Part shown: positions 1-37,498 of the stretch, piece after piece
How the letters are laid out: each line of letters opens with the position of its first letter
Position numbering within the stretch: the first letter of the stretch is position 1
Virus record (IMG/VR): IMGVR_UViG_3300033553_000812
Location: 1-37,498 of that record
DNA: 37,498 bases
Reading direction: 5' to 3' (one strand)
From: a virus
Made by a program: the position numbers and the translations under genes
The notes under the pieces: model-generated
Databases searched by the model: none
Seen by the model: only the letters and a program-made list of their open reading frames with translations
Told to the model about the DNA's origin: nothing

Positions 1-765
1 TCAGTTCTCGGGCCTCGATGTCCCTTCGACGCAGACGCGGTTTCGGCCGGATTGCTTGGCGCAGTAGAGTTCTTGGTCGGCCCGCTCCAACAGGGCCGAC
101 ACGGATTCCCCTGTCCGGTGAGTGGCGACCCCGGCGCTTATCGTGACGCTCAGCATGGAATGGTCGGCGCTGATTTCCGTCTTCTCCACGGCTTGCCGGA
201 TTCGCTCCGCACACTGTCTGGCTTCCTCAAGCCCTTCGCCCGGCAAAAAGACGGCCAGTTCCTCCCCTCCGAAGCGCACCGGGATGTCACCGGCACGGAT
301 CTGCTCGCGCACGAGGGTGCCAATATGGGCAAGCACCCGGTCGCCCGCGAGGTGACCGTAACGATCGTTGACCCGCTTGAAGTGGTCTAGGTCGAGCATG
401 ACCATCGAGAACCCCTGGTCGGGATGGCGGTCGTGCAAGGCGACAAGCGGCGGAATGGCATCCTTCATGTACAGCCGGGTAAACAGATCGGTCAGCGGGT
501 CACGTATTGCGGTGCGCAGCATCTGCGCCCTATTCGCCTCGCGTAGTACCAGCACCACGCCCGTCATCGCGATCGCCAGGGCGATGGCGCCGCCCAGTGC
601 GATGTAGGCCAGTAAGAGCGGCATGGAGGCGTCGGCGGAGGTGTAGAAGGTGATTCGCCAGTCGGTGCCCGGGACCCGTATCGTGGAGACGCCGACGTGC
701 TCGCCCGGGTGCATCAGGAACGAATGCTGTTCGGTTTCGGGTCGCACCCGGTAGGGAGTGGGCAT
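1..765 (-). CDS. 5'-truncated membrane-anchored diguanylate cyclase (host gene split by the prophage)
   Basis: GGDEF-domain enzyme, which in intact form makes cyclic di-GMP from two GTP. Counting from the ATG at 765, one transmembrane helix covers about residues 49-74. The GGDEF domain fills residues 85-245, with the metal-binding MLDLDHF stretch near 123-129, the active-site loop GGEEL at 166-170 and an inhibitory-site RxxD (RAGD) at 157-160, five residues before GGEEL. The frame continues without a stop upstream to 864 but has no ATG there; the stop at 865-867 lies in the phage terminus. The remaining N-terminal residues look like the tail end of a periplasmic sensor domain. The gene is therefore host DNA cut by prophage insertion, and the missing 5' part should lie beyond the right prophage end. 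The GGDEF domain itself is complete, so a shortened protein could still be made from 765, although the ribosome-binding site there is weak. Confidence 0.85.
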   Translation of the reverse strand: MPTPYRVRPETEQHSFLMHPGEHVGVSTIRVPGTDWRITFYTSADASMPLLLAYIALGGAIALAIAMTGVVLVLREANRAQMLRTAIRDPLTDLFTRLYMKDAIPPLVALHDRHPDQGFSMVMLDLDHFKRVNDRYGHLAGDRVLAHIGTLVREQIRAGDIPVRFGGEELAVFLPGEGLEEARQCAERIRQAVEKTEISADHSMLSVTISAGVATHRTGESVSALLERADQELYCAKQSGRNRVCVEGTSRPEN

Positions 766-858
766 GACCCTGGGGCGAATGCCCTCGTAACGACGCTCCT
801 CCTTCAGTCGATCCAGTGTGATGTCGGAAAGTGGGTGACGGCTCAGATGCAGCCATTC

Positions 859-872
859 TGTGACTTAACGGG
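859..872 (+). other. Predicted left terminus of the prophage (attL side)
   Basis: The open GGDEF frame is lost at TGTGACTTAACGGG (859-872). Mu-family ends begin with 5'-TG, so 859 or 861 is the likely first phage base. The stop codon that closes the host frame (865-867 on the minus strand) falls inside this stretch. The expected 5-bp target duplication would be the bases just before it, but it cannot be confirmed without the right end. Confidence 0.55.
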
Positions 873-885
873 AGAGTCTGCGTAG

Positions 886-925
886 GTGGGAAGAACAGGG
901 ATTTGGTGCGATGAAGTGGGACGAA
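886..925 (+). repeat. Direct repeats near left end, candidate transposase-binding sites
   Basis: GTGGGAAGAA at 886-895 and GTGGGACGAA at 916-925 match in 9 of 10 bases and are 30 bp apart, about three helical turns. MuA binds several sites near each phage end, so these are candidate L-end sites. This is inferred from position and repetition only. Confidence 0.35.
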
Positions 926-997
926 TGTCGTCGTGGCGCGGTTAGTGCCATGGCTGCGCACTCAATTTGTAGACATCGCGTGGAAACCGGATTTTGC

Positions 998-1023
998 AGG
1001 CCCCTCAATCGAGGGGCTTTTTT
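998..1023 (+). terminator. Intrinsic terminator, + strand
   Basis: CCCCTC (1001-1006), loop AATC, GAGGGG (1011-1016), then CTTTTTT (1017-1023). A strong hairpin with a T-run in the + direction only. It would stop rightward transcripts entering from the host or from the left end before they run antisense into the repressor gene. Confidence 0.8.
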
Positions 1024-1044
1024 GTGCGCGATTGTTTGCGCGGC

Positions 1045-1884
1045 TCACCCCATCGGGCCGGCGTGCCAGATCACCTTGCCTATCACCTTCAGCTCCCCAT
1101 CACCCAGGTGGGCCGTAAATGGCTCGTACGCGCGGTTTGAACTCATCACCTTCACCTGGTCGCCAGGCAGACGTTGTAGGCGCTTGACCGCTACCTGGTG
1201 ATCGATCTGCACCACGTAGATCCCATCGCGCGGCACCCGGTTGGCGAACGAGGTGTCGACCATGACGATCTCGCCGTCGTGCAGGTCGGGCTCCATCGAA
1301 TCACCGCGCACGTAGATGAGGTGGAGATCTGCCGGGTTGGCGTGGATGTCGCGGTGGATCCAATCGCGGCGGAACGAGAGCTGCGTCGCGATCTCCTCGC
1401 GCTCGATGTAGGAGCCGTCGCCAGCGCAGGCCTCGACGTTGTACAGCGGGATGGTGGCGAACTCTTCCGGATGAGCGCAGTAGTCACCCTTAGTCAGGAA
1501 CGGGGCTATCCGGTGCAAAAGCCGTTCGGTGGCATCTTCTGGCAAGTGGATCTCTATTTCGTCCGGACCCACATCGGCGCCCGATTCTTGCGCGATCTCA
1601 AGTAGGCACTGGTCTACAGCATCGGTGATCGATGGGTCCCGGTTGATATTGCCAGGCAGCTTTCGCTGGGCATCGGCAAGCAACATCTCTCCTTTCCCTG
1701 CCAGCAGCCAGTCCGCGCTGTAGCCAGCCTCCATGAGCCGGGAAAGGAAGTCTGCGTCCGGAACGCGGTCACCACGTTCGTAGTTTCCCCAGGAGTTTTT
1801 GTGGACCCCGCACTCTGCTGCGATCGAAGCCTGACTTCGATCACCCCGTATGTGTTTCAGACGATCGCCGATCGTGGTTGTCAC
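1045..1884 (-). CDS. Phage repressor (HTH plus S24 LexA/CI-type peptidase domain)
   Basis: Maintains lysogeny by binding operators at the early control region. From the GTG at 1884 (279 aa), an XRE-type helix-turn-helix covers about residues 6-60 and the S24 domain about 145-270. The serine of GDSMEP is residue 196 and the lysine of VAVKRLQ is residue 234, which fits the Ser-Lys catalytic dyad of self-cleaving LexA/CI proteins. A CAGDG stretch near 153-157 lies at the usual position of the Ala-Gly cleavage site. The GTG start is chosen because AGGAG lies six bases upstream; a TTG at 1905 gives seven more residues without a better site. The gene is divergent from ner, and a 24-bp palindrome lies just upstream of its start. 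The intact dyad suggests SOS-inducible prophage release. Note that Mu's own repressor c is a different, non-S24 family. Confidence 0.93.
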   Translation of the reverse strand: MTTTIGDRLKHIRGDRSQASIAAECGVHKNSWGNYERGDRVPDADFLSRLMEAGYSADWLLAGKGEMLLADAQRKLPGNINRDPSITDAVDQCLLEIAQESGADVGPDEIEIHLPEDATERLLHRIAPFLTKGDYCAHPEEFATIPLYNVEACAGDGSYIEREEIATQLSFRRDWIHRDIHANPADLHLIYVRGDSMEPDLHDGEIVMVDTSFANRVPRDGIYVVQIDHQVAVKRLQRLPGDQVKVMSSNRAYEPFTAHLGDGELKVIGKVIWHAGPMG

Positions 1885-1896
1885 TTGAGTCTCCTG

Positions 1897-1920
1897 AAGT
1901 AGCAACTGTGGTTGCTACTT
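1897..1920. promoter_or_regulatory. Perfect 24-bp palindrome, probable repressor operator
   Basis: AAGTAGCAAC-TGTG-GTTGCTACTT: two perfect 10-bp arms with a 4-bp spacer. It begins 13 bp upstream of the GTG start of the repressor, overlapping the alternative TTG start. Position and symmetry suit autoregulation by the dimeric repressor. I did not find a second full copy by eye. Confidence 0.7.
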
Positions 1921-2024
1921 GAACAACAAGGGCAAACTAGCCGAAAGCCCGGTTATAAAACAATAAGTTACGAATATCGCGCCGACGGTAAACCTCAATC
2001 GTAAGCAGAAACCCACAAAAGGGG

Positions 2025-2053
2025 TTGACGAGACACACGAACGGGTTTAATGT
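2025..2053 (+). promoter_or_regulatory. Candidate early promoter for ner-transposase transcription
   Basis: TTGACG (2025-2030), 17-bp spacer, TAATGT (2048-2053). The -35 is good and the -10 is weak. The -10 overlaps the first ATG of ner (2050), so either the transcript starts at the ATG at 2062 or the true promoter lies a little upstream. Rightward early transcription must start in the 1920-2050 gap, which is AT-richer than its surroundings. Confidence 0.4.
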
Positions 2054-2424
2054 CCACTCCCATGAAGCAGATAGACAGCACCACCCGCCAGCTCTTCAAC
2101 GACCCCGCCAAGCGGCGGGCGTGGGTGAAGTACCAGATCCACATGCAGGGGCGAACAATGGCAGCTGTGGCCGAGGAAGCCGGCGTTGAACGCCAGACCC
2201 TGTACCAGGCCTTCCAGCGCAGCTATCCGCGCATGGAGAAGGTGATCGCCGATGCCGTCGGTATCGAGCCGGCCGTGCTGTGGCCGGAGCGGTATGACGA
2301 GCACGGCCTGCCTCTCTACCGCATGGGGCGACCGAAACGTTCCCGCCTGAAAAAGTGTACTTCCAAAAGTAAGCGTAACAGCGCCCCGGCCGGGCGCAAC
2401 GTCCAGACGCGGGCGGTGAGCTGA
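2050..2424 (+). CDS. ner: Ner-like early DNA-binding regulator
   Basis: A 124-aa protein resembling Mu Ner and the Nlp/SfsB group, which bind between the divergent early and repressor promoters and damp transcription. The core (residues about 24-85) has the family's layout: a helix with AWVKYQ, a helix-turn-helix AAVAEEAGVERQTLYQAF (about 38-55), then a helix leading to GIEPAVLWPERY, very close in pattern to the Ner ending GVEPEEIWPSRY. The C-terminal 35 residues are basic and not part of the usual Ner core. The first gene of the rightward operon, it lies opposite the repressor, as in Mu. No clear ribosome-binding site precedes the ATG at 2050; an in-frame ATG at 2062 is an alternative start. 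Confidence 0.88.
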   Translation: MSTPMKQIDSTTRQLFNDPAKRRAWVKYQIHMQGRTMAAVAEEAGVERQTLYQAFQRSYPRMEKVIADAVGIEPAVLWPERYDEHGLPLYRMGRPKRSRLKKCTSKSKRNSAPAGRNVQTRAVS

Positions 2425-2425
2425 C

Positions 2426-2860
2426 ATGGGCCGTGATCCGCACACCCCCGACCTGTTCGAGGTGCCGCATCCGGTGCCGACATTGCCGGCATCGATGGAT
2501 TACCGGCGGGAGATGGCGGCGCTGGTGGCGCACGTACTGAAGGCCGCGGACGGCGATCGGCACGAGATTGCCTCTCGAATGACCCGGCTGGCGGGAGTCG
2601 AGGTGTCGAAATACATGCTGGACGCCTGGTCCAGCGAGGCCCGTGAGGCCTACAACATGCCGACCTGGGCGGCCCCCGTGCTCGAGGCGGCCTGCGAGAG
2701 CTACCTGGTTACCCAATGGCTCGCGCAGAAGCGCGGCGCCCAAATGCTGATCGGGCGTGAGGCGCTGACGGCCGAGCTTGGCCGACTGGAGCGCTCCCGG
2801 GAAGAAGCGAACCAACGGATTCGGGCGCTGAAAAAACAAATGGGACAGGAGGGTGCGTGA
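2426..2860 (+). CDS. Conserved early protein of transposable phages, unknown function
   Basis: A 144-aa protein between ner and the transposase, the place where B3/D3112-type phages carry a similar small protein. Near its N-terminus is a DLFEVPHPVP segment. A helical region (about 27-75) includes HEIASRMTRLAGVEVSKYML, which reads like a helix-turn-helix. A second helical, charged C-terminus (about 110-144) could form a coiled coil. The start lies one base after the ner stop, and its stop overlaps the transposase start, so the three genes are translated as a unit. DNA binding or help to the transposase is inferred, not shown. Confidence 0.75.
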   Translation: MGRDPHTPDLFEVPHPVPTLPASMDYRREMAALVAHVLKAADGDRHEIASRMTRLAGVEVSKYMLDAWSSEAREAYNMPTWAAPVLEAACESYLVTQWLAQKRGAQMLIGREALTAELGRLERSREEANQRIRALKKQMGQEGA

Positions 2861-4905
2861 TGACTAACCGTACCTTTACCGCAAGGGAGATCGCCGAGGC
2901 GATCGGTGTCAGCCCGCAAGCCATAAAGAAGCGTGCGAACCGCGAAGGATGGGCGTTCGAGGAAGCCACCGGGCGCGGCGGCAAGCGCCGCCTCTACCGC
3001 CTGACGGACCTACCGCGCGAAGTCGTCATGCGACTCACGCTGGACACAAGCGCACCCGCTCCGGCCGACGGGACGCTGCCGGCCACCAAAGGAGCCAACC
3101 TGCCGGCCGCCGAGGAGGTCAGCCAACGGCAATTGCGCGTGGCTTGGGCTCGGGCCGGCCTGTGCCGGGCGGTGAATCGCCTGGTGGCCGAGGCTGGTTT
3201 CTCCGTGAGCGCCGCCTGCCGGCACATCGCCGACGACGTGCGTGCCGGCATCGCGCCGGAGAATGTAATGCGACTGGCTAGCGAGGCCAACGACCGTCCG
3301 CGCGCCGGCGGCGGGGTTTCCCCGCGAGGCCTGCTGGGCTGGCACAAGCAATTCCGCCTCCAGGGCGAGCGCGCCCTGATTCCCGGTAGGCGACGCAAGG
3401 ATCTTTCAGTGCCGTCATGGGCAGGCGCTTTCCTGCGCCATTACCAGTTGCCGACCAAGCCGTCCGTAGCGGATGCGTACCGGGCCTTCAAACGCGACGT
3501 AAAGCACCCACCGAGCATCCATCAGGTGCGCCGTTTCCTGGCCAAGCTATCGCCGGAGGCTCGCGAACGGGGTCGTATGGGGCCGCGCGAGATTCGCAAC
3601 ATCCTTCCCTACCGGGATCGGGCTTTCAAGCACCTGGTGCCGAACGACATCTGGACGGCCGATGGACACACCTTCGATGCCGAGATCGCCCATCCGATGT
3701 TCGAGGGGAAGCTGTTTCGGCCGGAGATCACCACGTTCATGGACCTGCGCACCCGGCGGATTGTCGGCTGGAGCGTGGATCTCGCCGAGTCGGCCATCGC
3801 CGTTCTCGACGGCCTGCGCGACGGCATAGGCCGTTGCGGCATCCCGGCCATGCTGTACGTCGACAACGGCTCGGGCTATGCCAACGAGACGGTGAGGGAT
3901 GTGGTCGACCGCATCGGGATCACGATGACTCATTCCTTGCCGTACCGCTCCCAGTCACGCGGTGCGATCGAGCGAGCCCAGCAGGTCTGGACCCGCCTGG
4001 CCAAGCGCCTGCCGAGCTACATCGGTGCGGACATGGACAAGGAGGCCGGCACGCGGGTGCACAAGATCACCCGGAAGGCACTCAAGGAAGGGGTAGCCCA
4101 CCGCGCCATCATCGGCTGGGACGTGTTCCTTGAGATGGCCGAACAGGCCGTCGCCGAATACAACGCCCTGGTCCACAGCACGCTGAAAGCGAGCCCGGAT
4201 GGCGTATGGGCGCAGTTCGTGGCTAACGGCTGGAGCGCGGAGACGGTCGATGCCGAGATGCTGGACATCCTCTGCCGCCCGCAGATCGAACGGAAGACGA
4301 ACCGCGGTCGCGTGACGCTGTTCAACCGAATCTATGCGAGCGACTCGCTGGCTCACCACCACGGCGACGAGGTGCTGGTCGGCTACGACCTGCGTGACGC
4401 CAGCCGGGTATGGGTACACGACCTCTCCGGTCAATTGATCTGCGTGGCCGAGAAGGATGCGCACCAGACCAAGTACATGCCGGACGACCGGATGGCCGAG
4501 GCGCAGGAGAGGCGCACCAAGGCCCAGCTGGGCCGACTCGGCACCAAGATCGAGAACACCACCGGCCAGCGGGTCGTTTCCATCCAGCTCGAGCACCAAC
4601 CGGCCCGCACGATCGAGGGCGTGCTTGGCCCGCAGGTCATCGAAGCCGCGCCGGTCGAGGCCGAGCGCCTCGAGGAAGCGCGTGCCCGGATGCTGGCCGC
4701 CGAGCCGGAAATCGAGTGGGCCTCCGATCCGATGGGGCGATGGAAGCAATACCAGGAATGGTCAGGCCGAGATGACCTGACCGACGAGCAACGTCGCTGG
4801 GTAGCTCACTACCCGACGACTGCCGAGTTCCGCCGGACGGCGGAGTTCTACGCGGACTTTGCGCCGCAAAAAAAAACCGCCCAACGGTGCGGCAACACCG
4901 TGTGA
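2860..4905 (+). CDS. A: MuA-type DDE transposase
   Basis: Cuts and joins the phage ends to target DNA, driving both integration and replicative transposition. The 681-aa protein is close to the 663 aa of MuA. Residues about 3-60 form the winged-helix DNA-binding domain (TAREIAEAIGVSPQAIKKRA). Residues about 85-210 contain the helical end-binding domains. The catalytic core has D268 in WTADGHTF, D335 in YVDNGSGY and E371 in SRGAIERAQ, the DDE triad. A Mu C-terminal beta-barrel follows (about 475-540) and then a basic tail that in MuA contacts MuB and the host ClpX. The ATG at 2860 is preferred over a GTG at 2857 because AGGAGG sits seven bases before it. The last codons hold a run of nine A and a hairpin (see the separate entry). 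Confidence 0.97.
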   Translation: MTNRTFTAREIAEAIGVSPQAIKKRANREGWAFEEATGRGGKRRLYRLTDLPREVVMRLTLDTSAPAPADGTLPATKGANLPAAEEVSQRQLRVAWARAGLCRAVNRLVAEAGFSVSAACRHIADDVRAGIAPENVMRLASEANDRPRAGGGVSPRGLLGWHKQFRLQGERALIPGRRRKDLSVPSWAGAFLRHYQLPTKPSVADAYRAFKRDVKHPPSIHQVRRFLAKLSPEARERGRMGPREIRNILPYRDRAFKHLVPNDIWTADGHTFDAEIAHPMFEGKLFRPEITTFMDLRTRRIVGWSVDLAESAIAVLDGLRDGIGRCGIPAMLYVDNGSGYANETVRDVVDRIGITMTHSLPYRSQSRGAIERAQQVWTRLAKRLPSYIGADMDKEAGTRVHKITRKALKEGVAHRAIIGWDVFLEMAEQAVAEYNALVHSTLKASPDGVWAQFVANGWSAETVDAEMLDILCRPQIERKTNRGRVTLFNRIYASDSLAHHHGDEVLVGYDLRDASRVWVHDLSGQLICVAEKDAHQTKYMPDDRMAEAQERRTKAQLGRLGTKIENTTGQRVVSIQLEHQPARTIEGVLGPQVIEAAPVEAERLEEARARMLAAEPEIEWASDPMGRWKQYQEWSGRDDLTDEQRRWVAHYPTTAEFRRTAEFYADFAPQKKTAQRCGNTV

Positions 4906-4912
4906 TGGGCGG
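4868..4912 (-). terminator. Hairpin plus nine-A run at transposase end: minus-strand intrinsic terminator
   Basis: CCGCCCA (4877-4883) and ACGGTG (4884-4889) pair with CACCGT (4896-4901) and TGGGCGG (4906-4912), with GTGA bulged out. Nine A (4868-4876) precede it. Read on the minus strand this is a GC-rich stem followed by T9, a textbook intrinsic terminator against antisense transcription. On the + strand the stem spans the transposase stop codon and lies just before the ribosome-binding site of the next gene. Confidence 0.6.
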
Positions 4913-4927
4913 GGAACAAAGGAGTAA

Positions 4928-5683
4928 ATGAAGACTATGAGTGTAGCAAGCGAAATCCTCCCGCAACAGAGTGCGACGCCGATCGCACCACTGCAGAACG
5001 TGGTGCTGATGTGGCAGGCGCTGGACGGGGCCATGCACCGCCCCGAGCACCTGCCGGGCATGGTCGCCGTCTACGGCCCCTCCGGCGTGGGCAAGTCCAT
5101 GGCCGCCGCCTGGTCGGCGAACAAGGCGCGGGCCTACTACGTCGAGCTGCGCAGCACCTGGACCAAGAAGGCCATGATCGAGGCCCTGTGCCGCGAGATG
5201 GGCATGCCGCCGGCGCGGACCATCTACCAGGGCGTCGACCAGATTGCCGAGCAGCTGGCCCTCTCCGGGCGGCCGCTGATCGTCGACGAGGCCGACTACC
5301 TGGTCAAGAAATCCAACGTCGAGATGATCCGCGACATCTACGAGTCTTCGCACGGCACCGTGCTGCTGATCGGCGAGGAAGCCCTGCCACAAAAGCTCGG
5401 CCGCTGGGAGCGGTTCCACAACCGAATCCTGGACTGGGTGCCTGCGCAGCTGTGCAACCTCGACGACGCCCGAGCCATGGCCAGCGCATACAACTGGGTG
5501 AACGTCGAACAGGACCTGCTCGAAGAGATCCTTCGCCAGAGCCACGGCATCACCCGCCGCGTGGCGGTCAACCTGCACAAGATCGCCTCCGTTACCCGCA
5601 CTGAAGGCTGGGAAAGCGTCGATCGCGCCCGCTGGGGAAAGCGTGGTTTCTACACCGGCCAGGCGCCGGTACGGGGGCGCTGA
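4928..5683 (+). CDS. B: MuB-type ATPase, target selection protein
   Basis: AAA+ ATPase that coats target DNA and activates the transposase. Walker A is GPSGVGKS at residues 50-57 and Walker B is LIVDEAD at 117-123; GEEALPQKL further on matches a sensor 1 region. The protein is 251 aa against 312 aa for MuB. The missing part is the N-terminal HTH appendage, since only about 45 residues precede Walker A. This short form occurs in other transposable phages and in Tn7-like and IS21-like helpers. An AAAGGAG ribosome-binding site precedes the ATG. It lies 22 bp after the transposase, in the canonical A-B order. Confidence 0.95.
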   Translation: MKTMSVASEILPQQSATPIAPLQNVVLMWQALDGAMHRPEHLPGMVAVYGPSGVGKSMAAAWSANKARAYYVELRSTWTKKAMIEALCREMGMPPARTIYQGVDQIAEQLALSGRPLIVDEADYLVKKSNVEMIRDIYESSHGTVLLIGEEALPQKLGRWERFHNRILDWVPAQLCNLDDARAMASAYNWVNVEQDLLEEILRQSHGITRRVAVNLHKIASVTRTEGWESVDRARWGKRGFYTGQAPVRGR

Positions 5684-5684
5684 G

Positions 5685-6263
5685 ATGGCGCGCTCCCCGA
5701 TCAACGAAACCCGAGCCGCGGACCTGCCGCGCGATCGCGATGCCCTGTGGGCCGAGATTCGACAGCGCCGGAGGTTCACCTTCCGCGACCTCTACCTTGA
5801 CTCGCATATGGATCAGCGCTCCATCCGGGTATTCCTCCAGGGGCTGACCCGCGCCGGGATCCTCGAGCGGGACGGCAAGCGCTACCACCTGGCGCGCGAC
5901 ATGGGGCACGAGACCCCGCGCGTGCGCACCGACGGCAGCATCGTCCCGCCGACCAAGAGCGAGCGCGTCTGGCGGTCGGTCAAGATCCTGGGCACGTTCA
6001 CCGCCGACGAGATCGTGACCGCCAGCACGGACGAGACCTCCGGCCCGACCCGCAGCTACGTCCGTGACTACCTCAAGAATCTGCATCACGCGGGCTACCT
6101 GCGGGTCGCCTCCCCGTCACATCCCGGCCAGCTGGCGCGGTACGCGCTGATCCCCGCGATGTGGACCGGGCCACGTCCACCGATGGTTCAGCGCCTCAAT
6201 CAGGTTTTTGATCCCAACCTCAACCGAGTGATCTGGCGCCAGTCGCAGGGGGGTGAGTCATGA
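5685..6263 (+). CDS. Early winged-helix protein
   Basis: A 192-aa basic protein with what look like two winged-helix segments. The first (about 20-70) runs FTFRDLYLDSHMDQRSIRVF then ILERDGKRYHLA. The second (about 95-150) runs KILGTFTADEIVTA then a turn and a wing ending YLRVASPSH. Proteins with this pattern are common right after the B gene in Mu-like phages, with no proven role. The ATG at 5685 follows the B stop by one base, so translation is coupled. It ends in an ATGA overlap with the next gene. Probably a DNA-binding accessory or regulator. Confidence 0.75.
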   Translation: MARSPINETRAADLPRDRDALWAEIRQRRRFTFRDLYLDSHMDQRSIRVFLQGLTRAGILERDGKRYHLARDMGHETPRVRTDGSIVPPTKSERVWRSVKILGTFTADEIVTASTDETSGPTRSYVRDYLKNLHHAGYLRVASPSHPGQLARYALIPAMWTGPRPPMVQRLNQVFDPNLNRVIWRQSQGGES

Positions 6264-6628
6264 CCCGTGCACTCGCCATCGCGACCGAGTTCTGGGGCGA
6301 CGCCATGCCGGACTGGATCCGCATCCTCGCCGCCGAGGTCGACGCCCGCAGCCAGCGCGCCGTGGCCGAGGCCATGGGCTACTCGCCAGCGGTGATTTCC
6401 CAGGTGTTGAAGGGGCGTTACCAGGGCAATACGGACCGCGTACGCAGCGCGGTGATGGGTGCGTTTGCCGGCGCCACCGTGGCCTGCCCGGTGCTGGGCG
6501 ACCTGCCGCAGCAGGATTGCCTGCGTCACCAGCGCGCGCCTTTCAGCCCCACCAATCCGATGCGCGTGCGGCTGTACCGGGCCTGCCATGGCCATTGCCC
6601 GCACCGTCACCAGGAGAAGTCGTCATGA
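6260..6628 (+). CDS. Early HTH protein with cysteine-rich C-terminus
   Basis: A 122-aa protein. An XRE-like helix-turn-helix covers about residues 28-56 (SQRAVAEAMGYSPAVISQVL). The C-terminal half carries conserved-looking cysteines and histidines: ACPVLGDLPQQDCLRHQ and later LYRACHGHCPHRH, which could bind a metal. The same HTH plus CPVLG/CPH layout recurs in transposable phages of Pseudomonas-type hosts at this position. It overlaps both neighbours by ATGA junctions. The role is unknown; DNA binding is likely. Confidence 0.75.
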   Translation: MTRALAIATEFWGDAMPDWIRILAAEVDARSQRAVAEAMGYSPAVISQVLKGRYQGNTDRVRSAVMGAFAGATVACPVLGDLPQQDCLRHQRAPFSPTNPMRVRLYRACHGHCPHRHQEKSS

Positions 6629-6945
6629 CCGTTACTCAACAGCAGAGCATCCGCCGCACCTGCGCGCCGCCCGTACGGCGGTCGGAGGAATCCCACCAGC
6701 GCTACGCGACGCGCATGCTGCGTGTGGCCGCCGCCATCGAGCGACTGGCCGACCTCGATATCGACGTGCGAGGCATCGACCTGGACCGCCCCAGGCCCGT
6801 CATCACCATCACCAACTGCGCGGCCGTCCGTCACCTCGGGTACGCCGTGCCGTACGTCTTCGGCCACGACCGCCGCGGGCGCATGCGCCGTTACCAGGTG
6901 CTGCTCGAAGGCTGTCGGGTCGAGTGGGACGTGGTGGGCCACTAA
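6625..6945 (+). CDS. Small early protein of unknown function
   Basis: A 106-aa protein, not recognised beyond being typical of this early block. The N-terminus is basic with CAPPVRRSEESHQRY; the middle is a helix (MLRVAAAIERLADLD) followed by VRGIDLDRPRPVITITNC, then a beta-rich end. The start is fixed by the ATGA overlap with the preceding HTH gene, well inside a longer open frame. The last base of its stop is the first base of the next ATG. Confidence 0.7.
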   Translation: MTVTQQQSIRRTCAPPVRRSEESHQRYATRMLRVAAAIERLADLDIDVRGIDLDRPRPVITITNCAAVRHLGYAVPYVFGHDRRGRMRRYQVLLEGCRVEWDVVGH

Positions 6946-7655
6946 TGAGCCGGCTCGTCGACCAGGTCCGGGACGTGCTGGCCAAGGCCGATCGGGCGCT
7001 GTGGCCAGACGACATCCTCGAATCGGTCAGCGCCACCCGGCACGCCAGTCGCGTGCGCAGCGCACTCCAGACGCTGGCCGAACAAGGCGAGGCCGTCGAA
7101 TCACCAGAAGGCCTCGGCTGGCACCGCCCCGGCGTACTGGCGCGCCCGGCAGCGAATGACCGCGCACCGGCCCGGCTGAGCACACCGGACATCAAGCCTG
7201 CCGCCCAGGACAACCAGACAACGGAGAAACCCATGAGCACGACGACCGAATCCGCCGCGCCGCGAGTCCGCGATCTGATCCTGAACCTCGCCGCCGACGG
7301 CCAGGAATGGACCGCCGGTGATCTCGCCGAACGGCTGCCGACGGTGCCGAAGAAAACCATCCGCAACCAGATCATGCGTCTGGAACGCGACGGCCACCTG
7401 AGCCGCGTGCGGTACGGCGTCTACCAGCTGGCCACCGCCGCTTCGACGGAGATCAAGGTCGAGCGAAAGCCGACCAAGCCACAGCGCCAAAGCGACGCCA
7501 CCACCAAGGCACTGACCCGCCATGCCCGGACCGCCCGCGAGGCACTAGACGAGTACCTCGACACGCTGGACGACCCGGTGTTGTCCAGCCTGATCGCCTC
7601 GGCATCTGCCGCCGAGCGCGCCCTGACCACCTACCAGCAGAGGAGCCCGAAATGA
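6945..7655 (+). CDS. Early protein with two winged-helix domains
   Basis: A 236-aa protein. A first winged-helix-like segment spans about residues 3-55 (VRDVLAKADRALWPDDILES then HASRVRSALQTL). A linker rich in A, P and N (about 62-95) follows. A clearer second winged helix covers about 104-165 (PRVRDLILNLAADGQEWTAG then KKTIRNQIMRLERDGHLSRV). A helical C-terminus closes the protein. An in-frame ATG at 7233 has its own ribosome-binding site, so a second, shorter product with only the second domain may be made. It is coupled to both neighbours through overlapping stop and start codons. Confidence 0.75.
   Translation: MSRLVDQVRDVLAKADRALWPDDILESVSATRHASRVRSALQTLAEQGEAVESPEGLGWHRPGVLARPAANDRAPARLSTPDIKPAAQDNQTTEKPMSTTTESAAPRVRDLILNLAADGQEWTAGDLAERLPTVPKKTIRNQIMRLERDGHLSRVRYGVYQLATAASTEIKVERKPTKPQRQSDATTKALTRHARTAREALDEYLDTLDDPVLSSLIASASAAERALTTYQQRSPK
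7223..7235 (+). promoter_or_regulatory. Internal ribosome-binding site and in-frame start
   Basis: GGAG (7223-7226) lies six bases before an in-frame ATG (7233-7235) within the double winged-helix gene. It sits exactly at the end of the low-complexity linker and would yield a 140-aa protein with the second winged helix and the C-terminus. Confidence 0.4.
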
Positions 7656-8347
7656 CCACCACCAACGATCACTGGAGCGCACAGGGCAAGAGCGCCCTCG
7701 ATGCCCCCGGCCGCAATGCGTTCGAGTCCCTGCCGGCCGAGGATGTACCCGCCGGCTACCTGAAGAACTCCTCCGGCCACCTGGTCCCCATCGAGCAGGT
7801 GCGCGAGCAGGACAAGCTGCGCGACGAGGTCGCCCGCCGGATCGCCGGCCGCGCCCGCGAACTCAACCAGGCCCTGGGCGAGTTCAAGCAGACGGCCCTG
7901 GGCGATATCGAGGATCTCGTCGCCATCGCCGCCGACCGCTACGACGTCCAGATGGGCGGCCGCAAAGGCAACGTCTCGGTGACCACGTTCGATGGCCGCT
8001 ACAAGGTTCAGCGCTCGGTCGCCGACCGCATCGCCTTCACCGAGGAACTGGAGGCCGCCAAGGCGCTGATCAACGACTGCATCGACCGCTGGAGCGAAGG
8101 GGCCAACGCCAACATCCGCGTGCTGGTCGACCGGGCCTTCCGCACCGATGCCGCCGGCCAGATCAAGACAGCCGCCGTGCTCGAGCTGCTGCGCCTGGAC
8201 ATCGACGACGACGGCTGGGTCCGCGCCATGGACGCGCTCAAGGATTCCATCCAGACCGTCGGCACCGCCGTGTACGTCCGCGTCTACGAGCGTGTCGGAA
8301 ACAGCGACCAGTACCGCGCGATCCCGCTGGATCTCGCGGCCGTTTGA
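7652..8347 (+). CDS. DUF3164 family protein
   Basis: A 231-aa protein of the DUF3164 family, which is widespread in Mu-like phages and has no assigned activity. Recognisable parts are the opening with GYLKNSSGHLVPIEQV (about 36-51), a helical middle with KLRDEVARRIAGRARELN, and GGRKGNVSVTTFDGRYKVQR (about 105-124). The ending TVGTAVYVRVYERVGNSDQY is also typical. It overlaps the previous gene by ATGA. In related phages it lies between the transposition genes and gemA, as here. Confidence 0.85.
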   Translation: MTTTNDHWSAQGKSALDAPGRNAFESLPAEDVPAGYLKNSSGHLVPIEQVREQDKLRDEVARRIAGRARELNQALGEFKQTALGDIEDLVAIAADRYDVQMGGRKGNVSVTTFDGRYKVQRSVADRIAFTEELEAAKALINDCIDRWSEGANANIRVLVDRAFRTDAAGQIKTAAVLELLRLDIDDDGWVRAMDALKDSIQTVGTAVYVRVYERVGNSDQYRAIPLDLAAV

Positions 8348-8361
8348 AGGGGGAGTACGTC

Positions 8362-8607
8362 ATGAGTGAAGCCATCGAAAACGCACTGAAAGTGCCCGAG
8401 GCCGATACGACGGTCGGCGAAATGATCCTGCGGGCTAGCGACCTGGAACTTGGCGCTGGCCGGGTCGAATACAAGTTCAGCGGTGAAGACGGACGGCCTG
8501 TCGCTGCCTTCATCGTGATCGTCGGCGAGGACACCCAGGATTTCCTCACCGCACTGGACGACGAGGCCGAGCGGCTCGAGTGCGCGGGGGAACCGCGCGA
8601 TGAGTGA
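8362..8607 (+). CDS. Small acidic early protein, unknown function
   Basis: An 81-aa acidic protein, not recognised. It has a helix-forming N-terminus and a strand-rich middle (VEYKFSGEDGRPVAAFIVIV). The start at 8362 is chosen because a GGGGGAG ribosome-binding site lies upstream. A TTG further upstream at 8344 would put the site inside the gene. Its end overlaps the next gene by eight bases. Confidence 0.65.
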   Translation: MSEAIENALKVPEADTTVGEMILRASDLELGAGRVEYKFSGEDGRPVAAFIVIVGEDTQDFLTALDDEAERLECAGEPRDE

Positions 8608-8785
8608 CAACCCTTTCCGCACACCACACGGCGTGGTGCAGCCCGCCGGGGATCGGATCGAGATGGTGCGCACCTTCACCGCCGAGCAGTGCCGCTCCGC
8701 GTTGGGCCTGTTCAGCCTGCAAGGCTCGGTCGAGAAGGCCCTGCGCGCACGGTTGAAACAGCTTCAACGGCAGGGCAAGGCATGA
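8600..8785 (+). CDS. Small early protein, unknown function
   Basis: A 61-aa protein with no recognised family. The C-terminal half (about 25-60) is a probable basic amphipathic helix (FTAEQCRSALGLFSLQ then VEKALRARLKQLQRQ). Both ends overlap neighbouring genes by a few bases, supporting it as a real cistron in the coupled early operon. Confidence 0.6.
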   Translation: MSDNPFRTPHGVVQPAGDRIEMVRTFTAEQCRSALGLFSLQGSVEKALRARLKQLQRQGKA

Positions 8786-9192
8786 CCGGGCCGGAGAAGT
8801 GGCCTCGGATGGAAGCGGCGCTGGGAACGCTTTTCGGCGCGGTGAATTTCACGGCGGCTGGCCACGATGTCCGGTGCATCAAGCGACCGCATGGCGAGCA
8901 GCTGGTGGTCGAGGTGTACGTGGATGGCTGGATCAAGGGCGAGTGGAGCAAGGCCGACGAGGCCGGTGCGCCGGTGCATTCCGAGGGCTGGTTTTGGCGG
9001 CCGTGTCGCGTTCGCGCATTTCCACTCAGGAAACACGCTGAACTGAAACGTGCTCTCGGAAGGAGGAAGGCAGACCGGATGACCGCGCTCAAGACTGTGG
9101 CGTTCATGCCGTACTGGAACAGCCCCCGCACGTTGGTGCGCCACCTGAAAAAGCACTTCCCTGATCTGGAGTTGATCGGCGAAGGAATCTGA
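8782..9192 (+). CDS. Early protein of unknown function
   Basis: A 136-aa protein with an ATGA overlap to the previous gene. It has a strand-rich middle (GEQLVVEVYVDGWIKGEW, about 39-56) and a basic C-terminal half with KHAELKRALGRRKADR and FMPYWNSPRTLVRHLKKHF. I do not recognise a family with certainty. The basic, aromatic C-terminus could bind nucleic acid. A structured stem lies directly after its stop codon. Confidence 0.65.
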   Translation: MTGPEKWPRMEAALGTLFGAVNFTAAGHDVRCIKRPHGEQLVVEVYVDGWIKGEWSKADEAGAPVHSEGWFWRPCRVRAFPLRKHAELKRALGRRKADRMTALKTVAFMPYWNSPRTLVRHLKKHFPDLELIGEGI

Positions 9193-9196
9193 ACCC

Positions 9197-9227
9197 GGCA
9201 ACGCTCCGGTAACACCGGATAGTTGCC
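9197..9227. other. Symmetric two-step stem-loop after an early gene
   Basis: GGCAAC (9197-9202) pairs with GTTGCC (9222-9227). Inside it CCGGT (9206-9210) pairs with ACCGG (9214-9218) around a 3-base loop, with a 3/3 internal loop between the stems. There is no T-run, so it is not an intrinsic terminator. It occupies most of the only sizeable gap (about 90 bp) in the early operon; an RNA processing or attenuation site, or an operator, is possible. Confidence 0.5.
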
Positions 9228-9284
9228 CGGCTTCGCCATGCGCCCACCGAGTGCATCGCCAAGCCGACACGGAGGAGAGTCGAG

Positions 9285-9491
9285 ATGGAGAAATGGAGAA
9301 CCAACGACGAAGCACTGCCGGCACCGCTCACGGACGTGCTGGTGTACCCGACCTACGACCAGCCGCTGGTCGACATGGCCTATCGAAAGCCGGATGGCCG
9401 CTGGGTGCTCTCGGGCAGCCACGATCTGCCGGCCCAGGTTACGTACTGGCGGCCGATGCCGGCCCCGCCGGCGATCCGGAGTGACGCATGA
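9285..9491 (+). CDS. DUF551-like small protein
   Basis: A 68-aa protein that matches the short DUF551 pattern found in many phages: a start of the EKWRTNDEALPAPLTDVLVY type and an end VTYWRPMPAPP. The function is unknown. A GGAGGAG ribosome-binding site lies eight bases upstream of the ATG, stronger than at most early genes, which suits re-initiation after the untranslated gap. It ends in an ATGA overlap with gemA. Confidence 0.7.
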   Translation: MEKWRTNDEALPAPLTDVLVYPTYDQPLVDMAYRKPDGRWVLSGSHDLPAQVTYWRPMPAPPAIRSDA

Positions 9492-9913
9492 AAGACGCCC
9501 GCCGCGCCCTGATGGCGAAGATCCATATCGCCAAGAAGGATCTCGGCCTCGACGAGGACACCTATCGCGCCGTGCTCGCACGGCATGGTGCCGCCGGCGA
9601 TCGCCCGTCGAGTGCGCAGATGACCGTCGCCCAGCTGGAATCGGCCGTGCGCGAATTGCAGGCCAAGGGCTGGACTCCGAAGAAGCCGGGCACCGGCCGT
9701 CGACCACGCCCGCCGCGCAACCGCGCCGAGCAGGTCGCCAAGATCGAGGCGCTGCTGGCCGACAAGGCCAGGCGCCAGGGGCGGCCGGTGCCATGGGCCT
9801 ACGCCGACGCCATCGCGAAGCGCGTGTGCCGCGTCGACAAGGTCGACTGGTGCTCGACCGACCAGCTGCGTCGCGTGATCGCGGCCCTCGAATACGACCG
9901 GAGGCGTGGATGA
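9488..9913 (+). CDS. gemA: GemA/gp16 family early regulator (DUF1018)
   Basis: A 141-aa protein of the Mu gp16/GemA family. The N-terminal part RALMAKIHIAKKDLGLDEDTYRAVL (opening at about residue 6) is the family signature, followed by a basic middle (GTGRRPRPPRN) and the C-terminal block WAYADAIAKRVCRVDKVDW that closes nearly all DUF1018 proteins. In Mu, GemA affects host gene expression and DNA supercoiling. Its position shortly before mor is as in Mu. It is coupled by ATGA to genes on both sides. Confidence 0.9.
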   Translation: MKDARRALMAKIHIAKKDLGLDEDTYRAVLARHGAAGDRPSSAQMTVAQLESAVRELQAKGWTPKKPGTGRRPRPPRNRAEQVAKIEALLADKARRQGRPVPWAYADAIAKRVCRVDKVDWCSTDQLRRVIAALEYDRRRG

Positions 9914-10161
9914 TTCAACGCGGCCGCCAAGACAAGAGCCACGCCAGGATGCGCGATCGCGTGCTTCTGGCCCTGCGCGCGGGCGAGGCCTCGTCCGAGG
10001 CACTCGACGAACGCCTCGGGGGCGACCACAGCAGCACGCTCTCCGAGCTGGTGCGTCAGGGCCTGGTCGAGCGCGACGACATGTGGGGCGTGAGCTACCG
10101 GCTCACCCAGGCCGGCCGGGCCATCTGCCCGCGCTGGCGCGATATCTGCGGAGGATCGTGA
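9910..10161 (+). CDS. Small winged-helix protein
   Basis: An 83-aa protein. Nearly its whole length reads as one winged helix: RDRVLLALRAGEASSEALDE, then a recognition-helix region HSSTLSELVRQGLVERDD, then a wing MWGVSYRLTQAGRAICP. It is fixed between an ATGA start overlap with gemA and a one-base overlap with the next gene. A transcription regulator is likely; the target is unknown. Confidence 0.7.
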   Translation: MIQRGRQDKSHARMRDRVLLALRAGEASSEALDERLGGDHSSTLSELVRQGLVERDDMWGVSYRLTQAGRAICPRWRDICGGS

Positions 10162-10622
10162 TGCGCATTCGCTGCCCGAGCTGCCATGCCGAGCACGCCC
10201 TCGAGGCCTGCCTGGAGGACGAGGCCGCCCGCGAAATGATGGGCCTGCTCGCCGACCTGCCGCGCGAGACCAGCCGCCCGCTGGCTGCCTACCTCGGCCT
10301 GTGGCGCCCGAAGACCCGCGCCCTTGGCTGGGAGCGCGCCCTGCGGATCGCCCGCGAGACGCTGGCGTTGCATGACGACCCGGCCGTGCTGGGTGCATCG
10401 CTCTCCGAGACGGTCGAGGCCATCCGCGCCAAGCGCGACCAGGGCGCCGACCACCGCGCCCTGAACAGCCACAACTACCTGCGACGCGTGCTCGAAAGCG
10501 TGGCAGATCGCGGACAGACGCTCCCGGTTGCCACCGGCCCGCGAACCGGGAGTGCCCCGGCCACGAGCCGCTCCGCCGCCGGACTAACCGCCTTGCATGG
10601 GGTACGCAATCGCTATGAGTGA
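10161..10622 (+). CDS. Middle-region protein with N-terminal zinc-ribbon-like motif
   Basis: A 153-aa protein starting MRIRCPSCHAEHALEACLED. C5, C8 and C17, with H9 and H12, could form a small metal site. A helical body follows (about 20-125), and a low-complexity tail (about 125-145). Similar proteins with a CPxCHAE opening occur just before mor in transposable phages. No activity is known. Confidence 0.7.
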   Translation: MRIRCPSCHAEHALEACLEDEAAREMMGLLADLPRETSRPLAAYLGLWRPKTRALGWERALRIARETLALHDDPAVLGASLSETVEAIRAKRDQGADHRALNSHNYLRRVLESVADRGQTLPVATGPRTGSAPATSRSAAGLTALHGVRNRYE

Positions 10623-10980
10623 AGGCCGCCCACAGCGCTGGTTCGCCGACGCTGTCATCGACGGACTGATGAGCCTGCACGTGCTCGGCCTCGACGGCCG
10701 TCCGGCGGCCGACCAGATCGACTACACCGCCCAGGTGTGGATCGAATCACTGTGGCCGACCAAGGACTGGATCGAGGCGCTCGACGCCGAGCGTATCCGC
10801 GTCGCCTTCCACGCCCTGGTGCGGGACTGCGATCGCTGGCCGGCCCCGGCGCAGCTGCGTCTGCGGCTGCCCCCGCGTGGCCAGCAGCGGCGCCTGCCGC
10901 GCCCGCCGCGCGACGAACGCGCCGGGCGGGCCTGGATTGCCGAGATCAGACAGACCCTGCGGGAGGCCAGCCATGAATGA
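10615..10980 (+). CDS. Conserved protein preceding mor, unknown function
   Basis: A 121-aa protein. Features are WFADAVIDGLMSLHVLGLDG, then WIESLWPTKDWIEALDAERI, then LVRDCDRWPAPAQLRLRLPPR. The last element resembles a phage replication-accessory or loader-type pattern, but that similarity is too weak to name. The ATG at 10615 is preferred; an ATG at 10597 would add six residues and lengthen the overlap with the preceding gene. The end overlaps mor by eight bases. Confidence 0.65.
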   Translation: MSEGRPQRWFADAVIDGLMSLHVLGLDGRPAADQIDYTAQVWIESLWPTKDWIEALDAERIRVAFHALVRDCDRWPAPAQLRLRLPPRGQQRRLPRPPRDERAGRAWIAEIRQTLREASHE

Positions 10981-11401
10981 CGTCGCGCTTGCGGATCTGC
11001 CGGAGACGGCTCGTGACCTAGCCGACCTGGTCGGCCTGCCCGCCACCTTGCGGCTGGTCCGCCAGCTGGGCGGGACCAGTTTTCCCGTGGCCAAGGGGCG
11101 AACCCGAATGGGGGTGGCTCGCTTCGAACTCCTCGCCGAAGTCGTCGGCGAGGAGGCGGCCGAAACCATCACGCGCCACTACGGAGGTGAAGTGCTGTAC
11201 GTCCCCCGCTGCCACGCCGCCCTCCAGCGCAGCCGCGACCGCGCAATCCACGCGCGGTTCGACGAACGGATCCGCGCCGGGGCGAGCGCCAACCAGACCG
11301 TGGCCGAACTGGCACGAATGCACCAGCTATCGGACCGCCGGGTATGGGACATCCTCAAGACCATCCCCGAGCCGGTTTGCCAGAGCGGTCTGTTCGATTA
11401 G
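10973..11401 (+). CDS. mor: Mor/C family transcription activator
   Basis: A 142-aa protein of the Mor/C family that activates Mu middle and late promoters. Length and layout agree with Mor (129 aa) and C (140 aa): a helical dimerisation region (about 12-75, LADLVGLPATLRLVRQLGGT), the strand with GGEVLYVPRC (about 67-79), then the C-terminal helix-turn-helix (about 108-135, NQTVAELARMHQLSDRRVWDIL). A GGGAGG site precedes the ATG. Only one member of the family is present in the window, so a single activator may do the work of both Mor and C. Confidence 0.92.
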   Translation: MNDVALADLPETARDLADLVGLPATLRLVRQLGGTSFPVAKGRTRMGVARFELLAEVVGEEAAETITRHYGGEVLYVPRCHAALQRSRDRAIHARFDERIRAGASANQTVAELARMHQLSDRRVWDILKTIPEPVCQSGLFD

Positions 11402-11429
11402 AGTTTTCTCATCCAGGAGGAACCGGACC

Positions 11430-11912
11430 ATGAAACGACTCACCACCACCCTCATCGTCGCCACCCTGTCGCTCGGCACCGCCCAGGCCGCCGTGTACAA
11501 ATGCGAAGGACCGAACGGCAAGCTGACGTTCAGCGACCAGCCCTGTCAGGGCGCGCCGAGCGAGGAAGTCACTGTCGATTACATCGAGCCCAGTGCGGAG
11601 CAGCGCCTTGACGCGGCGGAGGCGGCCGCCAGCTACCAGCGGATGTCGCAAGAACGCGATGCCAAGCGGGCAGAGCAAGCTCGGCAAGACAGCATGGCCT
11701 CGATCCGAAACAGCATCGAACGCATGCAGAAGGCGCGAGACCGGGAGCTTGCCGCGCTTCGCGCAAAGAAGGCGCGCGCGAACAACAACCTGGCCGGCGC
11801 CGCCTGGGAGCAGAGCATCAGTCAGGAGATGGAGGCAGTCACGCAGCGGTATGCCGCGGACATTCAGGCAGCCCGCGACCGGCTGCAGGCGCTGCGGAGC
11901 GGCGGGCAATGA
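11430..11912 (+). CDS. Secreted DUF4124-containing protein (probable cargo)
   Basis: A 160-aa protein with a clear signal peptide, cut after about residue 20 (ending SLGTAQA). A DUF4124 module follows (AVYKCEGPNGKLTFSDQPC, about 21-39), with the paired cysteines usual in that family. The rest (about 60-158) is a long charged helix likely to form a coiled coil. DUF4124 proteins are normally chromosomal periplasmic proteins of unknown function and are not part of the Mu core. A strong CAGGAGG site lies upstream. It begins a three-gene block between mor and the lysis genes, so it is best read as accessory. Confidence 0.75.
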   Translation: MKRLTTTLIVATLSLGTAQAAVYKCEGPNGKLTFSDQPCQGAPSEEVTVDYIEPSAEQRLDAAEAAASYQRMSQERDAKRAEQARQDSMASIRNSIERMQKARDRELAALRAKKARANNNLAGAAWEQSISQEMEAVTQRYAADIQAARDRLQALRSGGQ

Positions 11913-12187
11913 ACATGCAGCGCCCCGAGTACATGGACCTGCAGCGACGCTATGGCCGCATGGCATACGCGCTGCGTGACGAGGCCGCCGTGCCTGACCC
12001 GACATTAGCCATCCCTGGCAAGGGCCGCCTCTGGATTTACGATGCGGACGGCAACCCGCTGACGGACAGCAGCGCATGCGTCGACTTCAACGCGGGAACC
12101 GTAGCGCTTCGTGGCGAACACCCGCGAGGGGCAACGCACATCAGCGGCAGCGTCACATTCGAGTGGTCGAACGGAGGCGAGCAATGA
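11909..12187 (+). CDS. Hypothetical protein in cargo block
   Basis: A 92-aa protein, not recognised. It begins with a helix (PEYMDLQRRYGRMAYAL), then a strand-rich part with GKGRLWIYDADGNPL and a final ATHISGSVTFEW. The content suggests a small beta domain. It is coupled by ATGA to the DUF4124 gene and to the next gene. Confidence 0.6.
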   Translation: MNMQRPEYMDLQRRYGRMAYALRDEAAVPDPTLAIPGKGRLWIYDADGNPLTDSSACVDFNAGTVALRGEHPRGATHISGSVTFEWSNGGEQ

Positions 12188-12435
12188 ACCGGCAAGCGAG
12201 GAAGGAACTGCGAGCAGCCAAGCGCATCGCGCGTACTATGCGCGACACGGGAGGCCCCGACTTGACCGGACTGAGCGACGAGGAGCTACTCCGCCGGATC
12301 CGTAGCGCGGGCGAACAGTTGAATCGTGCGATGGCACGGACAACGGTCACGGCAGAAGAGGCAAGCAAATCGCTCCAGGCGATGGGTAAAGCGTTGAAGC
12401 ACGGCATGCCACCGCCGTTCATATCCTCCCACTGA
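12184..12435 (+). CDS. Small basic helical hypothetical protein
   Basis: An 83-aa protein, highly basic in its first 30 residues (RQARKELRAAKRIARTMR), then mostly helical (LSDEELLRRIRSAGEQLNRA). No family is recognised. Its last two codons and stop lie inside the first seven bases of a 34-nt element that is repeated near 21871, so gene end and element were acquired or evolved together. Confidence 0.55.
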   Translation: MNRQARKELRAAKRIARTMRDTGGPDLTGLSDEELLRRIRSAGEQLNRAMARTTVTAEEASKSLQAMGKALKHGMPPPFISSH

Positions 12436-12485
12436 ACCCCCTCCCCACGACCTGACACCCCCACACCCCGCAGCATGCGGGGTGT
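12429..12485 (+). repeat. C-rich repeated element with hairpin, copy 1
   Basis: Bases 12429-12462 match 21871-21904 at 31 of 34 positions, including 21 identical bases at the start. The strand is almost free of G. At the same distance (34 nt from the first base) a hairpin follows: ACACCCCGC (12463-12471), loop AGCAT, GCGGGGTGT (12477-12485). It lies at the end of the first cargo block and upstream of the lysis genes. Confidence 0.85.
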
Positions 12486-12492
12486 GTTGTTT
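12463..12492 (+). terminator. Probable intrinsic terminator before lysis genes
   Basis: A nine-bp GC-rich stem with a five-base loop followed by GTTGTTT. The T-run is interrupted by a G, so termination may be partial. It would separate the cargo transcript from the lysis genes. Confidence 0.6.
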
Positions 12493-12530
12493 ATGCCCGC
12501 GTAAACGGGCCGTAAAGAGGGTGTCACCGC

Positions 12531-12842
12531 ATGCTTTCCGATCTGTTCCCCCGCCTGCGCGATGCTGCGCGCATGACCCCGATTCTCCTGGCCGGCCTGA
12601 TCGCCTCGGCGGTGATCGCCATGCTGGCGCCGCAACAGATCGGGGTGACCCTATACAAGCTCTCGCTGGTCACGCTGGCCGCCTGGCTGGGTTACTGGAT
12701 CGACCGCGGGCTGTTCCCCTACGCCCGACCGCACCGAATGCACTCGCACTCACAGACCGAGCCGGCGCGCTTCTCCTTCGCCACCATCCGCCGGGCGCTG
12801 ATCGTCGCGGCGGCGATGATCGCCGTGGGGCTGGGCGCCTGA
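12531..12842 (+). CDS. Putative holin
   Basis: A 103-aa membrane protein with three hydrophobic segments at about residues 16-34, 41-58 and 86-102, and a charged loop rich in H and R (about 65-85). Size, topology and its place directly before a transglycosylase and spanins fit a holin that makes the inner-membrane hole at lysis. AGAGGG lies upstream of the ATG. It is the first gene of the lysis module. Confidence 0.75.
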   Translation: MLSDLFPRLRDAARMTPILLAGLIASAVIAMLAPQQIGVTLYKLSLVTLAAWLGYWIDRGLFPYARPHRMHSHSQTEPARFSFATIRRALIVAAAMIAVGLGA

Positions 12843-12843
12843 C

Positions 12844-13494
12844 ATGGCCACGCCGGCCCAGCGTTGTGTCATCCGTGGCCTGATCCTGCTGGCACTGGCC
12901 GCGATGCTGGCGTTCCTCTCGATCGCCAGCGGCCAAGCCGCCGGCATTCCGCACGCGGCCGAAACCTACCAGCGCGACCTGACGCGCGAGGCCAACCGCA
13001 TCTGGGGCCTGGGCGCCCCGGTCGCCGGCTTTGCCGCGCAGATCCACGCCGAGAGCGCGTGGCGCCCCGATGCCGTCAGCCCGGTGGGCGCCTCGGGGAT
13101 GGCGCAATTCATGCCCGCCACCGCCCGCTGGATCTGCGGCGCCTACGACCTGCCGGGCTGCGACACCACCAACCCACGCTGGGCGATGCGTGCCCTGGTC
13201 ACCTACGACCGCCACCTGTACGACCTCTGCCACGGCCACACCGACTGCGATCGCGCCTGGTGCGCGCTGCGAAGCTACAACGGCGGTCTCGGACACTACC
13301 GCAACGAGGCCGACAACGCCGCCGATCCGCTCGACCACCGCGCCGTCGACGCCGCCTGCGGCAGTGCCAGCCGAAGCACCCGACACTGCGCCGAGAACCT
13401 TGGCTATCCCCGCCGGATCATCTATGAGCTGCAACCGCGCTACGTCCGCGCCGGCTGGGGCATGGGGTGGCCATGCCGGGAGGGCTGCCCGTGA
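12844..13494 (+). CDS. Lytic transglycosylase (endolysin, SLT type)
   Basis: A 216-aa murein-cleaving enzyme. An N-terminal hydrophobic segment (about 9-32) acts as a signal or signal-anchor sequence. The SLT fold follows, with catalytic E70 in HAESAW, then GASGMAQFMPATA (about 82-94) and the late SYNGGLGHY motif near 144-152. All three are hallmarks of the family 1 transglycosylases. The cysteine-rich C-terminal half (C118, C125 and others) may form disulphides in the periplasm. It sits one base after the holin gene and overlaps the i-spanin start. Confidence 0.92.
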   Translation: MATPAQRCVIRGLILLALAAMLAFLSIASGQAAGIPHAAETYQRDLTREANRIWGLGAPVAGFAAQIHAESAWRPDAVSPVGASGMAQFMPATARWICGAYDLPGCDTTNPRWAMRALVTYDRHLYDLCHGHTDCDRAWCALRSYNGGLGHYRNEADNAADPLDHRAVDAACGSASRSTRHCAENLGYPRRIIYELQPRYVRAGWGMGWPCREGCP

Positions 13495-13895
13495 TTCGCT
13501 GGATCCTCGTCATCGCCGCGCTGGTCGTCACCGCCGGGTCAGGCGTGGCTGGCTACCAGCTCGGGCATCGTGCCGGGGTCGCCGAGATGGAGCGCGAGCA
13601 CCTGGACTCAGTCAAGCGCGCCATCGACCAGGCGGAGCGAATCCAGACCGAGAACGCCGAGCTATTCCGCGAACGCGCCGCCGATCGCGCCAAGGCACGG
13701 CGCATCAACCAACGCACCGCCGAGGAGGCGACCCGTCATGTGGCGACCCATCCTGATCTTTACGGCCAGCGTCTTGACCCTTGCGGGCTGTGCCTCGTCC
13801 GCGCCGCGGCAGCCGGACGTGATCCTGACGACTGCCCCTGCCGAGGCGATGGTCCCGTGCGACGAGATCCAGGAGCCGGGGCCGACGGTGGGTGA
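13491..13895 (+). CDS. i-spanin (Rz-like)
   Basis: A 134-aa protein starting at GTG 13491, which overlaps the preceding stop (GTGA) and has GGGAGG seven bases upstream. An N-terminal transmembrane segment (about 3-22) is followed by a long charged coiled coil (about 28-80, MEREHLDSVKRAIDQAERI). This is the layout of inner-membrane spanins, which bridge to an outer-membrane lipoprotein and fuse the membranes in the last lysis step. Its C-terminal third is read in a different frame as the start of the o-spanin. Confidence 0.82.
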   Translation: MIRWILVIAALVVTAGSGVAGYQLGHRAGVAEMEREHLDSVKRAIDQAERIQTENAELFRERAADRAKARRINQRTAEEATRHVATHPDLYGQRLDPCGLCLVRAAAAGRDPDDCPCRGDGPVRRDPGAGADGG

Positions 13896-14025
13896 CCTGG
13901 CGGTCTCCTACATCGGGTTGGCCGGCGACCGCCGCAACGTCTGCTCCCGACTGACCGACCTGCAACTGTTCATTCTCAGCCTGGAAGGCAGCGCCAACCA
14001 ACTCAAGAGCACCGACAAGGAGTAA
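13738..14025 (+). CDS. o-spanin lipoprotein (Rz1-like), overlapping the i-spanin
   Basis: A 95-aa lipoprotein in a frame one base ahead of the i-spanin gene, sharing 158 nt with it. A signal peptide (about 1-16) ends in a lipobox LAGC, with the lipid-bearing cysteine at about residue 18. The mature part is about 78 aa. GAGGAGG lies upstream of the ATG. Partly embedded Rz/Rz1 pairs are the usual arrangement in phages of Gram-negative hosts and support a host with an outer membrane. Confidence 0.85.
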   Translation: MWRPILIFTASVLTLAGCASSAPRQPDVILTTAPAEAMVPCDEIQEPGPTVGDLAVSYIGLAGDRRNVCSRLTDLQLFILSLEGSANQLKSTDKE

Positions 14026-14028
14026 CCC

Positions 14029-14430
14029 GTGCCCCTCGACAGCATCACCTTTTCCGGCGTCATGCAGTTCATCAACGCCGTCGGCGTGCTCGCCGTCGGG
14101 GTCTACACCTGGCTGATCAGCCGGTCGGTCGCCAACCGAGAGGCGATCGACAAACTGGTCGCCCGCCAGGCCGAGTCAGACCGACGTATCGACCATCTCG
14201 ATTCCGTCTCCGAACACGTCCCCACTCAACGGGATCTTGCTGAAACAGAGCGGCGCATCGAACGGTTGGAGTCCATTTTCGACCATGCCCCGACGCATCA
14301 GGATCTCTCCCAGTTGCATGGCCGTATCAATGATCTGTCCGAGGCCGTGAGCCGGCTGGTCGGGGTGATGAGTGCCGTGCAGCGCTCGCTCGATCGCGTG
14401 GAAACCAAGCTGATGCAGGAGGCGAAATGA
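14029..14430 (+). CDS. DUF2730 family membrane-anchored coiled-coil protein
   Basis: A 133-aa protein from a GTG start with AAGGAG upstream. One transmembrane helix (about 10-30) is followed by a long coiled coil in which two similar stretches occur, around RIDHLDSVSEHVPTQRDLAE and RIERLESIFDHAPTHQDLSQ (about 53-95), a tandem duplication of about 27 residues. DUF2730 proteins are regularly found between the lysis and terminase genes of Mu-like phages (Mu gp25 position). Their role is unknown. Confidence 0.82.
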   Translation: MPLDSITFSGVMQFINAVGVLAVGVYTWLISRSVANREAIDKLVARQAESDRRIDHLDSVSEHVPTQRDLAETERRIERLESIFDHAPTHQDLSQLHGRINDLSEAVSRLVGVMSAVQRSLDRVETKLMQEAK

Positions 14431-14720
14431 CGCACTACCGAGACCTGATTGCCGCTGACCGCCGGCTGGTGCTGCTCCAGGCACTGGCCGAGGTGCCCGA
14501 CTACGCCCTGCGCGAGACCGTGCTGATCCGTCTGCTGGAAGGCGAACGCCTGGCCGTCGGCCAGACCGAGTTGCGCGAAGAGTTCACCTGGTTGGCCGAT
14601 CGCGGCCTGATCACCGTCGAGTACCACGACGACATCCAGGTCGGCCGGATCACCCCGCGCGGGTTAGATGTGGCCGCCGGCCGGGTGGCGATTGACGGTG
14701 TGGCGAGGCCGCGGCCGTGA
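14427..14720 (+). CDS. Winged-helix phage protein (Mu gp26 position)
   Basis: A 97-aa protein that matches the small ArsR-like winged-helix family seen just before the gp27 terminase gene in Mu-like phages. It has ADRRLVLLQALAEVPDYALR (about 10-29), a second helix block to TELREEFTWLADRGLITVEY (about 47-66) and a final wing VGRITPRGLDVA. It is coupled by ATGA to the DUF2730 gene. DNA binding is expected; a link to packaging is inferred from its place only. Confidence 0.78.
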   Translation: MTHYRDLIAADRRLVLLQALAEVPDYALRETVLIRLLEGERLAVGQTELREEFTWLADRGLITVEYHDDIQVGRITPRGLDVAAGRVAIDGVARPRP

Positions 14721-14890
14721 AGCGGGTAATGCAGGCCTTCCGATTCATCGTCAGAAACTTGGCCATCGCTTTCGCCGTTGCGGGCATCGCGTGGGGTACC
14801 GGCTACTGGTTCGGCAAAGGCTGGTCCTATGCCCAGCCCGACGTGACGCTGCACGTGCACTACGAGGACGAGACCGATGCCACCCCGTGA
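14717..14890 (+). CDS. Tiny membrane protein (57 aa)
   Basis: A GTG at 14717 overlaps the previous stop in a GTGA junction. The 57-aa product has a basic start (KRVMQAFRFIVRN), one hydrophobic segment (about 14-33, LAIAFAVAGIAWGTGYWF) and an acidic tail (HVHYEDETDATP). It ends 14 bases inside the gp27 gene. The coupled junctions at both ends and the sensible membrane topology support it as real. A small accessory membrane protein, possibly linked to lysis timing; this is inference. Confidence 0.6.
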   Translation: MKRVMQAFRFIVRNLAIAFAVAGIAWGTGYWFGKGWSYAQPDVTLHVHYEDETDATP

Positions 14891-15425
14891 CAAGATCAGC
14901 CAGCTGCCAGCCGAGGTCCGCACCGCGATCGACCGCCTGCTGATCGACCGCGGCTTCTCCGGTTATGAGGCGCTCGAGGAGCAGATCCTCGAGGCGCACG
15001 GTATCGAGGTGGGCAAGTCCACGCTGCACCGCTACGGCCAGCGCCTGGAGCGCCGCCTGTCGGCGATCAAGGCCAGCACCGAAGCGGCCAAAGCCATCGC
15101 CGATGCGGCCCCAGACGAAGCCGACCAGCGCTCGGCCGCCGTGATCTCGCTAGTGCAGTCCGACCTGTTCGAGGCATTGCTCGACCTGCAAGAGGCCGGC
15201 GACGAGGAGGTCGACACCTCCGAGCGCGTCAAGCTGCTCTCCCGCGCCGCCCGCGCGATCGCGCAGACCGGCCGGGCCTCGGTCAGCCAGAAGAAATGGG
15301 CCGCCGAGATCCGCCGCGAGGCCGCCAACGAGGCGGCCGAGGTGGCCAGTGCCGCCATGGCCAGCCAGGGCATGAGCAGGGAGGCAATCGCCACCATCAA
15401 GCGCGACATCCTGGGGATCGCCTGA
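14877..15425 (+). CDS. Small terminase subunit, gp27-like (DUF3486)
   Basis: A 182-aa protein of the DUF3486 family, equivalent to Mu gp27, thought to recognise phage DNA for headful packaging. Its N-terminal part (PRDKISQLPAEVRTAIDRLL, from residue 3) and the HTH-like stretch to VGKSTLHRYGQRLERRL (about 45-62) are typical. The rest is helical, ending with a GMSREAIATIKRDILGIA tail. It lies directly before the large subunit apart from a 33-codon gene. Confidence 0.9.
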   Translation: MPPRDKISQLPAEVRTAIDRLLIDRGFSGYEALEEQILEAHGIEVGKSTLHRYGQRLERRLSAIKASTEAAKAIADAAPDEADQRSAAVISLVQSDLFEALLDLQEAGDEEVDTSERVKLLSRAARAIAQTGRASVSQKKWAAEIRREAANEAAEVASAAMASQGMSREAIATIKRDILGIA

Positions 15426-15526
15426 TGGAGGAGCTGACCATCGCTCAGGCCATCGTGGAAGCGGGCTCCGACATCGCCTTTGCGATCGTCATCGCAGCGC
15501 TCATTCGAGGCTTTATGAATGACTGA
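15425..15526 (+). CDS. 33-residue membrane peptide between terminase subunits
   Basis: An ATG at 15425 shares its first base with the gp27 stop, and the stop overlaps the gp28 start by eight bases. The 33-aa product begins with acidic residues and carries a hydrophobic stretch (DIAFAIVIAALIRGF, about 16-30). The exact tiling with both neighbours suggests a translated cistron that carries ribosomes from gp27 to gp28. A role of its own is uncertain. Confidence 0.5.
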   Translation: MEELTIAQAIVEAGSDIAFAIVIAALIRGFMND

Positions 15527-17009
15527 CTGCCAATACCGCTACGACCCCGACGAGCTGCTGCTGCCGTATCAGCGCTGCTGGATCGAGGACACGTCCCCAC
15601 TCAAGATCGGCGAGAAGTCGCGCCGCACCGGCCTGACCTGGGCGGAGGCGGCCGATGCGGTACTGACCGCCTCGGCCCAGCGCGCCGCCGGCGGGACGAA
15701 CCATTACTACGTCGGTTCAAACAAGGAGATGGCCATCGAGTTCATCGAGGCCGCCGCCATGTGGGCGCGCGCCTTCGATCGCGCGGCGAGCGCCATCGAG
15801 GAGGAGGTGCTCAAGGACGACGACAAGGACATCCTCACCTTCAACATCCGCTTTGCCTCGGGCTTCAAAATCCAGGCGCTGTCGTCGCGGCCATCGAACC
15901 TGCGCGGTCGCCAGGGCAACGTCACCATCGACGAGGCCGCCCACCACGACAAGCTCGCCGAGGTGCTGAAAGCGGCCATGGCGCTGACGATGTGGGGCGC
16001 ACGCGTCCGCCTGATCAGCACCCACAATGGCGTGGATAACCTGTTCAACGAGCTGATCAAGGATTCCCGCGCCGGCAAGAAGCGCTACAACGTGCACCGC
16101 GTCACGCTGGACGATGCCTGCGAGATGGGCCTTTACCGGCGCATCTGCCAGATCCAGGGCAAGGACTGGACGCCGGCCGACGAGGAACAGTGGAAGGCGG
16201 ATCTCCTCTCCGACACGGCCACGCGCGAGGACGCGCTCGAGGAGTATTACTGCGTGCCCAAGCAGGGTGGTGGCGCCTACCTGTCCCGCGCCCTGATCGA
16301 GGGCCGCATGCGTGATGCGCCGGTGATTCGCTTCGAGGGCAGCGAGGACTTCAACGGCTGGCCGGACCACCTGCGCGAGGCCGAGATCCGCGACTGGTGC
16401 GACGAGCATCTCAAACCGCTGCTCATCGCGCTGAATCCCGACCTGCCGCACGCCTTCGGCGAGGACTTCGGCCGCTCCGGGGATCTGACCATCATCGCGC
16501 CGCTGGAGATCGGGCAGGATCTGACCCGCCGCGCGCCGTTCCTGGTCGAGCTGCGCAACGTCCCGTTCCGCCAGCAGGAGCAGGTGCTCAAGTACATCGT
16601 CGACCGGCTGCCACGGCTGATCGGCGGCGCGCTGGATGCCCGGGGAAACGGTCAGTACCTGGCCGAGCAGGCCACCTATCTGTACGGCGCCTCGCGCGTC
16701 GAGGCCGTGATGCTCTCGCAAGGCTGGTACCTGGAGAACATGCCGCCGTTCAAGGCGGCGTTCGAGGACGGCGAGATCGAGATCCCGCGCGACCTCGACG
16801 TGCTCGACGACCTGCGGGCCCTCCAGGTGATCCGCGGCGTGCCCAAGCTGCCGGACGTCAAGACCGGCGACAAGCGCAACCGCCACGGCGACGCGGCGAT
16901 TGCGCTGGCGCTCGCCCATTACGCAAGCCGCAAGGACGGCATCGAGATCGCCCCCTTCGAGCCGGCCCCACGCCGGGCGGACCTGCCGACCTCGGGAGGG
17001 CTGTGGTGA
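15519..17009 (+). CDS. Large terminase subunit, gp28-like
   Basis: A 496-aa packaging motor of the Mu gp28 family. The ATPase half has the divergent Walker A EKSRRTGLT (about 32-40) and Walker B VTIDEA (135-140), with a STHNG coupling motif near 167-171. The nuclease half has GEDFGRSGD with D316, and a late HGDAAIALALAH motif (about 463-474) with another acidic residue, consistent with an RNase H-type nuclease that cuts host flanking DNA. The usual length is about 500-550 aa, so it is complete. Confidence 0.95.
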   Translation: MTDCQYRYDPDELLLPYQRCWIEDTSPLKIGEKSRRTGLTWAEAADAVLTASAQRAAGGTNHYYVGSNKEMAIEFIEAAAMWARAFDRAASAIEEEVLKDDDKDILTFNIRFASGFKIQALSSRPSNLRGRQGNVTIDEAAHHDKLAEVLKAAMALTMWGARVRLISTHNGVDNLFNELIKDSRAGKKRYNVHRVTLDDACEMGLYRRICQIQGKDWTPADEEQWKADLLSDTATREDALEEYYCVPKQGGGAYLSRALIEGRMRDAPVIRFEGSEDFNGWPDHLREAEIRDWCDEHLKPLLIALNPDLPHAFGEDFGRSGDLTIIAPLEIGQDLTRRAPFLVELRNVPFRQQEQVLKYIVDRLPRLIGGALDARGNGQYLAEQATYLYGASRVEAVMLSQGWYLENMPPFKAAFEDGEIEIPRDLDVLDDLRALQVIRGVPKLPDVKTGDKRNRHGDAAIALALAHYASRKDGIEIAPFEPAPRRADLPTSGGLW

Positions 17010-17296
17010 TGCGCTGGCGTCAACGATTGATCTGGTGGCTGCTGCGTCTGGCCTGTCGTCTCGATCCCGATAGCCATTTCGTGCAGGTCCACATGTCGCC
17101 GACTCTGCCGACCACGGCCGGCCCTGTCTTCGTCTCCAGGGAAGATCAGGAGGCCGCGTTACAACAGGCGCTGATGCAGTACATCCGCATGCGCCGCGAG
17201 CTGGTCATTGCCAACCACGCCGAGCGCGCGCTGGAGCACCACCGCCACGAACTGTTCGAGGAAGAGACCCATGGCGAATTCGATTCTCGGTCCTGA
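17009..17296 (+). CDS. Small protein between terminase and portal
   Basis: A 95-aa protein starting with a short hydrophobic and basic segment (MRWRQRLIWWLLRLACRL) and continuing as a polar helix with RIRMRRELVIANHAE-like content. It overlaps gp28 by one to three bases and the portal gene by 26 bases. I do not recognise a family. A peripheral membrane or head-assembly role is only a guess. Confidence 0.6.
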   Translation: MRWRQRLIWWLLRLACRLDPDSHFVQVHMSPTLPTTAGPVFVSREDQEAALQQALMQYIRMRRELVIANHAERALEHHRHELFEEETHGEFDSRS

Positions 17297-18863
17297 CGGC
17301 ACGCCGATCAGCCCGCGCAAACTGGCGCGCGAACCACAGACCGCTCGCATGGCCAGCCTGCACCGTGAGCTGGCCGACCACCCCACGCGCGGGCTCACCC
17401 CGGCCAAGCTCGCCCGGCTGTACGAGGATGCCGAGGGCGGCGACCTCACTGCCCAGGCACGCCTGGCCGAGGACATGCAGGAGAAGGATCCCCACCTGCA
17501 TGCGGAGATCTCCAAGCGCCAGCTGGCCACCCTGACGGTCGACTGGAACCTGCGCGCGCCCAGTGGTGCCAGCGCGGCCGACCAACGCGCCACCGAGGAG
17601 CTGGAGGCGCTGCTGCGCGAGGAGATGGACATCGACCAGCTGATCCTCGATCTCGCCGGCGCCATCCTGCCGGGCTACGCCGGCATCGAGCTGGAGTGGG
17701 AGCAGTCCGAGGGCCAGTGGCGCGCGACCCCACACGCCCGGTCGGCCGACTGGTTCATGGTCGCCCCGGAGGATCGCGACACCCTTCGCCTGCGCACCAC
17801 CGCCGCCGGTGGCGAGGCCCTGCGCCCCTGGGGCTGGATCGTCCATCACCACCCGGCCAAGTCCGGGTACCTGACGCGCTCCGGGCTGGTGCGCGTGCTG
17901 GGTTGGCCGTTCCTGTTCCGGGCCTTGAGCACCCGCGACTTCGCCGAGTTCCTTGAAATCTACGGGCTACCGCTGCGCGTCGGCCGCTACCCGCGCGGGG
18001 CCACCGACGACGAGAAATCCACCCTGATGCAGGCCGTCGTCAGCATCGGCCACAACGCCGCCGGCATCCTGCCGCAGGGCATGGAGATCGAGTTTCAGGA
18101 AGCCGCCCGCGGTGCGGCCGATCCGTTCCTCGCCATGGTTCGCTGGGCCGAGCAGTCGATCAGCAAGGCGATCCTCGGCGGCACGCTCACCAGCCAGGTG
18201 GATGGCAAGGGCAGTTACGCGGCCGCCCAGACACACGACGAAGTGCGCGACGACATCAAGCGCGCCGACCTGCGCCTGATCGCCCGCACGCTCACGCGCG
18301 ACCTGGTCACCCCGCTGGCCCGCCTGAACACCGGGCTCAAGACCGTCCCGCAGTTCCGGTTCGACACTGCCGAGAACGAAGACATGGGCGCGCTCGCCGA
18401 GAGCCTGCCCAAGCTGGTCGACGCCGGCGTGCGGATCCCGCAGTCGTGGGTGCACGACAAGCTGCGCATCCCGGCCCCGGCAGACGACGAGCCGATCCTT
18501 GCCCGCCCGGCGGCCATGCCGGCGGCCGCGATGCGCGCCAGCCACCGGCAGGGCTGCACCTGCGATGGCTGCCGAGGCGAGCGCCGCGCGGCCCTGGCCG
18601 CCCAGCCCGAGGCCGCCGACCTGCAAGACGAGATCGGCCAGGTCGACCCGGACGGCCAGCACGACCAGGCGCAGCAGATCATCCGACCCATGCTCGACGC
18701 CATCGACGAGGGCCTGACGCCCGAGGAGATCATCGCCAGGCTTGCGGACCAGTACCCGGAAACCGACCCGACCGACCTGACCGAGGCACTCGCCCGCGCC
18801 ATGTTCGCCGCCGAACTGGCCGGCCGCCTGGAAGCACAGCAGGAGGCCGAGCGGGATGCCTGA
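17271..18863 (+). CDS. Portal protein, gp29-like (DUF935)
   Basis: A 530-aa protein of the DUF935 family, the Mu gp29 portal through which DNA enters the head. The start MANSILGPDGTPISPRKLAR is typical and is preferred over an earlier in-frame start at 17208. Family stretches include AEDMQEKDPHLHAEISKRQ (about 66-84), EWEQSEGQWRATPH and LRPWGWIVHHHPAKSGY, and QSISKAILGGTLTSQ (about 297-311). The C-terminal 100 residues are A, P and Q-rich with a small CTCDGC cysteine cluster near 427-432. It is followed at once by gpF, as in Mu. Confidence 0.93.
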   Translation: MANSILGPDGTPISPRKLAREPQTARMASLHRELADHPTRGLTPAKLARLYEDAEGGDLTAQARLAEDMQEKDPHLHAEISKRQLATLTVDWNLRAPSGASAADQRATEELEALLREEMDIDQLILDLAGAILPGYAGIELEWEQSEGQWRATPHARSADWFMVAPEDRDTLRLRTTAAGGEALRPWGWIVHHHPAKSGYLTRSGLVRVLGWPFLFRALSTRDFAEFLEIYGLPLRVGRYPRGATDDEKSTLMQAVVSIGHNAAGILPQGMEIEFQEAARGAADPFLAMVRWAEQSISKAILGGTLTSQVDGKGSYAAAQTHDEVRDDIKRADLRLIARTLTRDLVTPLARLNTGLKTVPQFRFDTAENEDMGALAESLPKLVDAGVRIPQSWVHDKLRIPAPADDEPILARPAAMPAAAMRASHRQGCTCDGCRGERRAALAAQPEAADLQDEIGQVDPDGQHDQAQQIIRPMLDAIDEGLTPEEIIARLADQYPETDPTDLTEALARAMFAAELAGRLEAQQEAERDA

Positions 18864-20223
18864 TCCGGTCCGCATCGGCAATGCCATCGGCCTACCACCG
18901 GCCGACGCCATCCGGTACTTCGAGGCCAAGGGTCTGAAGCTGACCGGCGACTGGCGTGAGCTGTGGCAGGCACAGCATGCCCGCGCCTTCACCGTCGCCC
19001 GCCTGGCGAAGATCGACGTGCTCAAGGACATTCACGGTGGCCTTACGGATGCGTTGAAAGAGGGGAAAACCGAGCGCGACTTCATCCGTGAACTGGCCCC
19101 AAAGCTCCAGCGCAAGGGCTGGTGGGGCGAGGCCATCGACAAGGAGACCGGCGAGGTGCTCGAGGCGTACGACGCCACCGGCCGCCCGGTGCGCTGGGGC
19201 AGCCCGTGGCGACTGCGGCTGATCTACCGCCAGAACCTTCAGACCGCCTACATGGCCGGCCGGTACCGACACCAACAGGAGATGGCCGCCAGCGGCGCGC
19301 GCCCGTACTGGCAGTACCTGGCCGTGCGCGACTCGCACACTCGCCCATCCCATGCCGGTCTGCACGGCCGGGTCTACTCGGCCGACGATCCGGTCTGGTC
19401 CTCGATCTACCCGCCCAACGGCTGGAACTGCCGCTGCCGGGTCCGCGCGCTCTCCGAGCGCCGCCTTCAGTCCGAAGGGCTCACCCCGGAGACCGGGCGC
19501 ACCGAGACCGTCGAGGTGCCCGCCGGCAAGCTGCCGGACGGCAGCCCCGACCTGCGCCCGGTCACCGCCGTGCGCTACACCGACCCGACCACCGGCAAGG
19601 AGCGGCTGCTGGCGCCCGATGCTGGCTGGAGCTACAACCCCGGGCAGGCAGGGCTCGCCCACCTGGGCGAACTGCACCTCGCCGGCAGCGCTAAGGCGCC
19701 GGCGATGCTCGGGGCATTGGCTGCCAGGGAAGCGCTGGCCGATGATCGGGTTCGCCGTGGGGTCGAGGACAGCTACCAGGAGATGGCGCGGGACGTGTTC
19801 GCCGGGCTCGATGCCGCCCAGCCACGGCCGCATGGGCGGGTTCGCCACATCGCCGCGCTGTCGCCCGACGTCATCAAGACGCTGGAACGCCGCGGCATCG
19901 GGCCACAATCCGGCGTGCTTTCGGTACGCGAGGCCGACCTGACCGATATGGCGCGGGCCGACAACGGGCGCGGGGCGGTCGATCGAGACTGGCTGCGGGG
20001 TCTACCCGCCCACCTGGCGAAACCGAGAGCGACCCTGCTGGACGCCACTCAGGACCCACCCACGCTGCTGCTCGCACACGATTACGCCAGCGATGATCGA
20101 ACGATGGTGCTGGTGCGTCTCGATAGCCGGGCGTCGACACCACGGGCCAATGCCGTGACCACGGCGCGGTTGGTGGATCGAGCCGACCTGTCGCGATATG
20201 AGGTACTCGAGGGGAGTCTCTGA
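18856..20223 (+). CDS. Minor head protein gpF-like (SPP1 gp7 family) with extra C-terminal domain
   Basis: A 455-aa protein. Residues about 1-225 form the phage head morphogenesis domain, with the signature region RDSHTRPSHAGLHG (about 159-172) and PPNGWNCRCRVRALSE (about 190-205). After a linker (about 230-300), residues about 320-455 make a separate domain that ends LLLAHDYASDDRTMVLVRL and RYEVLEGSL. Such endings resemble the PBECR-type (barnase/EndoU/colicin-like) nuclease domains found fused to gp7-type head proteins; this is a pattern judgement. It overlaps the portal gene by eight bases and gpG by one. Confidence 0.88.
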   Translation: MPDPVRIGNAIGLPPADAIRYFEAKGLKLTGDWRELWQAQHARAFTVARLAKIDVLKDIHGGLTDALKEGKTERDFIRELAPKLQRKGWWGEAIDKETGEVLEAYDATGRPVRWGSPWRLRLIYRQNLQTAYMAGRYRHQQEMAASGARPYWQYLAVRDSHTRPSHAGLHGRVYSADDPVWSSIYPPNGWNCRCRVRALSERRLQSEGLTPETGRTETVEVPAGKLPDGSPDLRPVTAVRYTDPTTGKERLLAPDAGWSYNPGQAGLAHLGELHLAGSAKAPAMLGALAAREALADDRVRRGVEDSYQEMARDVFAGLDAAQPRPHGRVRHIAALSPDVIKTLERRGIGPQSGVLSVREADLTDMARADNGRGAVDRDWLRGLPAHLAKPRATLLDATQDPPTLLLAHDYASDDRTMVLVRLDSRASTPRANAVTTARLVDRADLSRYEVLEGSL

Positions 20224-20678
20224 TGATCGATATCGACTACAAGGACCGCGCCGTCCTCAATGCCCTCCAGAGCCTGGATAGACGTCTGGACAACCTCACC
20301 CCCGCCATGCGCGATATCGCCGGGGTGCTGACCGACGCCACCGAGCGGGCTTTCCAGGACGAGGCCGATCCCGCCACCGGCACACCCTGGGCACCACTGA
20401 CCGAGGCCACCGTCGGCATGCGCGGCGGCGACGCCCACCCCATCCTCCAGCGCTCCGGCCAGCTGGCGGCCAGCGTTTCCGGCGACTGGGGGCCGGACCA
20501 GGCCGTCGCCGGAACCAACAAGGTCTACGCGGCCATGCAGCAGTTCGGCGGCACCACCGCGGCGACCAGCATGATCCCCGGCAAGGACATCCCCGCCCGC
20601 CCGTTCCTGGGGATCGGCGACGAGGACAAGGACGAGATCCTCGACATCGTCCGCAGCTATCTCGACCCGACCGCCTGA
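20223..20678 (+). CDS. Virion morphogenesis protein, gpG-like
   Basis: A 151-aa protein of the phage virion morphogenesis (Mu gpG / P2 gpS) family, involved in head-tail joining. The pattern TPWAPLTEATV (about 58-68), then HPILQRSGQLAASVSGDW (about 77-94) and the end IPARPFLGIGDEDKDEI (about 124-140) is typical. Its ATG shares a base with the gpF stop. It is the last gene before the cargo slot. Confidence 0.92.
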   Translation: MIDIDYKDRAVLNALQSLDRRLDNLTPAMRDIAGVLTDATERAFQDEADPATGTPWAPLTEATVGMRGGDAHPILQRSGQLAASVSGDWGPDQAVAGTNKVYAAMQQFGGTTAATSMIPGKDIPARPFLGIGDEDKDEILDIVRSYLDPTA

Positions 20679-20756
20679 GAAGCCGTCTAAGCGTTTCTAT
20701 CGGTTCCGGCGGACGACGACATGGGATGAGGGGGGTATCGGCCGGCAGGCGGGGAG

Positions 20757-20775
20757 TTAAACGGGGATTAAACGG
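20757..20775. promoter_or_regulatory. Direct repeats TTAAACGG upstream of the cargo promoter
   Basis: TTAAACGG occurs at 20757-20764 and at 20768-20775, 11 bp apart, one helical turn, ending where the candidate -35 begins. Tandem sites on one face of the DNA suit an activator or repressor. The word also resembles the left-end sequence CTTAACGGG (864-872). Confidence 0.45.
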
Positions 20776-20804
20776 TTGTATGTGCTAGGTATCGGTAATA
20801 GGAT
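20776..20804 (+). promoter_or_regulatory. Candidate promoter of the cargo gene
   Basis: TTGTAT (20776-20781), 17-bp spacer, TAGGAT (20799-20804). About half of the -35 and two thirds of the -10 bases match the sigma-70 consensus. It lies 91 bp upstream of the cargo ATG in the AT-richer gap after gpG, so the gene can be expressed apart from the late operon. Confidence 0.45.
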
Positions 20805-20824
20805 TCCCGCGCCTTCCAGATTCC

Positions 20825-20840
20825 GTGCTCTGGGCAGCAC
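20825..20840. promoter_or_regulatory. Inverted repeat in the cargo leader
   Basis: GTGCT (20825-20829), spacer CTGGGC, AGCAC (20836-20840). It would lie about 15 bases into the transcript from the candidate promoter. Anti-CRISPR operons often have such repeats bound by an Aca regulator, but no Aca-like gene is seen next to this gene. Confidence 0.35.
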
Positions 20841-20894
20841 TTGACGCTTGTTCAGGATCAGCAAGCCGCGCACATGACAGTCAATGGAGTGACC

Positions 20895-21842
20895 ATGAAT
20901 GATATGAGCAAATCATCCTTCTATGTCGTTTACGACGGCCCTGCGCTCGAAAGCAATCAGATGGATGTGCGTGATCTTGCGCCCGCCTTGCTGGCGCTGG
21001 GCGATGTGCTGGAGGAAGCGAACTACGTCATCAATGGGGATCACGCCAAAGTGAGCCTCAACGTTCGGGCGTCTTTCAAGACGGGCTGTTTCGGTATCGA
21101 GTTCGATGTCGTCCAAGGCATGCTCAGCCATGCCTTGGACTTCTTCCGTCACTCAGCGGTTGCTGATGCCCAGGAGCTCCTCGGCTACCTGGGGTTCGTC
21201 TACATGTCAGGCCATACCAGCTACAAGGGCCTGATGGGTGTGATCAAGTGGCTGAGGGGGCGCCAAGTTGATCGGGTAGTTCTGCTCGACAATGGGCGGG
21301 TCAAGATCATTGCCGATAGCGACTCACTCGAAATTGAGCAGCGTGTTCTTGAGCTCTACCGTCAATACCGTTTACGACAGGCCCTTGATCGTGCCATCAA
21401 CCAGCCGCTGAAACGGGACGGCATCAACTCTTTTGCGGTGTCCGAAAGCCCGGAATCAGATCACTTCACTGACGTCCAGAAGAACGAGGCGATTTGGTAT
21501 GCAACTCCAGAGATTGGTGAGGAGGTCATCGCTGACCAAGAGGAGGTGACCAACCTGCAACTCGTGAGCATTGCTTTTCGCGAAGAGAACAAGTGGCGAG
21601 TTTCCGATGGCAGTGGGTCCTTCTATGCCAGCATCAGCGACACGAACTTTCTGGACCGCATACAACATAACGAGGTGAGCTTCTCTAAGGGCGACATCCT
21701 CAAGGTGCGGCTCCGTAAACGGCAGTGGATCGTGGGAGAAGACATGAAGTCCGAATACGATATTTTGGAAGTGATCGAACACCGTCGTGCTGCCGCTCAA
21801 CTTCAACTGAAGATGGACGATTCTCGCGGGCATGACGCCTGA
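20895..21842 (+). CDS. Cargo (moron) protein of unknown function in the anti-CRISPR slot
   Basis: A 315-aa protein, family not recognised. The ATG at 20895 is used because GGAG lies five bases before it; an ATG at 20874 and a TTG at 20841 lie upstream in frame. The sequence is clearly less GC-rich than its neighbours. The N-terminal domain (about 1-150) begins SFYVVYDGPALESNQMDVRD, has DLAPALLALGDVLEEANYVI, and a strand pair KVSLNVRASFKTGCFGIEFDV. A basic segment GVIKWLRGRQVDRVV (about 115-129) joins a second part. The C-terminal domain (about 210-305) is strand-rich (EENKWRVSDGSGSFYASISD). No signal peptide, membrane segment or HTH is seen, so it is probably cytoplasmic. It has its own candidate promoter and terminator-like end, and lies between gpG and the protease. 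Confidence 0.8.
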   Translation: MNDMSKSSFYVVYDGPALESNQMDVRDLAPALLALGDVLEEANYVINGDHAKVSLNVRASFKTGCFGIEFDVVQGMLSHALDFFRHSAVADAQELLGYLGFVYMSGHTSYKGLMGVIKWLRGRQVDRVVLLDNGRVKIIADSDSLEIEQRVLELYRQYRLRQALDRAINQPLKRDGINSFAVSESPESDHFTDVQKNEAIWYATPEIGEEVIADQEEVTNLQLVSIAFREENKWRVSDGSGSFYASISDTNFLDRIQHNEVSFSKGDILKVRLRKRQWIVGEDMKSEYDILEVIEHRRAAAQLQLKMDDSRGHDA

Positions 21843-21870
21843 TTCTCCTGCTCCGCTGAAAGCCACGTTT

Positions 21871-21924
21871 CCACTGAACCCCCTCCCCACGTCCTAACTC
21901 CCCCGCGGCCCGATCATGGGCCGC
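21871..21924 (+). repeat. C-rich repeated element with hairpin, copy 2
   Basis: Bases 21871-21904 match copy 1 at 31 of 34 positions. The hairpin again starts 34 nt from the first base but has another sequence: GCGGCCC (21905-21911), loop GATCAT, GGGCCGC (21918-21924). It has no T-run. It ends exactly at the ATG of the protease (21925); a second possible ATG at 21916 starts in its loop. Confidence 0.85.
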
Positions 21925-23016
21925 ATGAAGCGAAAGCATCAACGAATCGCAGCCCTTGCGGCACTGATCCCTGACGCCACGTCCGGGGTGCCGGCCGAGG
22001 TGCAGCTGCTGCCTGCCGGCGAGTTCCGCTCCGGTGACGTCCGTCCCAAGGACGTGCCCGCCTGGATCGTCGACCGCGAGGTCGCCGACAACCTGATCGC
22101 CGCCGCTGCCCAGCGGACCAACCCCTACGTCATCGACTTCGAGCACCAGACGCTCTACGTGGAGCTCAACGGCCAGCCTGCGCCCGCGGCCGGCTGGTTC
22201 CGTGAACTCGAATGGCGCGAGGGCGTGGGCCTGTTCGCCGTCAACGTCGAATGGACCGAGCGCGCCCGGCAGATGATCGCCGCCGGCGAGTACCGCTTTA
22301 TCTCCCCCGTCTTCTCCTATGGCCCGGACGGCCGCGTCCGGCGCCTGTATCACGCCGCCCTGACTAACGACGCCGGCATCGACGGCATGGCCGCCGTGGC
22401 CGCACGCGCCGAGCACTTCCACCCCGACCACCAACCCGACCCGGAGGAATCCGCCGTGGATGAAGAAACCCTTGCCGCGCTGGGCCTGAAGAAGGACGCC
22501 AGCGCCGAAGAGATCAAGACCGCTATCGCCGCCCTGAAAGCACAGCACGGCCACGTGCTCGCCGCACTGGGCCTTAAGGAGGACGCCGGCGAGGAAGAGA
22601 TCAAGACCACCGTCACCGCCCTGACCACGAAGGCAGGCCAGGTCGATGAGGCCAAGGAGCAGCTGGCCGCGCTGAAGTCCAGCCACCAGCCCAACGAAGT
22701 CGTCGCTGCACTGCGTGGCCAGGTCGCGGACCTGACCAAGCGCGTCAATGAGCGTGATGTCGACGACCTGGTTAAGCCGGCCATCGAGGACGGCCGCCTG
22801 CTCAAGGAACAAGAGACCTGGGCGCGCGAACTGGGCGAGTCCAACCCGGCCGCTCTCAAGAAGTACCTCGACACCGCCCAGCCGATCGCCGCCCTCAAGG
22901 GCATGCAGTCCGGCGGCAAGACCCCGCCGGATTCCGGCGACCCGCTCTCCGATGAGCAGCGCGCCGTGGCCGGCATGTTCGGCAACACCCCCGAAGACCT
23001 CGCGAAGTACAGCTAA
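21916..23016 (+). CDS. Head maturation protease, gpI-like, with C-terminal scaffold region
   Basis: A 366-aa protein (363 if started at the ATG at 21925) of the Mu gpI protease family, which processes the prohead scaffold. Family features are EVQLLPAGEFRSGDVRPKD (about 26-44), NPYVIDFEHQTLYV (about 68-81) and AGEYRFISPVFSYGPDGRV (about 124-142), and NDAGIDGMAAVAARAE. The second half, from about residue 181, is the helical scaffold and contains two tandem 29-residue repeats. Neither candidate start has a clear ribosome-binding site; both sit in or next to the hairpin of repeat copy 2. It is the first gene of the head operon. Confidence 0.9.
   Translation: MGRMKRKHQRIAALAALIPDATSGVPAEVQLLPAGEFRSGDVRPKDVPAWIVDREVADNLIAAAAQRTNPYVIDFEHQTLYVELNGQPAPAAGWFRELEWREGVGLFAVNVEWTERARQMIAAGEYRFISPVFSYGPDGRVRRLYHAALTNDAGIDGMAAVAARAEHFHPDHQPDPEESAVDEETLAALGLKKDASAEEIKTAIAALKAQHGHVLAALGLKEDAGEEEIKTTVTALTTKAGQVDEAKEQLAALKSSHQPNEVVAALRGQVADLTKRVNERDVDDLVKPAIEDGRLLKEQETWARELGESNPAALKKYLDTAQPIAALKGMQSGGKTPPDSGDPLSDEQRAVAGMFGNTPEDLAKYS
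22456..23016 (+). CDS. Probable internal scaffold product (gpZ-like), in frame within the protease gene
   Basis: GGAGG (22443-22447) lies eight bases before an in-frame GTG at 22456, exactly where the protease domain ends. The product would be a 186-aa acidic helical protein. Mu makes its scaffold gpZ from an internal start in gene I, like lambda Nu3 in C, so the arrangement is expected. The separate product is inferred. Confidence 0.6.
   Translation: MDEETLAALGLKKDASAEEIKTAIAALKAQHGHVLAALGLKEDAGEEEIKTTVTALTTKAGQVDEAKEQLAALKSSHQPNEVVAALRGQVADLTKRVNERDVDDLVKPAIEDGRLLKEQETWARELGESNPAALKKYLDTAQPIAALKGMQSGGKTPPDSGDPLSDEQRAVAGMFGNTPEDLAKYS
22471..22644 (+). repeat. Tandem 87-bp coding repeat in the scaffold region
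   Basis: Two in-frame copies, 22471-22557 and 22558-22644, encode LAALGLKKDASAEEIKTAI and LAALGLKEDAGEEEIKTTV followed by a similar 10-residue helix. A duplication of a 29-residue helical unit in the scaffold. Confidence 0.85.
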
Positions 23017-23031
23017 CCCGGCGCCGCCGGG
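23017..23031. other. Compact hairpin after the protease/scaffold stop
   Basis: CCCGGC (23017-23022), loop GCC, GCCGGG (23026-23031), immediately after the stop codon. There is no T-run. It may protect or process the mRNA so that the downstream capsid genes are expressed at a higher level. Confidence 0.5.
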
Positions 23032-23080
23032 CCAGTCGACCCGTCACCGACATCAGTAAACCCGTCACAGGAGCAACGAG

Positions 23081-23482
23081 ATGCCTCTTACCAAAGACCG
23101 CAACACCCCGATGAAGGACGGCGAGCTGGTCAGCGTGCCGGTCGCCGCATCGGCCGAGATCTTCGCCGGCGGCCTGGTCGTCGCCAACGCCACCGGCTAC
23201 GCCGCCCCCGGCTCGGTGGCCACCGACCTGACCTACCTGGGCCGCGCCGACGAACACGTCGACAACGGCGCCGGTGCCGACGGCGACGCGGCCGTCCTGG
23301 TCCGCCGCGGCAAGGCCTTCAAGTGGACCAATTCCGGCACGGACCCGGTCACCCAGGCCGAGCTGGGCAAGACCTGTTACGTGGTCGACGACGAGACCGT
23401 CGCCGCCAGTGACGGGACCGGCACTCGATCGGCCGCGGGCACCGTGGTCGGCGTGGATTCCGACGGCATCTGGGTCGAGTGA
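23081..23482 (+). CDS. Head decoration-like protein
   Basis: A 133-aa protein with a CAGGAG site before its ATG. It is strand- and glycine-rich: EIFAGGLVVANATGYAAPGS (about 27-46), then a middle with DGDAAVLVRRGKAFKW and an end AAGTVVGVDSDGIWVE. Proteins of this type and size between protease and major capsid protein stabilise the expanded head. The assignment rests mainly on position and composition. Confidence 0.75.
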   Translation: MPLTKDRNTPMKDGELVSVPVAASAEIFAGGLVVANATGYAAPGSVATDLTYLGRADEHVDNGAGADGDAAVLVRRGKAFKWTNSGTDPVTQAELGKTCYVVDDETVAASDGTGTRSAAGTVVGVDSDGIWVE

Positions 23483-23517
23483 CCCGGGGCCGCTAACAGT
23501 CGCGAAAGGAGCGAACG

Positions 23518-24420
23518 ATGATTATCAACCGGGCCAATCTCACCGAGATTTTCAAGAACCTGAAGACGGCCTTCGCCAAGGCGTTCGAGACCGCACCCAG
23601 TAACTGGGAGAAGGTCGCCATGCTGGTGCCGTCCACCGGCAGCCAGAACGACTACAAGTGGCTGGCCAACTTCCCGCGCATGCGCAAGTGGATCGGCGAC
23701 AAGGCCGTCAAGGCGCTGGAAGGCTTCGGCTACACCATCGTCAACGACGACTGGGAAGCCACCGTCGAGGTCGACCGCAACGACATCGAGGACGACAACC
23801 TGGGCATCTACGCCCCGCAGGCACAGATGGCTGGTCACTCGGCCAAGCAGCTGCCGGACGAGATCGTCTTCGAGCTGGTCAACGGCGGCTTTACCAACAA
23901 GTGCTACGACGGCCAGCCGTTCTTCGACACTGACCACGAGGTCAACGGCCAGTCGGTCAGCAACAAGGGCAGCACGGTCCTGTCCGTCGCCACCCTGGCA
24001 CAGGCGCAGGCCTCCTTCGGCGCGGCCCGCACCGCGATGCGCAAGTTCAAGGACGACGAGGGCCGCCCGCTCAACATCACGCCCAACGTGCTCCTGGTGC
24101 CGCCGGCGCTCGAGGACACGGCCAACGCGCTGATGACGGTCGACCGTCTCGAGGACGGCAAGCCGAACCCGTACAAGAACACCGCCGAGGTGGTGGTCGA
24201 TGCCCGACTGACGTCCGACACCGCGTGGTTCCTCCTGGACACCACCAAGCCGGTCAAGCCGTTCATCTACCAGCAGCGCAAGCAGCCGAACTTCGTCGAG
24301 CAGACGGACCCCAGCTCCGACAACGTCTTCATGCGCAAGAAGTTCACGTTCGGCGCTGAGGCCCGCGCGGCCGGCGGCTACGGCTTCTGGCAGCTGGCCT
24401 ACGGCTCCACCGGCGCGTAA
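23518..24420 (+). CDS. Major capsid protein, gpT-like
   Basis: A 300-aa protein that forms the icosahedral shell, homologous to Mu gpT. Typical stretches are LTEIFKNLKTAFAKAFE (about 8-24), the YKWLANFPRMRKWIGDK segment (about 45-61), TIVNDDWEATVEVDRNDIED (about 73-92) and NGGFTNKCYDGQPFFDTDH (about 122-140). Length agrees with the family (about 300 aa). AAAGGAG lies upstream of the ATG. Confidence 0.95.
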   Translation: MIINRANLTEIFKNLKTAFAKAFETAPSNWEKVAMLVPSTGSQNDYKWLANFPRMRKWIGDKAVKALEGFGYTIVNDDWEATVEVDRNDIEDDNLGIYAPQAQMAGHSAKQLPDEIVFELVNGGFTNKCYDGQPFFDTDHEVNGQSVSNKGSTVLSVATLAQAQASFGAARTAMRKFKDDEGRPLNITPNVLLVPPALEDTANALMTVDRLEDGKPNPYKNTAEVVVDARLTSDTAWFLLDTTKPVKPFIYQQRKQPNFVEQTDPSSDNVFMRKKFTFGAEARAAGGYGFWQLAYGSTGA

Positions 24421-24484
24421 TCCATCCGTAAACGGCCATGACGGTGGCTTCACGGTCGCCGTCAATGCCTGACAGGAGAACCTC

Positions 24485-24907
24485 ATGAACCAAGAGCTTT
24501 ACCACCGACTGGTTGCCGTCATGGCTCAGTTCCAGGAGAGGCCCAAGGTGGCCGACGCGGCCAAGGCCGCTGGCCTGGACAAGGTCACAGCCGCCGAACG
24601 CGATGCCGCCTGGGACGCTCATCAGCAACAGGTCGACGAGGCCGCCAAGGCGGACGAGCAGCAGGCGAACCCGCCCGACGATCCGGCCAGCGCACCGGCC
24701 GACCAGGGCGAAGACATCGAGGGCATCTGGGTTCGTACCGTTCCCGGCGTCCGCCGCTTCCGCCGAGCCGGCATGGCCTTCAACGATGCCGGTACCGGCA
24801 TCGCCCTGGAGGCGCTCACCGACGAGCAGCTGGCCGCCCTGGAGGCCGAGCCCAATCTGATCGTCGAGCGCAACACCTTTTCCGACCAGCCGGGCCAGCA
24901 GGGCTAA
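24485..24907 (+). CDS. HI1506-like head protein
   Basis: A 140-aa protein. Residues 1-75 are polar and helical, rich in A, Q and D. Residues about 80-130 hold the recognised part: IWVRTVPGVRRFRRAGMAF then LTDEQLAALEAEPNLIVE, as in the FluMu protein HI1506 family found right after the major capsid gene. A structural or head-completion role is expected from its place. CAGGAG precedes the start. Confidence 0.75.
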   Translation: MNQELYHRLVAVMAQFQERPKVADAAKAAGLDKVTAAERDAAWDAHQQQVDEAAKADEQQANPPDDPASAPADQGEDIEGIWVRTVPGVRRFRRAGMAFNDAGTGIALEALTDEQLAALEAEPNLIVERNTFSDQPGQQG

Positions 24908-24910
24908 CCG

Positions 24911-25336
24911 ATGGCCTACATCACCCTGGCCGACCTGACCGAGCGCTACGGCGATGAGATCGTCCAGTGGGCCGACCGTGACAACGACGGCCAGCCCGAC
25001 CCGGACTTCATCGCTGCCGTGCTGGCCGACGTGGACGCTGAGATCGATGCCCACCTGGCGGGCCGCTACAAGCTGCCGCTGACTGACATCCCTCGCATCC
25101 TGATCCGGCTGGCGACCGCGCTCACCCGCGAACGTCTGGCCACCGCGAACGGCGCCCGCCTGGACGAGAAAGACCCGGTCCGCCGCGAGGCGGACGGGGC
25201 ACGCTCGACCCTGCGGGAGATCGCTGCCGGTCGGGCACACATCGGCACTCCTCTCCCGGATTCCACGGTCGGGCGAGTGCAGATGGAGTCGGGTGGTCGG
25301 CACTGGGGACGCAATAAGTCGATGGGGTACCTCTGA
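24911..25336 (+). CDS. gp36-like head-tail connector protein (DUF1320)
   Basis: A 141-aa protein of the DUF1320 (Mu gp36) family. The start YITLADLTERYGDEIVQWAD, then IDAHLAGRYKLPL (about 46-58) and RILIRLATALTRERL (about 63-77) are characteristic; the C-terminus with GGRHWGRNKSMGYL is usual too. It is thought to sit at the head-tail junction. The next gene overlaps by one base. Confidence 0.92.
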   Translation: MAYITLADLTERYGDEIVQWADRDNDGQPDPDFIAAVLADVDAEIDAHLAGRYKLPLTDIPRILIRLATALTRERLATANGARLDEKDPVRREADGARSTLREIAAGRAHIGTPLPDSTVGRVQMESGGRHWGRNKSMGYL

Positions 25337-25776
25337 TGGACAACGTCCTTTCTGCCGAGGATCTGCTTCTCGATCGGCTCGGGGCGAAGCTGCCGCCAGA
25401 GGTGCATGTGCTGACGTCGGCCGAACTCGAAGGGGCGGCCAACGGCAATCACCCGACACCTGCTGCGTTCGTCGTCTTCGACGGCTACACGCCAGCCGAG
25501 GCAACGCCCAACAGCAGCGCCCAGAAACAGACCCAGCGTTGGGTCGTCATCTCGGCGGTGCGCAACGTCGCATTGGCCCGGTCAGGCCGCGCCGCCAGGC
25601 AGGAAGCCGGCCGGATGGTCAGCCAGGTCATCGGTGCTCTCCAGGGGCACCGCTTGAGCCACGAACACAGCGTCCTGCAGATGGCCACCGCGCCCCGTCC
25701 GATCTACCGGAACGGCCTTGCCTACCTGTTCACCGCCTGGACCACCACCATCGTCACCAAACCCACAGGAGATTGA
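25336..25776 (+). CDS. gp37-like tail terminator protein
   Basis: A 146-aa protein in the Mu gp37 position, after gp36 and before the tail tube. It has the alpha/beta pattern of tail terminators: PPEVHVLTSAELEGAAN near 20-36, strands around RWVVISAVRNVALARSGRAA and RPIYRNGLAYLFTAWTT near the end. Such proteins close the tail tube and set the junction with the head. Confidence 0.8.
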   Translation: MDNVLSAEDLLLDRLGAKLPPEVHVLTSAELEGAANGNHPTPAAFVVFDGYTPAEATPNSSAQKQTQRWVVISAVRNVALARSGRAARQEAGRMVSQVIGALQGHRLSHEHSVLQMATAPRPIYRNGLAYLFTAWTTTIVTKPTGD

Positions 25777-25779
25777 CCC

Positions 25780-26538
25780 ATGGGTATCAGCAACATCACC
25801 GAAGACTTCTCGCACCTGGGCGTGGGGGAACTCTGGCTTCGTCGCAAGGGCAGCACGGACCCGTACCGCCCGATCGGCAACGCCAACCAGCTCCAGTTCC
25901 AGATCGAGCAGAACACGATCACCCAGGGCGAGTTCCGCAGCCCCGGCGGCGGTTCGCGCAACGAGATCAACCGCATCACCAGTGTCGCGGCCAACCTCGC
26001 GGTGTTCGACCTGTCGCCGGAGAACATCGCCATGGTCCTCTACGGCGATGCCAGCACGGTCGACGCCACCAGCGGCACGCAGAAGACCGAAACCTTCACG
26101 GCGCGCCCCGGCGGTTTGATCCCGCTGGAGTACATGAACCCGAGCAACGTCACCGTGACGATCGATCCGGCCGGGACCGCCACCGCGGCAACACTCAGCG
26201 ACGACTACGAGGTGCGCGTCGGTGGCGTGTTCATCCCCGAGACGAGCGGCATCGCCGACGGCGACACCATCGAGGTCAGCTATGACCACGGCGGCCAGTA
26301 CGTGATCGAGGCGATGGTGAACTCGGGCTACGAGTTCGAGGCGAGCTTCCGCGGCTACAACGAGGCGCGTCAGAAGCACTTCGCGCTGGACATGTACCGC
26401 CTGCGTTTCCCGCCGACCGAAGGCCTGGACTGGGTGGGCGAGGAGTTCGCCACGTTGCAGACCGCACCGAAGATCCTGGCCGACACAACCAAGCCGGCCG
26501 GCAAGTCGCAGTTCTATCGCATCTCGATGGAACAGTAA
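25780..26538 (+). CDS. Tail tube protein
   Basis: A 252-aa protein directly before the tape measure gene and after the tail terminator. It is strand-rich: GVGELWLRRKGSTDPYRPIG (about 15-34), RNEINRITSVAANLAVFDLS, and TIEVSYDHGGQYVIEAMV, and ends KSQFYRISMEQ. This fits the major tail subunit of a non-contractile tail in B3/DMS3-type phages. No sheath gene lies before it. Confidence 0.8.
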   Translation: MGISNITEDFSHLGVGELWLRRKGSTDPYRPIGNANQLQFQIEQNTITQGEFRSPGGGSRNEINRITSVAANLAVFDLSPENIAMVLYGDASTVDATSGTQKTETFTARPGGLIPLEYMNPSNVTVTIDPAGTATAATLSDDYEVRVGGVFIPETSGIADGDTIEVSYDHGGQYVIEAMVNSGYEFEASFRGYNEARQKHFALDMYRLRFPPTEGLDWVGEEFATLQTAPKILADTTKPAGKSQFYRISMEQ

Positions 26539-26559
26539 CCACCGCACAGACGGAGGTCC

Positions 26560-26587
26560 GCCCGCCCCGGGGTAACTCGGGGCGGGC
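26560..26587. other. Strong hairpin just before the tape measure start
   Basis: GCCCGCCCC (26560-26568), loop of 10, GGGGCGGGC (26579-26587), six bases before the tape measure ATG at 26594. The 3' arm contains the only purine-rich sequence that could serve as a ribosome-binding site, so the stem may hold translation down. No T-run follows. Confidence 0.6.
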
Positions 26588-26593
26588 CCAATC

Positions 26594-29284
26594 ATGAAAG
26601 ATCTTGTCACCCGCATCGTCATCACTGCCAAGGACCGCGCCAGCGGGACTCTGGATGGCTTGCGGCGACAGTTCACCGGGGTCCGTGGCGCGGTCGTCAA
26701 GCTGGGCGCCGCGATCGGAACCTACCTCTCGCTGCGAAGCGTGGTCGGATTCTTCACCGGCAGCGTCAAGGCAGCAGCCAGCCTCGAGGAGCAGCTCGCC
26801 ACCGTTGGTGCCGTTACCCGCGCGAGCGCGGAGGACATGGATCGGCTCAAGGCGTCCGCCGAGGAGATGGGCGCCACCACGCGCTACACCGCCACCGAAT
26901 CCGCCCAGGCGATGGAAGCCCTGGGCCGGGCCGGCCTGAACACGACCGAGATCATCAGCGCGCTACCCAACGTCCTGGCGCTTGCCCAGGGCAACGGGCT
27001 CGAGCTGGCGCGCGCGGCCAGCATCATCACCAAGGCCGCGAGCGGCATGGGCGTCGCGTTCGAGGAATCCGGCCGGCTGGCGGACGTGTTCACCGCCGCC
27101 GCAGCGCGGGCGAACACCAACGTCGAAGACCTCGCCCAAGCGTTCAGCTATGCCGCCCCGAGCGCACGGGCGGCCGGACTATCGGTCGAGGAGCTGGCCG
27201 CCTACGTCGGCAAGCTGGCCGACGCCGGCATCGATGGCAGCCGGGCGGGCACCGCGCTCAACAACATGCTGTCGCAATTCGGCAACGAATCGAGCGCCTT
27301 CTCCAAGGCCCTACGTGACGCCGGCATCTACACGGACGACTTCAACGAAGCCCTCCGGAAACTGGAGGCGGCCGGGGACAAGGGAACCGAGGCGATCAAC
27401 GCCATCGGCCAGGAAGCCGGCCCGGCATTGAAGGCTCTGCTTGCCCAAGGCACAGGCAGCGTCGCGGCGCTATCCAAGGAGTTGAGCGGCGCCGAGGGCG
27501 AGGCGAACCGTGTCGCCAAGGCGATGGACAGCAACCTTAACGGCGCATTAAAGGCCCTTGGAAGTGCCTGGGAAAGCCTGAAGACCTACATCGGCGACCC
27601 GCTGCTCGAGAAGGTGAACACCGCCGCCAGGGACCTGGCCGAAACGATCCGTGGACTCGTCACCAGTGGCGCGCTCGAGGATATGCGGGCGAAGATCGTC
27701 GATGCATTCGAGCGCGGCTATGAGGCCATCAAGACGTTCCTCGGCGGCCTCGATGACGGCGAAACCCTGACCGAAAAGCTGCGCGGATCGACCGAAACCC
27801 TGATGGGGTGGTTCACCAAGCTGGGCCAGGGGGCCAGCGTGGTGGGCAACACCATCGTCGCCGCGTTCAAGACGGTCGACAGCGTGGTCAGCGCCGTGGC
27901 GATGGGCGTGGTCGGCGCGATCACGGTTGTCCAATCGGGCGTGAACAAGCTCATCCAGGGCATGAATGCCATCGGCCTGGCGAGCGACGAGACAGTCAGG
28001 AAATCCCAGGCGCTCAACGAAACCCTGGTCGAAACCACAAAGCAGCTGGGCGAGCGATCCGTTCAGAGCGCGAAGGATGCCGCCGCTGCGGTCGACAAGG
28101 CGGCGACCAGCATGGAGGCGCTGGCCAAAGGCAGCGACAAGGCAACCGCGGCGAACAAGAAAAACGCGGAAAGCAGCGTCGAGGCCACCAAGCAGGCCCT
28201 CGCCCTGGGCGACGAACTCGACAAGGCTGCCGAAGCGCAGCGGAAGATGGAGGCCGCCACCGACGGCACGACCGAGGCCACCAAGCGCAATACCGAAGCG
28301 CAGAACGAACTGCAAAACGAAACGGAGGAAACCGCCCAGGCCGCCGCGAAGCTAGAGGCCGCCTTCAAGACCCTCGGCGTCACCAGCACCACGGCCTTGA
28401 AAGAGACAGCGGCCAAGTCGCGGGAGGCCTACCAGACCATCCGTGCATCGGAGGCGCCCGTTCAGGACGTGCGCCGCGCGTTCGAGAAATACGCCCAGGC
28501 GGCCGTGGACGCCAACGATGGCGTCGCCAGCGCGGCCCTGGAAGCCGAGGCGGCTCAGAACGGACTCAAGCTGGCAGTCGATGAGAGCGGCAAGGTCGCA
28601 ACGCAGTCGATCAAGGAACTGCAACTCGCCGCGCTGGGGCTCGGGAAGGACGGGCGGATCGCAGGCGAGGAAATCGAAGCCGCCATGCTCGACGCAGCCG
28701 ACGCTACCGGGCAGGCGGGATCCGCGGCCGGATCGGCATCCGGCGACTATGACGGCATGGCTGCCAGCGCGGAGCGAGCGGCCGACGCCGCGGAGCGCGC
28801 CGCGCGGGCCGAAGAGAAGACCGCGGCCGATAGCGGCCCCGGGTCATGGGGAAATCGGAGCGCGCCGGGCATCAATCCGAAGGGCCTGTCCGACGAGGAC
28901 CTCGAGAAGCGGATCCGCGAAGCAGAAAACTACCGCTTCAACCTCCGATGGGGCGGCATTTGGGGTTTCGGGGCCCGCGAATACTACGAGGGCATGAAGC
29001 GCGACGAGGCGGAGATGCTCAAGGCGGAGGAAGAACGCCGCCGGAAAGAACGAGATCAGCTCGACCAGGCAGCGGATCGCTCCGATCGGGAACGTAAGCG
29101 GCAGCCATTTAATCAGGCCCGGTTCGAAGAACAGGACACCCAGCAAACCAACCGCGGGGGCATGGCGCCGGAGCCGGTCAGGCGCGTCCGCCTCGAGATC
29201 GGTTCGTCCTCTGTCGACGTCCCCGAGGACCAGGCCGATTCCTTTATCCGTGAACTCCGGCAAGCCGGCATGAGGGCCAGCTAA
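26594..29284 (+). CDS. Tail tape measure protein
   Basis: An 896-aa protein. Residues about 60-330 match the TP901-type tape measure core: SLEEQLATVGAVTRASAEDM, MGATTRYTATESAQAMEALG, SAALPNVLALAQG-like content and SGMGVAFEESGRLADVFTAA. Hydrophobic stretches lie at about 37-55 and 415-455. Long alanine-rich helices fill about 480-760 and the C-terminus is charged. At roughly 0.15 nm per residue the tail would be about 130 nm, in the siphovirus range. No separate tail chaperone genes lie upstream. Confidence 0.94.
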   Translation: MKDLVTRIVITAKDRASGTLDGLRRQFTGVRGAVVKLGAAIGTYLSLRSVVGFFTGSVKAAASLEEQLATVGAVTRASAEDMDRLKASAEEMGATTRYTATESAQAMEALGRAGLNTTEIISALPNVLALAQGNGLELARAASIITKAASGMGVAFEESGRLADVFTAAAARANTNVEDLAQAFSYAAPSARAAGLSVEELAAYVGKLADAGIDGSRAGTALNNMLSQFGNESSAFSKALRDAGIYTDDFNEALRKLEAAGDKGTEAINAIGQEAGPALKALLAQGTGSVAALSKELSGAEGEANRVAKAMDSNLNGALKALGSAWESLKTYIGDPLLEKVNTAARDLAETIRGLVTSGALEDMRAKIVDAFERGYEAIKTFLGGLDDGETLTEKLRGSTETLMGWFTKLGQGASVVGNTIVAAFKTVDSVVSAVAMGVVGAITVVQSGVNKLIQGMNAIGLASDETVRKSQALNETLVETTKQLGERSVQSAKDAAAAVDKAATSMEALAKGSDKATAANKKNAESSVEATKQALALGDELDKAAEAQRKMEAATDGTTEATKRNTEAQNELQNETEETAQAAAKLEAAFKTLGVTSTTALKETAAKSREAYQTIRASEAPVQDVRRAFEKYAQAAVDANDGVASAALEAEAAQNGLKLAVDESGKVATQSIKELQLAALGLGKDGRIAGEEIEAAMLDAADATGQAGSAAGSASGDYDGMAASAERAADAAERAARAEEKTAADSGPGSWGNRSAPGINPKGLSDEDLEKRIREAENYRFNLRWGGIWGFGAREYYEGMKRDEAEMLKAEEERRRKERDQLDQAADRSDRERKRQPFNQARFEEQDTQQTNRGGMAPEPVRRVRLEIGSSSVDVPEDQADSFIRELRQAGMRAS

Positions 29285-29646
29285 TGCAACTGGATGGAAT
29301 CCAGATAGACGACGACCTCGAGTGGGCCGACGAATTCGAGTGGAGCCCGCGGCAGGCGGCAACCAGCCGTTCGATCACGGGCACCCTGATCGTCGAGCCG
29401 AGCGCCGCCCTGGACAAGGGTCGACCGATCACCTTGACCGCGGCGAACGATCGCGCCTGGCATGACCGCGCGACGGTCGAGGCACTACGGGCAAAGACCG
29501 ACCAGACCACACCGATGACCCTGGAGCTATGGGACGGCCGAACCATGGCGGTCGGGTGGCGCTGGGAGGACACGCCGCTCGATGCAACCGAACTGTGGCC
29601 GGGCGCCGGCTACTTCGTTATTACCCTGCGTTTGAGGACCGTTTAA
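29284..29646 (+). CDS. Distal tail protein, unknown family
   Basis: A 120-aa protein after the tape measure, starting with the last base of its stop. It has LDGIQIDDDLEWADEFEWSP, RSITGTLIVEPSAAL (about 28-42) and MTLELWDGRTMAVGWRWEDT, and ends YFVITLRLRTV. The acidic, tryptophan-rich strand pattern looks like a small beta-barrel of the tail tip. The role follows from position only. Confidence 0.7.
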   Translation: MQLDGIQIDDDLEWADEFEWSPRQAATSRSITGTLIVEPSAALDKGRPITLTAANDRAWHDRATVEALRAKTDQTTPMTLELWDGRTMAVGWRWEDTPLDATELWPGAGYFVITLRLRTV

Positions 29647-32600
29647 ATGCCGATCCAAGAAGAAAACATCAACTTTGTGGAATCGCAGGTCATGGACGAT
29701 GTGCCGGAGGGCGGCGGGGCCGCCACCGGGACCGTGATCGCGGACGGCGCGATGAACAACGTCTTCAATGACATCAGCGACCTCGACCGAGCCGCCGGAC
29801 GATTCAACCTCCGCAAGATTTTCCTGGCGGTTCGGGCGGTCAATAACGACCTATATGGCGGGGCGAAAAGCGTGATCACCGCGCTGCCGATAGACGATGC
29901 CATCGGCTACACCCTATTCACCACGGACGACCCGTTCGACACGCGCGCAGATGCATCGGATCGGGTCGAATCGTATCTGTACAAAGCAGCGACCTGGCAT
30001 GGCGTCCTGCACGAAAACCACATCGCCGGCATGAGCGTCATCAATATCCTGCAGAAGGTAGGCACCGAATTGCCGCCCATCGGGAAGACGCTGACGCTGG
30101 TACAGAACGAAGGGCAGCAAGACCAGATCGAGCAATACGTCCGAGTGACGGACGTCACCGCCACGACGCGCACCTTCACCGATCAAAAAGGGGACTATGA
30201 CCGGATGGTGGTGACCGCCTACCTGTCGGCACCGCTTCAGAGCGACTTCACCGGGCATTCCGCCAGCCGGATCGACGCATGGAACTATGACGCCGCCGCC
30301 AGGATTCGAGACACCACCGTGGCCGATGCCCAACGCTACTACGGCGCACAGCCGCTGACGGTAGCAGCGAGCATCGGGGACAAGACGGTCCAGGCGCAGT
30401 CGCAATTCGCGCAACTGGTCCCGAGCGCACGAAGCGAGAAGCCGGTCTCCAACCAGACGATCAACCCGACCGTCACGCAGACACTAAGCGCCGGGACGCG
30501 GGACGTCGAGGTGGCACAGCAGGCCCACACCTGGGCGAAGACGATCACGGCAGCCAATCGCTCCTTGAGCCTGGTGCAGACGCTGCTGCCAATCCCGGCG
30601 CCGGGGACGCTGACGATCTCCTTCATGGTGCAGGGCAACTGGTACAGATTGACCGACAACGGCAATGGCCAGATCGAGGGCAGCGACCCGAGCGCAGGCG
30701 CCGGAACGGTCAACTATGCCACCGGCGCGGTGAGCGTGACCCTCGGCGCGCTGCCGGACGTTGGCAGCAGCGTAATCATGATCTATGCAAGCCCGGTCCA
30801 CTATGAGCAGATGGCAGGCGACCCGGACATCGATACCACCGTCGAGATCCGCCACAGCGTAGGCGAGGCGATCAAGTCGGGGACGCTTGCCATCACATGG
30901 ATCGCCGGCGGCGTGACGAAGACGGCCACCGCCGATGCCACCGGCCAAATCAGCGGGGACGCCACCGGCTACGCCAGCCAGCCAATCGGCCGATTCTGGC
31001 TGAACATAGCCGAGACACCCGACCCGCAGACCAAGATCGGGATCGACTACCAGCGACAGGATCAGCAGACGACCACGCTGGCGGTGAGCGCCGGCACAGA
31101 CGTCGCCACCACCACGCTGGGGCAGGCAATCGAGCCAGGCAGCCTAGAGCTAGAGTGGGACACGGAGTCGATCCACAAATGGAGCGACGAGAATGTCACG
31201 TCCTATTGGACATTCGATTCAAGCGGGAGCGCGTGGGTCGATAGACAACTCAATCGGGTCAGAAATGTCACCAGCCAAACCAAGCGGACCACGCGAAACC
31301 ACCACGTCGCAGACGCTGACAGCGGCGACGGCACAGGCGACCTGCTCCAGAACGGGTCCATCGAGTACGCCACCGGCGACATCACCATCGACCTGCTGCC
31401 GGGCATGTCGGAAAGCACCTATGACGAAACCGGCGGGGCGTGGATCGAGGCACAGAGCGACAGCACGGTCCACAAATTCACCAGCGGGATCGTCACGGCC
31501 AAGTACACCCCGGCCGGCCTCACGCCGGCAGCCATCAGCACCGAGATCCCTGTGCCGCCGCTCGAGTTCAAGATCACCCCGCGGCTGCGCGACATTCTCG
31601 CGGTTCCCGGTTCGGTCGAATTCACCTGGAATGGCAAGACCTACCAGGACCGCCAGGGCGTTATGGTCACGGACATCCAAGCGAACGGCAGCGCCACGCC
31701 GGCAGGGAGCATCGATTACCTATCCGGCCAGGTCAGCCTCGACTATTACGCCGGAGGGAGCGGGGCCGTCAGCGTAAACAGCCTGCTCGGGATCTATGGC
31801 GAATGGCAATCAACCGGAGCGAGCTTTAGAGCAGACGCCGCGCCCATCGTCCCGCAGTCGCTGCAGGTGCTGGCGACCACGCGAGAGGGCGATCAGATCA
31901 GCGGCACGGCAGACCAGGACGGGGTCATCGCCGGGGACCGCGTGAGCGGATCGGTTAACTACCAATATGGCACCGCCCAAATCGAGTTCGGGGAGATGGT
32001 GGCCGACTCGAGCCTGACCGCAGAGGACAAGAGCGCCGATTGGTATGACCCGGCGGACGTCGATGGCAGCGGGAACATTTGGCAGCCAGCCTTCGCGCTG
32101 CCAAGCACGGTCCGATACAACGCGGTCGCCTACACCTTCATCCCGGTGGATTCCGACATCCTCGGGATCGACCCGGTCCGCCTGCCATCGGACGGGCGCG
32201 TCCCGATTTACCACCCAGGCGACGTCGCCATGATCATGCACCCGCAGGAAACCGGCCCGACCACCCCGGCCGATACCGGCAGCGGCACATTCGACGTCGA
32301 CCTGGGGCGGACGCGCATCGCGTGGGTCCGAGTAACGGACGCGAATGGGGACAAGGTAACGACCGGATACACCCTCGACCGCGCCAACGGCATCGTTTCC
32401 TGGGCCGACATTACCGGCCTCGCCACGCCGGTCGTGATCCAGCACACCGTCGCGGACCTGCGGCTGATAACGGACGCACAGATCAGCGGCGAGATCACCC
32501 TGGCGCGACCGCTATCGCACGACTTCCCGGCCGACGAGTCGGTCGTCGCATCCTGCCTGCTGCATGGCGACCGCCGGGCGCGCGTGGCCGGCTCCTGGGA

Positions 32601-33078
32601 GGAAACCACATGGAACGGAACATGGGCAGACAACCAGGTCGGGGACGCACCGAGCGCATCGCTCAACTTGATCGACTTCCCCATCACCGTGAACAACGAG
32701 GGATGCGACACGGACCGCTGGATTTTCCGCGTGACGAACGCGAGCCTCAACGAATGGGAACTGATCAGCGAGAAGCGCGGCCTGGTATGGACGGGGACAT
32801 ACTCGCCAGGCGGGACGGACGTCGCGCCGATCAACCCGCGCACCAGGACAGAACAGACTGATGGGAGCTTCACCGGCGGCGTCCCCTACATGACGATCCC
32901 AGGCGATGCGAACGGCGGGGGATGGAGTACCGGAAATTCGGTTCGCATCAACACGGTCGGCGCCATCGTGGATATGTGGATCGCGCGGAGCATCGCCCAA
33001 TCCGACCCGCCGGCAGGCGATGGCGTGGACGGCATGGAAATGTACGCCCTCGGCAATATCGACAACCCCGTGGAGTAA
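29647..33078 (+). CDS. Large tail-tip protein with repeated beta domains
   Basis: A 1143-aa protein starting directly after the previous stop. The first 250 residues have no recognised domain (VESQVMDDVPEGGGAATGT at the start). Later regions contain a recurring motif G-[ST]-[VI]-[ND]-Y near residues 353-357, 570-574, 687-691 and 768-772, each followed by a G and alternating hydrophobic residues, and most preceded by a DxxGxI-type turn. This suggests at least four related beta-sandwich domains. The C-terminus (about 960-1143) looks different, with LLHGDRRARVAGSWEETTW. In B3/DMS3-like phages a protein of this size follows the tape measure and belongs to the tail tip. Catalytic motifs are not seen. 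Confidence 0.75.
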   Translation: MPIQEENINFVESQVMDDVPEGGGAATGTVIADGAMNNVFNDISDLDRAAGRFNLRKIFLAVRAVNNDLYGGAKSVITALPIDDAIGYTLFTTDDPFDTRADASDRVESYLYKAATWHGVLHENHIAGMSVINILQKVGTELPPIGKTLTLVQNEGQQDQIEQYVRVTDVTATTRTFTDQKGDYDRMVVTAYLSAPLQSDFTGHSASRIDAWNYDAAARIRDTTVADAQRYYGAQPLTVAASIGDKTVQAQSQFAQLVPSARSEKPVSNQTINPTVTQTLSAGTRDVEVAQQAHTWAKTITAANRSLSLVQTLLPIPAPGTLTISFMVQGNWYRLTDNGNGQIEGSDPSAGAGTVNYATGAVSVTLGALPDVGSSVIMIYASPVHYEQMAGDPDIDTTVEIRHSVGEAIKSGTLAITWIAGGVTKTATADATGQISGDATGYASQPIGRFWLNIAETPDPQTKIGIDYQRQDQQTTTLAVSAGTDVATTTLGQAIEPGSLELEWDTESIHKWSDENVTSYWTFDSSGSAWVDRQLNRVRNVTSQTKRTTRNHHVADADSGDGTGDLLQNGSIEYATGDITIDLLPGMSESTYDETGGAWIEAQSDSTVHKFTSGIVTAKYTPAGLTPAAISTEIPVPPLEFKITPRLRDILAVPGSVEFTWNGKTYQDRQGVMVTDIQANGSATPAGSIDYLSGQVSLDYYAGGSGAVSVNSLLGIYGEWQSTGASFRADAAPIVPQSLQVLATTREGDQISGTADQDGVIAGDRVSGSVNYQYGTAQIEFGEMVADSSLTAEDKSADWYDPADVDGSGNIWQPAFALPSTVRYNAVAYTFIPVDSDILGIDPVRLPSDGRVPIYHPGDVAMIMHPQETGPTTPADTGSGTFDVDLGRTRIAWVRVTDANGDKVTTGYTLDRANGIVSWADITGLATPVVIQHTVADLRLITDAQISGEITLARPLSHDFPADESVVASCLLHGDRRARVAGSWEETTWNGTWADNQVGDAPSASLNLIDFPITVNNEGCDTDRWIFRVTNASLNEWELISEKRGLVWTGTYSPGGTDVAPINPRTRTEQTDGSFTGGVPYMTIPGDANGGGWSTGNSVRINTVGAIVDMWIARSIAQSDPPAGDGVDGMEMYALGNIDNPVE

Positions 33079-33081
33079 CGC

Positions 33082-33561
33082 ATGGACCTTTCCACCACGC
33101 ACCAGAACGCCGTGACCGAGGCATGCCGGATTCCGGCGCTTGACGCGCGGCTCGCGCTCATTGCGCAGCCGAACAGCCAGGCAGCGGAGCGGACACAGGT
33201 CGCCTTCTACGGCACCGCCTACCCGAGCCCACCGGGCAGCGCACCAGGCGCCGCCCCGGTCGTGACCATCCCGATGACGGACACGGCCGGGGTGGTGGAC
33301 GCCACCAACAAGCAGATCGCAATCGACACGCCAATCGAGGCCCAGGTCGATGGCGCCGATTCGGCCAACGGCACCGTCCCGCAGTGGGCGCGCATCACCA
33401 CCTTCGACGGGAATTGGTGGGCGGACGTCACCGTGACGGCCGAAGGCGGAGGCGGTGAGATACAGCTAGTGCAGACAGGCACCGACACCAATGGCGACCC
33501 CGAGGCCCGGCTGTTCAACGGCGCATTTGCCCGGCTCGCCAGCGCGATCATTCAGGGATAA
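33082..33561 (+). CDS. Tail protein, unknown function
   Basis: A 159-aa protein. Residues about 1-45 are helical (TEACRIPALDARLALIAQP). A P, G and A-rich linker (about 49-60) follows, and then a strand-rich end with WARITTFDGNWWADVTVTAE and AEGGGGEIQLVQTGT. It lies three bases after the large tail-tip gene and three before the next gene. A tail-tip component by context. Confidence 0.65.
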   Translation: MDLSTTHQNAVTEACRIPALDARLALIAQPNSQAAERTQVAFYGTAYPSPPGSAPGAAPVVTIPMTDTAGVVDATNKQIAIDTPIEAQVDGADSANGTVPQWARITTFDGNWWADVTVTAEGGGGEIQLVQTGTDTNGDPEARLFNGAFARLASAIIQG

Positions 33562-33564
33562 GCC

Positions 33565-34173
33565 ATGCCGATCACCATCGGCTCGAAGGTGAACACGGCG
33601 CTCGGTCGGCCGTACAGCGCCTTACTGTTCAACCCGCTCCGTGGCTATCGTTTCGAGGCACTAGCCGCTGGTCGGCCGGGGCAGGCATGGGCCGCACAAT
33701 GGAGCCTCCCAGGCATCGATGCCGCATTTGATCAGCAGCCGGTCTATCAGAGGCCGGGGCAACACGCAGCCAACGCGACTTTCTATGGACAGGACGCGCC
33801 GGCGATTGCATACGGAGTGGTCGTCCCGGTCATAATTTCGCAGGGCGCCAAGCCATACTGCGACCGGCACACCATCACCAAGGACGACGAGTGGGCAGGC
33901 GAGGCCGACGCGGACATTATCGATGTTCGCCTGGACCTTCGAGCGCAGCCGACGAAGTCGCTGGCCGGCAGCGTCCGGTTCGGAGCCAACGCGGAACCGG
34001 CGTCACTGGTCATCCTGTTCGAGCGCAGGACGCCGAAAAACAGGATCGTTGTGGAACCGGACCAGAGCGGAGCATGGCAGGCGCCAATCTACGATGGCGA
34101 GTGGTTCGTCATTTACATCCGGACCGGATGCAAGCCCGTCTGCCACGGACCATTCACATTAGCAAAAGCATAG
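33565..34173 (+). CDS. Tail protein with C-terminal carboxypeptidase-like beta segment
   Basis: A 202-aa protein. The first part (ITIGSKVNTALGRPYSALLF) resembles tail-tip proteins; the middle is not recognised. Residues about 118-202 read as a small beta-sandwich: DLRAQPTKSLAGSVRFGANA, ASLVILFERRTPKNRIVVE, GAWQAPIYDGEWFVIYI. The order of strands suggests a surface domain of the carboxypeptidase-regulatory kind. Two cysteines (KPVCHG and YCDRH) could pair. Position implies a tail-tip part. Confidence 0.6.
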   Translation: MPITIGSKVNTALGRPYSALLFNPLRGYRFEALAAGRPGQAWAAQWSLPGIDAAFDQQPVYQRPGQHAANATFYGQDAPAIAYGVVVPVIISQGAKPYCDRHTITKDDEWAGEADADIIDVRLDLRAQPTKSLAGSVRFGANAEPASLVILFERRTPKNRIVVEPDQSGAWQAPIYDGEWFVIYIRTGCKPVCHGPFTLAKA

Positions 34174-34185
34174 GAAGGGCAACGC

Positions 34186-35175
34186 ATGGCGGTATGGAAC
34201 CCAGGGACATTGAACCCACTATTCTGGATTGACCCGTCCGACTCCGCGACGATCACGCTCGACGCCGGAACAGTCGCGCAAATCGATGACCTATCAGGAA
34301 ACGGCAGGCATGCCGTCGGCGGCGGTGGGAACAGCAACCCTGCGGTCAGCACGTCCGGGATGAATGGCCTGGACGTGATGCACTTCTACGGCAGCCAATT
34401 TGTCGACGCCCCGTTCCCCGACAACATGACGGACCGGACGGTCTTCACTGTCACGAAAAAGGACCCGACCAGCCACAGCTATGACAATACGGCCATCTAT
34501 CTGACGATCCAGGCGGGAGGCAATCGCCAGTCGCAGTTAAACGTCAACGATTCCTCCGGCTATAACGCCCGGTTGAACTTTGAAGATGGCGACAACGCAG
34601 CCACCGGATATGTCGACCTGAATCCGCACGTTTTCATGGCCGGCCTAGAGGCGGGCGTTAAATCCTACTCCCGCCTGGACGGCGGGGCCCATGCGGCGTT
34701 TGATAGCATCGACACAGGGCTTACGCCAACGGCCAACCAATACCTCCGCATCGGGAGAAACACATGGTCGCTTGGCGGGGTCAGTTGGGTCGGTGATATA
34801 GCCGAGGTGGTGGTCTTCGACCGGGACCTGACGGCCGATGAACGGGACAAGGTCGAGGGCTACCTGGCGCACAAATGGGGGACCGAAGGTGAGCTGCCAG
34901 CCACGCACCCATACAAGGGCAACCCGCCAACGGACAACTACGTCACCGGCGTGATCATGGACGCGAGCGGGAATCCATGCCAACGGCAGGTCTATATCAT
35001 CAACCGACCCATCGATGGATCGCGGCCTGACGTGATTGCATACGGATTGAGCGACCCATCAACCGGCGAATATTCGCTCCCGGCTCCGGTATCCGGAGAG
35101 GTCAGCCGCGTGGTCGTGTCGGAGGATGACAGCAACCCGCTGCTTAACGACATCATCGACCGGATACAACTCTGA
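34186..35175 (+). CDS. LamG/concanavalin-like tail protein, possible receptor binder
   Basis: A 329-aa protein. The beginning LFWIDPSDSATITLDAG (about 12-28), then IDDLSGNGRHAVGGG (about 32-46) and the late WVGDIAEVVVFDRDLTADER (about 202-221) and VEGYLAHKWGTEGELP (about 224-239) are the pattern of LamG-like jelly-roll domains in phage tail proteins, which bind or cut glycans. Residues about 245-329 are a second strand-rich domain of the Ig or carboxypeptidase-regulatory type (NYVTGVIMDASGNPCQRQVY). No hydrolase motif is obvious. It is a good candidate for host recognition. Confidence 0.78.
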   Translation: MAVWNPGTLNPLFWIDPSDSATITLDAGTVAQIDDLSGNGRHAVGGGGNSNPAVSTSGMNGLDVMHFYGSQFVDAPFPDNMTDRTVFTVTKKDPTSHSYDNTAIYLTIQAGGNRQSQLNVNDSSGYNARLNFEDGDNAATGYVDLNPHVFMAGLEAGVKSYSRLDGGAHAAFDSIDTGLTPTANQYLRIGRNTWSLGGVSWVGDIAEVVVFDRDLTADERDKVEGYLAHKWGTEGELPATHPYKGNPPTDNYVTGVIMDASGNPCQRQVYIINRPIDGSRPDVIAYGLSDPSTGEYSLPAPVSGEVSRVVVSEDDSNPLLNDIIDRIQL

Positions 35176-37274
35176 TGAGCTACCAGCGTCCGCCAGCAGA
35201 TCAGGCAGGCGCCACCTTCCAGGGCGCGGAGATATACGCGCGGCCTGCTGTCGATCAGGCAGACGCGACCTTCCAGACAAGCGGAAGCGCAGAGATCATC
35301 CCAGGCGACCTGGTAGTCGCCACGCAGCCGCCGCCGGTTCCGTTTTCCGCAGCCATCAGCGAGCAACCGACCAGGGCCGCGGACAGCCTGTGGGCCAAGC
35401 CGCCGCACCAGGACCCGCCGCCAGCAACCGCAAGCGCACAGGGTGGCGTCGACGCCACGGCATCGGCCGCGATTCAAACGGGGCCAACCATCACCACGCC
35501 GATCCTGCGCGCGATGGAACGCGGCTATGAGGCGAGTGCGGAGATACAGACAAGCCCGGCCGCCTACATCGCGGCGCCCACGACCAGCGCCACAGGCGAC
35601 CAGACGCTCGACCTGCCGGACAACCAGGGCCCGTCGATTAGCGAGAAAGCAGCCAGGGCGCTGCGTGTTGCGCGTGGCGAGTCGATCAGGCAGGCGCAAG
35701 GGGAACGCATCGTTAGACGCACTGGCGCGCGACACGCGAGCGCAGAGGCGATGCCTGCCGGGATCACCTACCCGCATGCCGATATGGAATCTCTGGTCCG
35801 CGGGGCAGCGGCGCGACACGCGGAGGCGGACCATGCATCCGGCGGGATAGAGATCCGGCAGGCGGAAATGGACCGGATGCGGACGGCCGCCTCCGTTCGG
35901 AGCGCGGAGGCAGGCAAGGCGGTGACCGGCGCATGGGCTCGCCATGCCGACACGACCAAGCGGCACACCGGGCTCGGAGCCGGGCATGCCGACGCACTGC
36001 AGACGGCCAACCGGATCACCTATCGGCTGATGGACGCCAAGGCGCTGGCGAACGCTATCGCCTACCGAAGCGCCGAAGCAATCCCGCCGCCGCCGGGGCG
36101 GTGGTGGCCTTTCTATGAGGTGCCACCCCTCACCCTGACCATCCCGTGCGAGGCAGCCGACGCGCGCCCGCTGGGATGCGAGATCCTCCTGTCATGGGAG
36201 GAAGTCCAACAGCCACCGTGCGGAGACACAGAGCCGCCGAAAGAGCCCAAGCGGATCACCGCCGGGAGGATCCTAGTCGTGACACACAGCCTCGAGATTT
36301 ACCGGACCAGCGATGGCGCCCCGATAGACGCCAGCGATTTCTCCGTCAGCATCGATATGGACTCATGGGCATGGGGGTGGAACGCGACGCTGCTGACCGA
36401 TGAAGCCTATGACCTGATCCAACCCGATGCGAATGGACCGCAAGAGCTGACCATCATCCTCGATGGCCAGAAATTCCGGGTGTTGGCGGAGGAGAATACC
36501 GAGGACCGGAAAGGCGTATCGAAGCCGGGTCGGAAGGTGTCCGGCCGTGGCATTGCCGCTATTCTTTCGGCCCCTTATTCCCCGCCGCGGAGCCGGACGG
36601 CGCAACTCACGCGCACCGCCAACCAGCTGGCCGACGAAGAATTGGCCAACACCGGTTGGGCCCTGACCTGGGAAACGATCGACTGGACGGTGCCTGGAGA
36701 CGTCTACAGCTACGCGGCCAAAACGCCTATGCAATCGATTAACGAGATTGCGAACACCGCCGGGGCGTTCGTTCTGCCCGACCCCGACAGCGAGATGCTG
36801 CGTGTTCGTAGTCGGTATCCGGTCAGCCCCTGGGACTGGGACACAGCAACGCCGGACTATGTCATCGATGCAAACCCGATCAAGAGCATCAGCAAGCGCT
36901 GGAACCAGCGCCCCGCCTACAACAAGGCATGGGCGGCCGGTAAGCATGGAGGCGTGATCGTGGATGTGACTAGGCAAGGAACGGCGGGCGACTACGCCGC
37001 GCCCCAGGTGGTCCACCCCCTGATCACCGACCAGGCAGTCGGTCGGGAGCGCGGTCGGGTCGAGATCTCGGCTGGTGGCAAATGGCAGGAGGTGTCACTG
37101 ACCATCCCTTACCTCGACGGCGCGAATGGTCCCGGTCTGGTCCTGCCTGGGTCGCTGGTTCACGTCAACGACCCGAAGGGCGAATGGCGTGGCATTGTCC
37201 AGGGCACAGACATCAAGGGCACCCTGACCGCCGCCGAACAGACCCTACAGATCGACCGGAGGATGGCGGGATGA
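35175..37274 (+). CDS. Tail hub or fibre-base protein with 14-residue repeats
   Basis: A 699-aa protein. Residues 1-42 contain two copies of a 20-residue unit with ADQAGATFQ and VDQADATFQ. Residues 171-310 hold ten units of exactly 14 residues (separate entry). A proline-rich hinge (about 303-307) leads to the C-terminal part (about 360-699), which resembles phage tail-hub proteins: VSIDMDSWAWGWNATLLTD, SGRGIAAILSAPYSPPRSRT, NTAGAFVLPDPDSEMLRVRS and VLPGSLVHVNDPKGEWRGIV. In B3/DMS3-type phages a similar two-part protein lies at this place. It overlaps both neighbours by start-stop junctions. Confidence 0.75.
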   Translation: MSYQRPPADQAGATFQGAEIYARPAVDQADATFQTSGSAEIIPGDLVVATQPPPVPFSAAISEQPTRAADSLWAKPPHQDPPPATASAQGGVDATASAAIQTGPTITTPILRAMERGYEASAEIQTSPAAYIAAPTTSATGDQTLDLPDNQGPSISEKAARALRVARGESIRQAQGERIVRRTGARHASAEAMPAGITYPHADMESLVRGAAARHAEADHASGGIEIRQAEMDRMRTAASVRSAEAGKAVTGAWARHADTTKRHTGLGAGHADALQTANRITYRLMDAKALANAIAYRSAEAIPPPPGRWWPFYEVPPLTLTIPCEAADARPLGCEILLSWEEVQQPPCGDTEPPKEPKRITAGRILVVTHSLEIYRTSDGAPIDASDFSVSIDMDSWAWGWNATLLTDEAYDLIQPDANGPQELTIILDGQKFRVLAEENTEDRKGVSKPGRKVSGRGIAAILSAPYSPPRSRTAQLTRTANQLADEELANTGWALTWETIDWTVPGDVYSYAAKTPMQSINEIANTAGAFVLPDPDSEMLRVRSRYPVSPWDWDTATPDYVIDANPIKSISKRWNQRPAYNKAWAAGKHGGVIVDVTRQGTAGDYAAPQVVHPLITDQAVGRERGRVEISAGGKWQEVSLTIPYLDGANGPGLVLPGSLVHVNDPKGEWRGIVQGTDIKGTLTAAEQTLQIDRRMAG
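35685..36104 (+). repeat. Ten in-frame 42-bp units encoding a 14-residue repeat
   Basis: Units start at residues 171, 185, 199, 213, 227, 241, 255, 269, 283 and 297 with no insertions. Position 2 is R in eight of ten, position 4 is A in nine of ten, position 5 is mostly E or D, and position 12 is usually G or A. Examples are ARHASAE, ARHAEAD, IRQAEMD and ARHADTT. The DNA has diverged far more than the register. Confidence 0.88.
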
Positions 37275-37498
37275 AGAACCTGTTTCGCGAGTTTCAGCGT
37301 CTTCTTCCAGACGACCCTGAGCAGTACGTCGAAGTGGTCGCGATCAACACCAATGGCGCCAGCATTGTGGAGCTTCCAACTGGTGAGAGATTCCGCGTTG
37401 AGGGAGACTCAGTGGCCGCTGGTGCAAACGCCTTCATCCAGGGCGGTCGGATTATCAGTGAGGCCCCGACGCTCCCGTATTACAGCGCGACCGTTTGA
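37271..37498 (+). CDS. Small tail-associated protein
   Basis: A 75-aa protein starting in an ATGA overlap with the hub gene and ending with the last base of the window. It is strand-rich: YVEVVAINTNGASIVELPTG, RFRVEGDSVAAGANAFIQGG, which has the layout of a small OB-like or SH3-like barrel. Proteins of this size and pattern follow the hub gene in B3/DMS3-type phages. The role is unknown. Confidence 0.7.
   Translation: MKNLFREFQRLLPDDPEQYVEVVAINTNGASIVELPTGERFRVEGDSVAAGANAFIQGGRIISEAPTLPYYSATV

Follow-up and report, generated by a model that had tools for sequence, protein, structure and literature searches.

Two copies of a 34-nt element in the window (the whole stretch of 37,498 nucleotides of viral DNA that was analyzed) most probably belong to a pair of late promoters, Plys at copy 1 and PI at copy 2. 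In this explanation, to which we assign a probability of about 0.86, each promoter has a box for the phage Mor protein and a -10 hexamer in a hairpin loop, PI gives a leaderless message, and the hairpin silences read-through RNA. As judged from the sequence, the Mor activator encoded by the phage itself probably switches on both promoters. The earlier note on this DNA had suggested a late control region for a Mor-type activator at Plys and PI, among other roles. The presence of the element at both borders in relatives, the covarying stems, and a third copy in some relatives strongly support this suggestion, but the position of the -10 in the hairpin loop and the predicted leaderless protease mRNA had been overlooked.

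Two copies of the element and their hairpins

All features are given on the plus strand. Copy 1 (CCACTGAACCCCCTCCCCACGACCTGACACCCCC, 12429-12462) and copy 2 (CCACTGAACCCCCTCCCCACGTCCTAACTCCCCC, 21871-21904) were identical at 31 of 34 positions, as the earlier note had reported, and no match of this kind was obtained among shuffled windows. Each is the activator box of its predicted promoter and contains the box core TGAACCCCCTC, located at 12433-12443 in copy 1 (dyad centre about 12438.5) and at 21875-21885 in copy 2 (dyad centre about 21880.5). A matrix scan of the window detected only these two sites, at 22.2 bits each, with the next best at 8.1 bits and no third copy. A search across the whole assembly likewise gave no 34-mer copy beyond the two. 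In slot 1, the final cargo gene terminates at a TGA inside copy 1 (12433-12435).

As had been noticed before, a perfect hairpin begins at base 35 in both copies although the stems differ, with ACACCCCGC-AGCAT-GCGGGGTGT in copy 1 and GCGGCCC-GATCAT-GGGCCGC in copy 2. The fold of copy 1 (12462-12486) extends to 11 bp with an energy of -21.5 kcal/mol and is followed by the T-rich tail TTGTTT, which was terminator-like but weak in a terminator scan. The hairpin of copy 2 (21905-21924, -16.7 kcal/mol) has no T tail and ends at a start codon. Neither fold energy was matched by any shuffle. The hairpin of copy 1 encloses the predicted -10 of Plys, CAGCAT (12471-12476), the T of which is at element position 48, and the predicted -10 of PI, GATCAT (21912-21917), is within the loop of copy 2. 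Both hexamers are poor matches to TATAAT. The RNA from Plys would start at about 12483; because this position falls in the hairpin arm of copy 1, the Plys mRNA would not be leaderless. By contrast, the right arm of copy 2 runs directly into ATGAAG (21925), and this ATG is a likelier protease start than that at 21916. Since the arm ends at the start codon, the RNA from PI would begin with the A of the ATG or with an adjacent base, and the protease mRNA would thus be leaderless.

Gene neighborhood and cargo slots

The presumed regulator of both promoters is encoded just upstream of copy 1 by a Mor-family late transcriptional activator gene (10973..11401), which was aligned with its relatives. 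The ORF containing this gene matched Pfam Mor (E 5.6e-15) and PHROG 836 'late transcriptional activator' (E 5e-40). Cargo slot 1 (11424..12435) holds a DUF4124-type gene and two small genes. Copy 1 separates it from the lysis operon, which begins with a holin gene (12531..12842; Pfam Holin_2-3, E 6.4e-24) and an endolysin gene for an SLT transglycosylase (12844..13494; Pfam and PHROG profile matches). To the left of cargo slot 2 is a Mu G-like virion morphogenesis gene (20223..20678; Pfam Phage_tail_S, E 3.5e-34). The slot gene itself (20841..21842; PHROG 3243) is low in GC and has no assigned function. Copy 2 then precedes the Mu I-like head maturation protease/scaffold gene (21925..23016; Pfam Mu-like_Pro, E 4.4e-101), which is predicted to be leaderless. 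The placement given earlier, between cargo and holin/endolysin for one copy and between cargo and a Mu-type protease for the other, was thus correct. Slot 2 corresponds to the accessory region between G and the protease that houses anti-CRISPR genes in D3112-like phages.

A sibling prophage (G001), 86-91% identical to the window, carries both copies of the element, but the cargo preceding each is quite different, with an unrelated gene in slot 1 and other genes in slot 2. In both slots, homology between the two phages returns exactly at the edge of the element. The element is therefore part of the phage backbone and bounds two cargo slots on their right side.

Conservation of box, spacing, and -10 hexamer in relatives

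We retrieved 80 viral loci by the Mor protein alone, and in 71 of them the box was present after mor, at a distance of 37-1866 nt; because a helix motif was used to find Mor, this proportion applies to phages whose Mor is of that type. A hexamer xAxxxT ending 46-48 nt from the element start was found at 22 of 23 non-redundant mor-side sites, compared with 0-13% in control windows. At L164, a mor-side locus, the box-like sequence matched first was a chance site within a gene, and a stricter pattern excluded it. When the box plus GGCGNNATG was scanned with a gap of 20-34 nt allowed, 54 of 61 distinct sites had total lengths of 52/53 nt. An exact 21-mer scan of viral contigs gave no matches, and the box had to be relaxed. 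Near matches elsewhere in the host family were mostly due to chance or in unrelated sequence and were discarded.

With the A of the ATG numbered as +1 in 71 non-redundant protease starts, dyad symmetry showed two peaks and no others, one at -43.5 (z 7.8) and one at -9.5 (z 7.0). The site near -43.5, where no good -35 element was observed, is dyad-symmetric in relatives as GAA-N4-TTC, and its dyad covaries (z 5.1). In copy 2 of the window, the dyad centre is at -44.5 if the RNA starts at 21925. An A at -11 was present in 48 of the 71 starts, and a T at -7 in 44. The two promoters shared a phage-specific box in most phages where this was checkable. In a Pantoea phage, the Mor helix of which is FANTWAW instead of xSDRxxW, a different box was found at both borders. 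These features suggest that the shared 34-mer carries a binding box for the Mor-family activator. This box would replace the -35 element, and its centre would precede the RNA start by about 43.5 nt.

The promoter position before the lysis and protease genes is kept, and the element was found at both borders in relatives. The third copy before a tail operon, which the earlier note had named as possible support, is present in some relatives before a baseplate-like gene. The lysis-side ATGs open a protein of ~113 aa that is conserved from its N-terminus.

Hairpin and predicted leaderless start of the protease gene

A hairpin abutting the ATG was detected at 62% of the 71 protease starts but at only 4.8% of 599 other ORF starts (p 8e-31). 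Ribosome-binding sites were nearly absent, with a Shine-Dalgarno-like sequence at 8% of protease starts versus 51%. Because the loop length varies, covariation of the hairpin in fixed columns was not significant (z 0.5), and a register-free arm-swap test was therefore applied to the 53 starts without the GGCGG arm. The arms paired in 53% of cases, compared with 13% when they were swapped between phages (swap maximum 30% of 300), and the stems thus covary, as the earlier note had anticipated for a functional element. The hairpin is not universal, as the enterobacterial Plys copies (AATACTGACACC) have no inverted repeat. The dyad at -9.5, the hairpin abutting the ATG, and the scarcity of ribosome-binding sites together place the -10 in the hairpin loop and predict a leaderless protease mRNA. 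No Shine-Dalgarno sequence precedes the protease gene, and the spacing of its predicted -10 would make the A of the ATG the +1 position.

Read-through RNA, coming from mor and the cargo or from the lysis operon, would carry the entire hairpin. At PI, the start codon, which has no ribosome-binding site, would be concealed by this hairpin, and at Plys the hairpin would serve as a terminator, such that the late genes would be expressed only after Mor fires the promoter. The layout, with a start signal nested in a hairpin and a message that appears to start at the protease ATG, occurs in many Mu-like phages. Whether late promoters across a broad Mu-like range constitute a timing lock is, in our estimate, an evenly balanced question. 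Such a lock would combine a -10 in the loop of a compensatorily evolving hairpin, silent read-through RNA, Mor-activated RNA that is leaderless, has no hairpin, and is translated, and a promoter that fixes the right border of cargo (anti-defence) slots. Because the same promoter would mark that border, new cargo could enter without disturbing late timing.

Alternative explanations

The promoters may be real while the inverted repeat acts as DNA, as a dimeric repressor site or through an effect on the open complex, rather than via RNA. Its centre at -9.5, in the region melted by RNA polymerase, would fit such a role. However, a protein site would keep its sequence, whereas the arms differ freely across phages with pairing kept, and the loop length varies. 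The extension of the arm to the ATG and the lack of a Shine-Dalgarno sequence also point to RNA, and we regard a DNA-level role as unlikely. Alternatively, no promoter would be present, and the elements would be intrinsic terminators or insulators ending the cargo transcripts, with the C-rich stretch as an upstream signal or Rho-loading site. The stability and T-rich tail of copy 1, which the terminator scan picked up, agree with this, as do a strong stem and T-run at the lysis border of several relatives (e.g., L015 and the Pantoea phage). Termination is nevertheless very unlikely to be the explanation, because copy 2 has no T tail and a terminator would not account for the constant distance from box to hexamer, for the xAxxxT hexamer in the loop, for the dyad at -43.5, or for the ATG at +1. 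C-richness is also not conserved: it is peculiar to this high-GC phage, and relatives have CTGAACCCCTTCC. The Rho-loading site considered in the earlier note was dropped for this reason, and so was a minus-strand G-quadruplex. Both copies in the window have four G-tracts, but at the same borders the first 34 nt of relatives hold only 1-3 C-runs of 3 or more and the tracts follow the high GC of the host, so we give the quadruplex practically no weight.

The coincidence of the element with the seam between backbone and cargo had also led to the proposal of a recombination seam, in which short homology or a recombinase target would serve cargo exchange and the promoter-like appearance would be secondary. 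The return of sibling homology at the element edge in both slots, the 21 bp identical in all four copies of the window and G001, and slot lengths ranging from 37 to 1866 nt among relatives are in line with this proposal. On the other hand, the left slot borders share no sequence, so that no pair of matching sites flanks a slot, and a recombinase site was rejected on this ground. No cargo was seen to move from one slot to the other, the box varies among phages but stays at a constant distance from the -10, and a published survey of plastic regions in Pseudomonas aeruginosa relatives found no common recombinase target (PMC4378225). The conserved spacing and -10 are explained by a promoter without a recombinase, and a seam as the primary function is extremely improbable.

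Significance

Mor-activated late promoters of this kind would amount to a late-promoter code, explicit and open to testing, for a large group, the D3112-like phages and their relatives, which includes anti-CRISPR-carrying Pseudomonas aeruginosa phages. The code joins an activator site, a hairpin-nested -10, and a leaderless start, which are usually met separately. It suggests that cargo slots end where they do because a late promoter driving essential genes begins at the very next base. The code can serve the annotation of late operons and the delimiting of accessory loci. It also corrects start codons (21925 rather than 21916 here) and points to an unannotated 115-aa gene in LPB1. Among the papers searched, none described leaderless late promoters in Mu-like phages or this late-promoter code.

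Comparison with known systems

In phage Mu, Plys, PI, and PP (activator C) and Pm (Mor) depend on the same activator family as that encoded here (PMC4390567, PMC4461284), and the published Mor dimer site at Pm is centred at -43.5 (PMC4390567). The promoters described here share with those of Mu the two borders, before the lysis genes and before protease I, as well as an activator site near -43.5 that replaces the -35 and a weak -10 (PMC4390567, PMC4461284). In Mu, these promoters are served by C, a second activator, whereas the lysis operon here is preceded by only one Mor-family gene; the use of C in Mu was counted against our explanation. Unlike in Mu, the box has a different sequence, the -10 is in the loop of a covarying hairpin, and PI is predicted to be leaderless; the Mu protease gene has an AGGA-type site before its ATG, and none is present here.

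Closer relatives are the Casadabanvirus (D3112-like) phages of Pseudomonas aeruginosa such as LPB1, in which the element is found at both borders and its spacing is unchanged. LPB1 is predicted to be leaderless at both sites, its slot 1 is empty of cargo, and its cargo genes are unrelated to those of the window. The promoter features in the LPB1 record do not include these two sites. An accessory region with anti-CRISPR genes has been described in D3112-like phages (PMC4378225).

The timing hairpins of phage T4 gene e and I-TevI are similar in layout, with no sequence relation to this phage. In long early T4 RNAs, the translation start is covered by a hairpin, and a late promoter in or next to the 5' arm gives late RNA that has no hairpin and is translated (PMC3014915). 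Likewise, the predicted hairpin here would cover the translation start in read-through RNA and has the predicted late promoter inside. T4 late RNAs retain a ribosome-binding site, whereas the late RNA of this phage is predicted to start at the AUG.

Results

The two 34-nt sequences that the earlier note had placed at 12429–12462 (copy 1, predicted Plys) and 21871–21904 (copy 2, predicted PI) were recovered with 31 of 34 positions identical, each followed by the reported perfect hairpin from base 35 on, and a whole-assembly scan yielded these two copies only. Both hairpins folded better than every shuffle; that of copy 1 (11 bp, −21.5 kcal/mol) has a T-rich tail and that of copy 2 (7 bp, −16.7 kcal/mol) has none. 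In this Mu-like prophage, a gene of the Mor late-activator family (10973–11401; hits to Pfam Mor and to PHROG 836, late transcriptional activator) sits 5' of cargo slot 1, and copy 1 is followed by holin and endolysin genes. A G-like gene (20223–20678) lies 5' of cargo slot 2, and copy 2 is followed by a Mu-type protease/scaffold gene, within which an 87-nt tandem repeat (77% identical) was found at 22471–22643. The last cargo gene of slot 1 ends at the TGA at 12433–12435, within the activator box.

The prophage in G001, a host genome of the same genus, is 86–91% identical to the window. The alignment ends at 11355 and 20697 and restarts at 12428, one base 5' of copy 1, and at 21871, the first base of copy 2. 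Between the two prophages, the genes inside both slots are unrelated. The element thus belongs to the phage backbone and bounds each cargo slot on the right, whereas the left slot edges share no sequence. Slot 2 holds a low-GC gene (20841–21842; PHROG 3243, unknown function) at the site where P. aeruginosa relatives carry anti-CRISPR genes; different genes, of 331 and 214 aa, occupy the slot in the sibling prophage. The left part of the slot contains GTTAAACGGGGATTAAACGG (20758–20785), possibly the central strong gyrase site. Several Mu-like phages have related T-rich TTTAAACGGGGTTTAAA motifs ~130–300 nt 5' of the protease gene, and Mu has a motif of this type close to the annotated gyrase cut site.

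In the comparison with relatives that the earlier note had suggested, Symbiopectobacterium prophages L003 and L005 and Pseudomonas phage LPB1 have the element at both borders; L015, from another genus of the family, has it at the apparent lysis side. A pattern scan of the loci compared (box, gap of 20–34 nt allowed, GGCGNNATG) returned 61 distinct sites, 54 of which span 52 or 53 nt in total, and most matched loci encode Mor or the protease. The suggested third copy exists in several element-bearing viral contigs, with the promoter −10 hexamer at 47 and an ATG directly 3' of the hairpin, upstream of a ~120-aa gene that probably encodes a baseplate protein like Mu gp46. Only two copies each are present in the window, its sibling and LPB1. 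The protease-side promoter of L003 (8706–8760) apparently has no −10 and no start codon, which relative to L005 appear to have been lost by a deletion beside the box.

An unbiased set of protease starts was then compared (71 non-redundant, from 80 viral loci taken by protease alignment plus host-genome relatives). A hairpin with its right arm ending 0–2 nt 5' of the ATG was found at 62% of them versus 4.8% at 599 other ORF starts from these loci (p 8e-31, Fisher test); the value was 22% with the right arm taken from another phage and 3% in shuffled sequence. SD-like ribosome-binding motifs were found at 8% of protease starts compared with 51%. Numbered from the start codon (first base +1), position −11 is A in 48/71 and position −7 is T in 44/71; these are the two best-conserved bases of the sigma-70 −10 element. 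Scanning the 90 nt upstream for dyad symmetry gave strong peaks only at −43.5 (z 7.8) and −9.5 (z 7.0).

The stems covary, which the earlier note had named as support: among 53 starts with a right arm other than GGCGG, 53% pair with their own left arm versus 13% with that of another phage (maximum 30% in 300 permutations of the arm-swap test). Examples are GACCCGCA/TGCGGGTC, CCTCGC/GCGAGG, GTAGCCA/TGGCTAC and GCCTCTA/TGGAGGC. The activator dyad covaries as well (z 5.1). No hairpin covariation was detected in fixed columns (z 0.5) because loop length varies.

On the lysis side, 80 viral loci were taken by Mor protein alignment, blind to the element. The box lies 3' of mor in 71, at distances of 37 to 1866 nt; thus, it is the slot that varies, not the box. 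An xAxxxT hexamer ends at element position 46–48 in 22 of 23 non-redundant sites (0–13% in other three-position windows), a result limited to phages with that Mor type because the Mor search pattern took in part of the recognition helix. Enterobacterial lysis-side copies have no inverted repeat, and the promoter therefore needs none there. In LPB1 and many relatives, an ATG directly 3' of the hairpin starts a ~113-aa protein whose conservation begins at the N-terminus. In LPB1 (L045) this gene, directly after the promoter (9997–10344, 115 aa), is absent from the annotation; it is conserved in many Mu-like phages. Copy 1 has no ATG directly after its hairpin; the predicted RNA start lies near 12483, within the right arm, and would give a normal leader.

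In most records checkable, the box is phage-specific and common to both promoters, as with CTGAAGCCCTTCAG in record G401 (19/20), CGGAACYYCTTCCG in record G397 (16/20) and TGTGCTGAACCCCGCC in record G404 (20/20); some records had no clear partner box. In a Pantoea phage, the Mor helix is FANTWAW in place of xSDRxxW, and CCGTCTCACCCCTGTCACT stands at both borders. Such behavior should be expected if each phage's dimeric activator reads its own site.

Discussion

Evident from the sequences are an activator box, a −10 within the loop of the hairpin, constant spacing, a missing SD, conserved placement and covarying stems. Mor would bind the box, and the protease RNA would begin at its ATG; read-through RNA would fold the hairpin and be left untranslated at PI and terminated at Plys.

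Neither Mu late promoters nor T4 timing hairpins are new. For D3112-like phages, a survey proposed promoter positions with prediction programs and saw no common sequence beside the plastic regions (PMC4378225). In the open-access literature on Mu-like phages, we found no description of the box, of a −10 lying inside a covarying hairpin or of late mRNAs that are leaderless.

In Mu Pm, the site published for the Mor dimer is centered at −43.5, in place of a −35 (PMC4390567), and coincides with the dyad peak observed here. This agreement, obtained from sequence alone, makes the strongest case for reading the box as the Mor-family site and for placing the start of the protease RNA at its start codon. 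The nearest precedent for the proposed hairpin silencing of read-through RNA is T4 gene e, whose start is hidden by a hairpin in long early RNAs, while the late RNA beginning inside the hairpin is translated (PMC3014915).
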